Assembly (NCBI GenBank): GCA_017553625.1
Contig: JAFZKP010000009.1
Span: 1 to 64,000 of the forward strand
From: Bacteroidales bacterium
GTDB lineage: Bacteria; Bacteroidota; Bacteroidia; Bacteroidales; F082
DNA: 64,000 bases
Reading direction: 5' to 3'
Of the stretch, positions 1-64,000 are shown piece by piece. The translations under genes and the position numbers were made by a program. Position 1 is the stretch's first letter; each line of letters starts with the position of its first letter. The notes below the pieces were generated by a model, which searched no databases, had not been told where the DNA came from, and worked only from the letters and a program-made list of their open reading frames with translations.

Positions 1-267
1 GCGGGATAAATCGTCGCATCCCGTTGCGCCAACGCATGCGTTGGCGCTATCGGATAAATCATCACATCCCGTTGGGACAAGGCACGCCTTGTCCAATAAT
101 AAAACCAGCGCCGAGTCAGCATCGTGTTGCATCAGGCTGTCAATGCACAAAAGGTTTCCGTCGAAGGAAAACGGCAGGGGCTGCGGCTCCACAACGGGCT
201 CGGGCTGCTTCGCACAGGAGAGAAGCAACCCGCTGAAAGCTATTATCGTGATGAAAACCCCTCTCAT
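1..267 (-). CDS. Lipoprotein, N-terminal part only (runs off the window start), with in-frame palindromic repeats
   Basis: On the minus strand an ATG at 267 opens 89 codons that stay open to base 1, so the 3' end lies outside the window. The first 18 residues are a lipoprotein signal ending in LLLSC, then a Pro/Glu-rich linker. The segment IDSLMQHDADSALVLLLD resembles helices of Bacteroidales TPR-type lipoproteins (typical wording 'PDSALxLL'), but this is only a resemblance. The following residues (DKACLVPTGCDDLS, then DSANACVGATGCDDLS) are translations of two palindromic repeat units of 48 bp period, not normal protein sequence. The gene may therefore be disrupted or repeat-extended. It lies 46 bp downstream of DPP4 on the same strand, separated by a hairpin repeat. 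Function unknown. Confidence 0.6.
   Translation of the reverse strand, partial: MRGVFITIIAFSGLLLSCAKQPEPVVEPQPLPFSFDGNLLCIDSLMQHDADSALVLLLDKACLVPTGCDDLSDSANACVGATGCDDLSR
4..94. repeat. Two tandem 48-bp units, each a 23-bp direct repeat plus a perfect or near-perfect palindrome, inside a coding frame
   Basis: GGATAAATC(G/A)TC(G/A)CATCCCGTTG occurs at 4-26 and 52-74 (two differences). Each copy is followed by a different palindrome: 26-47 (GCGCCAACGCA and its complement, 22 bp, perfect) and 75-94 (GGACAAGGC, AC, GCCTTGTCC). The 48-bp period is a multiple of three, so the overlapping lipoprotein frame stays open. It looks like a dispersed intergenic palindrome family that has entered a gene; the array may continue to the left of the window. 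Confidence 0.75.
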
Positions 268-275
268 ATTGTATG

Positions 276-303
276 GTAGGGGCGAATCATCATTCGCCCC
301 TAC
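276..303. repeat. Palindromic repeat GTAGGGGCGAAT...ATTCGCCCCTAC
   Basis: A 12-bp inverted repeat (GTAGGGGCGAAT / ATTCGCCCCTAC) with a CATC loop sits between the start of the partial lipoprotein and the end of DPP4. A near-identical copy lies at 37801-37830, between the convergent priA and exbD ends. It could act as a transcript-end hairpin, but there is no clean T-tract. Confidence 0.8.
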
Positions 304-313
304 AACAACATTT

Positions 314-2455
314 TTACAAATTATCTTTAAAATACTGCGTAATCTTCATAATCAAATGCGCTCTGTCAGGACCGTAAACGTTATGGTCGTGGCCAGGGTA
401 CACAAAGTAATCCATGAGTTTTCCGTTGTGGATGGCGTTCTCAACAAAACTCAGGCTGTGCTGCCAAACCACAGTCGGGTCGGTGGTGCAGTGTATTATG
501 AGAAGTTTGCCTTCGAGCTTGTCGGTCTTGTTGTCGAGAGCCGTCAGCTCATAGCCTTCAGGGTTCTCGTCAGGAGTGTCCATATAACGCTCGCCGTACA
601 TGATTTCATAGTATTTCCAGTTGATGACAGGACCGCCTGCCACGCTCACCTTGAACGTCTCAGGATAATTGATTTTCAATGATGTCGACATGAATCCGCC
701 GTAGCTCCAGCCGTCGCTGCCGATGCGTTCAGGGTCGACGTATGGCTTGGTCTTGAGGTATTCGATACCTGCCATCTGGTCGTGCATCTCCATCTGTCCG
801 CACTGACGGTGAATGACCTGTTCGAAAGCCTCGCCACGGTCAGCCGAACCTCTGTTGTCGACGGTGAAAACGATGAATCCCTCCTGTGCGAGGTAGTTGA
901 GGTAGATACCTGCTCCAGCAAGCCATGAATCGGTGATAAGCTGTGCGTGCGGACCTCCGTAAACGTAAACAATCACTGGATATTTCTTGCTCGCATCGAA
1001 GTTGTAAGGCTTGATGATACGTGTGTAAAGAGCCTGTCCGTCCTCCGACTTGATGGTGTCGAGTTCCGTCACACCGAGATTGTAGTCTTTCAACGGGTTC
1101 TCAGCTAAATAAAGCGGTGCGAAGAATCTGCCTTTTTCGTCTTGGATGTCAACGGCTCTCGGCACGTCGGTGCTTGAATAGAAGTCGAGGAAGTAATGGC
1201 CGGTCTTGCTCGGAATCACGCTGTGTGTGCCGTGTTTTCTGGTGATTTTCAATTTCTTGCCGTTTTTCAGGTTCACCTTGTAGAAATGACGCTGCAGCGG
1301 ACTGACCTCGGTCGAGGTGTAATACGCGTTGCCGTTGCCGTCGAATCCGTCAAATGAGGTGACGACGTAATTGCCTTTTTCTATCTGTCTCGCCTTCAAA
1401 GTCTTGGTGTTATGCAGCCAAAGATGATAATAGCCGTCGCGTTGTGCAAGCCATACAAACTCGGTGGTGCTGCCTGGCAGGAAATGTGCAGGTCCCTGTG
1501 GTTCAACATATTGCGCATCCTCGTCGTGGAAGATGGTCTTGTTGAAGTCGCCGTTCAAGGCATTGTATTCGTTGAAGTTGAGCGTGTCCTGACCGCGGTT
1601 CAGGATGCCGATGTAAATCTTCTCGTTGTCGTTGTTCCAGGTGATGGCGGTGAGGTAATGCTCCTCGGGCTCGCCGGTCTTCATCACCACGTCGGTGCCA
1701 GCAGCAATGTCGTAAACGTGAAGTTTTACTATGTGCGAAGTCATGCCCGCCATAGGATATTTTATCGGTTTCTCCGTGGCGATGCGTGTCGTGATGTCGA
1801 CGAGCGGATAGTCTGTCACCATGCTCTCATCCATCAGATAATAGGCGAGTTTGTTGCCGTCAGGCGACCAGAAGATGCCGCCGTCGATGGCGAACTCGTT
1901 GCGGTGTACCGACTGTCCTGCTATGACATGCTCAGGATTCTCGGTCAGTCTTAATGTCCTGTCGCCGTCGGCGATGTAAAGGTCGTTGCCGATGGTGTAG
2001 GCGACCCTCATCGAAGCCTCGTTAAGGCTGATGTTTTCTGCGTTTGCCGGAAACGCCGTGACTTTCTTGACGGCTTTCCCGCTGACATTCAATTTATAAA
2101 GGACGATGTTGCTGTCGTCACTCATCTTGTAGAAATAACCGTTGTCAACATCCATCCACGTGATGTTTGGCAGTCTCTTGAAATCACCGATTCCGTTGTC
2201 TTTTGCGATACCGTTGGCTTGGTCTAATGTGAGAAGCGAATGCGACGATTTCTCGCCCGGCGACTGGTATCTCAGCTCGTCGCCTTCCGTGAAGACATAT
2301 TTGTCGGTGCTGCCCAACCATTTGTAACTCTTTCCTACCGGATAAACGCTGCGGTTGTTGTACGAAGCGTCTTCAGGTGTCAACATTTTCTTTTCCTGTG
2401 CAAATGATGTGAAAACCAACATCAATGCAATGATTGTGATAATTGATTTTTTCAT
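314..2455 (-). CDS. Dipeptidyl-peptidase IV (S9B family prolyl peptidase), secreted
   Basis: A 713-residue serine peptidase that removes X-Pro dipeptides from peptide N-termini, acting in the periplasm or on the surface. The first 19 residues are a Sec signal ending in TSFAQ. Residues about 40-450 form the beta-propeller region. The C-terminal alpha/beta-hydrolase domain shows the nucleophile motif GWSYGG (Ser584), the acid in TTDPTV (Asp659) and the base in GHDHNVYGPDR (His691), in the order and spacing expected for S9 enzymes. Length fits Bacteroidales DPP4 (about 720). In the Porphyromonas relatives this enzyme serves amino-acid acquisition from host or dietary protein. Monocistronic, or co-transcribed with the partial lipoprotein downstream. 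Confidence 0.95.
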   Translation of the reverse strand: MKKSIITIIALMLVFTSFAQEKKMLTPEDASYNNRSVYPVGKSYKWLGSTDKYVFTEGDELRYQSPGEKSSHSLLTLDQANGIAKDNGIGDFKRLPNITWMDVDNGYFYKMSDDSNIVLYKLNVSGKAVKKVTAFPANAENISLNEASMRVAYTIGNDLYIADGDRTLRLTENPEHVIAGQSVHRNEFAIDGGIFWSPDGNKLAYYLMDESMVTDYPLVDITTRIATEKPIKYPMAGMTSHIVKLHVYDIAAGTDVVMKTGEPEEHYLTAITWNNDNEKIYIGILNRGQDTLNFNEYNALNGDFNKTIFHDEDAQYVEPQGPAHFLPGSTTEFVWLAQRDGYYHLWLHNTKTLKARQIEKGNYVVTSFDGFDGNGNAYYTSTEVSPLQRHFYKVNLKNGKKLKITRKHGTHSVIPSKTGHYFLDFYSSTDVPRAVDIQDEKGRFFAPLYLAENPLKDYNLGVTELDTIKSEDGQALYTRIIKPYNFDASKKYPVIVYVYGGPHAQLITDSWLAGAGIYLNYLAQEGFIVFTVDNRGSADRGEAFEQVIHRQCGQMEMHDQMAGIEYLKTKPYVDPERIGSDGWSYGGFMSTSLKINYPETFKVSVAGGPVINWKYYEIMYGERYMDTPDENPEGYELTALDNKTDKLEGKLLIIHCTTDPTVVWQHSLSFVENAIHNGKLMDYFVYPGHDHNVYGPDRAHLIMKITQYFKDNL

Positions 2456-2687
2456 ATTTTTAATAGTTTAGTTTATTCCTTTGAGTTTCCTCGCACTTCG
2501 TGCTCGGAATGATAACTTTTTTGTTAGTATTATGGCGCGGCTTGCAGGTCCCTACAAAATATAATGTCTCATCATACCGCGCCTCAAGATTTCTCCTTTT
2601 GTTTTGTCATTCCGAGCGAAGCGAGGAATCTTGTCATGACACTTCAATCTTGTCAATCTTGTTAGTCCTGTCTAAAAAATAATCCTG
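2456..2687. other. Gene-free gap with two oppositely oriented CATTCCGAGC-type repeats
   Basis: The 232 bp between the DPP4 start and the end of the GGGP-synthase gene have no credible gene. They contain one clear copy of the CATTCCGAGCGAAGCGAG repeat (2606-2631) and a reversed, diverged copy around 2486-2512 (TCCTCGCACTTCGTGCTCGGAATGA). I could not see a convincing TAnnTTTG promoter for DPP4. Confidence 0.6.
2606..2631 (+). repeat. Dispersed 26-bp repeat, CATTCCGAGCGAAGCGAG family
   Basis: The 26 bases are identical to 42139-42164 inside tatD and similar to 40243-40268 beside tRNA-Ser. The core GAGCGAAGCGAGG is partly self-complementary. The family is seen in many Bacteroidota genomes (from memory); no mobility gene accompanies it here. 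Confidence 0.8.
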
Positions 2688-3416
2688 TCAAACCCTGTGT
2701 ATTGCCTCCGCAAACCTCATCAGCATCTCGGGCTCCTTCTCAAACGCCGTCCCGATGACGATGATGTCGGCCCCGGCTTTGACAGCGTCAGCTGCCATCT
2801 CCGGCGTTTTTATGCCTCCTCCCACGATGAGCGGAATGGAAATCATCTGTCTTACCTTCGAAATCATGCTTGTCGAGACTTGTATTTCCGCGCCTGAACC
2901 CGCTTCAAGGTATATCAGCTTCAGCCCGAGCATCTCGCCGGCGAGCGCGGTGCACATCGCTATGTCGTCTTTGTCGTGCGGTATCGGCGTCGTGTCGCTC
3001 ATGTATGAAACCGACGTCGCCTTGCCGCTGTCGATGAGCATGTAACCCGTCGGGATGATTTCATTGCCGTATAATTTCAGGTACGGCGCCGCGATGACAT
3101 GCCGCCCGATGAGCATCTCCGGATTCCTTCCCGAAATCAGCGACAAAAGCAGAAACCCGTCGCAATACTTGCTGATTTGCAACGAGTTGCCTGGAAATAT
3201 CAAAACCGGGATGTCCGAGTTCGCCTTTATCACCTTGATGCAGTGCTCAAGACTGTCGGTGGTCAATAGGCTGCCTCCTACGAAAAAGAAATCCACGTCG
3301 GCGGCGTTGGCGCTGTCGACAATCGACTTGATTTGCACGTCGGTCGGCTTGTCGGGATCTATCAGTACCGCTAACTTTTTGCGTGTTTTATCTTGAAACT
3401 TGTCGTATAATGCCAT
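2688..3416 (-). CDS. Geranylgeranylglyceryl/heptaprenylglyceryl phosphate synthase (PcrB/GGGPS family)
   Basis: A 242-residue TIM-barrel prenyltransferase predicted to join sn-glycerol-1-phosphate to a polyprenyl diphosphate by an ether bond. Family marks: LIDPDKP near residue 20, FVGGSL near 46, YLEAGSGA near 170 for the glycerol phosphate pocket, and the phosphate-binding GGGI and GADIIVIGTA strands near 200 and 217. No signal peptide, so cytosolic. Homologues with GGGPS activity are known in Bacteroidota, but their lipid product in these bacteria is not settled; the chain length cannot be read from the sequence by eye. It follows the sensor kinase on the same strand after 61 bp, where a near-consensus box (TAATTTCG, 3435-3442) suggests its own promoter. 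Confidence 0.88.
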   Translation of the reverse strand: MALYDKFQDKTRKKLAVLIDPDKPTDVQIKSIVDSANAADVDFFFVGGSLLTTDSLEHCIKVIKANSDIPVLIFPGNSLQISKYCDGFLLLSLISGRNPEMLIGRHVIAAPYLKLYGNEIIPTGYMLIDSGKATSVSYMSDTTPIPHDKDDIAMCTALAGEMLGLKLIYLEAGSGAEIQVSTSMISKVRQMISIPLIVGGGIKTPEMAADAVKAGADIIVIGTAFEKEPEMLMRFAEAIHRV

Positions 3417-3477
3417 GATGATTATTTTGAACCACGAAATTACAACATTTTATTTTATGAGAAGCCTGATTCACGAA

Positions 3478-4983
3478 TTATTTTTTCAGCACGATTCTGA
3501 GTGTGGTGCCTTGTCCGATGACGCTGTTTTTAACGAAAATCTTGCCTTTGTGGTAGTTCTCGACGATGCGTTTTGCCAACGAAAGCCCTAAGCCCCAGCC
3601 GCGTTTCTTCGAGGTGTAGCCAGGCTTGAAAATTTGTGTGTACATCGAACGAGGAAGTCCTTTGCCGGTGTCGGTGATGTCGATGAAGACATTGGTCGCG
3701 TCTTCCGTCAGCTCCACCGTCAGCTTGCCCTTGTCTGTCATGGCGTCGATGGCATTTTTTGTGAGGTTCTCCAAAACCCAGCTGAACAATGCTGCATTCA
3801 ATGGTATAACTATCTCTCTTACAGGGAGTTGTATGTCGAATTCAAATTTCGACGAGAATCGGCGCTGCAGGTATTTCATGGTCTTGTCGACCGTCGCGAC
3901 GACATCTGTCGGCTCCAAAGTCGGGATAGAACCTATCTTTGAGAAACGCTCCGTGATGGTGTTCAGCCTGTCGATATCGTATTCCATCTCCGATGTGCCG
4001 ATGAACGGTTTCTCCTCCATTTTCAGCAACTCGACCCATCCCATCAGCGAGCTGAGCGGCGTCCCTATCTGATGCGCCGTCTCCTTCGCCATGCCTGCCC
4101 ATACCTGGTTTTGCTCCGAACGCCTAACGTAGCTGAACAAAAGGTACGCTAAAAATGCAAACAAAGCGAAAATCAATATCTGGACGATGGGGTAGAACTT
4201 CATCTGCAAAAGCAAATCTGAACTTCTGTAATAAATGTAAACTTTGTTGTTGTCGATGTAGTTCACCTTTATCGGGAAATTCTCTTCCTGCATTATATGT
4301 ATTTGATTGTCAACAAATTGCTTGTCCTGCATCTTTACCGAATCAAGATTTCCGTAAGCCAGAATCCTGTTGTCGGTGCTGTCCACTATGATGACTGGCG
4401 CCCCGACAGCGTTGTCGGTAACGTCGTTGATGAAAAGCTTGAACAAATCGTCAAGAACGCCCTTTAACTCAGTGTAAATCAACGATTCATTGTAGATGAG
4501 CCACTCGGTTTTACCGAAAAGGTCGATTTTTATAGGCTGGTAAACATTGAACTCCTTCTGCATCTCTTCGTCGAAGATTTTCTTGTCTTTCAGATGCTCT
4601 GGCATGTTGATTGACAGGTCTATTTTTCTGTCGTTGTCAATAATCACAACAGGAATGCTGATGTTGCTCTGTATGATGTCAAGGTAAATTGAGGTGTTCT
4701 CGTTTGGTCCGGCTTCGAGAAAACTTTCGTACGCTTTTGCCAGCAATTGCACGCGTTTCTGCTCTTGCTCGCTAACCTCGTTGAAGAATTTTTTTGTGTA
4801 ATTCATCAGCTCGGCATGGCTCTGCACCGCCTCAGCCCACATCTCAATCTGCTTCGATTCCTGCTCGGCAAAGCGTTTTACCAAAAAGTTTGTGTAATTT
4901 ATTGAAATACCGATGATTACAATTGCTAATATCGCCAAAGCGATTTTCCATCTCTTTTTTTGTATGTAAATGTTCGTTTTCAT
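3478..4983 (-). CDS. Membrane-bound sensor histidine kinase, orphan
   Basis: About 501 residues from the ATG at 4983; the frame also has two GTG codons just upstream (4989, 4986), which I think less likely. One transmembrane helix near residues 12-30 and a second near 260-285 enclose an extracytoplasmic sensor region of about 230 residues of no recognised family. The kinase core shows the H-box AKETAHQIGTPLSSL with phospho-acceptor His304, the N-box ENLTKNAIDAM, and ATP-lid motifs DTGKGL and GWGLGLSLAKR. No HAMP domain is obvious. No response regulator is adjacent, so its partner is elsewhere. It is divergent from leuS. What it senses is unknown. Confidence 0.9.
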   Translation of the reverse strand: MKTNIYIQKKRWKIALAILAIVIIGISINYTNFLVKRFAEQESKQIEMWAEAVQSHAELMNYTKKFFNEVSEQEQKRVQLLAKAYESFLEAGPNENTSIYLDIIQSNISIPVVIIDNDRKIDLSINMPEHLKDKKIFDEEMQKEFNVYQPIKIDLFGKTEWLIYNESLIYTELKGVLDDLFKLFINDVTDNAVGAPVIIVDSTDNRILAYGNLDSVKMQDKQFVDNQIHIMQEENFPIKVNYIDNNKVYIYYRSSDLLLQMKFYPIVQILIFALFAFLAYLLFSYVRRSEQNQVWAGMAKETAHQIGTPLSSLMGWVELLKMEEKPFIGTSEMEYDIDRLNTITERFSKIGSIPTLEPTDVVATVDKTMKYLQRRFSSKFEFDIQLPVREIVIPLNAALFSWVLENLTKNAIDAMTDKGKLTVELTEDATNVFIDITDTGKGLPRSMYTQIFKPGYTSKKRGWGLGLSLAKRIVENYHKGKIFVKNSVIGQGTTLRIVLKK

Positions 4984-5080
4984 CACCACAAAAATACAAA
5001 ATTTTTAATTAATAAAGGTGTGTAGCGAAAAATGTTGTAATTTTACGCGCTTTTTTAAACGGGAAAATTTTAGATTTATT

Positions 5081-8000
5081 ATGGAATATAATTTTGAAGA
5101 AATCGAGAAAAAATGGCAGGAATACTGGCGTGAAAACAAGGTGTATCAGGTTGAGATAGACCACAATAAGCCGAAATTTTATGTTTTGGATATGTTTCCG
5201 TATCCTTCGGGCGCGGGACTTCATGTCGGTCATCCTCTTGGATATATCGCATCGGATATCTACGCCCGCTACAAGCGTTTGAAAGGCTTCAACGTGCTTC
5301 ACCCGATGGGCTACGACGCCTACGGACTTCCGGCGGAACAGTATGCCATCCAGACTGGAACGCATCCGGCAATCACGACGGAGAAAAACATCAACCGCTA
5401 TCGTGAGCAGATGGATAAAATCGGTTTCTGCTACGACTGGAACCGCGAGGTGCGCACCAGCGACCCTCATTATTATAAATGGACGCAATGGACGTTCATC
5501 CAGCTTTTCAATTCTTACTATTGCAACCAGGCGAAACAGGCGCGTCCTATCGCCGAACTCGTTGATGTCTTCAGCAAACAAGGCACAGAAGATCTCGATG
5601 TGGCTTGCACTAAACTGTTGAGCTTCACTGCAGCCGAATGGAACGCGATGAGCGAGAAGGAACAGCAGGAAACGCTGATGAACTACCGTTTGGCATATCT
5701 CGCCGACACTATGGTCAACTGGTGCCCAGAGCTTGGCACAGTGCTCGCCAACGACGAGGTCCAAGACGGACTTTCCGTGCGCGGTGGCTATCCCGTCATC
5801 CGTAAGTCAATGAAACAGTGGCTGCTGCGTATCACCGCATACGCTGAACGTCTCCTCCAAGGTCTCGAGACCCTCGACTGGACTGAGTCAATAAAAGACG
5901 TACAGCGTAACTGGATAGGCAAGTCAATGGGTGCATCCGTTTTCTTCACAGTTGCTGATAAAGATATTTATTTTGAGGTCTTTACAACACGTGCCGACAC
6001 ATTGTTCGGTGTCACTTTCATGGTGCTTGCTCCTGAACACGAGATGATTGACCAGCTCACCACCGACGAACAGCGCGCCGCTGTTAAGGAATACGTCACC
6101 TGGGCGAAAAACCGCTCAGAACGTGAGCGTATGTCGGAAGTTAAGAAGGTGAGCGGTGTGTTCACAGGCTCCTACGCCGTCAACCCGTTCAACGGCACCC
6201 GCATCCCGATTTGGATTTCAGACTATGTCCTCATGGGCTACGGCACCGGCGCCATCATGGCAGTGCCGGCTCACGACAGCCGTGACTTTGCCTTCGCGCG
6301 TCATTTCAACCTCCCAATCATTCAGGTGGTTGCAAAACCTGGCGAGGAGCCGTCAGACCCTGCCACGTGGAGCGAGTCGTTCGACGCGAAAGAGGGCGTG
6401 CTCGTGAATTCGGAGTTCCTCAACGGTCTCACAGTGAAGCAGGCTATTCTAAAGATGATAGAGGAACTTGAAAAACGTGGCATAGGCAAAGGCAAAACCA
6501 ACTATCGTCTCCGTGACGCCATCTTTAGCCGTCAGCGCTACTGGGGTGAGCCGTTCCCGATTTATTACAAGGACGGGATGCCTTACGCAATGGATGTCAA
6601 TAAGTTACCTCTTGAATTGCCTTCCATCGACGCGTACAAACCTACCGAGACTGGTGAGCCGCCGCTGGCACGCGCAAAGAACTGGGTCACAGAGGAAGGT
6701 TATCCAATTGAGACAAACACAATGCCTGGTTTTGCCGGCTCAAGCGGCTACTATCTCCGCTATATGGACCCGCACAACGAGAACGAATATTTCTCCAAAG
6801 AAGCCAATAATTACTGGCAAAACGTCGACCTCTACATCGGTGGCGCAGAGCATGCGACAGGTCACTTGATTTATTCACGTTTCTGGAACAAATTCTTGTT
6901 CGACCTCGGAATCGCTTGCAAAGATGAGCCGTTCCAGAAGATGGTGAACCAGGGAATGATACAGGGACGTTCAAGCATCGCCTACCGCGTCAATATGGAG
7001 AAGATGTGCGAGGATCTTGTGTGGAAGTTGTTGAAAGACAAACAGATGGGCGTTGAGTTTGAACGCGACCACAAAGACGGTCACCGTCGTTTCGACTTCT
7101 TCTGCCCCGAAAAAGGTCTGCTTATCGAAATCAACAGGATGGATAGCTTGGAAAAAGTTGCCGAGCCGTGGCGTCAGTTCGCCGATGAGAAAGGCTACAA
7201 GCTTCTCATGATTCCAATCGTTGATGTCGTTAACGATTTCGAGCAGGGAACCGACTATGTCGAACAGCGTATCAAAGATTTCATCGCCGGTAAGGATATG
7301 CCTGCATTTGTTGATGGTGTGGCGTATAGCAGAGGCCCGATGTTCATTTCCAAGAACTGCAAGGACCGTGAGCTGTTCAGCAACCCGATTTTGGTAGATA
7401 TCAACATCGTACATAACGATATCCTTGATACAGAAGCGTTTAAAGCTTGGCGTGATGACCTCAAAGACGCTCAGTTTATCTATGAAAAAGACAAGGACGG
7501 CAACGACATTTTCGTCTGCGACTGGATGATTGAAAAAATGTCGAAATCGAAATTCAATGTCCAGAATCCTGACGATTTGGTCGCAAAATACGGTGCTGAC
7601 ACTCTGCGTCTCTATGAGATGTTCCTCGGTCCTCTCGAGCAGTCCAAGCCATGGGATACCCAAGGAATTGAAGGCACTTTCCGCTTCCTGAAAAAGTTCT
7701 GGAAACTGTATTCGGAGATAAGCGACGAGCCTGCTACAAAAGAAGAGCTGAAGGTTTTGCACAAGCTCATCAAGAAAGAGGAAGAAGACATTGAGCGTAT
7801 ATCGTTCAACACCGTCGTCTCAGCTTTCATGATTTGCGTCAACGAACTGACCGATATGAAATGCAACAAACGCGAGATTTTAGAGCCTATGGCAATCATG
7901 ATTTCGCCTTACGCACCTCATATCGCCGAAGAGCTCTGGCATCAGATGGGTCACAACGACAGCGTCGTCAACCAGCGTTTCCCTGAGTTTGATGAGAAAA

Positions 8001-8203
8001 ACGTGGTCGAGAACACATTCCTCTATCCGGTCTCGTTCAACGGCAAGAAACGTTTTGACCTCGAGTTGCCTCTCGACATGAAGCAGGACGGAGTGCAAAA
8101 TGCGGTCGTCAACGCGCCTGAAGCCAAGAAATGGCTCGAAGGCGTCACCATCCGCAAGGTCATTTTCATCCCTAAGAAGATCATCAACATTGTGGTTGGC
8201 TAA
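5081..8203 (+). CDS. leuS: Leucyl-tRNA synthetase with an inserted DUF559-like (PD-(D/E)XK) domain
   Basis: Charges tRNA-Leu with leucine. I place the start at the ATG at 5081 ([12 protein letters not shown]), giving 1040 residues; the in-frame codons upstream do not look like protein. Visible signatures: the class I HIGH motif as HVGH (48-51) after PYPSGAG, the CP1 editing domain (about 240-420) with [13 protein letters not shown], and KMSKS (819-823). The enzyme is about 100 residues longer than Bacteroides LeuRS (about 940). The excess is residues about 639-752, between [13 protein letters not shown] and PMFIS. This part reads like a DUF559/Vsr-type domain: [33 protein letters not shown], then a helix-strand ending KGYKLLMIP. 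The rest of the catalytic core looks intact, so the enzyme is probably active. Confidence 0.96.
6995..7336 (+). other. Inserted DUF559/Vsr-like domain within leuS
   Basis: Codes for LeuRS residues about 639-752. The order of elements matches DUF559 endonuclease-like proteins: an N-terminal helix with Glu ([13 protein letters not shown]), a basic strand (VEFERDH), the core [16 protein letters not shown] with Asp672 and Glu683, then a helix and strand ([13 protein letters not shown]) and a final helix ([10 protein letters not shown]). The usual DUF559 ending 'IELDG..H' is here IEIN, so a metal ligand is changed and nuclease activity is doubtful. It lies just before the segment leading to KMSKS, where LeuRS family members tolerate insertions. 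Confidence 0.7.
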
Positions 8204-8225
8204 TCACACAATCGAAGCAGTGTAA

Positions 8226-8245
8226 AGACGCGATTCATCGCGTCT
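8226..8245. repeat. Palindrome AGACGCGAT-TC-ATCGCGTCT between leuS and the fucosidase
   Basis: A perfect 9-bp inverted repeat with a 2-base loop in the 69-bp gap after leuS. It belongs to the same style of short GC-rich palindromes as 52891-52916 (TAGAGACGCG...CACGTCTCTA). There is no T-tract directly after it, so a terminator role is uncertain. Confidence 0.75.
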
Positions 8246-8272
8246 CTCAGTTTCAAACGAATGTGTAGAAAC

Positions 8273-9652
8273 ATGAAAAGAATATTAGTCATAGCATTAT
8301 TATTAATAGGTGTCACCGCCTCCGCCCAATCCCTCACGGACCCGGAAACTGACCCTGTCATCAACAACCGCATTGCGCAATGGCAGGACCTGAAGTTCGG
8401 TTTCATGATGCACTGGGGCATGTATGCACAGTGGGGCGTGGTGGAGTCATGGTCTATCTGCAACGAGGACTGGATTGACCGCAAAGGTGCTAATTATATC
8501 CAGTATAAAAATGATTATCAGGCACTTAACACCACATTCAATCCTTCAAAATTCGACCCTGACGCTTGGGCGAAACTCGCAAAAGAGGCTGGAATGAAAT
8601 ATGTGGTCTTCACCACTAAGCATCACGATGGCTTCTGCATGTACAACACCAAGGAAACATCATATTCTACAGTCGATTCATCATGTCCTTTCTCCAAAAA
8701 CGAGAAAGCCGACATCACCGGTGCTATAGTCGAAGCCTTTAGAAATCAAGGATTTTGGACAGGTCTCTACTTCTCGAAAGCCGACTGGCATCATCCCGAT
8801 TATTGGGCAGAGCAATGGGCAACACCTGATAGAAACGTGAACTATGACCCTCATAAATATCCTGAGCGTTGGCAAAAATTCTGTAATTTCACCTATAATC
8901 AGATTCGTGAATTGACTCACAACTACGGCGACATCGACATTCTTTGGCTCGATGGCGGCTGGGTGCGTCCGGAGTACAGCCTCAACGACGAATACCGCTC
9001 TTGGCTCGGCTGCAAAGGATATATCCAGGACATCGACATGCCGAAAATTGCAGCAATGGCACGTGAAAACAACCCTGACCTCATCATCGTCGACCGCACT
9101 GTGCATGGGAAATATGAGAACTACCAGACTCCTGAACAGCAGGTGCCCGACACTTTGCTTCCTTTTCCGTGGGAGACTTGCATGTCAATGGGCGACTCAT
9201 GGTCGTATGTCGAGACTGACAACTACAAGAGTACCAATAAGATAGTACATCTTTTAATCGATATTGTGGCAAAAGGTGGCAACTATCTCCTCAACGTCGG
9301 CCCGTCACCGGATGGCGAGCTGCCTCCAACAGCGGTCGAACGTATGCACGAGATTGGCAAATGGATGAAAATCAATGGGGAAGCCATCTACGGCACACGC
9401 CCGTTTTATCCTTACTGCGATGGAAAAGTGCGCTTTACACAGAAAAACGGCAAGATTTATGCAATATACATGCTTGACGAAGGCGAGAAAATGCCTAACT
9501 TGATAAAAATCAATGCTAATTTGAATAAAAACAATGTTAAAATCCTTGGCAGCAAGGCAAAAGCCAAGCTCACCAAAACCGCCGACGGATACCTTATTAA
9601 TATTAATGGCGATGTCAACCTCGAACACGCCGTCGTTTTTGAATTAAAATAA
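8273..9652 (+). CDS. Alpha-L-fucosidase, glycoside hydrolase family 29, secreted
   Basis: A 459-residue exo-fucosidase that releases terminal L-fucose from glycans. The second ATG (8273) is chosen because it places a clean Sec signal at the N-terminus ([13 protein letters not shown]...ASAQ). Family marks are HWGMYAQWG near residue 45, the [12 protein letters not shown] block near 115, and [11 protein letters not shown] with the probable nucleophile Asp227. The C-terminal region (about 360-459) is the small beta-sandwich typical of the family. Acts in periplasm or at the surface. No SusC/SusD pair is adjacent, so it is not part of an obvious polysaccharide-utilisation locus. It is followed 10 bp later by ahcY, probably on one transcript. 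Confidence 0.93.
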
Positions 9653-9662
9653 AATTGGAAAT

Positions 9663-11090
9663 ATGAAAGAAGAACTCAAAAGAATGGACCTTCCTTATCT
9701 CATCGCTGACCCGAGTCTGGCAGAGTGGGGAAGAAAAGACATTGAAATTTCGGAACACGAAATGCCGGGTTTGATGGCGCTTCGCAAGAAATACAGCGAG
9801 AGCAAGCCTCTCAAAGGCGCTCGTATCAGCGGCTCGCTCCACATGACAATACAGACCGCATGTCTCATCGAGACATTGAAGGCTCTCGGCGCCGAGGTGC
9901 GCTGGGCAAGCTGCAACATCTTCTCTACGCAAGACCACGCAGCGGCAGGTATCGTGGCGGGCGGAACTCCTGTGTTCGCTTGGAAAGGCGAGACCCTCGA
10001 CGACTATTGGTGGTGCACCATGCGCGCCCTCACATTCCCTGACGGCAACGGTCCAGACCTCATCGTCGACGACGGCGGTGACGCTACGTTGTTGATTCAC
10101 AAAGGCTATGAGTGTGAAAACGACCCTAAACTCCTCGAAGTGGTGCCGACAAACGCTGAAGAGAAAGCCTTGATGGGCGTAATCAAAGAGACGTACAAAC
10201 AAGACCCGCAGCATTGGCACAAGGTCGTCGCCAACTGGAAAGGCGTGTCGGAAGAGACAACGACAGGCGTTCATCGTCTCTACCAGATGAAAGAAGCCGG
10301 AAAGCTTCTTGTCCCTGCTATCAACGTTAACGATAGCGTCACCAAGAGCAAGTTTGACAACATGTACGGCTGCCGTGAGTCACTCGCTGACGGCATCAAA
10401 CGCGCTACCGACGTGATGCTCGCTGGTAAAGTCATCGTGGTTCTCGGCTATGGCGACGTCGGTAAAGGCTGCGCACAGTCAATGCGTTCGTATGGCGCCC
10501 GCGTCCTCGTCACAGAAATCGACCCTATCTGCGCACTGCAGGCTGCAATGGAAGGCTACGAAGTCACTACGATGGAAGAGGCAGTTAAGGAAGGCAACAT
10601 CTTCGTCACATGCACAGGCAACTGCGACGTCATCACTCTCGAGCACATGCTTCAGATGAAAGACCAGGCTATCGTCTGCAATATCGGTCACTTCGACAAC
10701 GAGATTCAGGTCAATGCATTGGAAAACTACAAAGGTGTCAAGAAAATCAACATCAAACCACAGGTCGATAAGTTCGTGAAACCTGACGGAAAAGCTATCT
10801 TCATCTTGGCCGAAGGCCGTCTCGTGAACCTCGGTTGCGCCACAGGTCACGCCAGCTTCGTGATGAGCAACTCGTTCACCAACCAGACACTGGCTCAGAT
10901 GGACCTCTGGGAAAAACGAGGCACATATCCGATCGATGTCTACTGCCTCCCGAAATATCTCGACGAAGAAGTCGCTCGTCTGCATCTTGAGAAAATCGGT
11001 GTGAAATTGACGAAACTTACACAAAAACAGGCCGACTACATCGGCGTCCCAATCAACGGACCATTCAAATCTGACATTTACAGATATTAA
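9663..11090 (+). CDS. ahcY: S-adenosyl-L-homocysteine hydrolase
   Basis: Cleaves S-adenosylhomocysteine to adenosine and homocysteine, removing the product inhibitor of methyltransferases; cytosolic, NAD-dependent. The 475-residue length is typical. Visible marks: [13 protein letters not shown] and [14 protein letters not shown] for substrate binding, [13 protein letters not shown] with the catalytic Lys region, the Rossmann [11 protein letters not shown] motif near residue 262, the GHFDNEI block, and the C-terminal KSDIYRY tail that reaches into the neighbouring subunit. It ends at a strong hairpin terminator. Confidence 0.98.
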
Positions 11091-11120
11091 AAAAACGCGG
11101 TTTTTAAACCGCGTTTTTTT
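11091..11120. terminator. Strong bidirectional intrinsic terminator between ahcY and the convergent lipoprotein gene
   Basis: A 13-bp stem (AAAAACGCGGTTT, loop TT, AAACCGCGTTTTT) lies directly after the ahcY stop and is followed by a T run. Because the other arm begins with an A run, it works equally for the minus-strand gene ending at 11119, whose stop codon overlaps it. Confidence 0.93.
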
Positions 11121-11556
11121 AATTATACACCCTCAATGACGTCCCGTCATATTCCGTGAAATACTGTATCAGCGGATACCCAGTGCCCTCAATGATGCTG
11201 CCGTCCAGAATCGAATATTTGTAGTTGCTGCAAGAGTCGAGGACGTAAGGCAGGTCGACGTACAGACGGTTGTTCGGGCAGGCGTACGGGTTGTTTGGCG
11301 CGAGGCGTTCATAAGCTCTGAATTCGTCAAGATTGTATCGGTAGATTATGATGCCGTAGCTCGGCAGTTGTGATGTCACGTACATCCATCCTCCTACAGT
11401 ATTAAGTTCTTGATATTCAAGGGAGTTTGGGTATATTGTGAAGTTTATGCTTATTTCAGGCTCGTTGGGATTCTCCGGTTTGCTGTTACATGAAACGGTA
11501 AAAATCGCCGCTAAAGCGACAAAAAATAACGCTGAAACTCTAAAAATTTTCATCAT
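11119..11556 (-). CDS. Rieske-fold-like lipoprotein without the normal Fe-S ligands
   Basis: A 145-residue lipoprotein: signal with lipobox TVSC (Cys near 23), then a beta-rich domain. The layout FRAYERLAPNNPYACP ... DSCSNYKYSILDGSIIEGTGYPLIQY ... LRVYN mirrors small Bacteroidota Rieske-like lipoproteins ('AYDRxCP...CxxCGSxFxxxxGxxxxGPAxxPLxxY'). The two C-x-H ligand pairs of a true Rieske centre are missing; only single cysteines remain, so it probably does not hold a [2Fe-2S] cluster. Function unknown. A good promoter (CTTG, 18 bp, TAATTTTG at 11574-11581, minus strand) lies just upstream. Confidence 0.65.
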   Translation of the reverse strand: MMKIFRVSALFFVALAAIFTVSCNSKPENPNEPEISINFTIYPNSLEYQELNTVGGWMYVTSQLPSYGIIIYRYNLDEFRAYERLAPNNPYACPNNRLYVDLPYVLDSCSNYKYSILDGSIIEGTGYPLIQYFTEYDGTSLRVYN

Positions 11557-11573
11557 TTCAAAATATTTTGGTG

Positions 11574-11581
11574 CAAAATTA
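11574..11581 (-). promoter_or_regulatory. Bacteroidota -7 box TAATTTTG for the Rieske-like lipoprotein
   Basis: TAATTTTG on the minus strand matches TAnnTTTG, with CTTG 18 bp upstream as a -33 element. It is 18 bp before the lipoprotein ATG. Confidence 0.6.
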
Positions 11582-11787
11582 ATAATTTTTCTTACAGGAC
11601 AAGGGTCAAAGTGTTGTAAAAAATCTTTCCTAAAACCCTAAATTTTGATTTTTTTCGAAAAATCTGCCCCAAATAAAATGTTTATAAAATGTTTATTTTT
11701 AACATGTTACAAAATGCTAACGTTATTTGTTGAAAAATATTTTTACTAATTTGAATTAATTTGCTTGTGGGGTTAAAAAAAATGTTG

Positions 11788-11795
11788 TATTTTTG
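11788..11795 (+). promoter_or_regulatory. Bacteroidota -7 box TATTTTTG for the receptor operon
   Basis: TATTTTTG fits the TAnnTTTG consensus of the primary sigma factor in Bacteroidota; CTTG at 11764-11767 gives a 20-bp spacing for the -33 element. It is 62 bp before the receptor start. Confidence 0.65.
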
Positions 11796-11857
11796 AACCC
11801 TAAAAATTGTGTGCAAAAGAAAAATTATTTGAGTAGTATAACATAAAAATTCAAGGT

Positions 11858-14800
11858 ATGTTAAAAAAATTACTATTTTTACTCTGCATTGTGCTGACGT
11901 CGTGGTCGTTGGCGCTTGCACAACAAGGTCGTCTTAAGGGTGTCATTAAGGACAAAGAGACCGGCGAGCCTATTCCATTTGCCAACGTTGTTTTGGAAAA
12001 CGGCGGTACACAGGTGGGTGGTGCCAGTTCGGATTTCGATGGTAACTATGACATCAACCCTATCCCTCCGGGAACCTATGACCTTAAAGCCACTTATGTG
12101 GGTTACAACACTTTCCTTATGAAAGGCGTTGTGATTTCAGGTAACAAGATTACCTTCCAAGACGTCTCGATGAGTATGCAGTCGGAAATGCTGGATGCTG
12201 TTGAGATTGTCGACTACAAGGTGCCTTTGATCTCAAAGGACCAGACTTCAGCTGGTGCTACCATCACCGCCGAGGAAATCGCGAAGATGCCTAACCGTTC
12301 AGCAGAAGCTGTTGCTGCTACTGTCGGTGGCGTGTTCTCAGCCGACGGTGAAGTGGGTAACATGCGTGGTGCACGTTCTGAAGGTACTGTTTATTACATC
12401 GATGGTGTCCGCGTCATCGGTAGCCACTCGGTTCCACAATCAGCTATCGACCAGGTTGAGGTTATGCTTTCCGGTACTCCTGCTATGTACGGCGACGTTA
12501 CCGGTGGTATCATCAACATGACAACGAAGGGCCCTTCAAGAACCTTCGGCGCAGGTTTGGAAGTCGAGCAGTCAATTGACGGCTACGGCCACACCAGAGT
12601 CGGTATCAACGCCCAGGGTCCTCTCATCAAAGGTAAGAAGTCAGAGACAGCTCTCCTCGGTTTCTTCGTGTCAGGCGAGTTCACCCGTAACAAAGACGGC
12701 GCGATCTCAGCAATCGGTCACTATAAAGCTACCGACAGCTGGCTCGATTATATCAAGGAGCACCCACTCCGCCTCGCAAGCTCTGGCGACGGTGTCTACC
12801 CTAACGGTGAATTCACCAGAATGGGTTCGATGGAATATGTGAAAAACTCACAAAACACATCAAACTGGACAATCAACACAACAGGAAGTATCAGCATCCG
12901 CACAACTGAGACAATCAACCTCTCAATCGGTGGTGCTTATATGAAACAGAAAGCTCACGGTTTCAGCCGTAACCAGGAATACTTCAACTTCGACAAGAAC
13001 TACATTTCTGACTATCAGAACTGGCGTGTCTACGGTCGTTTCACACAGAGATTCCCAACGGCTCCGGAAAGCACTTCTTTGATTAAGAACTTCTACTACA
13101 GCTTGCAGGTCGACTACTCACGCGTCAATAGCTCCAACTATGACCCAGACCACAAGAAAGATATTTGGAAATATGGTTATCTCGGTAAATACTCCATCTA
13201 TAAGACCCCTTCATACGTGATGGATACTGCTATCACAGTTGATGGTCATACTTATACAAACGTGTGGCACACAGCATCATGGGACTATGATACTCTTGTA
13301 ACTTTCAAGGCATCAGACTATAACCCATTGCTCGCCAAATACACTTCGATGGTTTATGATTTGTACAGCGATCCAACAGGTCACTATACAAACTTCGACG
13401 ATATCCAGCTCAGCCAGGGTCTTCTCAACTCAGGTTCACCTTCATCATTCTATGGCTTGTATGCTGCTCCTGGAGCAATCCAATCAAACTATGGATATAG
13501 CGAAAGCGACCAGTTCGGTGTGAACCTCGCAACAGCTATGACTCTTGGAAACCACGAAATCAAATTCGGTCTCCAGTATGAACAGAGAAACCAGAGATCT
13601 TACAGTATCGGTGGCTATAGCCTGTGGTACCTCATGAGAAACCTCGCCAACTTCCACATCGACCAGTTGGATGTTAACAATCCTGAAATAGTTTCTTACA
13701 ACGGATTCGTTGATACAATCAAGTTCTACAGAAACTACAATGCCGCTGACCAGTATCAGTTCGACAAGAACCTCCGTAATGCTCTCGGTCTCAGCGAGAC
13801 AGGTGTCGACTGGATCAACACTGACTCATACGACTTCAATGACAACTCAATCGAGTACTATGACAGAGAAGGCATTATGCACAAGGCTTATCTCAACGAT
13901 GGCTTTGACATCAGCATGTTCACACCAGACGAGTTGACACAGGACGGTAACTCATACGTTTCATATCAGGGTTATGACTACCTTGGTAAGAAACTCAGCA
14001 AGCAGCCAAGCTTCGAAGACTTCTTCACAGAGAAAGACGAAAACGGTAACTATACACGTCCGGTCGGTTCATTCAGACCAATCTACATGGCAGGTTACAT
14101 CCAGGATAAGTTCGCTTTCAAAGACCTTATCTTCAACGTCGGTGTCCGTGTCGACCGTTTCGATGCTAACCAGAAAGTTTTGAAAGATCCTTACATCCTC
14201 TATGATTACTATACAGTAGGTGACAAGATGAGCGATGGCAAGATTGTTCTTCCTAATGGAACAACAGCCAACCTGCCAAGCAACATCGGCGAAGATTACG
14301 CAATCTACGTTAATAATATAAAGGATATTACTCAAGTCATGGGTTATCGTTATGAAAACACATGGTATGATGCAGAAGGTGCAGAAATCAGCGACCCTAC
14401 AACATTGAACGCCGGTAGCGGTGTCACTGCATGGGTTAAGGATAAAGACCAGCAGCACGTCGACGTCAAGTCATTCAAGGACTACAGCCCACAATGGACA
14501 GTGATGCCACGTATCTCCTTCTCATTCCCGATTTCTGATGACGCTTTGTTCTTCGCTCACTATGACGTTATGACACAGCGTCCTTCAAACATCAACATCA
14601 ATATCTACGACTACTACTACTTCGCACAGAGTAGCGGTACTCTCAACAACCCTGCATTGAAACCAACACAGACAATCGACTATGAGCTCGGTTTCACACA
14701 GAAGTTGACCAATTCGTCATCAATGACAATCACAGCTTATTATAAGGAGTTGCGTAACATGATCCAGATGTACCGTTACACTGGTGCATATCCAAAGGAT

Positions 14801-15571
14801 TATACATCATATAGCAACTTGGACTTCGGTACTGTCAAGGGTATCACAGCATCATACGACTTGCGTAGAACAAAGAACGTACGTCTCCGTGCATCATACA
14901 CATTGCAGTACACCAACGCTACTGGTGCATCAACAACCACAATGAGTGCTTTGATTGCAGCTGGTGTTCCTAACTTGCGTTCAACATTCGCAATGCCTTG
15001 GGACCGCCGTCACCAGTTCAACGTCACTTTGGACTATCGTTTCGCATCAGGCAAGGACTACAACGGTCCTGTCTCAAAACGCGAGAAGTCAGGCAAGAAG
15101 CCTATCCAATGGCTGGCTAACACTGGTCTCTCACTCACAATGCAGGGCGGTTCAGGTACTCCATACACAGCACAGAGCAATATCAACTCACCTATTTCAC
15201 AGGGTACCAACTTGTTGAAGGGTTCATACTACGGCTCACGCCTCCCATGGGCATTCCGTTTCGACCTCCGTCTCGACAAGGATATCGACCTGAAACTCGG
15301 CAAGAAAGACAACGAGAACAGACGTCCGGCTTACCTCAACGTTTATCTCCAGGTTCTTAACGTGCTGAATTCAAAGAATATCATTGATGTTTACTCATCA
15401 ACAGGTAACCCTGATGACGATGGCTATCTTACAGCTCCGGAATGGCAGCGTGAAATCGCCAACCAGACAAGTGCTGATGCTTATGCAGAGTTGTATAGAT
15501 TGTATGTCAACAGCATGTACAACTATTCATCACCTCGTCAGATTCGAATTGGTATGATCTTTAACTTCTAA
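11858..15571 (+). CDS. TonB-dependent receptor with carboxypeptidase-regulatory-like N-terminal domain
   Basis: A 1237-residue outer-membrane protein. Order of parts: Sec signal (1-21, ending ALAQ), a carboxypeptidase-regulatory-like beta-sandwich (about 22-105, LKGVIKDKETGEPIPFANV), a plug domain (about 125-225, with RGARSEGTVYYIDGVRV) and a long 22-strand-type barrel ending in the aromatic IRIGMIFNF. It is longer than most SusC proteins and is not followed by a SusD. Instead it is followed, after 23 bp, by a 1450-residue secreted protein and a PorV/PorQ-family protein, so it is the first gene of a three-gene unit. Substrate unknown. Codon choice (TCA, CCA, ACA, GCA heavy) differs from the surrounding housekeeping genes, as expected for a strongly expressed envelope protein. 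Confidence 0.88.
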   Translation: MLKKLLFLLCIVLTSWSLALAQQGRLKGVIKDKETGEPIPFANVVLENGGTQVGGASSDFDGNYDINPIPPGTYDLKATYVGYNTFLMKGVVISGNKITFQDVSMSMQSEMLDAVEIVDYKVPLISKDQTSAGATITAEEIAKMPNRSAEAVAATVGGVFSADGEVGNMRGARSEGTVYYIDGVRVIGSHSVPQSAIDQVEVMLSGTPAMYGDVTGGIINMTTKGPSRTFGAGLEVEQSIDGYGHTRVGINAQGPLIKGKKSETALLGFFVSGEFTRNKDGAISAIGHYKATDSWLDYIKEHPLRLASSGDGVYPNGEFTRMGSMEYVKNSQNTSNWTINTTGSISIRTTETINLSIGGAYMKQKAHGFSRNQEYFNFDKNYISDYQNWRVYGRFTQRFPTAPESTSLIKNFYYSLQVDYSRVNSSNYDPDHKKDIWKYGYLGKYSIYKTPSYVMDTAITVDGHTYTNVWHTASWDYDTLVTFKASDYNPLLAKYTSMVYDLYSDPTGHYTNFDDIQLSQGLLNSGSPSSFYGLYAAPGAIQSNYGYSESDQFGVNLATAMTLGNHEIKFGLQYEQRNQRSYSIGGYSLWYLMRNLANFHIDQLDVNNPEIVSYNGFVDTIKFYRNYNAADQYQFDKNLRNALGLSETGVDWINTDSYDFNDNSIEYYDREGIMHKAYLNDGFDISMFTPDELTQDGNSYVSYQGYDYLGKKLSKQPSFEDFFTEKDENGNYTRPVGSFRPIYMAGYIQDKFAFKDLIFNVGVRVDRFDANQKVLKDPYILYDYYTVGDKMSDGKIVLPNGTTANLPSNIGEDYAIYVNNIKDITQVMGYRYENTWYDAEGAEISDPTTLNAGSGVTAWVKDKDQQHVDVKSFKDYSPQWTVMPRISFSFPISDDALFFAHYDVMTQRPSNININIYDYYYFAQSSGTLNNPALKPTQTIDYELGFTQKLTNSSSMTITAYYKELRNMIQMYRYTGAYPKDYTSYSNLDFGTVKGITASYDLRRTKNVRLRASYTLQYTNATGASTTTMSALIAAGVPNLRSTFAMPWDRRHQFNVTLDYRFASGKDYNGPVSKREKSGKKPIQWLANTGLSLTMQGGSGTPYTAQSNINSPISQGTNLLKGSYYGSRLPWAFRFDLRLDKDIDLKLGKKDNENRRPAYLNVYLQVLNVLNSKNIIDVYSSTGNPDDDGYLTAPEWQREIANQTSADAYAELYRLYVNSMYNYSSPRQIRIGMIFNF

Positions 15572-15594
15572 ACAGAAAAATAAATACTGGTAAT

Positions 15595-18500
15595 ATGAAG
15601 ACTATAATTCGTTTATTAACTGTTGCATTTCTTATTGCAAGTGTAACTGAAGTAAGAGCCGAGAAGGTTCAGATGAACGGACCTCAAACTCGGAATCTGA
15701 AACAAACCACTGCTGGATGTACACCATCATCAACTTTCGCATGGTTGAACATCAACAACGCGAGAGTGCGTGTCAACGCTGGTGGTGATATGTGGTGGGA
15801 TCTTCCAGGCGGTTCAGGTGCAAAGTATTACATCCCTGCCAACGGTTCCGCAACTTCATTGTATGCCGGATCTCTCTGGATTGCAGGTATGGACATCAAC
15901 AACCAGTTGAAGTGCGCCGCTATCCGTTTCCGTCAGGTCGGTAACGACTTCTGGACTGGTCCTCTTACAATTGATGGTACTGCTGCTATCGATGCCGCAA
16001 CATGTATGGAATACGACAAGATGTACAACATCACACGTGCTGAAGTCGACGATTTCCTCGCTAACTGCGACGAAAACGGTATTCCTGCTGTAGGTTATGA
16101 GATTCCAACAAACATCATTAACTGGCCAGCTCACGGCGACCCGGCAAGAGGAATGAGCTACTACCTCGCCCCATTCTATGATAGAGACGGCGACGGTGTG
16201 TATGACCCAACACAAGGTGACTATCCTTACTATGACATCACCAACGAACTCTGCCACACACAGACTCCTACAATGGAAGAGATGTACGGCGGCACAATTC
16301 ACGGCTCAATCCTTTCTGACCAAGTCATCAAAGGTGACCAGACAATCTGGTGGGTGTTCAATGATAAAGGTAACTCACACACTGAAACAGGTGGTTCCGC
16401 TATAGGTATGGAAATCAGAGCTCAAGCATTTGCTTTCTCAACAAATGATGAGATTAACAACATGACATTCTATAGCTACGAAATCATCAACCGTTCAACT
16501 TATAAACTGACCAACACATATTTCTCACCTTGGACAGACGTTGACCTTGGCTATGCAAAGGACGACTATGTAGGTTGCGACGTTGCACGTGGTCTAGGTT
16601 ACGGTTACAACGGTGCCAATGTCGATGGTAATGGTGAAACTGAAGCCTACGGTCCTAACCCTCCAGCGGTTGGTGTTGACTTCTTCCAGGGACCATACCT
16701 CGATGCTGATGGTATCGACAACCCTAAATATGATGCTGACGGCAACCAGCTCTGCGACGAGAGTATCAACGGTGTCAACTTCGGTAATGGCATCGTCGAT
16801 GACGAACGTTTCGGTATGCGCCGCTTCGTGTATCACGACAACACCAATAACTCAATCAACGGTGACCCTGATGTTGCTGCTGAATACTACCTCCTCCTTA
16901 GAGGTATTTGGAAGAACGGTGCCAAGATGGAATATGGTGGAACAGCTGTTCCTGGCGCAGCCGGTACAGTGGGTCCTGCTTGCGACTTCATGTTCCCATA
17001 CGACTCTGACCCATGCAACTGGGGTACAGGCGGTTTGACACCTGGTGGCGGCTTCAACCAGAATGGCTTCTACTGGAGCGAAGAGACAGGTAACAACGGT
17101 TCTCCGAACCCTGTCAACGACCGTCGTTTCATGCAGTCAGCTGGTCCTTTCACCTTGGAAGCAGGCGCTGTCAACTACATCACCTTCGGTGTGCCGTGGG
17201 CTCGCGCTACTTCAGGTAAGGCTTGGGCTTCAGTTGAGTTGCTCCGTAAGGTCGATGACAAGTGCCAGTCGATGTTCGATAACTGCTTCAAAGTTCTCGA
17301 CGGTCCATGGGCACCAGATTTGACAATCCGTGAACTTGACAAAAAACTCATTATCTATTTGTCAAATTCAGACATTTCAAACAACTCAAACGAAGATTAC
17401 ATCGAATTGGATCCTAATATCCCAGAACAAGATTCTCTCGGTAATGAATACGACAGATATTTCCGTTTCGAAGGATATAAGATCTATCAGCTCGCAAACG
17501 CAGAAGTTAGTGTTGACCAGATCAACGATGACAGCAAAGCTCGTCTTATCTTCCAGTGCGATATTAAGAATAATGTGAGCAGAATCATCAACTTCATCTA
17601 TGATGAGAATCTCCAGCAGAGTATCCCAACTCTCATGGTTGATGGTGCAGATAATGGTATTACCCATTCATTCGTTGTGACACAAGACCAGTTCACAAAG
17701 AACAACGACCCAAGTCTTGTCAACCATCACACATATTACTTCATGGCTATTGCATACGCTTACAATAATTACATGGAGTATATTCCTGAACTCACTGAAG
17801 GTCAGGGTCAGAAAGCTCCATACCTTGAAGGTCGTAAGAATATCAAGTTGTACTCAGCTATTCCACATAAGATTGTGAATGGTACTGTTATTAACTCATC
17901 ATACGGTGATCAGCCAGTTATCTCACGTTGGGTGGGTATCGGCAATGGTGGTAACCATCTCGAACTTTCAGATGAAGATGTTGAGACATTGTTGAATCGT
18001 ACACCAGGCAGCGAGACAAACTTGTTTGGTATGGAAGACTATCCGGTGATTTATCACCCGACATACAAGAGAGGATACGGCCCTGTCAATGTTAAGATTG
18101 TTGATCCATTGAATGTACAGCCAACAGATTATGCAATCTGGTATCATGATTTCGTGAATAGAGAAATCCTTAGCGTCACAGGTGATCCTTCAATTGTTGG
18201 CGATAAGGCAACCAAGAATGTGTTCAAATGGACTTTGAAAGATCTTGTAACAGGAGAAGAATTTGAATCAGATACAACAACTGAGCTCTCAAGCGAGAAA
18301 TTGTTTATCGAAAGAGGTATTTCAATTGACATTGAGCAGCCTTGGAATGTTGGTCCTTACAACGTCGGTAAGACAGGAGCATCAAGTAGCGATGTCGCGG
18401 CTTATGCAGTTCTGTCACCAAAGAATGGCGTCCTGCATACGTCTGTTACATACGCCGACAGTTCAAATCGTTGGCTCAGTGGTATCAGAGATAGTGATGC

Positions 18501-19947
18501 TACAGCGTCAAGCCCATTGAACTGGATTCGTTCAGGTAAATATGCTGACCAGGATGATGCTACAAATAACGACTACTTTGTGTCGAGTAAGACAGGTGGT
18601 ACTTCAAGACCATTTGACCCGAGTGAGAACTATGAGAAGATTGCAGAAGGCACATGGGCACCATATATCCTTTGCAACACTTCTGGTAACTCTGGTAAAT
18701 ACAATCCGGGTCCTGTCTGCCCAAGTACAAAGGAGGAAAGCACCTTTAAGAGCATTGGTTCAATTGACATTGTTTTAACAGCAGACAAGTCGAAATGGAC
18801 TCGTTGCCCAGTTATTGAGATGTGTATGGACAAGAAGCTCTCTGAAAACGGAGCTGAAAGATTCATGGCACGTCGTCACGCGTCAGTTGACAAGAACGGC
18901 AATCCTGCAGCAGCCACATACGAAGAGGCTCTCGCGATGGATTCAAGTGATGATCCGGAAGCCGCCAACTATATCAGCGCTTGGGGTATGGGATGGTTCC
19001 CAGGATATGCAATTGACATTGAGACTGGTGCACGTATGAATATCGCCTTTGGTGAGGACTCTTTCTATCCTGAACTCAACGGACGTGACATGATGTTTAA
19101 TCCTCCAGCGGTAAAAGAGTCAACAGCTGCCGGTGGTTCACAACTCGCAGACCCGGTTATTTTCGACCAGATAGACATGACCCCAATCTTTGGTGCAAAA
19201 CATTATGTGTATGTCTTCCCAATGATTAAAGGTAAAAAGGTTAAGAATCCTAATAATTCAGGAGACTCAATTAACTTCTCATGTCCAGGATACGATGCAG
19301 GTAGATATCTGATTGACAGAATGAACATTATCGAAACAGCTCCAGCAGCTTATCAGACACCATTTAAGGTTCTTTACTGGAAGCTGCCTACATGGGTTGG
19401 TATGCCAATGGCAATCGAAGGCAAAGAATGGTTGCCTGAAGGTAATCCTGTCAAGATTTCAGTACGTGTGTCAAAACCATACTTGAAGGGTTATTCAAAT
19501 GTGGCTCTTGAATATGAGTCACCAGAACTTGTTGATAATGTAAATCATAAGGGATATTTACCATACTACACCTTCTCAACCAAGGGATATGGTCCATCTC
19601 TTAAAGATGAAGCAAAGGGCAAGTCAGACCTTGATTTGATCCAGGTTGTTCCTAACCCATACTATGCATACTCCAACTACGAGCCTAATGCTCTTACACA
19701 CAAAGTGAAGATCACCAACCTTCCTGACCAGTGCGTCGTGACCATCTATTCAGTAAATGGAACGAAGATCCGCCAGTTCAAGAAAGACTCGTCAGTGACA
19801 TCAATAGATTGGGATTTGACCAACCATGCCAACACACCTATCGCGAGTGGAATTTACATCATCCATGTGAAGGACAACGTGAACGGTGGTGAACAAACGG
19901 TTAAGTTCTATTGCGCAATGCGTCAGGTTGACTTAAATACATTCTAA
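15595..19947 (+). CDS. Very large secreted protein with a C-terminal T9SS/FlgD-like Ig sorting domain
   Basis: A 1450-residue protein with an N-terminal Sec signal (about 1-22) and no transmembrane helix. The body is rich in Gly, Asn, Asp and aromatic residues with Asp-rich stretches (YDRDGDGVYDPTQGDYPYYD) that could bind calcium. The last about 95 residues (VVPNPYYAYSNYE ... VVTIYSVNGTKIRQF ... IASGIYIIHVKD) match the FlgD-like/type A sorting domain seen on T9SS cargo, although 12 residues follow the usual end. It lies between a TonB-dependent receptor and a PorV/PorQ-family barrel. Role not known; likely an abundant surface or extracellular protein delivered or held by its two neighbours. 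I recognise no catalytic motif. Confidence 0.8.
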   Translation: MKTIIRLLTVAFLIASVTEVRAEKVQMNGPQTRNLKQTTAGCTPSSTFAWLNINNARVRVNAGGDMWWDLPGGSGAKYYIPANGSATSLYAGSLWIAGMDINNQLKCAAIRFRQVGNDFWTGPLTIDGTAAIDAATCMEYDKMYNITRAEVDDFLANCDENGIPAVGYEIPTNIINWPAHGDPARGMSYYLAPFYDRDGDGVYDPTQGDYPYYDITNELCHTQTPTMEEMYGGTIHGSILSDQVIKGDQTIWWVFNDKGNSHTETGGSAIGMEIRAQAFAFSTNDEINNMTFYSYEIINRSTYKLTNTYFSPWTDVDLGYAKDDYVGCDVARGLGYGYNGANVDGNGETEAYGPNPPAVGVDFFQGPYLDADGIDNPKYDADGNQLCDESINGVNFGNGIVDDERFGMRRFVYHDNTNNSINGDPDVAAEYYLLLRGIWKNGAKMEYGGTAVPGAAGTVGPACDFMFPYDSDPCNWGTGGLTPGGGFNQNGFYWSEETGNNGSPNPVNDRRFMQSAGPFTLEAGAVNYITFGVPWARATSGKAWASVELLRKVDDKCQSMFDNCFKVLDGPWAPDLTIRELDKKLIIYLSNSDISNNSNEDYIELDPNIPEQDSLGNEYDRYFRFEGYKIYQLANAEVSVDQINDDSKARLIFQCDIKNNVSRIINFIYDENLQQSIPTLMVDGADNGITHSFVVTQDQFTKNNDPSLVNHHTYYFMAIAYAYNNYMEYIPELTEGQGQKAPYLEGRKNIKLYSAIPHKIVNGTVINSSYGDQPVISRWVGIGNGGNHLELSDEDVETLLNRTPGSETNLFGMEDYPVIYHPTYKRGYGPVNVKIVDPLNVQPTDYAIWYHDFVNREILSVTGDPSIVGDKATKNVFKWTLKDLVTGEEFESDTTTELSSEKLFIERGISIDIEQPWNVGPYNVGKTGASSSDVAAYAVLSPKNGVLHTSVTYADSSNRWLSGIRDSDATASSPLNWIRSGKYADQDDATNNDYFVSSKTGGTSRPFDPSENYEKIAEGTWAPYILCNTSGNSGKYNPGPVCPSTKEESTFKSIGSIDIVLTADKSKWTRCPVIEMCMDKKLSENGAERFMARRHASVDKNGNPAAATYEEALAMDSSDDPEAANYISAWGMGWFPGYAIDIETGARMNIAFGEDSFYPELNGRDMMFNPPAVKESTAAGGSQLADPVIFDQIDMTPIFGAKHYVYVFPMIKGKKVKNPNNSGDSINFSCPGYDAGRYLIDRMNIIETAPAAYQTPFKVLYWKLPTWVGMPMAIEGKEWLPEGNPVKISVRVSKPYLKGYSNVALEYESPELVDNVNHKGYLPYYTFSTKGYGPSLKDEAKGKSDLDLIQVVPNPYYAYSNYEPNALTHKVKITNLPDQCVVTIYSVNGTKIRQFKKDSSVTSIDWDLTNHANTPIASGIYIIHVKDNVNGGEQTVKFYCAMRQVDLNTF

Positions 19948-19981
19948 TATTATTTTGCGAACAAATTAAAAGTACACGATC

Positions 19982-21046
19982 ATGAAAAAGTTATTTAGAA
20001 CTATCGTAATAGCAAGCTTGACAATCATTATTGGATTCACGAGCACAGAAGCATTCGCAGGTAATAAGGACAGAGCAGGTCAGGCTGGAGCAAATGAGCT
20101 GTTGGTTAACCCATGGGCTGCATCATCAGGATGGGGCAATGCCGGTATGGCATGCATCAAAGGTGTTGACGCTATGTGGAGCAACGTTGCAGGTATTTCA
20201 TTTGCAAACTCACTTGAACTCAACTTCTCATACACCAACTGGTTGGCAGGTTCAGGAACAGATGTGGTGGCATTCGGTATGCTGACACGTCTTTCTGAGT
20301 CAATCGTTGGAGGTTTGTCGGTTATGTCAATGGGATTCGGTGAGATTCAGAGAACCACCACAGAGAACCCTGACGGCGGTATTGGTACATACAAGCCAAG
20401 TTTGATGAACATCAACATCGCTGTTGCAAAATCGTTCTCTAACAGTATCCACGGCGGTTTCGTCTTGAAGATCATAAGCGAGTCGATTGCAGATATGACA
20501 GGAACAGGTGTCGCAATGGACGCTGGTATCCAGTATGTTACAGGTATTACCGATAATATCCACTTCGGTATCGCCTTGAAGAACATCGGACCTACCATGA
20601 AGTTCAGCGGCGACGGTCTTGCATATTCAGTGTTATTTGACGGCATGTCGTCTAACATCACAGTAGTGCAACGCGCTGATGAGTTTGAGCTTCCAACACA
20701 GTTGAACATCGCTGCTGCTTACGACTTCAACTTCGCAAACAACAGCCGTTTGACCTTGGCATTCAACTTCAACTCGAACGCGTTCTCAAAAGACCAGTTC
20801 ATCGGCGGTATCGAGGGTTCATTCCGTGACATCCTCCTCCTCAGAGCCGGTTATACCTACGAAGACGGTGTTACAAAGAATATCGAAGACGCTGATTGCA
20901 CAAACGTCAACAAGGGTTTGTCACTCGGTGCAACAGTCCAGGCTCCTCTCAACAAGAAGGGTTTGAAGGTCTGTATCGACTATTCATACCGTAACACAGC
21001 ACACTGGAATGGAACACATTCAGTGGGTGCAAGAATTTTATTCTAA
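19982..21046 (+). CDS. PorV/PorQ-family outer-membrane beta-barrel protein
   Basis: A 354-residue protein with a Sec signal ending EAFAG and a beta-barrel pattern ending in the aromatic VGARILF. The opening motif of the mature protein (AGANELLVNPWAASSGWGNAGMACIKGVDAMWSNVAGIS) corresponds to the PorV/PorQ family pattern 'GA.ALG.A......DA.A..WNPAG'. PorV shuttles T9SS cargo from the SprA pore to the attachment complex. This copy lies 34 bp after a cargo-like gene, so it is probably a dedicated paralogue for that protein rather than the housekeeping PorV. The last gene of the operon that starts at 11858. Confidence 0.78.
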   Translation: MKKLFRTIVIASLTIIIGFTSTEAFAGNKDRAGQAGANELLVNPWAASSGWGNAGMACIKGVDAMWSNVAGISFANSLELNFSYTNWLAGSGTDVVAFGMLTRLSESIVGGLSVMSMGFGEIQRTTTENPDGGIGTYKPSLMNINIAVAKSFSNSIHGGFVLKIISESIADMTGTGVAMDAGIQYVTGITDNIHFGIALKNIGPTMKFSGDGLAYSVLFDGMSSNITVVQRADEFELPTQLNIAAAYDFNFANNSRLTLAFNFNSNAFSKDQFIGGIEGSFRDILLLRAGYTYEDGVTKNIEDADCTNVNKGLSLGATVQAPLNKKGLKVCIDYSYRNTAHWNGTHSVGARILF

Positions 21047-21073
21047 AAAATCTTGCATATCAAAAAAAAGTTG

Positions 21074-21081
21074 TATCTTTG
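21074..21081 (+). promoter_or_regulatory. Bacteroidota -7 box TATCTTTG upstream of greA
   Basis: TATCTTTG is a perfect TAnnTTTG match with CTTG at 21052-21055 (18-bp spacing). The start of transcription would be near 21088, giving a leader of about 68 bases that includes a terminator-like hairpin. Confidence 0.7.
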
Positions 21082-21102
21082 CATACAATTTTACGACAAA
21101 AA

Positions 21103-21133
21103 GGGCCCTTATTTCGGTAAGGGTCTCTTTTTT
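21103..21133 (+). terminator. Terminator-like hairpin in the greA leader
   Basis: GGGCCCTTA pairs with TAAGGGTCT (nine pairs, two G-T) around the loop TTTCGG and is followed by six T. It lies downstream of the greA promoter and upstream of the ATG. It may end the PorV-family operon, attenuate greA, or both. Confidence 0.7.
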
Positions 21134-21155
21134 ACAATATTAAAAATTAATAGAC

Positions 21156-21632
21156 ATGGCAGACGTAGAATACTTTACCCAAGCGGGGCTACAGAAACTG
21201 AAGGACGAATTGGAGAATCTCTGTGTTAACGAGCGTCCGAAAATCGCGGCAGCAATAGCAGAAGCGCGCGACAAGGGTGACTTGTCGGAAAACGCCGAGT
21301 ATGACGCGGCAAAAGAAGCGCAGCAGCTTCTTGAGATGAAGATAGTGAAGCTTCAGCTTACAATTGCCAACGCGCGTGTTATCGATGAGTCGAAAATGGA
21401 CACATCAAAAGTTTTGATTCTTTCGACAGTGAAGATTAAAAACCTGAAGACAAAACAAATGATGACATATACCGTCGTTCCTGAGAAGGAAGCGAACCTG
21501 AAGGCTGGAAAGATTTCCATCACTTCGCCTATAGCCAAAGGACTTCTTGGCAAATCAGTGGGCGAGCAGGTGGAGATTCAGGTGCCGGCTGGCAAACTTA
21601 TGTTTGAAATAGTTGAAATCACAAGAGAATAA
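21156..21632 (+). CDS. greA: Transcription elongation factor GreA
   Basis: A 158-residue cytosolic factor that enters the RNA polymerase secondary channel and stimulates cleavage of backtracked RNA. The N-terminal coiled coil carries the acidic tip (DKGDLSENAEYDAAKEAQ, with the conserved Asp and Glu), and the C-terminal half is the FKBP-like domain (SPIAKGLLGKSVGE). Standard length. First gene of greA-HIT-methyltransferase with gaps of 4 and 2 bp. The leader hairpin suggests regulation by premature termination. Confidence 0.97.
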   Translation: MADVEYFTQAGLQKLKDELENLCVNERPKIAAAIAEARDKGDLSENAEYDAAKEAQQLLEMKIVKLQLTIANARVIDESKMDTSKVLILSTVKIKNLKTKQMMTYTVVPEKEANLKAGKISITSPIAKGLLGKSVGEQVEIQVPAGKLMFEIVEITRE

Positions 21633-21636
21633 TATC

Positions 21637-22029
21637 ATGGCATCGATTTTTTCAAGAATAGTGGCGGGTGAGATTCCTTGCTACAAAATTGCCGAAAACG
21701 ACAAATTCTTCGCATTTTTCGACATCAGTCCGCTCGTACCGGGTCACACATTGGTGATTCCAAAGAAGGAAGAAGACTATATCTTCGACATTTCCGACGA
21801 GGATTTGGCAGAGATGATTGTTTTCGCAAAGAAAATCGCCGTTGCGATAAAGAAAGGCTTTCCATGCAAGAAAGTGGGAGTGGCTGTGATTGGTCTTGAA
21901 GTGCCTCACGCACACATCCACCTTGTGCCGATGCAGAAAGAGGGCGACCTCGACTTCAAACATGAAAAGATGCATCCGACAGAGGAGCAGTTCAAGGAAT
22001 GGCAAAATAGAATCGTTGAGAATCTGTAA
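21637..22029 (+). CDS. HIT family (histidine triad) nucleotide-binding protein
   Basis: A 130-residue cytosolic nucleotide hydrolase or transferase of the Hint/HIT type. The ATG at 21637 is chosen (MASIFSRIVAGEIP, the usual HIT start); the longer frame overlaps greA. The triad HAHIHLVPM is present near residues 89-97, and FFAFFDISPLVPGHTLVIPK is the usual second block. Probably hydrolyses adenosine phosphoramidates. It lies 4 bp after greA, an arrangement often seen in Bacteroidota. Confidence 0.93.
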   Translation: MASIFSRIVAGEIPCYKIAENDKFFAFFDISPLVPGHTLVIPKKEEDYIFDISDEDLAEMIVFAKKIAVAIKKGFPCKKVGVAVIGLEVPHAHIHLVPMQKEGDLDFKHEKMHPTEEQFKEWQNRIVENL

Positions 22030-22031
22030 AA

Positions 22032-23201
22032 ATGGAAGATTCTTTTAAGATGATTGCCAAGACCATGGCAGGTTTGGAGACTGTCCTGGCTGAGGAGTTG
22101 ACTTCATTGGGAGCTGAAAACGTGCAGGTTTTGAACCGCGCCGTCAGCTTTGAAGGCGACAAGGCGTTGATGTACAAGGCGAATTACTGCTGCCGCACGG
22201 CTTTGAGGATTTTGAAGCCTATCACGAGTTTTGTGGCGCGTAACGAGCTCATGCTGTATAACAACATCTTCAAAATCAAATGGCATGAGATTTTCAACAT
22301 CAACGAGACTTTTGCCATTGACGCTGTGGTGAGCGGCAATTATTTCACACATTCGCAATATGTGGCGTTGAAGGTGAAAGACGCCATCGCTGACGAGTTC
22401 CGCGAGCATTTCGGGGCACGTCCGTCGGTGGATGTCGAGAATCCGGATTTGAGGATTAGCGTGCACATTGAGAATGAGAAAGTAACGCTTTTGTTTGACA
22501 GCTCTGGCGAATCATTGCATAAAAGAGGTTACAGGAAAGTCGTCGACAAGGCGCCGATGAGCGAGGTGTTGGCGGCAGGTTTGATAAAGCTCACAGACTG
22601 GAAATGCGACTGCAACTTCGTCGACTGCATGTGCGGTTCGGGTACGCTTCCGATAGAGGCGGCGATGTTGGCGATGGGCATACCGGCAGGATTCTTCAGA
22701 AAGAAATGGGGCTTCATGACGTGGCATGACTACGACGAGAAGCTTTGGTTAAAAGTTGTTCAGGATGCTGATGCCGAGATGGAAGAATTTGATTACGAGA
22801 TACTTGCATCAGACCATTCGGCGAAAGCGGTGGAGATAGCGAGAGCCAACATCACCAATGCGCACCTTCAGTATGACATCAAGCTCAGCAAGCAAGACAT
22901 GTTTGAGATGATTCCACCAGCGGGCGGAGGCATCATGATAATCAACCCGCCATACGGTGAGCGTTTGGAGGAGAAAGACATCATAAACCTTTATAAAGGC
23001 ATTGGGGATGCTTTGAAGAAGAATTTCAAGGGTTTCGAGGCATGGATCATAAGCTCGAACAAGGATGTGCTGAAGCTTATTGGACTGAAGCCGTCGAAAA
23101 AAATCGACATTTATAACGGACCGTTGGAGTGCAAGTTTGAGAAGTTTGAGATATTTGAGGGAAGTTATAAAGATATGAAGAAATCTGCAAGCTGCGCTTG
23201 A
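22032..23201 (+). CDS. THUMP-domain class I RNA methyltransferase (RlmL N-terminal-like, COG0116)
   Basis: A 389-residue SAM-dependent methyltransferase predicted to modify guanine N2 in 23S rRNA or a tRNA. An N-terminal ferredoxin-like/THUMP part (about 1-160) ends before the Rossmann domain. Visible there: FVDCMCGSGTLPIEAA (SAM-binding loop, near 197) and the catalytic NPPYGE motif at residues 305-310, diagnostic of N2-guanine or N6-adenine methylation. It covers only the first half of the E. coli RlmKL fusion. Starts 2 bp after the HIT gene, so translationally coupled. Exact target not known from sequence. Confidence 0.9.
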   Translation: MEDSFKMIAKTMAGLETVLAEELTSLGAENVQVLNRAVSFEGDKALMYKANYCCRTALRILKPITSFVARNELMLYNNIFKIKWHEIFNINETFAIDAVVSGNYFTHSQYVALKVKDAIADEFREHFGARPSVDVENPDLRISVHIENEKVTLLFDSSGESLHKRGYRKVVDKAPMSEVLAAGLIKLTDWKCDCNFVDCMCGSGTLPIEAAMLAMGIPAGFFRKKWGFMTWHDYDEKLWLKVVQDADAEMEEFDYEILASDHSAKAVEIARANITNAHLQYDIKLSKQDMFEMIPPAGGGIMIINPPYGERLEEKDIINLYKGIGDALKKNFKGFEAWIISSNKDVLKLIGLKPSKKIDIYNGPLECKFEKFEIFEGSYKDMKKSASCA

Positions 23202-23204
23202 ATG

Positions 23205-23300
23205 TGGCTCCCTGCGGTCGCAATGTGATAGCCTTCGGCTAATGTGCGCCAAGCGCATCACATTCTGCGAAGCAGCACATTTTAACACATTGGAGCGAAG
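23205..23300. repeat. Mosaic of short palindromic modules (AGCCTTCGGCT, CACATTCTGCGAAGCAG)
   Basis: The gap after the methyltransferase gene holds modules also found at 52197-52285 and 57985-58103: AGCCTTCGGCTAATGTG, AAGCGCATCACATTC and TGCGAAGCAGCACATT. Several are self-complementary. All three copies lie immediately after a stop codon. Confidence 0.75.
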
Positions 23301-23356
23301 CGACCAAATTAAAAAAAATAATTCTTTTTTTTCTTGTTTTTGTAAAAACACCTTTT

Positions 23357-23364
23357 TAATTTTG
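23357..23364 (+). promoter_or_regulatory. Bacteroidota -7 box TAATTTTG for the fused dehydrogenase
   Basis: TAATTTTG matches TAnnTTTG; CTTG at 23333-23336 is 20 bp upstream. It is 27 bp before the chosen ATG (23392). Confidence 0.6.
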
Positions 23365-23391
23365 CATTTCTAATTTGCAAAATTGAAGAGC

Positions 23392-26300
23392 ATGTACAAA
23401 ATAACCAAACATCCTATTCTGGACATCGCCGAGGGCGAGTCAGTAGAGTTTATTTATGACGGCAAAAAAGTGGTTGGCAAGAAAGGCTACACCATTGCTG
23501 CCGCTTTGCATCAGGCAGGTTTCCCTGTTCACAGCCACAGCCTTGACGGACGCAACAGAAGCTTGAATTGCGGCATCGGAAAATGCGGTGCCTGCGAGAT
23601 GCTTGTCGACGGTAAGATTCGCCGTATCTGTATCACTTTGGTTGATGGAGTGAAGGAAGTGAAGCCTATCAACAACGAAGCCAACGTGCTTCCGGATGCC
23701 AAGGAACAGCAACCGCGCGAGGTGAAGGTTTATAAAACACAAGTTGCCATAGTTGGTGCAGGTCCTGCGGGACTTGCATGCCGCGAGCAGCTCAACGCAT
23801 TCGGAATCAGCAATATAGTTGTTGACAACAATGCTAATATTGGCGGACAGTTCAACATGCAGACACACCAGTTCTTCTTCTTTGAGAAAGAGAAGAAGTT
23901 TGGTGGAATGCGAGGCTTTGACATCGCAAAGACTTTGGCTGGCGACAACCACGAAGGCATTCTTTTGAACACTACAGTTTGGGATTTGCTTGAAGGTGGT
24001 CGTGTGGCTATCAAGAATATCGTTACTGGTGAGGTTGGTTATATTGATGCTCAACATCTTGTGGTTGCAACGGGCGCTGTGCCGTTTATGCCGACATTTG
24101 AGAACGACGACGTGCCGGGTGTGTACACTGCTGCTGTTTTCCAGAAGATGATGAACCAGGAGCATACATTATTAGGAAAGAAAGTTTTGACTGTTGGTGC
24201 TGGTAACATCGGTTATTTGACATCATATCAGGGCATGCAGGCTGGAGCCACCATCAAGGCTATCATAGAAGCTATGCCACGTGAAGGCGGCTTCCCTGTT
24301 CAGGCAAACCGTGTACGCCGTCTCGGCATCCCGATTATGACGGGTTACACACTTGTGCGTGCAATTCCAAACAAAGATTATACTGGCATCACAGGAGCTG
24401 TCATCGCTCAATGCGAGAACTTCAAGCCAGTGCCTGGTACCGAACAGATTATTGATGACATCGACATAATCAACATCTGCACAGGCTTGATTCCTGACAA
24501 CCAGCTGCTTGTGAAGGGACGTGAGGTTTTTGGATTGAACACTTACGGTGCCGGTGACGCTATCAGAATCGGTGAAGGAACAAGTGCCGTTTTGAGAGGT
24601 AAACAAGTCGCTTACGAGGTTGCACAAGCCATCGGCGTACGCTTCAACTATGACGATTATCTTGAGATTTCAAGACAATATATTGATTCACAACAGCATC
24701 CAGTAAGATTGCTTGAGAAGCCAAACTTGCCGACACCAGAACGTATGCAACTCAGAGCATTTGTGCAAGCCGACTGTCTCTACGGATTCGCTTGCAACCC
24801 ATGCTCGTTCAGCTGTCCGCAGGGTGCTATCACCAAGCCTTCAACAAGCAGCACTCCTACCATTAACTATGACAAATGTATCGGCTGTATGCTGTGCGTT
24901 TCGAGTTGTCCAGGTTTGGCTATCTTTGGTTACGACGTTCAGAAATCATTGTGTTTCTTGCCAATCGAATACGAAGCACAAGAAGGTGCTGAAGTGTATC
25001 TCGTTGACAATGATGGTCAAAAGATTGGTGAAGGTGTCATAGAAAAGATTCTTAAGAAGTCAAACAAAACCAACGTGGCGAGGGTGAAAGCACGTTCTTC
25101 ACGTCCTTCTGGCGAAGCGAGCAGAGTTTTCGAGTTGACCGATGTTAAGGGATTTATCTTGAAAGACCGCTACAATGAGAACAAGGAGCTCACGACTCCG
25201 CTTTCACAAAAGAAAGTTGCAAATGGAGAGACATACGTCTGCCACTGCGAGGATATCAAACTTGACAAGGTGTTGAGTGTCATTGGCGACCGCAAGGCCA
25301 TTTCGGTTGATGAGTTGAAACACATCACACGTATGGGTATGGGTCCATGCCGCGGAAAGCGTTGTATTCCACGTGCACGTCAGATTTTGCGTTCATACGG
25401 CATTGAACTTGTTGGTGATGCCACGCCGCGTGCCCCTCTTTCAAATCAGGTGAGCCTTGGCGACCTATATAATCCGAAGACCAAAGAGGTGTTTGTGTTC
25501 CCTGAGATGAATGACGTGAAGAAGGAGCAGGTTGAGGTGTTCATCGCCGGTGGCGGTATCGCTGGTAGTGCATTGTTCCGTTACTTCTCGGAAGCAGGCA
25601 AGAAGCCGGTGATGATAAACTACAGCCGTGGTGCTTCATGGCGTTGCATTGGTGGTGGTCGTCCAGCGTTCTCGAATCCGGATATTGCTGATATTGCAGT
25701 ACACAACCACGAGATTTTCAAGAACATGCAGAAGGAGCATAACATCAACTACCACCTGACACATTACGTCAACTTGGTACATGATGAGGCTACATACAAG
25801 TCGCTCGACGCATCACGCGCATGGAGCGATGCATATATGATTGACCGCAAGGACTTCAAGAAGGAGATTTCGCCGTTGTGGGACGACACAAAGACCACTT
25901 ACAGCCATGCTTTGATTACACGCGACTGCTGGCAGGCGACACCTGGTAGGGTTATCGACTATATCAGAGGCATCGGCGTGCAGAACGGCGGCCGTTACTT
26001 TGAGGACTGCGAGCTGTTGCACGTGCAGAAGGTCGGCGGGCATTATGTGACCTTGGTGCGTACTCATGAAGGCAAATATGTTGAATACACCTGCGACCAT
26101 TTCGTCAACGCGATGGGATGGGGTGCCGAGAAGTTCAACGATATGCTCGGTCTTGACACCGGTTTGTATCCTGTCAAGCACCAGGCGTTCATCACACGCC
26201 GTCTGCCTATGATGGGACCAAACGGAGGTCCGTTGGACATGATTATCGACCGTCGCCATTACAAAGGCTTCAGCGCTGTTTACGGACAGCAGTGGGCACA

Positions 26301-26655
26301 CACGGGACAGATTATCGGCTGCGCCAGCCCTGACACCGACGCTTACGAGGCACGTCAGAACATCAAGTACAACAGCAAGGAGTTCTTGGAGATTGTTTCC
26401 GAAGTCTTCGCTGAGTGGATTCCAAACCTCGGCGAGGTGAGCTTCCTGGCATGCTGGGCTGGACGTTATACTGAGCCTCGTTACATCGTTGACCCAGAGG
26501 TCGGTATTTTGACAGGTTTGCGTGGTCACGGCTTCATGCTCGGTCAGTATCTCGCGAAGATTTACGTCGACAAATATCTCGGCAAGCCGGTTCCAGGATA
26601 TATGGAAGACCTGAAGATTACAGGTAAGGGCTTGAGCGAGAACGCATTCAAATAG
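23392..26655 (+). CDS. Single-chain flavin/iron-sulfur dehydrogenase, HcnABC / hydroxyproline-dehydrogenase-like fusion
   Basis: A 1087-residue cytosolic protein (ATG 23392; a TTG nine bases earlier is in frame but less likely). Order: [2Fe-2S] Fer2 domain with Cys60, 65, 68 and 80; an FAD/NAD disulfide-oxidoreductase-type domain from about 118 (AIVGAGPAGLACREQL) to 450; two 4Fe-4S motifs (CNPCSFSCP near 468-476 and CIGCMLCVSSCP near 496-507); a BFD-like [2Fe-2S] domain near 617-680 (YVCHCED, CRGKRC); and a C-terminal DAO-type FAD amine oxidase domain from about 715 (VFIAGGGIAGSALF). These are the parts of the three-subunit HcnABC / D-hydroxyproline or proline dehydrogenases joined in one chain. 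Predicted to oxidise an amino acid or amine and pass electrons through the clusters. The substrate cannot be read from sequence. Confidence 0.85.
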   Translation: MYKITKHPILDIAEGESVEFIYDGKKVVGKKGYTIAAALHQAGFPVHSHSLDGRNRSLNCGIGKCGACEMLVDGKIRRICITLVDGVKEVKPINNEANVLPDAKEQQPREVKVYKTQVAIVGAGPAGLACREQLNAFGISNIVVDNNANIGGQFNMQTHQFFFFEKEKKFGGMRGFDIAKTLAGDNHEGILLNTTVWDLLEGGRVAIKNIVTGEVGYIDAQHLVVATGAVPFMPTFENDDVPGVYTAAVFQKMMNQEHTLLGKKVLTVGAGNIGYLTSYQGMQAGATIKAIIEAMPREGGFPVQANRVRRLGIPIMTGYTLVRAIPNKDYTGITGAVIAQCENFKPVPGTEQIIDDIDIINICTGLIPDNQLLVKGREVFGLNTYGAGDAIRIGEGTSAVLRGKQVAYEVAQAIGVRFNYDDYLEISRQYIDSQQHPVRLLEKPNLPTPERMQLRAFVQADCLYGFACNPCSFSCPQGAITKPSTSSTPTINYDKCIGCMLCVSSCPGLAIFGYDVQKSLCFLPIEYEAQEGAEVYLVDNDGQKIGEGVIEKILKKSNKTNVARVKARSSRPSGEASRVFELTDVKGFILKDRYNENKELTTPLSQKKVANGETYVCHCEDIKLDKVLSVIGDRKAISVDELKHITRMGMGPCRGKRCIPRARQILRSYGIELVGDATPRAPLSNQVSLGDLYNPKTKEVFVFPEMNDVKKEQVEVFIAGGGIAGSALFRYFSEAGKKPVMINYSRGASWRCIGGGRPAFSNPDIADIAVHNHEIFKNMQKEHNINYHLTHYVNLVHDEATYKSLDASRAWSDAYMIDRKDFKKEISPLWDDTKTTYSHALITRDCWQATPGRVIDYIRGIGVQNGGRYFEDCELLHVQKVGGHYVTLVRTHEGKYVEYTCDHFVNAMGWGAEKFNDMLGLDTGLYPVKHQAFITRRLPMMGPNGGPLDMIIDRRHYKGFSAVYGQQWAHTGQIIGCASPDTDAYEARQNIKYNSKEFLEIVSEVFAEWIPNLGEVSFLACWAGRYTEPRYIVDPEVGILTGLRGHGFMLGQYLAKIYVDKYLGKPVPGYMEDLKITGKGLSENAFK

Positions 26656-26658
26656 AAG

Positions 26659-27369
26659 ATGAAAAGGATTTTTGGAATCATAATTCTGGTTTTTTCGGCA
26701 GCTCTTGTTGTTTCGTGCAGCAAAACTGCCGAAAAACCGTCTAAAGTCTGGCTTCACAGAGTAAATGAAGTCGCCAAGGCGAAGTATTATCAAGACAAGT
26801 TCGCCGGTTTTGAAGTTGACGTGCATTTTGTTGACAATCATTTTGTTATCAAACATGATTCCGACGAAAAATCAAACATGAGACTTGACGACTGGTTCGC
26901 TTCGATAAAAAGAAGGTCGGAGTTGGGATTTTGGATTGATTTCAAAAATCTTAAAGAAAGCAACATGGAGGCTTCTGCCAAGGAGTTGGCAAGGCTTCGT
27001 AAAACCTACAAATTAAAAGGAATGATAATAGTCGAGTCGTCGAATGCCGAATGTTTGAAGGCGTTCGATGACTTGAACTTCCGCACGAGTTATTACATCC
27101 CGTTTGCTAATCAGAATGCCAGCCATGAAGAGCTGCAGGTTGTGACTGATTCGGTCAGGAAAATCATCAAAGAATATGATGTGAATACCATATCTGGGTT
27201 TTGGTCGCAGTATCCGTTTATGAGAGACTCTTTTCCGGAGATGCGGAAGTTGTTTTGGTATGAGAGGACATACGACTCGGCTGTGAGAGATTATTACATC
27301 AATCTTGCCAATGAAGACCCCAAAACCGATGTTGTTTTGATTGCAGTGAAGTATAATAATGAATATTAG
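26659..27369 (+). CDS. GDPD/PLC-like phosphodiesterase-fold lipoprotein
   Basis: A 236-residue lipoprotein (lipobox VVSC, Cys20). The mature start mirrors glycerophosphodiester phosphodiesterases: H33-R34 with Asn36 (HRVNEV), Glu52 and Asp54 in FEVDVHF, and HD at 66-67, which correspond to the HRG/ExD/HD catalytic residues of that TIM-barrel superfamily. The rest (FWIDFKNL, LKGMIIVES, YDVNTISGFW) fits alternating strands. It is somewhat short for the family and the C-terminal half is diverged. It starts 3 bp after the fused dehydrogenase and precedes GH5 and LtaS-like genes. Predicted periplasmic; substrate unknown. Confidence 0.62.
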   Translation: MKRIFGIIILVFSAALVVSCSKTAEKPSKVWLHRVNEVAKAKYYQDKFAGFEVDVHFVDNHFVIKHDSDEKSNMRLDDWFASIKRRSELGFWIDFKNLKESNMEASAKELARLRKTYKLKGMIIVESSNAECLKAFDDLNFRTSYYIPFANQNASHEELQVVTDSVRKIIKEYDVNTISGFWSQYPFMRDSFPEMRKLFWYERTYDSAVRDYYINLANEDPKTDVVLIAVKYNNEY

Positions 27370-27394
27370 TTTTGCTTCTTTTTGTAAAAAAACG

Positions 27395-27402
27395 TATCTT
27401 TG
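27395..27402 (+). promoter_or_regulatory. Bacteroidota -7 box TATCTTTG for the GH5 lipoprotein
   Basis: TATCTTTG with TTTG at 27371-27374 (20-bp spacing) gives a full match to the TTTG / TAnnTTTG promoter. It is 21 bp before the ATG at 27424. Confidence 0.7.
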
Positions 27403-27423
27403 CAAAAATTATTTTATGAAGAT

Positions 27424-28983
27424 ATGAAGAAGCTAATATTCGGAAAATCAAAGGTTTTCATTTATATTCTAATGGTTGTGGCGATGGTAGGCTGCAGCCG
27501 TAAGGGATATGTGCATATTGATGACGGGGTTTTTAAGGTTGACGGCGAAAGGTTTTTCCCGCTGATGCTAAATTATAAGGCGGAATTGCTGCGTTTCGAC
27601 GATGAATTGTCGTTTGCTGCAGCGAAATACTATGACAATCCCGATATTCATGAGGCTACTACGAAAAAAGAGGCGGAAGACCAGTTTTCCGGTCACATGC
27701 AGCTTGTTGAAGAGCTCGGTTTCAATACGGTTAGGCTTTGTGTGAATTTGATTTCATCAGATGAAAAAGGATATTATTATAAGACGCAAGATGGTCCGGC
27801 TTATTTGAAAGAGGATTCGAGAAAGATAATCAAAGCTTTGGATGAGATGGTTTCCATCGCGGCGTCGCATAATTTGAAAGTCATGCTTTTGCTCAAGCCT
27901 TCGTGGGATGAAGAGCTCGCGAAGTTCAATTCTTCGCTTATGAAGCATTTTTCCCGGGAGAAGGCGATTTTGGCTTTCGACCTGATGAACGAGCCACTTT
28001 ATTTTGATATTGTGAGAGACCGCACCAAGAGCGATGCGGTGATGACAGCGTCAGACTGGGTGAAAAATGCGAAGAAAGCCGCGCCGAGACATCTTGTCAC
28101 GATAGGTTTTGCGGAGCCGATAGAGGTCTTCAGCTGGGACGCTTCGATGATTCCTGTTGATTTTGTCCAGTTTCATACATACAACCCTTTGAGCATCCCG
28201 AACGAGACGTGGTGGTGGAGCCATTATATCGGCAAGCCGTGGATGATTGGTGAGACCTCGCTGCCGGCTGACAACGACTCGGTGTCGTATGAGCAGCAGC
28301 GCTATTTCGCCGAACAGGCTTATCAGTACGTTATTGACTGCGGAGGCATCGGTTTCGGTTGGTGGGAGTTTCAGGATGTGCCTGAATCGTATGGAATAAA
28401 TTACGAGGGCACTTTTTCGGGAGTGTTAAACCACGAGGAAACCACAACGACCAAAGACGGTCACGTTATTAAGGGAACGTTGAAGCCGGTGGCTTATTCT
28501 TTTGCGAAATTCAAGACTATGGAAAAAGGCGAGCCGGTGAAATCTGTCAATTATTACAATAATTTCGGGTATCACAACGCTGTTATCAGAGGGCGCATTG
28601 TGGATGACAATACCGGCGAGCCTGTTGAAGGCGCCGCTGTGAGAGGCTGGAACGAGTGGTGGAGGACTGGACTGAACACGTGTACGGACAAAGACGGCGT
28701 TTTTAATCTGTATAGCAACGACGAATGCGTGCATTTCGCCATCTCAGCCCCGGGAATGGACACTCAGCGTTTCAATATGCGTTTGGAATATCGCGACAAA
28801 AACGGTGAGGCGAGTGATTTTACCGATTTGCCTGACAGAAACATCAAGTCGAGCATGGTGTCGTTTATGACGTTTTTAAAGGATGAAAACAAGTTGTTCG
28901 AGTTTAAGGAAGACGAGTTTGACAAGGCGGTGATTTTTGCCGACATGGGAGAGATTAGGTTGAAAAAGCTTGAAATAAAATAA
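27424..28983 (+). CDS. Glycoside hydrolase family 5-like lipoprotein with C-terminal carboxypeptidase-regulatory-like domain
   Basis: A 519-residue lipoprotein (ATG 27424; lipobox MVGC near residue 24). The first domain is a (beta/alpha)8 cellulase-type fold: GFNTVRLCVN, acid/base Glu190 in DLMNEPL, and nucleophile Glu277 in MIGETSLPAD, as in clan GH-A. A second, small beta-sandwich (about 385-450: GRIVDDNTGEPVEGAAV ... DKDGVFNL) is a carboxypeptidase-regulatory-like domain. Probably cleaves a beta-linked glycan at the cell surface or in the periplasm. It shares a transcript with the LtaS-like gene that starts 2 bp later, which hints at an endogenous envelope glycan rather than food polysaccharide, but this is inference. 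Confidence 0.8.
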   Translation: MKKLIFGKSKVFIYILMVVAMVGCSRKGYVHIDDGVFKVDGERFFPLMLNYKAELLRFDDELSFAAAKYYDNPDIHEATTKKEAEDQFSGHMQLVEELGFNTVRLCVNLISSDEKGYYYKTQDGPAYLKEDSRKIIKALDEMVSIAASHNLKVMLLLKPSWDEELAKFNSSLMKHFSREKAILAFDLMNEPLYFDIVRDRTKSDAVMTASDWVKNAKKAAPRHLVTIGFAEPIEVFSWDASMIPVDFVQFHTYNPLSIPNETWWWSHYIGKPWMIGETSLPADNDSVSYEQQRYFAEQAYQYVIDCGGIGFGWWEFQDVPESYGINYEGTFSGVLNHEETTTTKDGHVIKGTLKPVAYSFAKFKTMEKGEPVKSVNYYNNFGYHNAVIRGRIVDDNTGEPVEGAAVRGWNEWWRTGLNTCTDKDGVFNLYSNDECVHFAISAPGMDTQRFNMRLEYRDKNGEASDFTDLPDRNIKSSMVSFMTFLKDENKLFEFKEDEFDKAVIFADMGEIRLKKLEIK

Positions 28984-28984
28984 G

Positions 28985-31441
28985 ATGAAGATGAAAGGTT
29001 TTGACAAAAACAATATCGGTGAGTCTGTTTTAAAAGGACTGGAGCTCTGGGTAAAGTACGCTTTGTTGTGGCTTTCTCTCGCTTTCGTTCTCCGTCTCGG
29101 TTTCTTTTTTGTGATGCTGACATCGGGATTGATTCAGGGCTCATCATTTTTCACGATACTTTCGGGCGTTTATTTTGACGTGGCTTTGGTGTTGGAGGTG
29201 AGCGCGATTGTGCTTGTTCCGCTGCTGATAATCAATTACTTCTTGCCAAAAACGACAAAAGCGCTGGCGATTGCTTTCATCACGATATATGTTTTGACCT
29301 ATGGCGGTCTCATCGGTTATTATTCGAATGTGAACCTGCCGTTGGACAGAGTGTTTTTCGTTTACGGATTGGGCGAGATGTACAATATCATCGTTTCGTC
29401 GGTCGATTTCTCGATTTTGCCGTTGCTTGGCGTAATTGTTGGGGTTGCATTATACTCGCTTTTGATTCGTTTTTGGAACAGGAAAATCAAGGTTTCGAGA
29501 GTGTTGCTGCTCAGTTATTTTATCGTAACGATGGTTTTTGTCATTTTCTTTGATTTCAAATCATTGATTAGAAGTGATAAAAACTACAAGTCATATCAGG
29601 ATTACTGCCTTGCATCAAATCAGATAGCATACACGCTCAATGATTTCAATGAATATCGGGAAGAGAAAGCTAAGGAGGAGGATTTCACTTCGTATGACGA
29701 GCAGGTGGTTGAAGACGCAAGGAATCTCCAGCGTCTTTTCCCTGATTTCAAGTATGTTGACATCCATTATCCGTTTATGCGTGAAGCCAATGATCCGGAT
29801 GTTATTGGTGACCTGATGAATCGCACCACAGATGGCAAGGCTCCGAGTTTTGTGTTTGTCATTGTTGAGAGTCTGGGGCAGAGATTGTCGTCGGTAAGCC
29901 CTAAAATGTCGTTTACGCCGTTCCTCGACAGCCTTAAAACGGAATCGTTGTACTGGCCGAATTGTCTGGCTTTGGCGGAGCGTACCTTTGGCGCGCTGCC
30001 GAATATCTTTTCTTCGGCGCCATACGACAAGACAGGTTTTGCACGTCCGTGGTTCCCGATTCCTTACCATAACTCGCTTCTTAAAGAAATGTCATTGAAT
30101 GGTTATTCTTTGTCGTTTTATTATGGCGGTAACGCCTCATTTGACGGTCAGGATGACTATATGCGTGGCAATGGCGTGGGTTATATCATGCAGCCTTCGG
30201 AGGCGGATTTCGACCAGGAACAGAAAGAGCAGATGAAGAAGGAAAACAGCTGGGGAATGTACGATAAGGACATGTTCAACGCCGCTATCCGCCATCGTGA
30301 CACAACAGAGAGAAACCGCCAAAATACTGATGTTTACATCACTTTGTCGACCCATGAGCCATGGTGTTTCAAGGGCAATGAGGTCTATGTGAAGAAAGTG
30401 GAGGACATGGTGGCAAACACAAAATCCTTCGGTCCAGAAGAGAAAAACACGGTGCTCAGCAACAAAAAGACTTTTGCCAGCTTCCTCTATATGGACGATT
30501 GTGTAAGGATGCTCCTTGATTATTATAAGAGCCAGCCGGAGTTTGAAAACACCATTTTCGTCATTGTCGGCGACCACCGTATGGGAAGAGTTTACGTGAG
30601 TTCTAGCCCGTTGCTGAAATACCACGTCCCGTTGATAGTTTATTCACCTCTGATAAAGAATCCAAAGACGTTCAAGGCTGTGGTCACGCATCATGACCTG
30701 ACTCCGACTATAACCGCATATCTTTCAAAGAATTACGATTATGTTTCAGCCGATGAATGCCATTGGCTTGGCACTTCGCTTGATACGACGGCGGATTACA
30801 GGAGTCGTCAGTCGGTGGCGTTCATGCGAAACAGTCGCGAGGAGATTGAATATCTGCACGGCGACTATCTTCTTGACCGCGACCGTTTGTTCAAAGTGTC
30901 AGATTCTCTTTGTGTTAGCGAGATTCATGATGATGCGATACGCGACAGCCTTGCAGAATATCTGCGCCGTTACAAAAACGTCGACTGGTTTGTGACGCAG
31001 AACGATTATCTCTGGAAGAAGAGCTCGTCGGTAGTTGAAATACATTCCGAAAGCCACGAGAAAACAGTATCGAAAAAATTTGGCGAGAAAGAGTCTCTTG
31101 ACATCATGAAGCCATTCAGGTTCAAGCAAGGTTATGAGAAAATCTATCTTGACATGGAGTTCGACTACAAAAACGGCAACAACGCCGATTTGGATAAGAT
31201 TTTCAGCGAGTTTAGGATAAAAGGTCCCGGCGTGGATTTTTACAGGGGCTACAAATTGGTGAACGTTTCGACTCCAAATAGTGACGGCACGATGCACTAT
31301 AAAGTGAAAACAACGTTTTTCCTCGCCGGTCAGGACATCAAAAACGCTGATTTCAGGATTGTCATCTATTCCAAGACGAATTTTGATTTTGAATATAAAA
31401 ACTTAAAAATCGAATTTGAAGGGCTTCCATTAAAAAAATAG
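28985..31441 (+). CDS. LtaS-like sulfatase-fold membrane enzyme (phosphoglycerol/phosphoethanolamine transferase type)
   Basis: An 818-residue inner-membrane protein. About five transmembrane helices fill residues 20-190, followed by a periplasmic alkaline-phosphatase/sulfatase-fold domain (about 285-610): [14 protein letters not shown] carries the metal-binding Glu, Thr334 in ERTFGALPN is the expected nucleophile, and [10 protein letters not shown] and VTHHDLTPT supply metal ligands. The last about 180 residues form an extra domain I do not recognise. Gram-positive LtaS polymerises glycerol phosphate from phosphatidylglycerol; Bacteroidota homologues probably transfer phosphoglycerol or similar groups to envelope glycans. 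Co-transcribed with GH5. Confidence 0.85.
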
Positions 31442-31444
31442 TAG

Positions 31445-31452
31445 TATTTTTG
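31445..31452 (+). promoter_or_regulatory. Possible -7 box TATTTTTG for tyrS
   Basis: TATTTTTG fits TAnnTTTG and lies 28 bp before the tyrS ATG. The nearest TTTG upstream (31415-31418) is 26 bp away, longer than usual. Confidence 0.5.
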
Positions 31453-31479
31453 CAAACTAATTTTAACAACAATCATTCG

Positions 31480-32775
31480 ATGAGAGAAGATTTCGTAGAA
31501 GAATTGCGCTGGCGCGGGATGTTGAACAACATGACCCCAGGCACAGAAGAACAGTTGAAGAAAGAAATGACGACGGCTTACCTTGGCATCGACCCGACCG
31601 CCGACTCACTGCATATCGGACACCTTTGCGGCATCATGATGCTCCGTCATTTCCAGGCTGCCGGACATAAACCATTGGCATTGCTCGGTGGCGCTACAGG
31701 CATGATTGGCGACCCGTCAGGAAAATCGGCTGAGCGTAACTTGTTGAACGACGAGACGTTGCAGCACAATCAGGCTTGCATCAAGAAGCAGCTCGCCAAG
31801 TTTCTCGATTTCGACAGCGACGCTCCGAACCGTGCAGAGCTCGTCAACAACTACGACTGGATGAAAGACTACACTTTTCTGCATTTCATCCGTGACATCG
31901 GCAAGCACATCACTGTCAACTACATGATGGCGAAGGACTCGGTGAAGAAACGTTTCAACGGAGAAGGCGACGGCATGTCGTTTACAGAGTTCAGCTACCA
32001 GCTCGTTCAGGGCTACGATTTCCTCTATCTCTTTGAGCATAAGAACTGCAAGCTTCAGATGGGCGGCTCCGACCAGTGGGGTAACATCACTACTGGAACT
32101 GAGCTCATCCGCCGCAAACTCGGTGCCGACAAAGAGGCATTCGCTTTGACTTGCAACCTCATCACCAAGGCTGACGGCGGCAAGTTCGGCAAGACAGAGA
32201 AAGGCAACATCTGGCTCGACCCTGAGAAGACCTCACCGTATGCGTTCTACCAGTTCTGGATGAACTGCACCGACGAGGACGCGGCACGTTACATCAAGAT
32301 TTTCACCTTGTTGAAGAAAGATGAAATCGACGCTTTGATAGCGCGTCACACTGCCGAGCCGCATCTTCGCGAGCTGCAGCGCACACTGGCACGTGAGCTC
32401 ACTCTCGTGGTGCATTCGAAAGAAGACCTTGAGATGGCGGAAGAGGCGACACAGATATTGTTTGGAAAAGGCACTGCCGAGGCATTGCACAAATTCGATG
32501 AAGCGACATTGTTGAGCATCTTCGACGGCGTGCCACAGTCGACATTCTCGAAAGACGCTCTCGGCGCTGGTGTCGGCATCGTCGACTTCCTCGTTCAGAC
32601 CAACGTGTTTCCGTCAAAAGGCGAGGCGCGTAAGATGGTGCAGGGCAACGGTGTCTCCATCAACAAGGACAAAGTCACCGAGCAGAAGACCGTCGGAACT
32701 GACGACCTTCTCAACGGTAAATACATCCTCGTGCAAAAAGGAAAGAAAAACTATTACTTGATAGTCTGCGAATAA
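31480..32775 (+). CDS. tyrS: Tyrosyl-tRNA synthetase
   Basis: A 431-residue class I synthetase. The ATG at 31480 ([13 protein letters not shown]) is preferred; upstream in-frame codons overlap the promoter. Signatures: [18 protein letters not shown] with the HIGH motif, [24 protein letters not shown] for tyrosine recognition, and KFGKTE in the KMSKS position. The C-terminal S4-like RNA-binding domain is about 365-431 ([22 protein letters not shown]). Its stop codon shares a base with the next ATG (TAATG), so the small membrane protein gene is translationally coupled. Confidence 0.97.
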
Positions 32776-32972
32776 TGTACTGGGCTTTCTTGATTCCGAC
32801 GTTGTTTCTCGTCCTGTTGGCAGTTGCTGCGATAGGAATCAAGGCTATTGTGAAGAAAAACGGAAAATTTGAACGGAAATGCGCTCACTCATTAGACCCT
32901 GATGCGAAATGCATCTGCGGTGGTGACGGCGACTGCCCTAACTTAAAGACGGATGAAAATCCGTCTCAATGA
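32775..32972 (+). CDS. Small membrane protein, NqrM-like (Na+-NQR maturation factor type)
   Basis: 65 residues: one N-terminal transmembrane helix (about 3-26), a basic stretch (KKNGKFERK), then a Cys-rich tail with four cysteines (KCAH, CIC, GGDGDC; Cys37, 46, 48, 54). NqrM proteins have the same plan, a helix followed by four essential cysteines thought to deliver iron to the NqrD/NqrE site of sodium-pumping NADH:quinone reductase. Support comes from the neighbour: apbE, the FMN transferase that flavinylates NqrB/NqrC, is convergent and overlaps this gene by 7 bp. No nqr genes are in the window. Could instead be an unrelated Cys-rich membrane protein. Confidence 0.6.
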   Translation: MYWAFLIPTLFLVLLAVAAIGIKAIVKKNGKFERKCAHSLDPDAKCICGGDGDCPNLKTDENPSQ

Positions 32973-33931
32973 TTGACCCATTCAGATTTGATAACACCGT
33001 CTTCGACAAATATGAAATACGCCTCGACACCTTGACCTTCAAGCAGTTTCGAGGCTTTTTCTTTGCCAATGAGCATGCAAATCGTGGCAAGACAATCCGC
33101 CCACGAGGCGTTGTCGGCGATGACGGTGGCGCTTAAAAGATTGTGCTCGACAGGATAACCCGTCTTCGGGTCGATGCTATGAGAGTAGCGGACACCGTCT
33201 TTTTCAATGTATTTCCTGTAGTTTCCGGAAGTAACGATGCCCTTGTCCTTGAGGTTTATCTTGACCTGAACTGAACGCTCCGAGTCGTAGTTCTCAGCAG
33301 GTTTCTCGATGCCGATGGTCCATTGTTCGCCGTTCGGTTTCGTGCCTTTCGCAAAAATCTCACCACCAACGTCAACCAGATAATTTTGCACACCTCGCGA
33401 TTCTAAAAACTTCCCAATCATATCCGTGGTATATCCTTGCGCCACCGCATTGAAATCAAGTGTCATATTCGGATTGGCTTTTACAACTTTATCGTCAACG
33501 ATTTTTATCTTTTGATAACCAACAAGTTGACAAATTGAATCAACAATTTCGGGTGTCATCTCGAGTTCTTTTTTGTAATGGAAGCCCCACGCTGAAACCA
33601 ATGGTCCGATAGTCGCGTCAAAAGCGCCATCAGAAAATTCCGAAGCCTTCTGCGCCCACTCAAAATTATCCTTAAATATCTGATTTACAACAACGTCTTC
33701 GTTTCTGTTTACCTTTCGGATAATCGAATTCTCATTCCAAAGAGACACTGTATTGTCCACTTCCCTGAAAATCGAGTCTATTTCAGATTCAAAAGTCCTG
33801 CTTTCTTCATCATAATATGATATTGAGAAATACGATCCTTGCGTTATTCCCGAATAATTGATTTTTTGCGGTTGCTTTGCGCAAGAGGCAAAAACCGTAA
33901 CTATCGCTAATATAAAAACAACTCTTTTCAA
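32966..33931 (-). CDS. apbE: FAD:protein FMN transferase (ApbE family), lipoprotein
   Basis: 321 residues with a lipoprotein signal (lipobox FASC, Cys17). ApbE attaches FMN from FAD by a phosphoester bond to Thr or Ser of secreted or membrane flavoproteins such as NqrB, NqrC and RnfG. Family marks are MTLDFNAVAQGYTTDMI (near 155), LVDVGGEIFAKG (near 180), the Tyr-rich YSHSIDPKTGYPV block (near 245) and DNASWADCLAT with metal-binding Asp/Ala region (near 270). It lies 14 bp after the T9SS plug gene on the same strand, so probably co-transcribed. The 3' end overlaps the convergent NqrM-like gene. Confidence 0.93.
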   Translation of the reverse strand: MKRVVFILAIVTVFASCAKQPQKINYSGITQGSYFSISYYDEESRTFESEIDSIFREVDNTVSLWNENSIIRKVNRNEDVVVNQIFKDNFEWAQKASEFSDGAFDATIGPLVSAWGFHYKKELEMTPEIVDSICQLVGYQKIKIVDDKVVKANPNMTLDFNAVAQGYTTDMIGKFLESRGVQNYLVDVGGEIFAKGTKPNGEQWTIGIEKPAENYDSERSVQVKINLKDKGIVTSGNYRKYIEKDGVRYSHSIDPKTGYPVEHNLLSATVIADNASWADCLATICMLIGKEKASKLLEGQGVEAYFIFVEDGVIKSEWVNH

Positions 33932-33945
33932 CTTTCAACTCTAAA

Positions 33946-35214
33946 CTAATGTGATTTTATCACAGTATAACCAATCAACTTATCATAATTTGCAATCGGA
34001 TCGAACAAATAAACAAAAATGTGGTACATGTTGTTCGTTTCCCAGAAATCTCCGTTTATCGGCGCAAGTGACGATGTGCCAGAGGCGTTGTCCTTCACCA
34101 GATACATGTAATCGTAATAGCCCTGTTTTAAAAGCAACGACTTCTTGTAACCGCGTCTGTCGGGGTCATATTCCATCTTTGAATTCTCATCCAAACGCCA
34201 GTCCGTGATAGCGCCTGTGATGTAGACATCCTTTCCCACCATATATTGAGGCCATTTCAAGAAGAAATCGACGTATGCATAATCGGCTTCCCGTGTGGCA
34301 TCAAAATCCTCGCGCTCAAGATAGATGTATTTCTCGCCAAACAAGTCTTCGTCTTGAAGATATGTGTGAGTGTTGCGTTTCGTGTCTTCATAAAGCGTAA
34401 CTACATAGCAATCCTTCTCCCTGACAACGGTTCTCGTCTTTTCAGGACGGTTGTCGAAATTGCTTGTGTTTATTCTAAGATATTGATTGCCAGACTCAAA
34501 CACTGTTTTAGGATTGTTGATATAAGAAATCTTGTCAGGATAGACGTATGTCGGTTTCAGTCCTGATACGGCATTGTCCCAACGTCCGTTCTGCTGGATG
34601 GTGACATTAGAATACTGGTCGGCACGCGAGTTGAACATATCGGGATAAACCACTTGAATATCAACCTCTTGCTTGTTGCTGCCAAGGTTCAAATCGTATG
34701 GATATCGAGGAATCGAGGCGGAAATATTAGCCTTTTCTTCAACAATATAAAACCTTCTTGTGAAATAAATGTCATTCGGATCCTCGCCAGTTACGACAAG
34801 CAGATAATTTCCTGAAATCTTCGGAATCATGTTGCTTGTAGGAAACAAAAGGTCGAAATGAACGTAGTTTATAAAAGTGTTTAGCGAAAATGTGAAATTG
34901 CTTATCTCTTCCTGAAAAAAACCGTTGATATAATCGTTTTTCGGCAAATCTGTCGGCTGCCAGTCGTTGTTGCAATGCACCAAAGTGTAATAAAGGTAAG
35001 GCGCGTCGTATGCAAACACGTCAAACTGAAGATGCAGCTGCTCAATCATGTTGTCAAGGTAAATCACGGGCTTGTCGAGGTCGAAACCCGTAGGATGAAG
35101 CAGCACGCTATGCACCTCGTCATGGTAATTCATGTCGCCGACCGTCATCAGATTCTGCGCCGAAAGATTTATCGTAAGATATAACAATATGATTGTCAAT
35201 AGTTTAAATCTCAT
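33946..35214 (-). CDS. Type IX secretion system plug protein (DUF5103 family)
   Basis: A 422-residue secreted protein with a Sec signal ending NLSAQ. It has the DUF5103 layout: HSVLLHPTGFDLDKPVIYL near residue 35, LHLQFDVFAYDAPYLYYTLVHCNNDW near 60, the tract YPYDLNLGSNKQEVDI, and a C-terminal Ig or CBM48-like domain (about 315-400, DVYITGAITDWRL). In Flavobacterium a member of this family closes the periplasmic end of the SprA translocon when PorV is not bound. The assignment rests on family memory, not on a search. A box with one mismatch (CATCTTTG, 35219-35226 minus) sits right upstream. Divergent from priA. Confidence 0.82.
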   Translation of the reverse strand: MRFKLLTIILLYLTINLSAQNLMTVGDMNYHDEVHSVLLHPTGFDLDKPVIYLDNMIEQLHLQFDVFAYDAPYLYYTLVHCNNDWQPTDLPKNDYINGFFQEEISNFTFSLNTFINYVHFDLLFPTSNMIPKISGNYLLVVTGEDPNDIYFTRRFYIVEEKANISASIPRYPYDLNLGSNKQEVDIQVVYPDMFNSRADQYSNVTIQQNGRWDNAVSGLKPTYVYPDKISYINNPKTVFESGNQYLRINTSNFDNRPEKTRTVVREKDCYVVTLYEDTKRNTHTYLQDEDLFGEKYIYLEREDFDATREADYAYVDFFLKWPQYMVGKDVYITGAITDWRLDENSKMEYDPDRRGYKKSLLLKQGYYDYMYLVKDNASGTSSLAPINGDFWETNNMYHIFVYLFDPIANYDKLIGYTVIKSH

Positions 35215-35268
35215 AAGACAAAGATGTTTTATTTTTCAAAAATAATAAAATTTTACGAAATAAAATAT

Positions 35269-35276
35269 TAATTTTG
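35269..35276 (+). promoter_or_regulatory. Possible -7 box TAATTTTG for priA
   Basis: TAATTTTG matches TAnnTTTG and lies 39 bp before the priA ATG. I see no good -33 TTTG at the expected spacing. Confidence 0.5.
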
Positions 35277-35315
35277 TATCCTGTAGGGAGAATGCATGCG
35301 TTCACCAAATAAAAA

Positions 35316-37796
35316 ATGGAAAGAAAAACATTATTCGTCAATGTAATCCTGCCGCTGCCGGTTCCCGGCACGTTCTCTTACCGTGTGCCGATGGAACTGA
35401 ACGACAGAGTGAAGGTCGGACAGCGCGCCGTGGTGCAGTTCGGCAAGACGAAGATTATGTCAGGACTGATAAGCGAGGTAACGGAGCAAGTGCCTGAGCA
35501 TGAACAGGTTAAATATATCCTCGGACTCCTTGACGAGAATCCTGTTGTCAATGCTATCCAGTTGAAATTCTGGCAATGGATTTGCGATTATTATATCTGT
35601 TACGAGGGCGATGTGATGCAGGCGGCTCTGCCTTCAGCGATGAAGCTTTCAAGCGAGTCGAAGATAAAGCTTTCCGATGAATTTGAACTTGATACCTTGG
35701 CACTCAACGACTTCGAATATCTCATCGTCGAGGCTCTTCAGGTGCAGCCGAAGCTCACGATTAGCGAAGTGAGCAAGATTATCGGCTATAAAAAGGTGAT
35801 GCCGCTCATAAAAACGATGATCGACAAGAAAATCGTGGTGATGGAGGAGGAGCTTGACGCAAAATTCAAGGCGAAATACGAGCGTTTTGTAGCACTTGCG
35901 GAAGAATACCGTAGCGATGAGAAGATGCACGAACTGATGGACGAGCTGACAAAACGCGCCTACAAACAGCTTGAGGTCGTGATGTCATTTTTCGTCCTTG
36001 GCGGAAATGCTGAAAACGACATCCTCGCTTCCGATTTGTTGGCAAAATCCAATGCCAACAGCAATGTTTTGAAGGCTCTTATTAATAAAGGTGTGTTCAC
36101 GACATACCAGAAACGTGTCAGCCGACTCAAGAGCTTCAACGCCTTGACGGATGTTGACACGATACAACTAACAGAAAAACAGCAGGTTGCATTTGACGAG
36201 ATTCATAATGGATTTGCTGAAAACAAACCTGTTTTGCTTCATGGAGTCACTTCTTCGGGTAAGACAGAGATTTATATCAAACTGATTCAAGAAGCCTTGA
36301 AAAAAGGGAAGCAGGTGCTTTATCTCCTTCCGGAAATAGCGCTTACCGAGCAGATTATCAATAGGTTAAAGAAATATTTCGGCGACCAGGTCGGCGTGTA
36401 TCATTCGCGTTACAGCGACATGGAGCGTGTTGAGATTTGGGAGCAGGTCTTGGACTTTGAGATAACGAAAAGCCCTAAATATCAAGTGATTATCGGCTCA
36501 CGTTCCTCTATCTTGCTTCCTTTTTCCGATTTGGGTCTAATAATCGTCGACGAGGAGCATGATACATCGTTTAAACAAATCGACCCTGCCCCGCGTTACA
36601 ATTCCCGCGACCTCAGTATGATTTTGGCACGCTTTCATGGTGCTGATGTGCTCCTCGGTTCCGCTACACCGTCGTTTGAAAGCTACTACAACGCCCGTCA
36701 GGGACGTTATCATCTTGTGCAGCTCACCGAACGTTACGGCGGGATGGAGATGCCGGAAATCATCGTTGACGACATGCGCGTTGAACGGAAACGCAAGCTC
36801 ATGCAGGCTAACTTCGGTAGCGTTCTCGTCGATGCGATGCGCAACACGTTGAACGACAAAAACCAGGTTATTCTGTTCCAAAACCGTCGCGGTTTCTCGC
36901 TCCGTCTTGAATGTGGAGTGTGCCTTTGGGTACCGCAATGCATCAACTGCGATGTCTCGATGACGTATCATAAGGCGCAGAACATCATGAAATGCCATTA
37001 CTGCGGCTACACCATGTCGGTGCCGTCGGAGTGTCCGTCGTGCCATAGCACCGATTTGAAGATGCACGGTTTCGGTACCGAGAGGATTGAGGAGGACTTG
37101 ACCGCCGTCATTCCCGAGGCTCGCTGCGCTCGCCTCGACCTCGACACCACGCGCTCGAAAAACTCATATCAGTTTATCCTCGACCAATTCAAGAATCGTG
37201 AGACCGATGTGCTCGTCGGCACGCAGATGGTCACAAAAGGACTCGACTTTGACCATGTGAAGACCGTGGGCGTCCTCGACGCCGATAACATGCTCTCGTT
37301 CCCTGACTTCAGAGCGCATGAACGCAGTTTCCAGCTAATGGAGCAGGTGAGTGGACGCGCTGGCAGGAAAGGCGAGAAGGGTAAGGTCATCATACAGACG
37401 TATCAACCAAGGCATCCTGTGATTCTTAACGTAGTCAACCACGATTACGTGCGATTTTTCGAGGAGCAGATGCCGATACGTCGCCAGTTCTGCTATCCGC
37501 CATATTATCGCCTGATAATGATAAAGTTGCGTCACACCGACTACAACAAACTCAATGCCGCTGCAGAATTTTTCGCAAGGCAGCTGCGTCCAGTCTTCAA
37601 ACATAACATCCTCGGTCCGGAATATCCTATAGTTTCAAGGATTAAGAACCAATACATCAAACAGATTCTTGTTAAATTCGACAGGAACGACAACTCAATG
37701 AGAATCAAGGAAATCATAAAATCCGAAATGGATTCCTTCAAACGCAACAGCGATTACAAATCAATCACAATCTCCATTGATGTCGACCCTATATAA
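35316..37796 (+). CDS. priA: Primosomal protein N', replication restart helicase
   Basis: An 826-residue DExH helicase that reloads the replisome at stalled forks. N-terminal 3'-DNA-binding domain (about 1-105, VNVILPLPVPGTFSYRV), winged-helix region, then the helicase core with Walker A GVTSSGKTE (310-318) and DEEH (412-415). A zinc-binding insert holds the expected cysteines (CGVC, CINC, CHYC, CPSC) between residues about 535 and 580. Motifs V and VI follow (GTQMVTKGLDFD, EQVSGRAGRKG). Length is typical of Bacteroidota PriA. Confidence 0.97.
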   Translation: MERKTLFVNVILPLPVPGTFSYRVPMELNDRVKVGQRAVVQFGKTKIMSGLISEVTEQVPEHEQVKYILGLLDENPVVNAIQLKFWQWICDYYICYEGDVMQAALPSAMKLSSESKIKLSDEFELDTLALNDFEYLIVEALQVQPKLTISEVSKIIGYKKVMPLIKTMIDKKIVVMEEELDAKFKAKYERFVALAEEYRSDEKMHELMDELTKRAYKQLEVVMSFFVLGGNAENDILASDLLAKSNANSNVLKALINKGVFTTYQKRVSRLKSFNALTDVDTIQLTEKQQVAFDEIHNGFAENKPVLLHGVTSSGKTEIYIKLIQEALKKGKQVLYLLPEIALTEQIINRLKKYFGDQVGVYHSRYSDMERVEIWEQVLDFEITKSPKYQVIIGSRSSILLPFSDLGLIIVDEEHDTSFKQIDPAPRYNSRDLSMILARFHGADVLLGSATPSFESYYNARQGRYHLVQLTERYGGMEMPEIIVDDMRVERKRKLMQANFGSVLVDAMRNTLNDKNQVILFQNRRGFSLRLECGVCLWVPQCINCDVSMTYHKAQNIMKCHYCGYTMSVPSECPSCHSTDLKMHGFGTERIEEDLTAVIPEARCARLDLDTTRSKNSYQFILDQFKNRETDVLVGTQMVTKGLDFDHVKTVGVLDADNMLSFPDFRAHERSFQLMEQVSGRAGRKGEKGKVIIQTYQPRHPVILNVVNHDYVRFFEEQMPIRRQFCYPPYYRLIMIKLRHTDYNKLNAAAEFFARQLRPVFKHNILGPEYPIVSRIKNQYIKQILVKFDRNDNSMRIKEIIKSEMDSFKRNSDYKSITISIDVDPI

Positions 37797-37800
37797 AACA

Positions 37801-37830
37801 TGTAGGGGCGAATAATCATTCGCCCCTACA
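37801..37830. repeat. Palindromic repeat TGTAGGGGCGAAT-AATC-ATTCGCCCCTACA
   Basis: A perfect 13-bp inverted repeat with a 4-base loop in the 64-bp gap between convergent priA and exbD. It is nearly identical to 276-303. Its position suggests it serves as a shared transcript-end hairpin. Confidence 0.85.
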
Positions 37831-37860
37831 ACAAATCGTTTTAGGATAACGTTTAACCGT

Positions 37861-38319
37861 TTATTCTCCTTTACGTACTGAGTAGTTAATACGGAATGCA
37901 CCGCATTTTCTGAGTTCCTGCTTCACGTCGGTGACCAGACCCATTCTCACTTCCTCATGAATCTTGAGTGATGTGGTGAGGAGTGGACGGTCGGCCTCGG
38001 CGCGGTCCAAACGTTCCTGCTCAATGAACGGGATAACGTCTTCGATACGCGCATACTGGTCGTTAAGCTGGATACGTGCCTCTGTACCATAGAGTTTGGT
38101 GTTCGTCGGAGGTCCGATGTAGATGTAACTCACGAGAGATTTCTTCTCGAGTTTCTGGACTTCCGTCGCTGCTGGTAATTTCATCTTGACTTTCAATGTG
38201 GTCTCACGCATAGAGGTTGTAACCATGAAGAAGAAAATCAACATGAAGATGATGTCAGGCATTGAACCGGTTGAAATTGCCGGAACCTCTTTTGATCCAC
38301 CTTTTCTGAATTTTGCCAT
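37861..38319 (-). CDS. ExbD/TolR-type biopolymer transport protein (second copy)
   Basis: 152 residues: a short basic N-terminus, one transmembrane helix near 20-42 (MPDIIFMLIFFFMVTTSM, with the Asp that carries proton flow in ExbD/TolR), and a periplasmic domain. With ExbB it forms the proton-driven motor that energises TonB. Last gene of a four-gene minus-strand unit, 14 bp after the first exbD. Bacteroidota commonly have paired ExbDs. Confidence 0.9.
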   Translation of the reverse strand: MAKFRKGGSKEVPAISTGSMPDIIFMLIFFFMVTTSMRETTLKVKMKLPAATEVQKLEKKSLVSYIYIGPPTNTKLYGTEARIQLNDQYARIEDVIPFIEQERLDRAEADRPLLTTSLKIHEEVRMGLVTDVKQELRKCGAFRINYSVRKGE

Positions 38320-38333
38320 AATTTTCTCTCCTA

Positions 38334-38909
38334 TTATTTGATTTCTTCAGGTTCAGCCTCGCTAACACGCACCGGCACCGCTTTGTTCACCGCGTCGATC
38401 TTGTCTTTGTCGGTGAGGTCGCTGTAACTGGTCTTAAAATAGCGTCTTGAGACCTCTTCTTTAAGTTCGTTGAAAGCCTTAGCCAATTCATTTTGAACTG
38501 CGATGTACATCATGTATGAAGTACCACGGTCATTCTTAAGTGATACAACTCCCTTGTTGGTCATGAATTCGCCGATAAGTTCTATTTCCTTCATCTCGAT
38601 TTCAGGTGCCTTTTCATCGTTCGGTTTAGGAGTGATGAAATCCTTGGTCTTATCCTTCAATTCTGAAATGTCGCATGGCTTACCGTTAACCATCAGTTTG
38701 TCGTACTTATTGATCATGACGTTCAAAATGTTTCTTTCTTTCACTTTGACATCCATGTCTGGGTTTTCTACTGGTGGAGGAAGACGACGGGTGATACCGC
38801 TGTCAGTGTCCATCGTAGTGGTAACGAGGAAGAATATCAACAGCAAGAAAGAGATATCAGCCATTGAACTGGCGTTGATTTCCGGTACTTTCTTTTTCTT
38901 ACGAGCCAT
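38334..38909 (-). CDS. ExbD/TolR-type biopolymer transport protein (first copy)
   Basis: 191 residues with the N-terminal pattern RKKKKVPEINASSMADISFLLLIFFLVTT, where Asp of MADISFLL is the proton-carrying residue of the single membrane helix. The periplasmic part is longer than in the second copy and contains a Pro/Lys-rich segment (about 90-110) before a final domain with DKDKIDAVNKAVPV. Works with ExbB and the following ExbD; the two may form a heterodimer. Confidence 0.9.
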   Translation of the reverse strand: MARKKKKVPEINASSMADISFLLLIFFLVTTTMDTDSGITRRLPPPVENPDMDVKVKERNILNVMINKYDKLMVNGKPCDISELKDKTKDFITPKPNDEKAPEIEMKEIELIGEFMTNKGVVSLKNDRGTSYMMYIAVQNELAKAFNELKEEVSRRYFKTSYSDLTDKDKIDAVNKAVPVRVSEAEPEEIK

Positions 38910-38926
38910 GATAATTTCCTTCCTTA

Positions 38927-39352
38927 TTATTTATTAATGAGTTTCGATACTGCTGAATAGATTACAGCTGCGATTGTGCCACCAACGACAATGTAAGTGA
39001 ATACCATGAAGAAGTCAACGAAAGACTCAGTGCCTTTTGTAACTTCCATTGATTCAAGATACTCTATCGGAAGTGTTGCGCCTTTTGATAACAGCAACGC
39101 AATGAGGGCGATGACTGCAACGATAGCCACAACGATACCGATTGTCTTTATGCTTTTTGGATTGATTACAATACCATAGATAGGTGCAAACAAAATCGCA
39201 ACCACAGTCAATCCAAGCATGCAATATGCAAAGCCCATGAATGTTCCGACGCTGGCTTCACCACCTGCAATAGTGATAATGCCGAATACAACGTTGAGAA
39301 CCATCAAGGCTATAAGCACATATTTGCAATATTTTGATAATTTATCGACCAT
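38927..39352 (-). CDS. Four-helix membrane protein between exbB and exbD, unknown function
   Basis: 141 residues with about four hydrophobic helices (near 10-30, 38-60, 70-90, 112-135) and short polar loops, no signal peptide and no catalytic motif. It is encoded between exbB and exbD with 18-bp gaps on both sides, a place where Bacteroidota often carry an extra small membrane gene, so it is probably an accessory part of the ExbB-ExbD motor. I do not recognise a named family. Confidence 0.72.
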   Translation of the reverse strand: MVDKLSKYCKYVLIALMVLNVVFGIITIAGGEASVGTFMGFAYCMLGLTVVAILFAPIYGIVINPKSIKTIGIVVAIVAVIALIALLLSKGATLPIEYLESMEVTKGTESFVDFFMVFTYIVVGGTIAAVIYSAVSKLINK

Positions 39353-39370
39353 GATTTTTCTTTTGTTAGA

Positions 39371-40171
39371 TTAGTTGTTCTTTGAATAGTTGTGGAGCAT
39401 GTCCATGAATGTGATTGATGAGTCTTCCATATCGTTCACAATACCTTCAATCTTGTTGAGGATGAAGTTGTAGCAGATCTGGAGGATAACAGCAACGATA
39501 AGACCGAACACTGTTGTCAACAAAGCGACTTTCATACCGCCTGCAACAACTGTTGGGCTGATGTCACCTGCTGCTGCGATAGCATCGAATGCAGCGATCA
39601 TACCGATAACAGTACCCATAAATCCCAACATAGGTCCCAATGCGATGAACAATGAAATCCAGCTTGCGCCGCTCTCAAGGTTACCTGTCATAACTGAACC
39701 GTATGAAACAATTGATTTCTCAACTTCTTCAAGACCTTCGTTGTAACGCATCAAACCCTGGTAGAAGATGCTGGCGATAGGACCGCGTGTGTCACGGCAC
39801 AAATCTTTTGCTTTCTCAATGCCACCCTTGTTCAATGTCTCCTCTAACTGGGCAAGAAGCTTCTTGGTGTTTGTTGTGCTTAATGTTAAATAAATGATTC
39901 TCTCAATTGACACTGCAAGACCGAGGACCAAGATTAATAAGATGATGCTCATGAATTCCCAGCCACCATCGATGAACTGTTTCTTCAAAACCTCATGGAA
40001 TGTAGCATCTGTCTTAGGTGCTGCCAATGGGTTGGTCTGTGCTACAGTTTCAACAACCTGCTCTGTCTGTGCCGGCTGTTCTTGTTGAGTTTCTTCTTGT
40101 GCAAGAAGTGCGTTGCTGATTCCGAATGTCAGAAATCCCGCAACTGTCAGTAAAGCAATTAATTTTTTCAT
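39371..40171 (-). CDS. exbB: ExbB/TolQ/MotA-type proton channel protein
   Basis: 266 residues. The N-terminus is a hydrophobic helix followed by a Gln/Glu/Thr-rich linker (EETQQEQPAQTEQ), then the three-helix MotA/TolQ/ExbB core: LSMIL-type helix near 75-100, and two helices near 170-195 and 215-240 with PMLGFMGTVIGMI and VALLTTVFGLIVAV. Forms the pentameric proton channel around ExbD and powers TonB-dependent receptors such as those at 11858 and 58106. First gene of the exbB-exbD unit. No TAnnTTTG box is evident upstream. Confidence 0.93.
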   Translation of the reverse strand: MKKLIALLTVAGFLTFGISNALLAQEETQQEQPAQTEQVVETVAQTNPLAAPKTDATFHEVLKKQFIDGGWEFMSIILLILVLGLAVSIERIIYLTLSTTNTKKLLAQLEETLNKGGIEKAKDLCRDTRGPIASIFYQGLMRYNEGLEEVEKSIVSYGSVMTGNLESGASWISLFIALGPMLGFMGTVIGMIAAFDAIAAAGDISPTVVAGGMKVALLTTVFGLIVAVILQICYNFILNKIEGIVNDMEDSSITFMDMLHNYSKNN

Positions 40172-40242
40172 GATTTGAATTTTGAATTACTACTTTTTAA
40201 TTTTGTTAATTTAATTTGTTTCTATTTATTTTTTCCTTGTTT

Positions 40243-40268
40243 GTCATTCCGAACGCAGTGAGGAATCT
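40243..40268 (+). repeat. Dispersed repeat, CATTCCGA(A/G)CG family, beside tRNA-Ser
   Basis: A diverged copy (CATTCCGAACGCAGTGAGG) of the repeat at 2606-2631 and 42139-42164, three bases different in the core. It lies between exbB and the tRNA gene. Confidence 0.7.
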
Positions 40269-40293
40269 ATTCCGTGCCACCGCTGATTCGTTG

Positions 40294-40381
40294 CGGAGAG
40301 AGCGGGATTCGAACCCGCGGTACCCTTTTGAAGTACACACACTTTCCAGGCGTGCTCCTTAAACCACTCGGACATCTCTCC
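40294..40381 (-). tRNA. tRNA-Ser (anticodon GGA)
   Basis: The minus strand reads GGAGAGATGTCCGAGTGG at the 5' end and closes with the matching TCTCTCC plus discriminator G. The anticodon loop is CTGGAAA, giving GGA (Ser UCC/UCU). A long variable arm follows (TGTACTTCAAAAGGGTACC region), the class II mark of serine tRNAs, and the T arm is GCGGGTTCGAATCCCGC. CCA is not encoded. About 88 nt. Confidence 0.97.
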
Positions 40382-40517
40382 AAAGGATTTTTCCCTCCAA
40401 AAAATTCGTGTCAAAATTACGAAATTTTTCTTTTTGATTAACAAGAAATTTAAAACATTATTTCATTTTTTTGACAAAATTGTTTGGCGCTTGTTTAAGA
40501 TATTTATTATCAATGTT

Positions 40518-41543
40518 TTATATGGTCATTTCACCCCTTAACGGTGTCTGCAGATACTTTTTCACTTCCTCGTGACTGTAGCCTTCGCCAAGCAAATACA
40601 TCATCTTCGCCAACGCCGACTCCGTCGTGATGTCATAACCGCTGATAACCCCAATCTTGTCAAGGTTCAAGCTCGTTTCATATCTTCCCATCTCCACCGA
40701 GCCCGACTTGCACTGCGTCACGTTGTAGATGATGAGGCCTTTCTTTATTGCTTCGCTCAAATCTTCAATGAACCACTCGGTCGTAGGTGCGTTTCCTGAC
40801 CCGAACGTCTCCATGATGATGCCTTTTAACCCTGGTGTATCCAATGAATGTTTCACGAAATCATGGGTGATGCCCGGGAAAAGTTTCAAAATCCCGACAT
40901 TGGGGTCGAATTTTTTATGGACAATCAGTTTGTCGCCACTGGGCTTTGCGATATATTCCCTGTTGTATTTTATCTTGATTCCGACATCGGCGAGAGTGGG
41001 GTAGTTGCCCGATGAAAACGCGTTGAAGTTCTCGGCATTGAACTTTGTCGCCCTGTTTCCTCTAAGCAGTTGATTCTCAAAGAAAATGCACACTTCTGGC
41101 GCTGAAGGGATTCCGTTTGTCTTCGATGCTGCTATCTCTATGGAGGTGATGAAATTCTCGCGTCCGTCACTCCTGACCATGCCCATCGGAAGCTGTGAAC
41201 CGGTGAAAACCACAGGCTTGGCAAGGTTTTCAAGCATGAAACTCAATGCCGAGGCGCTGTATGCCATGGTGTCGGAGCCGTGAAGGACCACAAAACCCTC
41301 GTAGTCATTGTAGCACTCCTCAATCTTTTCGGCAAGCTCAATCCAGAACTCAGGCGTCATGTTCGACGAGTCGATGAGATTCTTGAAAGCATAGAAGTCA
41401 ATGTCATAGTCGAGGTTGCGAAGCACCGGCAGATGCTCGTAGATGTTGCCGAAATCGAAAGGTACCAGACTGCCTGTCTTCGGGTCTTTCATCATTCCTA
41501 TCGTGCCCCCAGTGTAAAGCACTAAAATCGATGGTTTATTCAT
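40518..41543 (-). CDS. ansA: L-asparaginase type I (cytoplasmic)
   Basis: A 341-residue amidohydrolase converting asparagine to aspartate and ammonia. The N-terminal LYTGGTIGM block holds the nucleophile Thr, and GFVVLHGSDTMAYSASAL (near 85-102) the second Thr-Asp pair. No signal peptide, as in type I enzymes. The C-terminal half (GIIMETFGSGNAP, TQCKSGSVEMGRYE) is the smaller domain. Last gene of the minus-strand series rng-trpS-hflX-tatD-ansA; the gap to tatD is filled by an inverted octamer array. Confidence 0.94.
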   Translation of the reverse strand: MNKPSILVLYTGGTIGMMKDPKTGSLVPFDFGNIYEHLPVLRNLDYDIDFYAFKNLIDSSNMTPEFWIELAEKIEECYNDYEGFVVLHGSDTMAYSASALSFMLENLAKPVVFTGSQLPMGMVRSDGRENFITSIEIAASKTNGIPSAPEVCIFFENQLLRGNRATKFNAENFNAFSSGNYPTLADVGIKIKYNREYIAKPSGDKLIVHKKFDPNVGILKLFPGITHDFVKHSLDTPGLKGIIMETFGSGNAPTTEWFIEDLSEAIKKGLIIYNVTQCKSGSVEMGRYETSLNLDKIGVISGYDITTESALAKMMYLLGEGYSHEEVKKYLQTPLRGEMTI

Positions 41544-41548
41544 ATAAG

Positions 41549-41634
41549 TTATTCAGTTGTTCAGTTATTCAGTTGTTCAGTTATTCAGTTGTTCAGTTAC
41601 TCAGCTGATTAACAACTGACTAACTGACTAACTT
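41549..41634. repeat. Inverted array of an 8-bp tandem repeat (copy 1, tatD-ansA gap)
   Basis: Left arm: repeated TTCAGTTG / TTCAGTTA units; right arm: repeated AACTGACT units, its complement. The two arms can fold into a long imperfect hairpin. The array reaches into the end of tatD and supplies its last codons (KLVS) and TAG stop. Related copies at 43602-43682 and 44751-44838. Confidence 0.88.
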
Positions 41635-42408
41635 AAATAATTTGATTGCGTTATCTGTTGTTTTTTTACAAATTTCTTCTGTCGTCACATTATAAATCTC
41701 CGCCACTTTTTCTGCGGTTTTCACGATGTATGCTGGCTCGTTGCGTTGCCCGCGATATGGTATTGGCGGCAGATACGGGTCGTCGGTCTCCAAAACAATC
41801 CTATCCATTGGGATGTCAGCCAAAAACTCCTTCACACCGCAGTTTTTATATGTTATGACACCGCCTAAACCGAGATGCATTCCGTATGAGATAGCTGTCT
41901 TTGCCTCGTCGTAAGTACCGTTGAAACAATGCATTACGCCCGAAAGTCGCCCGTCCTGCTCGTGGTCAAGCACCTTGAACATTTCATGAAATGCGTTTCT
42001 GGTGTGAATGGAGACAGGTAATCCCAACTCCTTTGCCCAATGCAACTGCTCACTCAAAACCTCTATCTGCTCATTCTTAAACGTGTCGTCCCAATAAAAA
42101 TCAAGCCCAATCTCGCCTATACCAACCAAAACACCGCTGTCATTCCGAGCGAAGCGAGGAATCTCATTCTCAATCACCGCTAACTTCGTTTTATACTCTT
42201 CCTTCACCTCTTCTGGATGCAATCCCATCATAACTCTCACATTATCTGGATGTTTTTCGTAAAACTCCATCATCGGCTTGATGGTTTTTTCATCGCAATT
42301 CGGCAACAGTAGCATCTCCACACCAGCCTCAAGTGCGCGTTGAAAAACCACTTCGCGGTCGTTGTCGAAGGCTTCATCGTAGATGTGGCTATGTGTGTTG
42401 ATAATCAT
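41620..42408 (-). CDS. tatD: TatD family metal-dependent DNase with an in-frame repeat insertion
   Basis: 262 residues, TIM-barrel amidohydrolase fold with 3'-5' exonuclease activity in known members. Metal ligands: HSH near residue 6-8, GEIGLDFYWD (Glu near 99), SIHTRNAF (near 137), MHCFNGTY (near 160) and LETDDPYLPP (Asp near 212). Residues 82-91 (EIPRFARNDS) are encoded by a 26-bp dispersed repeat identical to one at 2606-2631. They fall between the helix after HPEEV and the strand before GIGEIGLD, a surface loop, so the enzyme may still work. The last codons come from an octamer repeat. Confidence 0.92.
   Translation of the reverse strand: MIINTHSHIYDEAFDNDREVVFQRALEAGVEMLLLPNCDEKTIKPMMEFYEKHPDNVRVMMGLHPEEVKEEYKTKLAVIENEIPRFARNDSGVLVGIGEIGLDFYWDDTFKNEQIEVLSEQLHWAKELGLPVSIHTRNAFHEMFKVLDHEQDGRLSGVMHCFNGTYDEAKTAISYGMHLGLGGVITYKNCGVKEFLADIPMDRIVLETDDPYLPPIPYRGQRNEPAYIVKTAEKVAEIYNVTTEEICKKTTDNAIKLFKLVS
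42139..42164 (+). repeat. Dispersed 26-bp repeat inside the tatD coding sequence
   Basis: Identical over 26 bases to 2606-2631. It is read by tatD on the opposite strand as PRFARND plus flanks and keeps the frame open. Confidence 0.88.
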
Positions 42409-42419
42409 TGTGTTATGTC

Positions 42420-43601
42420 TTAATAAAGGAAGTTGTCGTATGGGTATCTGATGGCGTGCATGTCACGTATCTCTTTATAAAGCAGGTCTCTAAACTCTTG
42501 ATAATGAGTCTTTTCCGCTGCCGAGATGAAGATGCAAGGCTTGTCTTTCGCCATCCAGGTCTTTTTCCAATCCTCCAAGGTGTAGTTTTTCTTGGTAATC
42601 GGTGTCAAATCGTCGGCTTCTTTCTCTTCGTAGCTGTAAGCGTCAATCTTGTTGAACACCATGATGACTTTCTTGTCGCCTGCTCCGATGTCGGCCAAGG
42701 TCTGGTTCACGGTCTCAATCTGCGACTCGAAATCCGGATGCGAGATGTCAACGACATGAAGCAAAATATCGGATTCTCTCACCTCGTCGAGGGTCGACTT
42801 GAACGATTCTACAAGCTGTGTAGGCAGCTTCCTGATGAAACCGACGGTGTCCGACAACAAGAACGGCAAATTCTCGATTACGACCTTTCTCACGGTGGTG
42901 TCCAAGGTGGCGAAAAGCTTGTTCTCGGCAAACACGTCGCTCTTGCTTAACATGTTCATTATCGTCGACTTACCGACGTTCGTATATCCCACCAATGCCA
43001 CGCGAACCATCTGTTGGCGATTCTTGCGCTGCACCGATTTTTGCATGTCAATCTCTTCAAGTTTCTCTTTCAGAGAAGCGATTTTGTTACGGATAATCTT
43101 ACGGTCTGTCTCAATCTGCGTCTCACCGGGACCTCTCATTCCGATACCGCCTCGTTGACGCTCCAAGTGTGTCCACATTCTTGTCAAACGTGGCAGCATG
43201 TATTGATATTGGGCAAGTTCCACCTGTGTCTTGGCGTATGCTGTCTTTGCGTTCTTTGCGAAAATGTCGAGGATGAGATTCGTCCTGTCAAGGATGCGGC
43301 ATTCGAGCTCTTTTTCGAGGTTGCGAATCTGTGTGGCGCTCAACTCATCGTCGAAAATCGCCATGTCAATCTCTTCCGCCTTGATATATTGTTTCAATTC
43401 TTCGAGCTTGCCCGAACCCAAATATGTTACGCTGTTAGGGCGCTCCAACGGCTGGACAAAACGTCCCACGGCAATGCCGCCCGCTGTCTCCAAAAGAAAC
43501 TCCAACTCGTCAAGGTATTCTTCGGTGCGCTCACGGTTCTGCTCGTAGGTGCTTACTGCCACCAAAACCGCCCTTTCCTGTTTTTTCTCGTGATCAATCA
43601 T
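42420..43601 (-). CDS. hflX: Ribosome-associated GTPase HflX
   Basis: A 393-residue GTPase that splits stalled ribosomes. The N-terminal HflX domain has VTYLGSGKLEELKQ and FDDELSATQIRNLE; the linker helix is followed by GMRGPGETQIETDRR-type glycine-rich loop (here GIGMRGPGETQIETDRK). The G domain shows GYTNVGKST (G1), DTVGFI (G3) and NKID (G4). Length standard. Starts just before octamer array copy 2 and ends 11 bp before tatD. Confidence 0.96.
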   Translation of the reverse strand: MIDHEKKQERAVLVAVSTYEQNRERTEEYLDELEFLLETAGGIAVGRFVQPLERPNSVTYLGSGKLEELKQYIKAEEIDMAIFDDELSATQIRNLEKELECRILDRTNLILDIFAKNAKTAYAKTQVELAQYQYMLPRLTRMWTHLERQRGGIGMRGPGETQIETDRKIIRNKIASLKEKLEEIDMQKSVQRKNRQQMVRVALVGYTNVGKSTIMNMLSKSDVFAENKLFATLDTTVRKVVIENLPFLLSDTVGFIRKLPTQLVESFKSTLDEVRESDILLHVVDISHPDFESQIETVNQTLADIGAGDKKVIMVFNKIDAYSYEEKEADDLTPITKKNYTLEDWKKTWMAKDKPCIFISAAEKTHYQEFRDLLYKEIRDMHAIRYPYDNFLY

Positions 43602-43682
43602 TATTCTCAGTTGTTCAGTTGTTCAGTTGTTCAGTTATTCAGTTTAACTGACTAACTGATTAACTGACTAACTGATTAACTA
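43602..43682. repeat. Inverted array of an 8-bp tandem repeat (copy 2, trpS-hflX gap)
   Basis: TTGTTCAG units on the left and AACTGACT / AACTGATT units on the right fill the whole 83-bp gap between the hflX start and the trpS stop. Same design as copies 1 and 3. Confidence 0.88.
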
Positions 43683-43684
43683 TA

Positions 43685-44683
43685 TTAAAACGCCTTAAAT
43701 CCTATTATCTCTCTAACATCTTTGATGGTCTTCCTTGCACTCTCGCGTGCTTTCTCCGCTCCCATTCGCGCTACCTTATTAATATACTCGTCGTTGGCGT
43801 CGATTTCGCGGATGCGTTCACGAATCGGGGTGACAAATTGTATCATGTCTTCTGCCAGCTGTTTCTTCATGTCGCCGTAACGGATGGTCATGTTGTTGTA
43901 TGCGTCGTCGAAGAACTGCACGGTCTCAGGTTTCGACACAATGCTCATCAGCTGGAACAGGTTCGCTATCGGTTCCGGCTTCTCCTGGTTCATCTCGGTT
44001 GGACCGCTGTCGGTCTTGGCACGCATCACTTTCTTTCTGATGGAGGCATCGTCTTCTGCCAAGAAGATGGCGTTGCCCTCGCCTTCGCTCTTGCCCATCT
44101 TGCCGTTGCCGTCGAGTCCTGGCACCTTAACCAATTGATTGCCAAAGTTAAATGCCTGAGGAATAGGGAAATATTCAACGCCGTAGATGTTGTTGAATCG
44201 TCCTGCGAAGTCGCGGGCTTTCTCCAGATTCTGCTCCTGGTCTTTGCCTACTGGCACATATTGTGACTTGTGTATCAAAATGTCGGCAGCCATCAATGTA
44301 GGGTAGGTGAGGAGTCCTGCGTTGACGTTGTCAGGCTGCTTGCGCACCTTCTCCTTGAACGTCGTCACGCGCTCCAGCTCGCCGATGTACGCGTTCATGT
44401 TGAGGAACAGATACAGCTCCACCACCTCCGGAACGTCGCTCTGCACATACAAAGTCGCTTTCTCCGGGTCGACGCCTGCCGCAAGATATTCGACGAGAAT
44501 CTGACGCACTCTTCCGTGAAGGTCGTCTGGATGCGGATGTGTTGTAAGTGAATGATAATCAGCTATAAAGAAATAACAATTGTAATTATCCTGAAGGCGG
44601 ATGAAGTTCTTCACCGCACCGAAATAGTTGCCAAGATGCAAGTTTCCTGTCGGTCTGATGCCGCTAAGTACGATTTCTTTCAT
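43685..44683 (-). CDS. trpS: Tryptophanyl-tRNA synthetase
   Basis: 332 residues from the ATG at 44683 (MKEIVLSGIRPTG). The upstream in-frame codons lie in the promoter region. Signatures: GIRPTGNLHLGNYFG with the HIGH-type motif, LTYPTLMAADILIHKSQYVPVGKDQEQ for tryptophan and ATP binding, and GKMGKSEGEGN in the KMSKS position. Typical compact bacterial form. Flanked on both sides by octamer arrays. Confidence 0.97.
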   Translation of the reverse strand: MKEIVLSGIRPTGNLHLGNYFGAVKNFIRLQDNYNCYFFIADYHSLTTHPHPDDLHGRVRQILVEYLAAGVDPEKATLYVQSDVPEVVELYLFLNMNAYIGELERVTTFKEKVRKQPDNVNAGLLTYPTLMAADILIHKSQYVPVGKDQEQNLEKARDFAGRFNNIYGVEYFPIPQAFNFGNQLVKVPGLDGNGKMGKSEGEGNAIFLAEDDASIRKKVMRAKTDSGPTEMNQEKPEPIANLFQLMSIVSKPETVQFFDDAYNNMTIRYGDMKKQLAEDMIQFVTPIRERIREIDANDEYINKVARMGAEKARESARKTIKDVREIIGFKAF

Positions 44684-44702
44684 AGAAGTATATTTAAACT
44701 TG

Positions 44703-44710
44703 CAAATATA
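44703..44710 (-). promoter_or_regulatory. Bacteroidota -7 box TATATTTG for trpS
   Basis: TATATTTG on the minus strand is a TAnnTTTG match 20 bp before the trpS ATG. The -33 element is not clear. Confidence 0.55.
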
Positions 44711-44750
44711 CAAAAAATTGAAGAAAGGGAAGTTGTGATTGAAGTTTTTT

Positions 44751-44838
44751 TTAGTTAATCAGTTAATCAGTTGATCAGTTAATCAGTTGATCAGTTTAAT
44801 TGCTAACTGACTAACTGACTAACTGATTAACTGACTAA
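44751..44838. repeat. Inverted array of an 8-bp tandem repeat (copy 3, rng-trpS gap)
   Basis: Left arm TAATCAGT / TGATCAGT repeated five times; right arm AACTGACT / AACTGATT repeated four times, complementary to the left. The array includes the rng stop codon (TAG, 44835-44837). Confidence 0.88.
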
Positions 44839-46412
44839 AAGGTTATTTCATCCCCATTCTTGTCAAGGAAATTGTACTGAAGTATATGGTATGACTTCAC
44901 TTCGTGGATATGTATCGTCTTGTGATACTTCCATCTCCATTTCCTTATTATGGAGAAGAATCCTTTTGTCAGGTAGGCGTAGATGAAAGGATGCACCTGA
45001 AGCGTCACTTCTTTCTCGTTCTGGTCGAGGAGCAGATACTTGAGGCTGCTTTCAATCTCGTCGATGTAGATGAGCGACGGTCTTATCTTTCCCGTGCCGT
45101 CACAAACGGGGCATTTTTCTTGTACGGTGACTTCCGTTGCCGGGCGCACACGCTGGCGTGTGATCTGGATGAGCCCGAATTTTGTGGCTGGGAGGATGGT
45201 GTGCTTGGCGCGGTCTTTCGCCATCTCTTCCTGTAGCTTGTCAAACAGCTCCTTGCGATGCTTCGCTTCGTGCATGTCGATGAAGTCTACGATGATGATG
45301 CCGCCCAAGTCACGCAAACGCACTTGTCGCGCTATCTCCACTGCCGATTCCAGATTGACAGCCAATGCATTCTCTTCCTGAGATGCTTCCTTGTTCAACC
45401 GATGGCCGCTGTTAACGTCGATGACGTGCATCGCCTCGGTGTGTTCAATGATGAGGTAAACACCATTTCTGATTGTGACAATCCTGCCAAACGACCCTTT
45501 TATCTGGCGCGCCACACCGTAATACTCGAAAATCGGGTCTTTGCCTTTGTAGAGCTTCACGATGTCTGCCTTCTGAGGGGCGATGGTGGTGATGTAGCTT
45601 TTGACTTCGTCAAAAAGAGACTGGTTGTCAACAGTTATCGTGTTAAAAGACTCATTGAGTAGGTCTCTGAGCATGGCAGACGTACGGTCAAGTTCGCTCA
45701 CAAGCTTCGCTGGAGCCTTGCTTCCGTATAACGACTCGGTGATCTGCTCCCATTTGCCGAGCAGATACTTCATGTCGGCGTCAAGTTCTTCGACTTTTTT
45801 CCCTTCCGCCACGGTGCGGATGATGACGCCGAAATTGTTAGGTCTTATGCTCTGGATGAGTTTTTTAAGACGACTGCGCTCTTCGCCGCTGCGTATCTTC
45901 TGCGAAATCGACACACGATTCGAGAACGGCACCAACACTATGTAACGTCCAGCGAACGAAATCTCTGCCGAGATGCGCGGACCTTTAGTGTTTATTGGCT
46001 CTTTCGCAATCTGTACCGGTATCTGATCGCCCACCTGCAGGAAATCTGAAATCTTCCCCGTCTTGTCGATGTCGCTGCTCAGATGGAATTTCTCCAAAAC
46101 AGCCTGCGCCGTCTTCCCCTCATGGGCGAGCTTCGAATACTCGATGAGTGAGTTGATTTGCGGACCTAAATCCAGATAATGGAGAAATGCGTCCTTTTGG
46201 TTGCCGATGTCGACAAATGCGGCGTTCAAGCCTGGCAGGATCTTGCGTATGCGACCGTAATACACATCGCCTACAGCGAAATTACTGTTGATTTGCTCTT
46301 TGTGGAATTCAACAAGCTGCTTGTCTTCCAACAAAACAATATTAACCTCTGAAACATCAGAACTGATGACAAGTTCTCTGTTGACTGTCGGAACTGTGGT
46401 TGTGTTGTCCAT
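44835..46412 (-). CDS. rng: Ribonuclease E/G family endoribonuclease
   Basis: A 525-residue RNase that trims rRNA precursors and cuts mRNA. An S1-type domain with GRIRKILPGLNAAFVDIGNQKDAFLH (about 50-80) is followed by the RNase H-like and DNase I-like parts: IIVDFIDM and VIDVNSG carry the catalytic Asp residues, and the zinc-link CPVCDGTGK is near residue 435. Length and content match RNase G-like proteins of Bacteroidota rather than full RNase E. It ends inside an octamer array. Confidence 0.95.
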   Translation of the reverse strand: MDNTTTVPTVNRELVISSDVSEVNIVLLEDKQLVEFHKEQINSNFAVGDVYYGRIRKILPGLNAAFVDIGNQKDAFLHYLDLGPQINSLIEYSKLAHEGKTAQAVLEKFHLSSDIDKTGKISDFLQVGDQIPVQIAKEPINTKGPRISAEISFAGRYIVLVPFSNRVSISQKIRSGEERSRLKKLIQSIRPNNFGVIIRTVAEGKKVEELDADMKYLLGKWEQITESLYGSKAPAKLVSELDRTSAMLRDLLNESFNTITVDNQSLFDEVKSYITTIAPQKADIVKLYKGKDPIFEYYGVARQIKGSFGRIVTIRNGVYLIIEHTEAMHVIDVNSGHRLNKEASQEENALAVNLESAVEIARQVRLRDLGGIIIVDFIDMHEAKHRKELFDKLQEEMAKDRAKHTILPATKFGLIQITRQRVRPATEVTVQEKCPVCDGTGKIRPSLIYIDEIESSLKYLLLDQNEKEVTLQVHPFIYAYLTKGFFSIIRKWRWKYHKTIHIHEVKSYHILQYNFLDKNGDEITF

Positions 46413-46508
46413 AATATTACAAAGGTTTGAATTTCAATTTAAAACAATAACACAACATCGTTTGTGCCAATGCTGTGTTATTGTAAATAAAGAAACTAAT
46501 CTTTTAGA

Positions 46509-46598
46509 TTATTTCTTTTTATGTCTATCCTTTCTGAGGCGTTTTTTGCGCTTGTGGGTAGACATTTTGTGTCTTTTGTGTTTTTTACCGTTTGGCAT
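46509..46598 (-). CDS. 29-residue basic protein of the AURKAIP1/COX24 (mS38/bS22-like) ribosomal family
   Basis: A small gene: ATG at 46598, stop TAA at 46509-46511, reading MPNGKKHKRHKMSTHKRKK... and ending RHKKK. More than half the residues are Lys, Arg or His. This matches small Bacteroidota proteins annotated as AURKAIP1/COX24-domain proteins, related to mitochondrial mS38 and mycobacterial bS22, which bind 16S rRNA in the small subunit. It lies between HU and rng, 23 bp after the HU stop on the same strand, so probably co-transcribed with HU. Family assignment from memory of the pattern. Confidence 0.8.
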   Translation of the reverse strand: MPNGKKHKRHKMSTHKRKKRLRKDRHKKK

Positions 46599-46621
46599 AA
46601 TTACAAAAATTATTTGACCAA

Positions 46622-46906
46622 TTACTTGAGGTCGTTGATGAATGATTTAGCTGGCTTAAATGCTGGGATGTTGTGTGCCGGAATGACGATCTTCTCGCCC
46701 TTGCCACCGTTGGCGCGGATGTTTCTACCAACTTTCTCTTTTCTCATCTTGCTCTTGAAGCTGCCGAAACCTCTGAGATATACATCTTCGTTGTTCTTAA
46801 CAGCCTCTTTTACGATTTCCATGAAAGATTCAACAACTGCCTGTGCGTTGCCTTTCTCAACACCTGTTTTTTCAGCGATTTTCGCTACTATTTCAGCTTT
46901 TGTCAT
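46622..46906 (-). CDS. HU-family DNA-binding protein
   Basis: 94 residues, the standard size for HU. The start MTKAEIVAKIAEKTG, the dimer helices, and the beta-arm region RNIRANGGKGEKIVIPAHNIPAFKPAKSF with the conserved Pro that intercalates DNA are all present. A nucleoid-organising protein; likely abundant. It has a good promoter (46950-46957 minus) and is followed on the same strand by the bS22-like gene and rng. Confidence 0.96.
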   Translation of the reverse strand: MTKAEIVAKIAEKTGVEKGNAQAVVESFMEIVKEAVKNNEDVYLRGFGSFKSKMRKEKVGRNIRANGGKGEKIVIPAHNIPAFKPAKSFINDLK

Positions 46907-46949
46907 AACTCTTAAATTTATTTAATGATTGATACTTTTTTTTCCGCTG

Positions 46950-46957
46950 CAAAAATA
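46950..46957 (-). promoter_or_regulatory. Bacteroidota promoter for the HU gene (TTTG, 22 bp, TATTTTTG)
   Basis: TATTTTTG on the minus strand with TTTG at 46980-46983 (minus) 22 bp upstream. 43 bp before the HU ATG. Confidence 0.65.
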
Positions 46958-47031
46958 ATAAGAAATTTTTTACGTGGTGCAAAAAAAATAAATTTTTTTC
47001 ATTCATTTTCTTACAGATACGTTTTTTTTGA

Positions 47032-47039
47032 TATTTTTG
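47032..47039 (+). promoter_or_regulatory. Bacteroidota -7 box TATTTTTG for ssb-gldE-gldD
   Basis: TATTTTTG fits TAnnTTTG, 39 bp before the ssb ATG. The -33 region is a T-rich stretch with no single clear TTTG. Confidence 0.55.
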
Positions 47040-47078
47040 CATAATTAATTTATGTGTTATTGTGTAAAAATTTGAATC

Positions 47079-47561
47079 ATGGCAAGTCTGAACAAAGTTA
47101 TTTTAATAGGAAATTTGGGCAAGGACCCGGAAGTCATATCTTTTGATAACGGAACAAAGAAAATGACCGTATCTCTCGCTACCACAGAACGTTACCGCGA
47201 CCGCGACGGCAACTGGCAGGAACAAACCGACTGGCATAACCTCGTCAGCTGGGGCGCTCTGGCACAAGATATCTTCGAAAAACGCCGTAACTACTCCAAG
47301 GGCGACCAGATGTACGTAGAGGGAAGAATAAAAACACGCCAATATGTTGACAACCAGAACGTGACACGTTATATCACGGAAATCGTTGTCGACAAGATGA
47401 TGAGCCTCAGCGGTAACCGCCAGCAGCAGCAACAAAACCCGAACGCGTCGTATAACGCTTACGCTACACAGCCGCAGCAGCCGCAACCACAATATCAGCA
47501 GCCTCCTGTTGAGACCCAGATGCCAAGCCAGGATTATTCGGGCGACGACCTTCCGTTCTAA
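47079..47561 (+). CDS. ssb: Single-stranded DNA-binding protein
   Basis: 160 residues. OB-fold in residues about 1-110 (MASLNKVILIGNLGKDPEV, WHNLVSWGALA), a Gln/Pro-rich linker (QQQQQNP ... QPQPQYQQPP) and the acidic partner-binding tail DYSGDDLPF. Coats ssDNA and recruits repair and replication proteins. First gene of the ssb-gldE-gldD unit; the usual mutY upstream of it in many Bacteroidota is absent here. Confidence 0.97.
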   Translation: MASLNKVILIGNLGKDPEVISFDNGTKKMTVSLATTERYRDRDGNWQEQTDWHNLVSWGALAQDIFEKRRNYSKGDQMYVEGRIKTRQYVDNQNVTRYITEIVVDKMMSLSGNRQQQQQNPNASYNAYATQPQQPQPQYQQPPVETQMPSQDYSGDDLPF

Positions 47562-47564
47562 ACT

Positions 47565-48875
47565 ATGATTTTGGCACTTATTTTTAAAGGTATCACCTGG
47601 GTGACGGTGCTATGTCTCGTCATCCTGTGTGTGCTGTTGTTTTTTTCCGCCCTCGCATCGGCAAGCGAGACGGCGTTCTTTTCGCTCCTTCCGAACGACA
47701 TCAACGAGATGGAAAACTCCGACCGCCGCTCCGACAAATTGGTGCTGGAGCTGCGTAACAAGCCGAAACAGTTTCTTGCGACGATATTGATAACCAACAA
47801 CTTGATAAACGTCACAATCACGATATTCTCCGCCTATATCATGGACCGGCTGTTCGATTACGGTGATGACAAGGTGCTGGTTTTCATTATTGACGTGGTG
47901 GTTGTCACTTCTCTCCTTCTTATTTTCGGCGAGATGATTCCAAAAATCACAGCTGCTAAAAAAGCGCGCACACTCACGACGAACCTCGCACCCATGATAA
48001 AATTCTGCATGGTGGTGTTCAAACCTATGAGCTCGCTGCTTATCCACTCAACGGCTGTCATCGACAAACGTCTTGCGAAAAAGAATGTCAACTCGCTGTC
48101 AATCAGTGATTTGACCACTGCTGTAGATATAACGACGGCGGAAGAGACTCCTATTGAGGAGCGTTCCATGCTGCAAGGCATCGCGACTTTCGGCGAGAAA
48201 GAGGTCAGCGACATCATGCAGCCGCGCGTACAGCTTTTCGCAGTGAAACTGACGACAGACTACAAACTGCTCGTCGACTTGATTATCGAAAACGGCTTCT
48301 CAAGAATTCCGGTCTATGACGAGACAATAGACGAGATAAAAGGTATCTTGTATGTTAAAGACCTTCTGCCGCATATTGAGGAAACAGATTTCAAATGGCA
48401 GGGGCTTCTGCGTCCGGCGTTTTTCGTGCCTGAAAACAAGAAAATCAATGATTTGTTCCAGGATTTCCGTGCCAAGAAGATTCATATCGCCATCGTCGTC
48501 GATGAATACGGTGGCACTTCAGGTCTCGTTACAATGGAAGACGTGCTCGAAGAGATTGTAGGCGACATCAGCGACGAGTTCGACACCGTGGTCGAGAACC
48601 AGAACTACAGGAAAATTGATGACAAGACATACATTTTCCAAGCCCAGACAAGTCTTGTTGATTTCTGTAAAGTGTTCGACATCAATGACTTTTATTTTGA
48701 AGACATAAAAGGCGAGTCTGACACGCTGGCTGGTCTCATCCTCGAAATGGAGGGACGCATCCCGCAGGCTGGCTTCTCCACATCATACAAAGAGTTCGTT
48801 TTCCAGGTCGAGAAAGCCGACAGACGCAGAATTATTGAGATTAAGGTGATTTATAATGAGAAAACTGGCAATTAG
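47565..48875 (+). CDS. gldE: Gliding-motility-associated protein GldE (CorC/HlyC, CNNM-like)
   Basis: 436 residues: an N-terminal DUF21/CNNM membrane domain with about four helices (1-195; ASASETAFFSLL is typical), two CBS domains (about 205-335, IMQPRVQLFAV and VDEYGGTSGLVTMEDVLEEIVGD) and the CorC/HlyC C-terminal domain. In Flavobacterium, GldE works with GldD and is needed for gliding and type IX secretion in some backgrounds; the chemical role is unclear, perhaps ion transport. It is 3 bp after ssb and overlaps gldD by 20 bp. Confidence 0.92.
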   Translation: MILALIFKGITWVTVLCLVILCVLLFFSALASASETAFFSLLPNDINEMENSDRRSDKLVLELRNKPKQFLATILITNNLINVTITIFSAYIMDRLFDYGDDKVLVFIIDVVVVTSLLLIFGEMIPKITAAKKARTLTTNLAPMIKFCMVVFKPMSSLLIHSTAVIDKRLAKKNVNSLSISDLTTAVDITTAEETPIEERSMLQGIATFGEKEVSDIMQPRVQLFAVKLTTDYKLLVDLIIENGFSRIPVYDETIDEIKGILYVKDLLPHIEETDFKWQGLLRPAFFVPENKKINDLFQDFRAKKIHIAIVVDEYGGTSGLVTMEDVLEEIVGDISDEFDTVVENQNYRKIDDKTYIFQAQTSLVDFCKVFDINDFYFEDIKGESDTLAGLILEMEGRIPQAGFSTSYKEFVFQVEKADRRRIIEIKVIYNEKTGN

Positions 48876-49437
48876 TTTGGTCTCGCTGTTGGTTCTACTT
48901 GCAACAGTTTCTTGTGGAGACAGAAATCCACAACCCAAACCGCGTGGCTATTTTCGTATAGATTTCCCTGAAAAACAATACGTTACGCTTGATACCATGA
49001 ACCACTACATGTTTGAATATCCTGCGTATGCCCAAATCACTCCTGACTATAACTCAATTGAGGAAACTGATTGGTCGAATGTGGTGTTTCCTGCCTACAA
49101 AGGCACAATTCACTTGTCTTATAAGAACGTTGACGGCAATCTTTCGGAATACCTTGAAGACGCTTACCTCATGATTACCAAGCATATAGCAAAAGCAACG
49201 GGCATCCGTGACAGTGTCGTTGTCAACAGGAATAAAAACGTTTACGGACTTGTTTATTTCCTTGATGGTGAAGGCGTGGCGTCACCGTTGCAGTTTTATC
49301 TCACCGACAGCACTGAGCATTTCCTGAGAGGCTCGCTGTATTTTAATATGTATCCAAATAACGATTCTTTGCGTCCGGTAATCGATTTCATCACTTCCGA
49401 CGTGCGGCATCTTATCAATACTTTGGAATGGAAATAA
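48856..49437 (+). CDS. gldD: Gliding motility lipoprotein GldD
   Basis: 193 residues, lipobox ATVSC (Cys20). The mature start has the family signature PKPRGYFRIDFPEKQYV, and the C-terminal part contains GLVYFLDGEGVASPLQFYLTDS. GldD is required for gliding and for T9SS-dependent secretion in Flavobacterium and is found together with GldE. Translation is coupled to gldE through the overlapping ends. Confidence 0.94.
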   Translation: MRKLAISLVSLLVLLATVSCGDRNPQPKPRGYFRIDFPEKQYVTLDTMNHYMFEYPAYAQITPDYNSIEETDWSNVVFPAYKGTIHLSYKNVDGNLSEYLEDAYLMITKHIAKATGIRDSVVVNRNKNVYGLVYFLDGEGVASPLQFYLTDSTEHFLRGSLYFNMYPNNDSLRPVIDFITSDVRHLINTLEWK

Positions 49438-49468
49438 TTGATTATAAATAAATTAAAAAAATTGTGAT

Positions 49469-51154
49469 ATGAAAAGACTTGTTACTGTTTTTATGATTGT
49501 TTTTGGCACATTCATGGCAATGGGAGCCTTCGCACAAGAACAGAATTATGGAAATATGATTTCTCAAAAGGACGACGGAACATATTTCTATATGCGCAGC
49601 TCGCTTGAGATGGTATATATCGAATCTGAATATTTCCCGAACAAAGAGCTGGTCGACAATTCCTGGAACAATTATATGGATCCGGATAAGAACTTCCCGA
49701 ACCAGTACAACAAACACGGCGCTGATATCGGAATGGTGAATATCGGCTCTACAGAAAACGTGTCCGACAAAGAAGTGGAGGCACGACTGACCCGCTACAT
49801 CAACAATAACAAGATAGCTAACCGCTTGGTTATGAGGTGGTTTAACTATAACAAACATGGTAAAGTCAATTACGACATCGACTATCCTGAGAATCCTGAT
49901 GCGAAAATCAATATGCAGACGGTTTTTGAAAGAGGCTACTATACCGTGAACGCCGGCGATGAAAATGTGGCGATGACGGCACAAAAACGCGACATGGACG
50001 TGCAAATCAAAGAACTGTCGATGAAGCTGCTTCCTTTCACATTCATGACTTTCACTAAATTGAAGTTTTATGAGAACGAGCCTGTGGCAAGAGCTGTAAG
50101 AGACGCTGCTATTGCCGTGGCAAAAGTTGCTCATGACAACTCAATTAAAAACGGCATGGATCCGAAAGTGGCGAATTTCAAATATAACCTTGCGGAAATC
50201 GCGGCTTATAGCGTATATAACGCCACAAAAGACGGCTATACATTGGTTTCCGACACATGGCTTTACGAACTTGTTTGGGATGAGGAGACAGAATGGTTTT
50301 TCAATAACGAAGTTCTCAAAAACCCTAAACTTATGGAGTCAAGCGACAAGTTCAAGATGAAATATATTGACCATCAATCCAATAAAAGTACGGTCATTAT
50401 ATCGGCTACAAGGTCGTTTGAGCAGATTATCAACCTGACAATGGTTAGAAATCTTAACAAGGTGTTTATCAAGCTTCAAAACCGTAACGATGTGTTCAAA
50501 GTATGGACTCCATTGCTTGATTTTTACAGCCTTGTGAGTCCTGACGTGACTGCTCCAATCACTGTCAATGGAAAGATTATCACTGCTGAGATTGGAACAA
50601 AAGAAGGACTTCGCGGAGGCGAACAGTTTGCTGTCGTTGATGAAGATGGCAACTTTTACGGCTATGCCATCGCCCAGAAAGGCAAGATTTGGGATAACGG
50701 CGGCGGCACCGGTGAGGACGCTCCCGAGATGTATGTGCCTCAGGTTGACAAGAAAGGCAACCCTGTGACGGCGACGACGTTTAAAGGCAAGAAACTCAAA
50801 AACGCACGCACTGGACTTATGCTCGTCAACCCGACACCGCCAAAGAGAATGAGAGTGGCTGCACGTATCGGAACGAAAGAAGGCGTTGAAGACAAAGATA
50901 AATTCAATGTGTATCAATATGATGCCAAGTCAAAGAAACTTAAAAAAGCAGGCTCTGTGACTGTCGTGAAGGGCAAGGTGTGGGACAATATCTATTTCAA
51001 CAACACCAATCTTGAATTGAAGACCAAGGAGCAGAGAGCTAAGGAAAACGTCACTTTGAAGAAGAGGGACAAAGAAGGACTTCGCACTACCGAGACATTG
51101 TTCAAAGGTAGCTGCAAGGTGCAACCAGGAATGTTTCTCCGTAAAGTGAAGTGA
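49469..51154 (+). CDS. Secreted protein with a C-terminal duplicated beta domain, unknown function
   Basis: 561 residues, Sec signal ending GAFAQ (1-22). Residues about 25-350 are of no family I know and include a helix-rich middle part. Two similar units follow: ITAEIGTKEGLRGGEQFAVV ... GKIWDN (about 370-415) and AARIGTKEGVEDKDKFNVYQ ... GKVWDN (about 464-515). These repeated units resemble FlgT-C or similar small beta domains. The C-terminus LFKGSCKVQPGMFLRKVK may be a short hairpin. It sits between gldD and corA, but 31 bp after gldD and with no terminator between, so it may be the last gene of that unit. Probably periplasmic or surface. Confidence 0.7.
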   Translation: MKRLVTVFMIVFGTFMAMGAFAQEQNYGNMISQKDDGTYFYMRSSLEMVYIESEYFPNKELVDNSWNNYMDPDKNFPNQYNKHGADIGMVNIGSTENVSDKEVEARLTRYINNNKIANRLVMRWFNYNKHGKVNYDIDYPENPDAKINMQTVFERGYYTVNAGDENVAMTAQKRDMDVQIKELSMKLLPFTFMTFTKLKFYENEPVARAVRDAAIAVAKVAHDNSIKNGMDPKVANFKYNLAEIAAYSVYNATKDGYTLVSDTWLYELVWDEETEWFFNNEVLKNPKLMESSDKFKMKYIDHQSNKSTVIISATRSFEQIINLTMVRNLNKVFIKLQNRNDVFKVWTPLLDFYSLVSPDVTAPITVNGKIITAEIGTKEGLRGGEQFAVVDEDGNFYGYAIAQKGKIWDNGGGTGEDAPEMYVPQVDKKGNPVTATTFKGKKLKNARTGLMLVNPTPPKRMRVAARIGTKEGVEDKDKFNVYQYDAKSKKLKKAGSVTVVKGKVWDNIYFNNTNLELKTKEQRAKENVTLKKRDKEGLRTTETLFKGSCKVQPGMFLRKVK

Positions 51155-51193
51155 TTTTAACAGATTTTTTTGGTTGTTTTAACAAAAAAATAG

Positions 51194-51201
51194 TATTTTT
51201 G
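51194..51201 (+). promoter_or_regulatory. Bacteroidota promoter for corA (TTTG, 21 bp, TATTTTTG)
   Basis: TATTTTTG with TTTG at 51169-51172, a full match, 56 bp before the corA ATG. A purine-rich AAGGGGGACC, unusual for this phylum where Shine-Dalgarno use is weak, precedes the ATG. Confidence 0.7.
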
Positions 51202-51257
51202 CACGTTTTAAACATTAATCGAATGTAGAATCTTAACATAAAGAAAGGGGGACCAGC

Positions 51258-52181
51258 ATGATTGAGACATTGACAATCGGCTCGCTGAAATGGCGTCATG
51301 TGACGAATCCGGCGGAAGAAGACTTTAAGTTTTTGAAGGAAAAATTCCATTTCCACCCCTTGGACATCGAAGACTGCAAGTCAGTCAACCAGCGTCCGAA
51401 AATAGATATCTACGACGATTATTACTTCCTGATTCTACAGTATCCTAATTTCGACCGTCAGAACAAGTTCATCAAGACAAAAGAGGTGAAGTTCTTCTGG
51501 GGCAAGGATTATATCATAACCATCGAGAAATCACCATGGTACGTGAGCCAGCTCTTCAATGAGTATCAGGAGCGCGACATGGAGGAACTGGAGAAAAACC
51601 TCAAGACTTCCGATATTCTTCTGTATCGCATCTTCGAGAAACTGATGATGGAGTCTCTCTATTTATTAAAAAAGGTGGGACTTGACCTCGAGTTGATAAA
51701 CCGTGAGCTTTTCGGCTCGAAGCAGGTGAAAATCATCGAGAGAATCAGTGTGACAAGGAAGAACATCATCACGGTGAACACTATCTTCAAACCACAGCTG
51801 CGAGTGTTCCATTCATTCGAAACAGGTCAGATTCAGGGTTTCGGCGATTTGGAGTACATGGAAGACTATTGGGGCAACATCCTCGACTACTACCAGAAGG
51901 TATGGGATATGACCGAGGATTATGAAGACTTGATAGAGGGTCTCTCCAAGACTTTCGACTCGATGCAGACAAATAAAACAAACGAAATCATGAAGATTCT
52001 CACTCTGATTTCGTCTATTATACTTCCGTTGACGTTTATCACCGGAATTTTCGGTATGAATGTCGTATTCCCGTTTATTCCTGAAGGCTCCACTATGGCA
52101 CTATGGATTATAGTTGGCGTGATGGTGGCAATGGGTGTCGGACTGACACTGTTCTTCAGGCACAGGAAATGGTGGTTCTAA
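51258..52181 (+). CDS. corA: CorA-type magnesium/cobalt transporter
   Basis: 307 residues. A cytoplasmic N-terminal alpha/beta domain, a long helical stalk (about 195-245), and two C-terminal transmembrane helices. The first helix ends with the signature GMN in GIFGMNVVFPF, the selectivity filter of the pentameric channel; the second (LWIIVGVMVAMGVGLTLFF) is followed by the basic tail RHRKWWF. Moves Mg2+ down its gradient across the inner membrane. Confidence 0.95.
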   Translation: MIETLTIGSLKWRHVTNPAEEDFKFLKEKFHFHPLDIEDCKSVNQRPKIDIYDDYYFLILQYPNFDRQNKFIKTKEVKFFWGKDYIITIEKSPWYVSQLFNEYQERDMEELEKNLKTSDILLYRIFEKLMMESLYLLKKVGLDLELINRELFGSKQVKIIERISVTRKNIITVNTIFKPQLRVFHSFETGQIQGFGDLEYMEDYWGNILDYYQKVWDMTEDYEDLIEGLSKTFDSMQTNKTNEIMKILTLISSIILPLTFITGIFGMNVVFPFIPEGSTMALWIIVGVMVAMGVGLTLFFRHRKWWF

Positions 52182-52196
52182 TCATAAATCAATATG

Positions 52197-52285
52197 TTGA
52201 AATGTGCAGCCTACGGCTGAATGTGTGCGCTTTGCGCATTAGGCGGAGCCTACACATTCCGCGAAGCGGCAAATTTTTCACATTG
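52197..52285. repeat. Mosaic palindromic repeat between convergent corA and OB-fold lipoprotein gene
   Basis: Contains AGCCTACGGCTGAATGTG, TGCGCTTTGCGCATTAGG, GGAGCCTACACATTC and CGCGAAGCGG in the same order as 57985-58103. Two of the modules are self-complementary. Confidence 0.8.
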
Positions 52286-52300
52286 CAACTGAAGGGAGCA

Positions 52301-52858
52301 TTACTTTATTTCGAAAGAGTTGCACTCTATGTGATAAAAGATAATCGGCTCGCCGTTGTTTTCATCTAATTTCTTGCGGAATGCCTTGATTTGGAGAAGT
52401 TGCGGATTGTCATCTCTTCCTTCTTCCACTTCGATTCCTGCAGCCTTGTTTTCTGTGCCGCAATGTCCTTCCTCTTCTACGGCGTTGCCGGCGTTAATTT
52501 GGTCGTTGACTTCGTCTTCCCATTTGTTGAGGTATTCCTCGTCAATGACTTGTGTTATTTTAACGATGCCGTTCACGGTGTAGGTCTTGCCGATGGTTTC
52601 CTTGTCGAAAGGCTTCATGTCCTTGTTGGTGAACACTGTAACCATTTCTTCTCCGCCGTTCGGTGACACGAGGAATAGTTTTCTTCCGCTGTGTGAGCAG
52701 ATGTGGTTTGCCACTCCTGTGATGGTGACTTTCTTGTCGACGAGATTATTTGCCTGTGACTTGAAATTCTCAACTGTCACTTCTGTTGTCTTGCTGCATG
52801 ATGCCATGAAGAAAACCACGAGAAGGGCAGTTGCCAATGATGCGATTAGTTTTTTCAT
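52301..52858 (-). CDS. OB-fold-like lipoprotein, unknown function
   Basis: 185 residues, lipobox MASC (Cys21). Residues about 30-110 form a likely OB fold: LVDKKVTITGVANHICSHSG, KLFLVSPNGGEEMVTVF, and YTVNGIVKITQVID, like small Bacteroidota domains of the tRNA_anti/DUF4920 kind. A Cys-His pair (HICSH) and a second pair in EGHCG might bind metal. The C-terminal about 60 residues are charged and end KAFRKKLDENNGEPIIFYHIEC. Convergent with corA. Probably anchored in the periplasm; no function assigned. Confidence 0.6.
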   Translation of the reverse strand: MKKLIASLATALLVVFFMASCSKTTEVTVENFKSQANNLVDKKVTITGVANHICSHSGRKLFLVSPNGGEEMVTVFTNKDMKPFDKETIGKTYTVNGIVKITQVIDEEYLNKWEDEVNDQINAGNAVEEEGHCGTENKAAGIEVEEGRDDNPQLLQIKAFRKKLDENNGEPIIFYHIECNSFEIK

Positions 52859-52890
52859 CCCAATAGATTATTTGTTATTATTTAAAAATG

Positions 52891-52916
52891 TAGAGACGCG
52901 CTATGGCACGTCTCTA
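52891..52916. repeat. Palindrome TAGAGACGCG...CACGTCTCTA
   Basis: An 8-bp perfect outer stem (TAGAGACG / CGTCTCTA) with an imperfect inner part, 27 bp after the stop of the T9SS-sorted gene on the minus strand. Same family style as 8226-8245. Confidence 0.8.
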
Positions 52917-52943
52917 CTAATTTAATATCTAACGACTAATGTC

Positions 52944-54926
52944 TTATTTAACAACAACTTTAGTTGTCTTGCTGAAGCCATTAGCTGTCACTGTGCAGAA
53001 GTAAACACCACTTTCGAGGTCGATGCTGACGTTGTTAGGACCGATAGCAAGGCTCTTGTTGATGCTCTTAACTGTCTGACCAGCGAGGTTGACAAATGTG
53101 ATAGTTGCATTTGCTGCTGCCTCTGAGCTGATGCAGATGTAATCTGTTGCAGGGTTAGGATAGATGTTATAGACAACGTCTTTTGTATTGTCTGCTACAC
53201 CATCGATGTCGGTGAGTTTGAGGACGTAGATTGTGTTGTCTGTAACCTCTGTCTGGTCGCTGTCGAGGAACAAACCAAGACCGGTATCAGCTGAGTATGC
53301 GAACCAGTATGCACCGTTAACAGCATTTGGATAACCGAATGTTGAATAGATTTCATCAACCAAGTGCATGATGTTTGCTGTCTCTGATGTGAAGCTGAAT
53401 TCTGTGTTAGGAGCCATCCACACACCGTTAATGCGTCTGTGCATGAAAGCGCTTCTGTAGTAGAAGTTAACGTCACCGTTGACACGTGCGTCTGAAAGTG
53501 AGTTGTAGAAAACAACAACGTTGTCGTCATCGACTGCAACAACAGGAAGAGTTGAGATACCGATTGATCTGTATACACCCCAGTTGTTATCCCAAAGGTC
53601 GCTCCATGAAGCTGGTGAACCTGGTTCTAATTCTGATGCCCAACCAAAGATGTTGAGGTTAGGGTTGATGTCTTCTGGGTTACCTGATTCAAGGTAGCCT
53701 TCCCAAGCGATTTCGACAAGACGGTCATAGCACAATGTGTTGTTGATACCACCTTCGCCGTTGAGAGCCCATTCTGGGTGAGCTGCGTCGCCTGACCACT
53801 GACCCATATCAGGAATGTTGTGACCACCCTGTTCGTTGGTGTAGTTTGAGTTCCAGTAAACGATACCGACTGTGTATGGCCAGTAGTTGTATGAACCAAC
53901 TGTTTCATTGCTTGGACGTGAACGACCAAGACCGAATGCTACGTGAACTGTACCATCGTTGCCGATAGCGATTGAACCTGAGTTATCGCTGCACCAGATT
54001 GTGTCGTTGTCTGTAAATGGAACGTTGTTCCAATCCAAAATGACTGGGTAAGATGCAACAACTTGTTTCTCCCATGTAGCACCTGCGTCGTGTGAAATCA
54101 CATAGAATATATCATAGAATGCTGAGTTGAACAAAACAGCGACATCGTTTCCGTTGACTGCCATAACATAGTCGTCAGCTGAAATGAGCATGTTGTATTC
54201 CTGATAGAGTTGTGTGAAGTAGTCAACCTGTGTCCATGTGTGGCCACCGTCTGTTGATCTGAAGTAACCGATGATGTTTTGAACGCTAACATCTGTTGTC
54301 TGGCAGCAGATAAGTTGGAGTGTACCATCTTCTGTGCAAGCCACTCTAGGCCATGTCCATTCGTCTGTACCGATTGTTGCAATCTGTGTCCAGTCGCCTG
54401 TACCTCTTTGTGGTCTGTAGAAAACGTTAACACTGCTTGAGTGGTTGGCAAGGATTTCGCCATCGCCGTATGCGCAGATTGTTGGCCAACCTGTTTTTGA
54501 GCTTTCGATTCTTGCTTCTGGCATGTCATCCCATGATGAACCATCGAAGAAGTTGTAACCTGTACCACGATCCGGCCATGATGATGTGTTTGAGCCAATG
54601 CCGTCCCATGTTGCAACGACTGCTGCTGCACCATCTTCCCAAACTGCTATACGGTTACCGATAGCTGAGTTTGACTGAAGGTCGTACTGTGTGACCATTG
54701 TTTCGTTCTCTTCCCAAACTTCACCTTCTCTTACGATCTGTGAGTTTGTTACACTTGGAAGAACTGTGCTTGGAGCATACTGTCCGGCGACAGGGTTTTC
54801 ATAACCTGTCTTGACAGATGTAACTGCACTTTGTTTAGCGACATTGCTCTTCATGTTGACTCTTTCCTGAGCAAAGCCTGCCAAGCCCAAAATAAGGCCG
54901 AGTGAAAGTAAAAATACTCTTTTCAT
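52944..54926 (-). CDS. T9SS-sorted secreted protein with Asp-box repeats
   Basis: 660 residues: Sec signal ending GFAQ (1-19), a beta-propeller-like body with Asp-box motifs (RSTDGGHTWTQ near 230 and SHDAGATWEKQ near 285) as in sialidases, and a C-terminal type A sorting domain (YNIYPNPATDYI ... VNLAGQTVKSI ... LESGVYFCTVTANG ... KVVVK, about 585-660). Exported through the T9SS and probably attached to or released from the surface. Asp-boxes are structural and do not prove glycosidase activity; I see no FRIP motif or catalytic Tyr-Glu pair. A -7 box is upstream (54999-55006 minus). Confidence 0.88.
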   Translation of the reverse strand: MKRVFLLSLGLILGLAGFAQERVNMKSNVAKQSAVTSVKTGYENPVAGQYAPSTVLPSVTNSQIVREGEVWEENETMVTQYDLQSNSAIGNRIAVWEDGAAAVVATWDGIGSNTSSWPDRGTGYNFFDGSSWDDMPEARIESSKTGWPTICAYGDGEILANHSSSVNVFYRPQRGTGDWTQIATIGTDEWTWPRVACTEDGTLQLICCQTTDVSVQNIIGYFRSTDGGHTWTQVDYFTQLYQEYNMLISADDYVMAVNGNDVAVLFNSAFYDIFYVISHDAGATWEKQVVASYPVILDWNNVPFTDNDTIWCSDNSGSIAIGNDGTVHVAFGLGRSRPSNETVGSYNYWPYTVGIVYWNSNYTNEQGGHNIPDMGQWSGDAAHPEWALNGEGGINNTLCYDRLVEIAWEGYLESGNPEDINPNLNIFGWASELEPGSPASWSDLWDNNWGVYRSIGISTLPVVAVDDDNVVVFYNSLSDARVNGDVNFYYRSAFMHRRINGVWMAPNTEFSFTSETANIMHLVDEIYSTFGYPNAVNGAYWFAYSADTGLGLFLDSDQTEVTDNTIYVLKLTDIDGVADNTKDVVYNIYPNPATDYICISSEAAANATITFVNLAGQTVKSINKSLAIGPNNVSIDLESGVYFCTVTANGFSKTTKVVVK

Positions 54927-54998
54927 TGTAAGTAATTTTTAGTTAATAATTGAGTTAATTTCATCTTTAATGTCGAACTACCCGCAGATAATTCGTTG

Positions 54999-55006
54999 CA
55001 AAGATA
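54999..55006 (-). promoter_or_regulatory. Bacteroidota -7 box TATCTTTG for the T9SS-sorted Asp-box gene
   Basis: TATCTTTG on the minus strand matches TAnnTTTG and is followed by a leader of about 65 bases. The -33 element is not clear. Confidence 0.6.
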
Positions 55007-55110
55007 AAACTTTTTTAATAATGTTGTATGATTTTTTGTAAAAAAAATTATTTTTTTTGGAAAGATATTGAAAATTATGGTAATTTTATGGTGTCAAAAA
55101 ATCACAAAAA

Positions 55111-57984
55111 ATGAAGAGAATACCTATATTAATTATTGCCGTGTTTTTATTGGCGGCATGTTCAAAGAAACAGGAACCTGTAACATACGTTGACACATTT
55201 ATCGGGACGGGCGGTCACGGGCACACATATCCCGGAGCCACAGCTCCTTTCGGCATGGTGCAGTTAAGCCCTGACACGAGAATGGACGACTGGGACGGAT
55301 GCTCTGGCTATCATATCTCTGACAATCATATACTTGGATTCAGCCATACCCATCTGAGCGGCACTGGCTGCAACGACTACGGAGACTTCCGTTTCATGCC
55401 GATAACGGGTGAGAAGCATTACAAATCTGACGAATATCGTTCCGCTTTCCGTCACGAGACAGAAGTGGCGCGTCCTGGTTTTTACAGCGTTTTTCTTGAT
55501 GATTATAAGATTAATGTAGAACTCGCTTCGGGTGTAAGGGCTGCGATGCACCGCTACACATTCCCGGAAGGTGAGAACGCCTCCGTGATTCTCGACCTGA
55601 AAGAGTCGACATTGTCGAACGAGAAGATTTACGAGGCGTGGGCGAAGGTCGAAGGCGACAATGCAATCAGTGGATTCCGCCGCTCGGGCTATTGGGCGAG
55701 AGACCAGTATCTGTATTTTTACGCTGAGTTTTCAAAACCGATAAAATCGTATGACAAAAATGCCGAAGGGCTTGTGTATGCCTTTGATTTCGTGAACGAT
55801 GGTACGCCTCTCATGATGAGGATAGGCATTTCTGCCGTCGATGTGGAAGGCGCAAAGAAAAACTTAGAGTCGGAAATAAACGATTTCGATTTGGATGCCT
55901 TGGCAAAGAAGACGTATGATTCCTGGAACAAGGAACTGGGCCGTATTGAGGTCGAAAGCGTCAATGAGAAAGACAAAAAAGTGTTCTATACGGCTCTGTA
56001 TCATTCGTTTATCGTTCCGAACCTCTATTCTGACGTCGATGGGCGTTATCGCGGTCATGACCTGAAGGTTCACCAGTCAGACAAGCCGCGTTACACTGTT
56101 TTCTCGCAATGGGACACTTTCCGTACTGAAAACCCGCTCCTCAATATGGTGCAGACTGAGCGTGCTGTCGATATTATCAACACTTTTATCGACAATTATG
56201 AGACTGGCGGACTGCTTCCAACATGGGAACTTGCTGCCAACGAGACACATTGCATGATTGGCTACCATTCAATCCCAGTCATCGCTGACGCCTATATCAA
56301 CGGAATCACTGGATTCGACGCAGAGAAGGCTCTTGCTGCAATGGTGGACAGAGCCAACAAAGACTTTTTCGGACTCGAGTATTACAAAAAATACGGTTAT
56401 ATCGCCGCTGATGTGGAAGGCGAGTCGGTTTCAAAGACTTTGGAATATGCATACGACGACTGGTGCATCGCCCGCATGGCTGAAAAAATGGGCAAAAAAG
56501 AGATAGCGGATGAGTTTTATCGTCGCGCACAGTATTACAAAAACATTTATGACCCTGAGACTAAATTCTTCAGAGGCCGCAAAAACGGTGGTTTTGTGTC
56601 GCCATTCGACCCAAAACAGGTCAATTTCATGCTGACGGAGGCTAACACTTGGCAGTATAATTTCTTTGTGCCACAAGATGTTAACGGACATATCGAACTC
56701 ATGGGCGGCAAAAATGAGTACGAGAAGAAACTTAGCCAGCTGTTCCAGACTTCTTCCGACCTCACTGGTCGCCAGCAGGTGGATATAACAGGATTGATTG
56801 GGCAGTACGCGCATGGCAACGAGCCGTCGCATCACATGGCGTATCTTTATAATTTCCTAGGAAATCCTACAAAGACGCAGAGACTTGTCAATCAAATCAT
56901 GAACGAGCTTTATACCGACCAGCCTGACGGACTTTGCGGCAACGAGGATTGTGGTCAGATGTCGGCATGGTATGTGATGAGCGCGATGGGCTTCTTCCCT
57001 GTGACGCCGGCTTGCGGTTATTATGTGATAGGCGTGCCTCATTTTGAGAAAATGACGGTGAAGTTCGAAAACGGCAAGAATCTTCAGATTTTGGCAAAGA
57101 ACTTGTCGAGAGAGAACAGATTTATTGAATCTGTGAAATTGAATGGCAAGCCATTGAGTCGCAGCTATTTATATTATGATGAGATAGTAAACGGCGGCAA
57201 ATTGGAATTCATGATGACAGAGAAACGCAACACCGCATGGGCTACTGCCGCTGACGATTGTCCTGTGATGTATATCAAAGACAATCAGATTGTTACGGTG
57301 CCAATAATAAATGTTGACAAATATGTTTTCTATGACAAACTTGACGTGAGCATCACTCATCCGAACAAAGACGCAAAGATAATGTACTCTTTGAATGGCG
57401 GTGAGGAAATGGAGTATACCGGTCCGTTTGTTATTGACGAGACCGCCGAAATCAATGCGTATGCCGTTGTCGGCGACGATGTCTCGACGGTGTCGAAAGG
57501 TTTGTTCAAGAAAATCAGTGCGGGCAGAAACATCACGATAAAATATCCATACAGCAACCAATATGAGGCTGGCGGCGACATTGCACTCATTGATTTACAG
57601 CGCGGTAACGACAATTTCCGTGTCGGGATGTGGCAGGGTTATTATGGCGTCGACCTTGATGCCGTCGTTGATTTGGGTGAGATGACGGAGATTCATCGTC
57701 TTGCCGGCAGCTTCCTGCAAGACCAGAAGTCATGGATTTTCATGCCTTCGCAGGTTGAGTTTTTCGTTTCAAACGATGGCAAGAACTTCAAGCCGGTGGG
57801 CGTTGTAGAGAATGAGATCTCCCAAGAGGAGGAAGACGCTGTCATTCAAGAGCTTGAAATCAGGAAGAATCTTGGTGCACGATATGTCAAGATGGTGGCG
57901 ACAAATCCTGGTCCGTGTCCTGAATGGCATGTGGGAGCAGGGGAGAAGTCGTGGATTTTCGCTGACGAAATAGTCATTGAATAA
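55111..57984 (+). CDS. Alpha-mannosidase, glycoside hydrolase family 92, lipoprotein
   Basis: 957 residues, lipobox LAAC (Cys17). The mature start VDTFIGTGGHGHTYPGATAPFGMVQLSPDT is the family hallmark. The catalytic (alpha/alpha)6 part contains YGDFRFMPITG, LWDTFRTENPL-like QWDTFRTENPL, and GNEDCGQMSAWYVMSAMGFFPVTP with the conserved acid residues. After residue about 735 come a chitobiase-type beta domain (DAKIMYSLNGGE) and an F5/8 type C-like domain ending the protein. A calcium-dependent exo-alpha-mannosidase acting on N-glycans or yeast mannan. A TAATTTTA stretch near 55081 may be its -7 box. Confidence 0.94.
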   Translation: MKRIPILIIAVFLLAACSKKQEPVTYVDTFIGTGGHGHTYPGATAPFGMVQLSPDTRMDDWDGCSGYHISDNHILGFSHTHLSGTGCNDYGDFRFMPITGEKHYKSDEYRSAFRHETEVARPGFYSVFLDDYKINVELASGVRAAMHRYTFPEGENASVILDLKESTLSNEKIYEAWAKVEGDNAISGFRRSGYWARDQYLYFYAEFSKPIKSYDKNAEGLVYAFDFVNDGTPLMMRIGISAVDVEGAKKNLESEINDFDLDALAKKTYDSWNKELGRIEVESVNEKDKKVFYTALYHSFIVPNLYSDVDGRYRGHDLKVHQSDKPRYTVFSQWDTFRTENPLLNMVQTERAVDIINTFIDNYETGGLLPTWELAANETHCMIGYHSIPVIADAYINGITGFDAEKALAAMVDRANKDFFGLEYYKKYGYIAADVEGESVSKTLEYAYDDWCIARMAEKMGKKEIADEFYRRAQYYKNIYDPETKFFRGRKNGGFVSPFDPKQVNFMLTEANTWQYNFFVPQDVNGHIELMGGKNEYEKKLSQLFQTSSDLTGRQQVDITGLIGQYAHGNEPSHHMAYLYNFLGNPTKTQRLVNQIMNELYTDQPDGLCGNEDCGQMSAWYVMSAMGFFPVTPACGYYVIGVPHFEKMTVKFENGKNLQILAKNLSRENRFIESVKLNGKPLSRSYLYYDEIVNGGKLEFMMTEKRNTAWATAADDCPVMYIKDNQIVTVPIINVDKYVFYDKLDVSITHPNKDAKIMYSLNGGEEMEYTGPFVIDETAEINAYAVVGDDVSTVSKGLFKKISAGRNITIKYPYSNQYEAGGDIALIDLQRGNDNFRVGMWQGYYGVDLDAVVDLGEMTEIHRLAGSFLQDQKSWIFMPSQVEFFVSNDGKNFKPVGVVENEISQEEEDAVIQELEIRKNLGARYVKMVATNPGPCPEWHVGAGEKSWIFADEIVIE

Positions 57985-58103
57985 TATGCAGCCTTCGGCT
58001 GAATAATAAAAATGTGCGCTTGAGGCGAATGTGTGCGCTTTGCGCATTAGGCGAAGCCTACACATTCTGCGAAGCAGCATATTCCGAACGAAGTGAGGAC
58101 AAA
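57985..58103. repeat. Mosaic palindromic repeat between convergent GH92 and beta-barrel receptor genes
   Basis: AGCCTTCGGCTGAAT, TGTGCGCTTTGCGCATTAGG, CGAAGCCTACACATTC and TGCGAAGCAGCATATTCC, then CGAACGAAGTGAGGAC, which resembles the CATTCCGAGC family. It fills the whole gap between two convergent genes. Confidence 0.8.
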
Positions 58104-58105
58104 TT

Positions 58106-60625
58106 TTAGAAATCTCCTCCTTCGTCGGAGTCGTTACGATTATTGTCTCTGTCTTTTTGTCTGTTTTGCTGGTTGATGCGGTAGTTGAAGTTGAGCGTGA
58201 CGGTCGTCTTGCTCCATGAGCCTTTGCTGTATTTCCAGAAGTTGTCGCCCCATGACTCGCCACCGTGAGAGCGTGTGCCGAAGAAGTCTCTGACGTTCAA
58301 TGACAATGTGCCTTTTCCGTTGAACACATCGCGTGAGGCGGCGAAGTCGAGCCAATAGTTGGCGGCGCGGAATCCGAGAGGCTCGGTGCGAGGTCCCATG
58401 AAGTGTCCAGTAAACTGGAAGTTGCAGAATTTCTTGAAGTCGAACTTCATCACGAGACGACCAAACAAACCGTAAGAGTCTGTGGTATAATGAGTTGTGA
58501 TGCCTGTTTTTTCAGAGGTGTAGTCGCCGACGGCACAGGATTTGAAGAAATTGACGTTTCCGTTGATGTTCCACCAGTCGAACACTTTTACGGAGCCCAC
58601 CACTTCAACGCCGTAGTTGTCGCTGATGCCGAAATTATGAGGCATGCTTACAGAAACATCACCTTCCACTTCGGTGAAATGGCGGATGACATCGGTTCTG
58701 TGACGATAGTAGCCTGTGAGGTTGAGGTTTCCGCCTTCCCAGAATTTAAGGAATGAAAACTCGTAACTGTCAGTGTAAATAGGTCTTAGTGCAGGGTTAC
58801 CGACACGGAAGTTGCGGTCGTCGTTGAAGGAGCGGTATGGGGCCATCTGCCAGTAGCCAGGTCGGCGGATGCGGCGAGTGTAGCTCACCTGAAGCTGGTT
58901 TTGTTCCGTGATTTTGTAGTTTATATGACCGCTTGGGAAAATGTCGTGGTAGCTTTGGGTGTGCTTTCCGTCAATCTGGTTTTTATAGTTCGCCATGGTG
59001 TAGGTGTATTCATAGCGAGCTCCTGCAAGAAACGAGAAAAGTCCGAATTCTGTGCCGTAGCTTGCATAAAGTGCCGCCACCTGTTGGTTGTAGTCGAACT
59101 CATGGCAATAAGCGGTGTACAAAGTGTCGCTTTGCATCACTATGGCGTCGTTGCTCGGCATGGCGTTGGTGTATTTTGCGCCTGCTTCGATGTTATGAAG
59201 CCCGATGTGATAGGCAAAATCGACCATGCCCTGGAAACGGCGGTGTTTCTCAATGACATCGGTGTATTGTCTGATAACGGAAGTGTCAATCACGATGTCG
59301 TTATCCATGTCTTCCTGCGAGGCATAATGTCTGTCATATATGTCTGACCACTCTCTGTTTTCGTTTTGGAAATAGCGGAGCGAGGTCTTCAAATAGTTGT
59401 CTTTTGTATTGAAATACTTGTCGTAATCGAGTGTGAACTCGTTTGTCGGGCGGCTGTTGTGCCAGTCTTCCGAGCGTTTTTTGAATTGTTTTATTCCTTC
59501 AAACGGGAAGTCGTCGATGTATGTGACCGTCGGAGTGTTGTGTCCAGTCCCGTTGTTGTAGAGTGCCGAAAACGAGAGGATGTCATTGTCGGAGATATAA
59601 AAATCAAAGCCGCCGCGTATGTTATGTCCTTGCGAATGGCGACCGCGTTCTGTTGTTTGTTCCGAAATCTGCGAGGCGTCGCTGTGGTTTTCAATGTCGG
59701 GGTTGTAGGGTATGCCGCCGTTGAAATATTCCGTTTTGGTGTATCCGTCGCTGATGTCGTCGCGGTAGTTGTAGTTGTAGCTTGCGAACAAATTGAATCG
59801 TCTGAGGCGGTAGTTGATGCTTGCGCCGATGCCGGCTTGGAACGGGAACGGCTGTGGTTGTGCCTTGCCCCACTCAAACGGGAATCCGCCGAGCACGTCG
59901 ATGCTGCCGTTGACGCCTTTGCGTTTTTCTTTCTTCAACACTATATTAATAATGCCCGCAGTTCCTTCAGCGTCATATCTTGCCGAAGGGTTTGTCACAA
60001 CCTCGATACGTTCAATCATATCCGCTTGAAGGCTGCGGAGAGCGTCTTGTGTGCTGAGTCCCACGAGACCCGACGCTTTTCCGTCGACGAGAATCTGCAC
60101 GCCGTCGTCGCCACGAAGACTCACATTGCCTTCAACGTCGACGGTTACTGAGGGAATGTTCTCAAGCACCTCAATGGCGTTGCCCGCTGTGCTTGCGATG
60201 TCTTTCCCGACGTTGAAGACGCGTTTGTCGAGAGACATGGTCATGGTGCTTTTTTCGCCTATTACTTCCACTTCTTGAAGGAGTTTGCTGTCTTCCTGCA
60301 GATAAATCTTGCCGAGATTGACATCGTTGTTTTTAGCGTTGATGTTGATTGTCTTTGTTTTATATCCGACAAACTGAACTGAGATAAAATATTTCCCTTC
60401 GCTTACCTGTAGGGTAAAAGCGCCGTTGCTGTCAGTGATGACACCTGTCACGAGAGTGGAATCGGGGAGGTTGAAGAGGCTTACAGTGGCAAATTCCAAG
60501 GCTTCGCCGCTGTCGTTGTCAATGACCTTGCCGGTTATATTTATGTTTTTTGCTGAAATTGCCAATGTATTGAAAGACAATAGTATAGCAAATAGCAAAG
60601 TCGTTATGGATAGGATTTTTTTCAT
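58106..60625 (-). CDS. TonB-dependent receptor-like outer-membrane beta-barrel family protein
   Basis: 839 residues: Sec signal (about 1-24), a carboxypeptidase-regulatory-like domain (about 28-110, ITGKVIDNDSGEALEFATVSL), a plug (about 125-230 with VSLRGDDGVQILVDGKASG) and a barrel with the YTRRIRRPGYWQ and NPALRPIYTDSYEF motifs of the outer-membrane beta-barrel (OMP_b-brl_3) family. The C-terminus is an unusual Asn/Asp/Arg-rich tail after the last strand (about 820-839). No SusD follows, so a metal, peptide or signal role is as likely as glycan uptake. A -7 box (TATTTTTG, 60654-60661 minus) precedes it. Confidence 0.87.
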   Translation of the reverse strand: MKKILSITTLLFAILLSFNTLAISAKNINITGKVIDNDSGEALEFATVSLFNLPDSTLVTGVITDSNGAFTLQVSEGKYFISVQFVGYKTKTININAKNNDVNLGKIYLQEDSKLLQEVEVIGEKSTMTMSLDKRVFNVGKDIASTAGNAIEVLENIPSVTVDVEGNVSLRGDDGVQILVDGKASGLVGLSTQDALRSLQADMIERIEVVTNPSARYDAEGTAGIINIVLKKEKRKGVNGSIDVLGGFPFEWGKAQPQPFPFQAGIGASINYRLRRFNLFASYNYNYRDDISDGYTKTEYFNGGIPYNPDIENHSDASQISEQTTERGRHSQGHNIRGGFDFYISDNDILSFSALYNNGTGHNTPTVTYIDDFPFEGIKQFKKRSEDWHNSRPTNEFTLDYDKYFNTKDNYLKTSLRYFQNENREWSDIYDRHYASQEDMDNDIVIDTSVIRQYTDVIEKHRRFQGMVDFAYHIGLHNIEAGAKYTNAMPSNDAIVMQSDTLYTAYCHEFDYNQQVAALYASYGTEFGLFSFLAGARYEYTYTMANYKNQIDGKHTQSYHDIFPSGHINYKITEQNQLQVSYTRRIRRPGYWQMAPYRSFNDDRNFRVGNPALRPIYTDSYEFSFLKFWEGGNLNLTGYYRHRTDVIRHFTEVEGDVSVSMPHNFGISDNYGVEVVGSVKVFDWWNINGNVNFFKSCAVGDYTSEKTGITTHYTTDSYGLFGRLVMKFDFKKFCNFQFTGHFMGPRTEPLGFRAANYWLDFAASRDVFNGKGTLSLNVRDFFGTRSHGGESWGDNFWKYSKGSWSKTTVTLNFNYRINQQNRQKDRDNNRNDSDEGGDF

Positions 60626-60653
60626 TATATGTTTTTCATTATCAATGATGTTG

Positions 60654-60661
60654 CAAAAATA
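60654..60661 (-). promoter_or_regulatory. Bacteroidota -7 box TATTTTTG for the beta-barrel receptor
   Basis: TATTTTTG on the minus strand, 28 bp before the ATG at 60625. No clear -33 partner. Confidence 0.55.
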
Positions 60662-60876
60662 ATAAAAAAAGAAAATGGCACATAAAAAAATGACAATTAA
60701 AAATTTTACAAAAAATTTTGTCGAAAAGCGTAAAATGTTTTTGGTAAAAAGATTGGATTTTGTAAAAAATGAGCTTGATTGTTTTTAAAAATTGTTTGAT
60801 AACAGAATGAAAATCAAATAAATAAAAAATTTTGAAATTATTTTGAAAAAAATGTTGCACGATTAAAAATAATATG

Positions 60877-60884
60877 TACTTTTG
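60877..60884 (+). promoter_or_regulatory. Bacteroidota -7 box TACTTTTG for the YitT-family gene
   Basis: TACTTTTG fits TAnnTTTG; GTTG at 60854-60857 is 19 bp upstream. It is 42 bp before the chosen ATG. Confidence 0.6.
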
Positions 60885-60926
60885 CACCCCGAAAACAGAT
60901 GGTTAAAATCAGTTAAAAATTTAAAA

Positions 60927-61943
60927 ATGGTAAGTGCAAAACAAATTTGGGATTACGTAGCAACCAAGAAATTCTGGGTTGAGTTCCTTATTATGACATT
61001 TGGCATGGTTTTGACAGCCATCTGCGTTCACTATTTCTTGGTACCAAGCAAGCTCATCATCGGAACAATCTCCGGTCTTTCCATCGTTTTGGCGACGGTT
61101 TCGGAGAGTTTGTTCGGTGTGCATTTGGAGGTGTCAGTGATGATTTTCGTCATAAACGCCATCCTGCTTGTCTTGGCTTACTTTTTGATAGGCAAGGAGT
61201 TCGGTATCAAGACGGTATACACCGCTTTGATATTAGGACCTTTCACAGCGTTGTTTGAGAAATACCTGCCATACCAGATGGTTATCACCAAGCTGTATGG
61301 TGAGAAGAGTGCGTTCTTCGACGCTGCGACAGGCGGATGGTCACCAGTGGCGCTCCAGGACGGTGTCTCATCGTTGATGGGCGACCCGTGGTTCGACCTC
61401 GTGTGCTTCGTGCTTATCCTCAGTTTTTCGCAAGCCACCTTGTTTAAGATTAATGCTTCGACGGGCGGCCTCGATATACTTGCAAAGATTGTCAACAAGT
61501 ACATGCACTTTGACATCGGAGCGTCGGTGACGGTGGCAGGCACAATTATCTGTTTGACGGCTTTCGCCATTAACCCATTCAACATTGTGGTAATCGGCTT
61601 GATTGGAACATGGATCAACGGTATTGTGGTCGATTATTTCACAGCGGGTTTGAACAACAGAAAACGTGTCTGCATCATCAGTCCACAGTACAAGCACATT
61701 CAGGACTTCATCATCAAAGATTTGCAGCGTGGTGTGACAATGTACGATGTGACGGGCGGTTACAGCAACCAGAAGAAGGTTGAGATTGAAGCCCTTCTCA
61801 CTAAAGATGAATTCGCTAAGTTGATGAATCACATCAACGAAAACGAGATAAACGCGTTCATTACAGCCGGCAATGTCAGCGAAGTTTACGGCTTGTGGGC
61901 GAGTAAAAAGGAAAAAACAAAGCAAGAGAGAGTAAAGCTTTGA
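60927..61943 (+). CDS. YitT family membrane protein (DUF161 + DUF2179)
   Basis: 338 residues from the ATG at 60927 (MVSAKQIWDYVATKKF); earlier in-frame codons lie on the promoter. Five or six transmembrane helices: about 17-40, 48-70, 75-95, 98-125, 160-185 and 205-235, with the family motif ATLFKINASTGGLDILAKI. The C-terminal cytoplasmic DUF2179 domain (about 250-325, RVCIISPQYKHIQDFI and GVTMYDVTGGYS) is a small ACT-like sensor. Probably a transporter; substrate unknown. Followed by a hairpin terminator. Confidence 0.92.
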   Translation: MVSAKQIWDYVATKKFWVEFLIMTFGMVLTAICVHYFLVPSKLIIGTISGLSIVLATVSESLFGVHLEVSVMIFVINAILLVLAYFLIGKEFGIKTVYTALILGPFTALFEKYLPYQMVITKLYGEKSAFFDAATGGWSPVALQDGVSSLMGDPWFDLVCFVLILSFSQATLFKINASTGGLDILAKIVNKYMHFDIGASVTVAGTIICLTAFAINPFNIVVIGLIGTWINGIVVDYFTAGLNNRKRVCIISPQYKHIQDFIIKDLQRGVTMYDVTGGYSNQKKVEIEALLTKDEFAKLMNHINENEINAFITAGNVSEVYGLWASKKEKTKQERVKL

Positions 61944-61983
61944 TTTTCATAGGATTAAGTTTTAAATGGTTAATTTGGAAATG

Positions 61984-62014
61984 GCTTCCCTCCCCGGGAA
62001 GCTGTTTCTTTTTT
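61984..62014. terminator. Intrinsic terminator between convergent yitT-family gene and ruvB
   Basis: GCTTCCC, loop TCCCC, GGGAAGC followed by TGTTTCTTTTTT. A 7-bp GC-rich stem with a T-tract on the plus strand, 41 bp after the yitT stop. Confidence 0.85.
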
Positions 62015-62021
62015 ATGTCAT

Positions 62022-63050
62022 TTAAAACAATGATCCTTGATCAGCTCCTTTGAAGATGCCGAGGTGTTTGTAGGCGAGGTCGGTGGCGACGCGTCCGCGC
62101 GGTGTGCGCATGAGGTAGCCTTCCTGGATGAGGAACGGCTCGCATACCTCTTCGATGGTGCCAGCCTCTTCACCGACGGCGGTGGCTATGGTGTTTACGC
62201 CAACAGGTCCGCCATTGAATTTCTCGATGATTGTCAGTAAGATGCGGTTGTCCATGTCGTCGAGGCCGTGCTGGTCGACATTGAGGGCCTTAAGTCCTAT
62301 TTTTGCGATGTCGATGGTGATGCGCCCGTCTCTGTCGCCTTTGATTTGGGCGAAGTCGCGGACACGGCGCAGCAGCAGGTTGGCGATACGAGGGGTGCCG
62401 CGGCTTCTGCGTGCTATCTCAAACGCCGCTTCGTCGTCGATAGGGACGCGGAGTATTGACGCTGAGCGTTTTATGATGTTTGAAAGCGTCTTCGAGTCGT
62501 AGTATTCGAGACGCATGTTGATGCCGAAACGTGAGCGCAGCGGGGCTGTGAGAAGTCCCGAGCGCGTGGTGGCGCCTATCAGCGTGAAAGGGTTGAGCGC
62601 AATCTGGACGCTGCGGGCGTTGGGTCCGGTCTCAATCATGATGTCGATGCGGAAGTCCTCCATGGCGGAGTAGAGATATTCTTCCACGACGGGGCTGAGG
62701 CGGTGAATCTCGTCTATGAACAGCACGTCGTTTTTCTCGAGGCTTGTGAGCAGTCCCGCGAGGTTGCCTGGCTTGTCGAGAACGGGACCTGAGGTCATTT
62801 TCATGTTCACGCCGAGTTCGTTGGCGATGATGTGCGACAAGGTGGTCTTGCCCAATCCTGGAGGTCCGTGGAGCAAGACATGGTCGAGCGACTCGCCGCG
62901 CTGTGCAGCCGCCTTCACAAAAACCTTAAGATTTGCCACGACCTGCTCCTGCCCGGCGAAACTGGCGAAAGCGTCAGGTCTGATGACCTGCTCGATTTCC
63001 TTCTCCGCCTTGCTCATCGAGGTGCCGTATGCATCGAGATTTTCATTCAT
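62022..63050 (-). CDS. ruvB: Holliday junction branch migration helicase RuvB
   Basis: 342 residues from the ATG at 63050 ([12 protein letters not shown]); the longer frame would start inside the promoter. AAA+ core with Walker [13 protein letters not shown], Walker B DEIHRL, arginine-finger region APLRSRFGI and the C-terminal winged helix ([22 protein letters not shown]). Drives branch migration with RuvA during recombination repair. Box TAATTTTG at 63068-63075 on the minus strand. Confidence 0.98.
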
Positions 63051-63067
63051 ATTGAAAAAATTATTGA

Positions 63068-63075
63068 CAAAATTA
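63068..63075 (-). promoter_or_regulatory. Bacteroidota -7 box TAATTTTG for ruvB
   Basis: TAATTTTG on the minus strand, 17 bp before the ruvB ATG. The -33 partner is unclear. Confidence 0.55.
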
Positions 63076-63133
63076 CAAAAAATCACACACTAAATTGAAA
63101 ACTTTTGCGTAATTTAGCAAAAAATTTTAAGTT

Positions 63134-63718
63134 TTGAGGAATAAATTATTGTTTCTGGCTTTAATGTGCTTATTATCAATAAGTTGTGCAGCACAGCGGG
63201 GTGTTTTGATTCTGAATCAGGACAGAAGAATCGATACTTTGCTGATGAAACAGCGTCAGATTCATGACAACGACAGCACGATAGACGGATTCAGGGTGCA
63301 GATTTTCATGGAGTTGGGCAACGACGCCTTGAAACATGCCGACAGCGTGAAGACGGTTTTCAGCGAGAAATATCCTGACATTCCGGTTTATCTGATATTT
63401 GGCCAGCCATATTATCGTCTCCGTATCGGTGATTTCCGCACAAGATTGGAAGCTGAAAACATGTATCAGCAGCTGAAAAAGAACTATAAGAACGCTTTTG
63501 TCACTGCCGACCGCATCGAGCTGCCATATAACGCACTTTGTGTTGGTGACATTAATATTGAGGAACTGCTTGTCGATTCATTGAAGATACTTGACTCGTT
63601 GAAAAAGAAAATCTTCATTGAAGAAGATTTGTTTATCACTGATACCATTTATCTTGACAGTCTTTATTTCAACGACAGCATCTATAATTCCAATGAGGGA
63701 ATATATTATGATGAATAA
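63134..63718 (+). CDS. SPOR-domain lipoprotein-like secreted protein
   Basis: 194 residues starting at a TTG codon (63134), chosen because only this start gives a full signal peptide (RNKLLFLALMCLLSISC, a possible lipobox). Residues about 52-128 form a SPOR domain, which binds denuded peptidoglycan: FRVQIFMELGNDALKHADSV, YRLRIGDFRTRLEAENMYQQL. A C-terminal acidic, Asp/Leu-repeating tail (DSLKILDSLKKK, DTIYLDSLYFNDS) follows. Divergent from ruvB. Probably a cell-envelope protein; exact role unknown. Confidence 0.8.
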   Translation: MRNKLLFLALMCLLSISCAAQRGVLILNQDRRIDTLLMKQRQIHDNDSTIDGFRVQIFMELGNDALKHADSVKTVFSEKYPDIPVYLIFGQPYYRLRIGDFRTRLEAENMYQQLKKNYKNAFVTADRIELPYNALCVGDINIEELLVDSLKILDSLKKKIFIEEDLFITDTIYLDSLYFNDSIYNSNEGIYYDE

Positions 63719-63745
63719 AAAGCCGTTTATATAAAAAATGTTTTT

Positions 63746-64000
63746 ATGGAAAACGATGATCTTAAAAAACAGGTTGACGAGCTGTTCAGGCTTTTCAAGA
63801 AGGTGATGGAGAAGTTTCCGCCTGACGATGTGCCTGGTATGGATAAGGCGCAGTATGAGCAGTTGAAGATGTATCTCACTCAGTATGAACAGGTTAAAGA
63901 CCAGTTTTCGGTTGAGATGTTCAGCATGATGGATCCTGTGATGGCAAAAAGACTCATTTCTATGCTGACCGACAAGCTTCGCGAGCAACTTGGAGAAGAC
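63746..64000 (+). CDS. Unknown protein, N-terminal 85 residues (runs off the window end)
   Basis: An ATG at 63746 opens a frame to the last base. The sequence is charged and helical (ENDDLKKQVDELFRLFKKVM, a short heptad pattern; then QYEQLKMYLTQYEQV), without signal peptide or membrane helix. It begins 27 bp after the SPOR-domain gene on the same strand. I recognise no family. Confidence 0.65.
   Translation, partial: MENDDLKKQVDELFRLFKKVMEKFPPDDVPGMDKAQYEQLKMYLTQYEQVKDQFSVEMFSMMDPVMAKRLISMLTDKLREQLGED

Follow-up and report, generated by a model that had tools for sequence, protein, structure and literature searches.

The window, i.e., the whole stretch of 64,000 nucleotides that was analysed, carries on its forward strand a leuS gene (L002) whose product, leucyl-tRNA synthetase (LeuRS), contains an in-frame insert related to the DUF559 family. 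The insertion site of this LeuRS is referred to as site C, and the features of the locus are the following:

5081..8203, + strand: leuS, leucyl-tRNA synthetase, 1040 residues plus stop (open reading frame, frame, Pfam domains)
5222..5233, + strand: HIGH-type motif HVGH, residues 48-51 (invariant columns in the alignment)
6992..7342, + strand: DUF559-like in-frame insert, residues 638-754, 117 residues (comparison with insert-less relatives, Pfam)
7010..7012, + strand: Glu 644 (insert position 7), first acidic residue (E in 73/74 site-C inserts)
7094..7096, + strand: Asp 672 (insert position 35) of 'RFDFF' (D in 72/74 site-C inserts)
7127..7135, + strand: 'EIN', residues 683-685 (insert positions 46-48), which corresponds to E-x-K/D (72 of the 74 inserts have E at position 46, the other two D)
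7343..7516, + strand: right flank, residues 755-812, remainder of the leucine-specific domain (insert state follows it among LeuRS alleles)
7535..7549, + strand: KMSKS motif, residues 819-823 (invariant columns in the alignment)

The protein was assigned as LeuRS by its HIGH-type and KMSKS motifs, both occupying invariant columns in 51 aligned LeuRS, and by Pfam matches to the editing domain (residues 276-463), to class I synthetases and to the anticodon domain (residues 890-1001); the length of 1040 residues, the frame, the coordinates and the intact motifs had been given correctly by the first-pass annotation. It is the sole LeuRS of its genome among the matches listed, three further matches being weaker than these (E > ~5e-8), in an assembly that is 86.7% complete, and the insert is the single DUF559 match of that genome. 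Comparison with insert-less relatives, from which seven identical LeuRS were dropped, revealed that the insert takes the place of about 4-5 residues in a standard hairpin turn, 'YR(I/V)xGTNxFVS', and that the segment pointed out earlier as residues 639-752 is real, with boundaries (638-754) which are 1-2 residues wider. Alignment to solved LeuRS sequences located the insert to the first hairpin of the region preceding KMSKS, which we take, in name and limits, to be the leucine-specific domain. The insertion point in this hairpin is a place of variable length, and no comparable domain is found at the insert position in the three aligned solved chains (1h3n, 2v0c and 9tjv). In the flavobacterial LeuRS L069, L070, L071, L147 and L154 a different sequence lies at the same site, with 52 to 116 residues between the anchors, where otherwise 23 are found.

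As to the identity of the insert, the DUF559 profile (PF04480) scored 17.3 bits (E 0.0044) against the whole window LeuRS, which is under the cut-off of 20.6 bits, and marginally above this cut-off against the isolated insert (20.7 bits, E 3.9e-4) and against a slightly longer piece (21.0 bits, E 3.0e-4). The sister insert of L050 reached 29.9 bits, and all of 14 diverged site-C inserts matched DUF559 in Pfam at E up to 1, the best at 4.2e-7, the next family, DpnII-MboI, being matched by 7/14 with a best value of 0.0026. Further, a profile made from diverged site-C inserts finds PDB 3hrl, an endonuclease-like structure, at E 1e-6. These matches support the LeuRS insert as a captured domain of the DUF559 nuclease family, presumably of PD-(D/E)XK fold. 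The observation of the first-pass annotation is confirmed overall, the profile score of the window copy itself lying at the cut-off.

Within 74 distinct site-C inserts the PD-(D/E)XK residues Glu (first helix), Asp and Glu are in register, and over 80 sequences, element-type DUF559 copies included, these E, D, E positions are shared at >=90%. Position 48 varies (N 36, K 32, R 3, S 2, E 1) and is never D, and the motif E-x-D-G-x-x-H after the catalytic Asp, as taken from the element-type copies, most of which have it, is replaced in the window by IEINRM. The earlier claim that the last catalytic position is altered, IEIN standing for IE-D-G..H, therefore holds for the window, but not as a uniform loss, as Asn is found in 36/74 and Lys in 32/74 inserts and the other three acids are nearly invariant; the change at position 48 is best read as variation within the family. 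Some site-C copies are degenerate (L216, L189 and L186). Cutting by the window domain is doubtful: with Asn at the Lys/Asp position and no DG..H motif, cleavage appears unlikely. The retained acids point to a metal site which may still be relevant, perhaps in nucleic-acid binding; the RNA-binding or structural module suggested at first is hypothetical.

The insert is patchily distributed. The window's genus comprises 36 genomes, of which seven were unscored for want of a LeuRS stretch across the site; the insert is present in 24 of the 29 scorable ones, the window's own included, and absent in 5. In four of the genomes lacking it the remaining LeuRS is 94-96% identical, so LeuRS works also without the insert. 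Among 24 genomes belonging to different families of the order, outside that of the window, some with a partial or no LeuRS, the same search gave none with a match across the insert, and a profile search of an order sample (Bacteroidales, as judged by named relatives) found it in at least 30 of 393 genomes, all mapping to the same site. In a phylum sample of 395 genomes the best match, apart from that in the genome of the window itself, had an E-value of 1.9e-13, and of the other loci read from this search none is at site C.

On a quick LeuRS core tree made without the insert columns, presence of the insert needs 18 state changes, gains and losses being indistinguishable from this tree, in which 57 of 115 inner branches are well supported. 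The tree holds 118 rows, 58 of them insert-bearing and two (L202 and L204) unscored at site C, after LeuRS under 880 residues and near-copies over 96.5% had been dropped. For the domain itself, 80 sequences, selected among 113 non-redundant ones together with the window copy and L054, were aligned and used for a tree, copies with X, with fewer than 85 residues or with less than 30 bits being left out. Here all 35 site-C rows are set apart by a single branch (support 100/99), and this branch, which divides them from the other DUF559 copies, is long; the window copy is not among the element-type ones. Distances of insert and LeuRS core are correlated (Mantel r 0.65, none of 2000 permutations as high, 24 of the 58 insert-bearing rows), and the site-C branches that lie deepest (L187 with L189, L185 with L186, and in addition the partial L216) belong to lineages which lie apart in the core tree, where the first four genes appear as L234, L236; L232, L233. 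Taken together, we infer one insertion early in Bacteroidales followed by many losses, a direction which the tree alone does not give.

Traces of such losses can be identified. Scraps of the insert edges without the domain, e.g., 'VNKEKM', are found in L024, L026, L064, L065 and L082, and a weaker scar, of the right edge only, in L028; by their sequence these six rows are in-frame deletions of the insert. L066 sits in an insert-bearing clade, yet from the hairpin to about residue 812 it is of the insert-less type: its best identities reach 91-98% to the left of the site and 93-94% beyond residue 830, and at third codon positions its identity with three members of this clade is 25-44% in the tract versus 43-83% in the flanking stretches, the minimum of 43% belonging to stretch 600-634. 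L066 is accordingly read as a clean insert loss by tract replacement. L079 was considered as a second such case and was dropped, as its third-position identities do not settle the matter. Exchange is also suggested for L061, where by protein identity the insert and the right flank are close to insert-bearing lineages on an insert-less background, the case being unclear at third codon positions.

How often the nearest neighbour of a LeuRS has the same insert state was determined along the protein: this holds in 86% for residues 758-797 and in 82% for residues 778-817, versus a mean of 59% (0.594) outside residues 600-860 (60 rows, like-labelled ones of more than 85% identity having been collapsed), a signal to which co-adaptation within the rest of the leucine-specific domain could add. 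Compared with the window gene, L003, L004 and L040 differ strongly in the insert and in residues 755-812, at synonymous sites too, though the remaining LeuRS is close (for L003, 95-98% identity per stretch outside insert and right flank); between some alleles of the window's clade synonymous divergence of insert and right flank is saturated and that of the core is not. The insert with its right flank thus appears as a local exchange hotspot in leuS. In 196 close pairs, limited to a core dN under 0.06 and with saturated dS pairs kept outside the medians, the insert has a median dN of 0.132, dS of 1.40 and omega of 0.080, versus 0.035, 0.94 and 0.035 for the LeuRS core. The insert is a maintained protein domain under purifying selection, looser than that on the enzyme, and its higher dS in some pairs fits segment exchange.

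DUF559 domains were found, by the same profile, in frame within long open reading frames of other genes throughout the phylum. The hosts are:

MetH: L143, L151 (Pfam); L153, L157 (resemblance only)
RecG: L146, L148 (Pfam); L149, L152 (resemblance only)
Methylmalonyl-CoA mutase: L160 (Pfam)
GATase_5 protein: L150 (Pfam)
HisA/HisF-type protein: L114 (Pfam)
HsdR: L129, L200; HsdM: L217 (Pfam)
Type ISP and other methylases: L144, L145, L156, L158, L205, L206, L211 (Pfam)
Polysaccharide enzymes: L218, L219 (Pfam)
ValRS: L197, L199 (Pfam)
Class I synthetases with DUF5915, presumably IleRS: L207, L208 (Pfam)
LeuRS site A (editing domain), 18 LeuRS of the phylum and order samples: L117, L121, L147, L154, L191-L196, L198, L201-L204, L209, L212, L213
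LeuRS site B: L142, L159

The expectation that housekeeping synthetases rarely gain such domains is contradicted in this phylum, where DUF559 occurs at three LeuRS sites, in two ValRS and in two probable IleRS; three LeuRS (L191, L192 and L193) carry it at sites A and C together. In the domain tree the site-A copies fall among those of MetH, RecG, ValRS and others. In MetH and RecG the domain lies at apparently the same place in several genomes. Many site-A and site-B insertions carry palindrome-like linkers, and matching inverted repeats, which translate as Ser/Pro/Gly/Glu-rich linkers, flank the domain in 9 of 13 non-site-C reading frames tested, 8 of them with a hairpin-like arm, counts which are to be read as those of a test run without a shuffled control. 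In this test nothing over threshold was obtained for L142, L193 and L148, the match of L153 is unrelated and that of L145 is without a hairpin. No inverted repeats surround the domain in the two site-C genes tested, the window gene and L050, and it is hence domain homology that connects the site-C inserts with the element type.

Different states of site A occur within a single genus, whose LeuRS group with those of flavobacteria in the core tree. Site A was read at 30 loci out of 60 genomes with a match, and DUF559 is present in 6 and absent in 24 of these LeuRS. In one of the six (L249) the palindromes are gone and the motif His is missing, so that empty, full and eroded states coexist; judged by these changes, L249 is the intermediate to be expected on the way from a fresh insert to a resident domain. 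In the same genus other short in-frame insertions, e.g., tandem GTCGAAA-type units, are seen in the site-A loop (L244, L253, L257, L263, L265, L252, L256, L260, L262, L264, L266, L251, L261), and as a consequence this editing-domain loop may be a general landing place. Elsewhere, the HsdR-like reading frame L125 has, by eye, a GIY-YIG-like nuclease domain in frame in addition to DUF559. A strict end-hairpin pattern of one Flavobacterium-type element gave five matches in 2 of 8 genomes, four of these matches being the LeuRS copies' own ends; the genome of the window has no match. The idea that the element ends form a high-copy REP family was dropped because of these few matches.

Based on these data, the reading which we consider probable, if with clear reservation, is that the insert is the resident descendant of a once-captured DUF559 reading frame whose relatives are mobile, and that it binds with little or no cleavage. 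Across the phylum, relatives of the insert have the appearance of mobile in-frame elements, consisting of a DUF559 reading frame, often between inverted repeats, in many housekeeping genes. The LeuRS insert would go back to a single in-frame capture of one such nuclease reading frame, at an early stage of Bacteroidales, with a hairpin turn at the surface of the leucine-specific domain as its place of entry. Nothing would be spliced; the insert is assumed to fold as a separate domain on a variable loop, and LeuRS would tolerate it for this reason. The window domain is probably metal-binding and nucleic-acid-binding. Vertical descent under purifying selection would keep the insert, in-frame deletion or replacement by insert-less alleles would remove it, and occasionally it may have moved to another lineage together with its right flank. 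What counts against this reading is that acids so nearly invariant would not be expected without catalysis, that neither site-C gene tested has inverted repeats, that the branch between site-C and other copies is long, and that the core tree leaves the direction of its 18 changes undecided.

The strongest rival, unlikely as we judge it, assumes a selfish cassette of homing-like type that does without splicing: the nuclease carried by LeuRS would cut insert-less leuS near the hairpin, repair would copy the insert with its right flank, and copies would then degenerate and vanish. The 18 state changes of the patchy distribution, the flank 758-817 as the best predictor of insert state (0.86 and 0.82 vs 0.594), the foreign insert and flank of L061 in an insert-less clade, the saturated synonymous divergence of the segment beside an unsaturated core, and the conserved acids next to some degenerate copies are all consistent with it; the homing-like role would concern relatives of the K48 type. 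However, the tract is one-sided and confined to the same structural domain, so that co-adaptation could give part of the signal; the exchange in L066 runs toward loss; L061 is unclear at third codon positions; about half of the inserts have Asn at position 48; a cleavage site is only hypothetical; and the distances of insert and core largely agree. Equally doubtful, on the same sequence signatures, is the broader form of this idea, namely a protein-level homing cassette, permanent in an essential synthetase and converting insert-less leuS together with its flank, which would derive from phylum-wide in-frame mobile nuclease elements that build multidomain housekeeping enzymes.

A gained function, with the domain binding or trimming tRNA-Leu or another nucleic acid beside the synthetase, or regulating LeuRS, was judged quite improbable: purifying selection, the near-invariant acids and the position in the leucine-specific domain would agree with it, but the domain is missing from the four genomes of the genus whose LeuRS is otherwise 94-96% identical, which renders it dispensable for charging, and any ligand is hypothetical. 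An elaboration specific to LeuRS and unrelated to DUF559, for which the marginal Pfam score of the window copy and the unrelated expansions which Chryseobacterium and further flavobacteria have at this site might be quoted, is very unlikely in view of the DUF559 matches of all 14 diverged inserts (best 4.2e-7), the 3hrl match of the insert profile at E 1e-6 and the E, D, E positions common to the 80 sequences. For an insert lying in frame in an essential gene, removal as an intein or intron before LeuRS becomes active, or an origin by faulty assembly, might be considered, but both are hardly credible given the protein-level purifying selection on it, window positions 6500-7900 having no Rfam match, the LeuRS no splicing-domain Pfam match, and the same insert recurring in tens of separate genomes, so that it is no assembly artefact. 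A known defence-system protein was likewise dismissed, there being no PADLOC match.

Among known systems, homing endonuclease genes and inteins are patchily distributed, are exchanged locally together with the DNA beside them, and have degenerate copies and losses, and the LeuRS insert resembles them in each of these respects; unlike them it has no splicing part, and its cutting and biased inheritance are putative. As the states observed comprise empty, flanked, eroded, resident, scarred and lost ones, a comparative system is at hand for how a selfish domain may join an essential protein, and whether a nuclease inside a synthetase drives its own allele becomes a testable question. No report of DUF559 inside a synthetase was found in the literature searched, where 'leucyl-tRNA synthetase' and 'DUF559' never occur in one paper, nor was a full-domain element, its repeated use of LeuRS or a resident LeuRS clade found there. 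Compared with the leucine-specific domain of the solved LeuRS, the window enzyme differs by the additional domain in the first hairpin. With DUF559/Vsr-like endonucleases (PF04480, 3hrl), among them the Caulobacter DUF559 protein VsrA, proposed in the part of the source consulted as a Vsr-like mismatch endonuclease (PMC12907096), the insert shares the order and spacing of Glu, Asp and Glu and the profile, whereas it sits in a synthetase and has E-x-N/K in place of E-x-D-G..H. Repeated in-frame insertion into unrelated genes, tRNA synthetases among them, is likewise described, in the sections consulted, for the palindromic elements within coding genes of Rickettsia (RPEs; PMC10969869) and for the REPs inside genes of other bacteria, tRNA synthetases included (PMC3733652). 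According to the same sections these elements are small, REPs measuring 20-40 bp and RPEs about 150 bp, and they add at most 82 residues, whereas the DUF559 stretch contains a whole nuclease-family domain and its window copy is without inverted repeats. In-frame palindromic elements, so far known as short repeats, are thus joined here by a whole nuclease-family domain which recurs in core enzymes.
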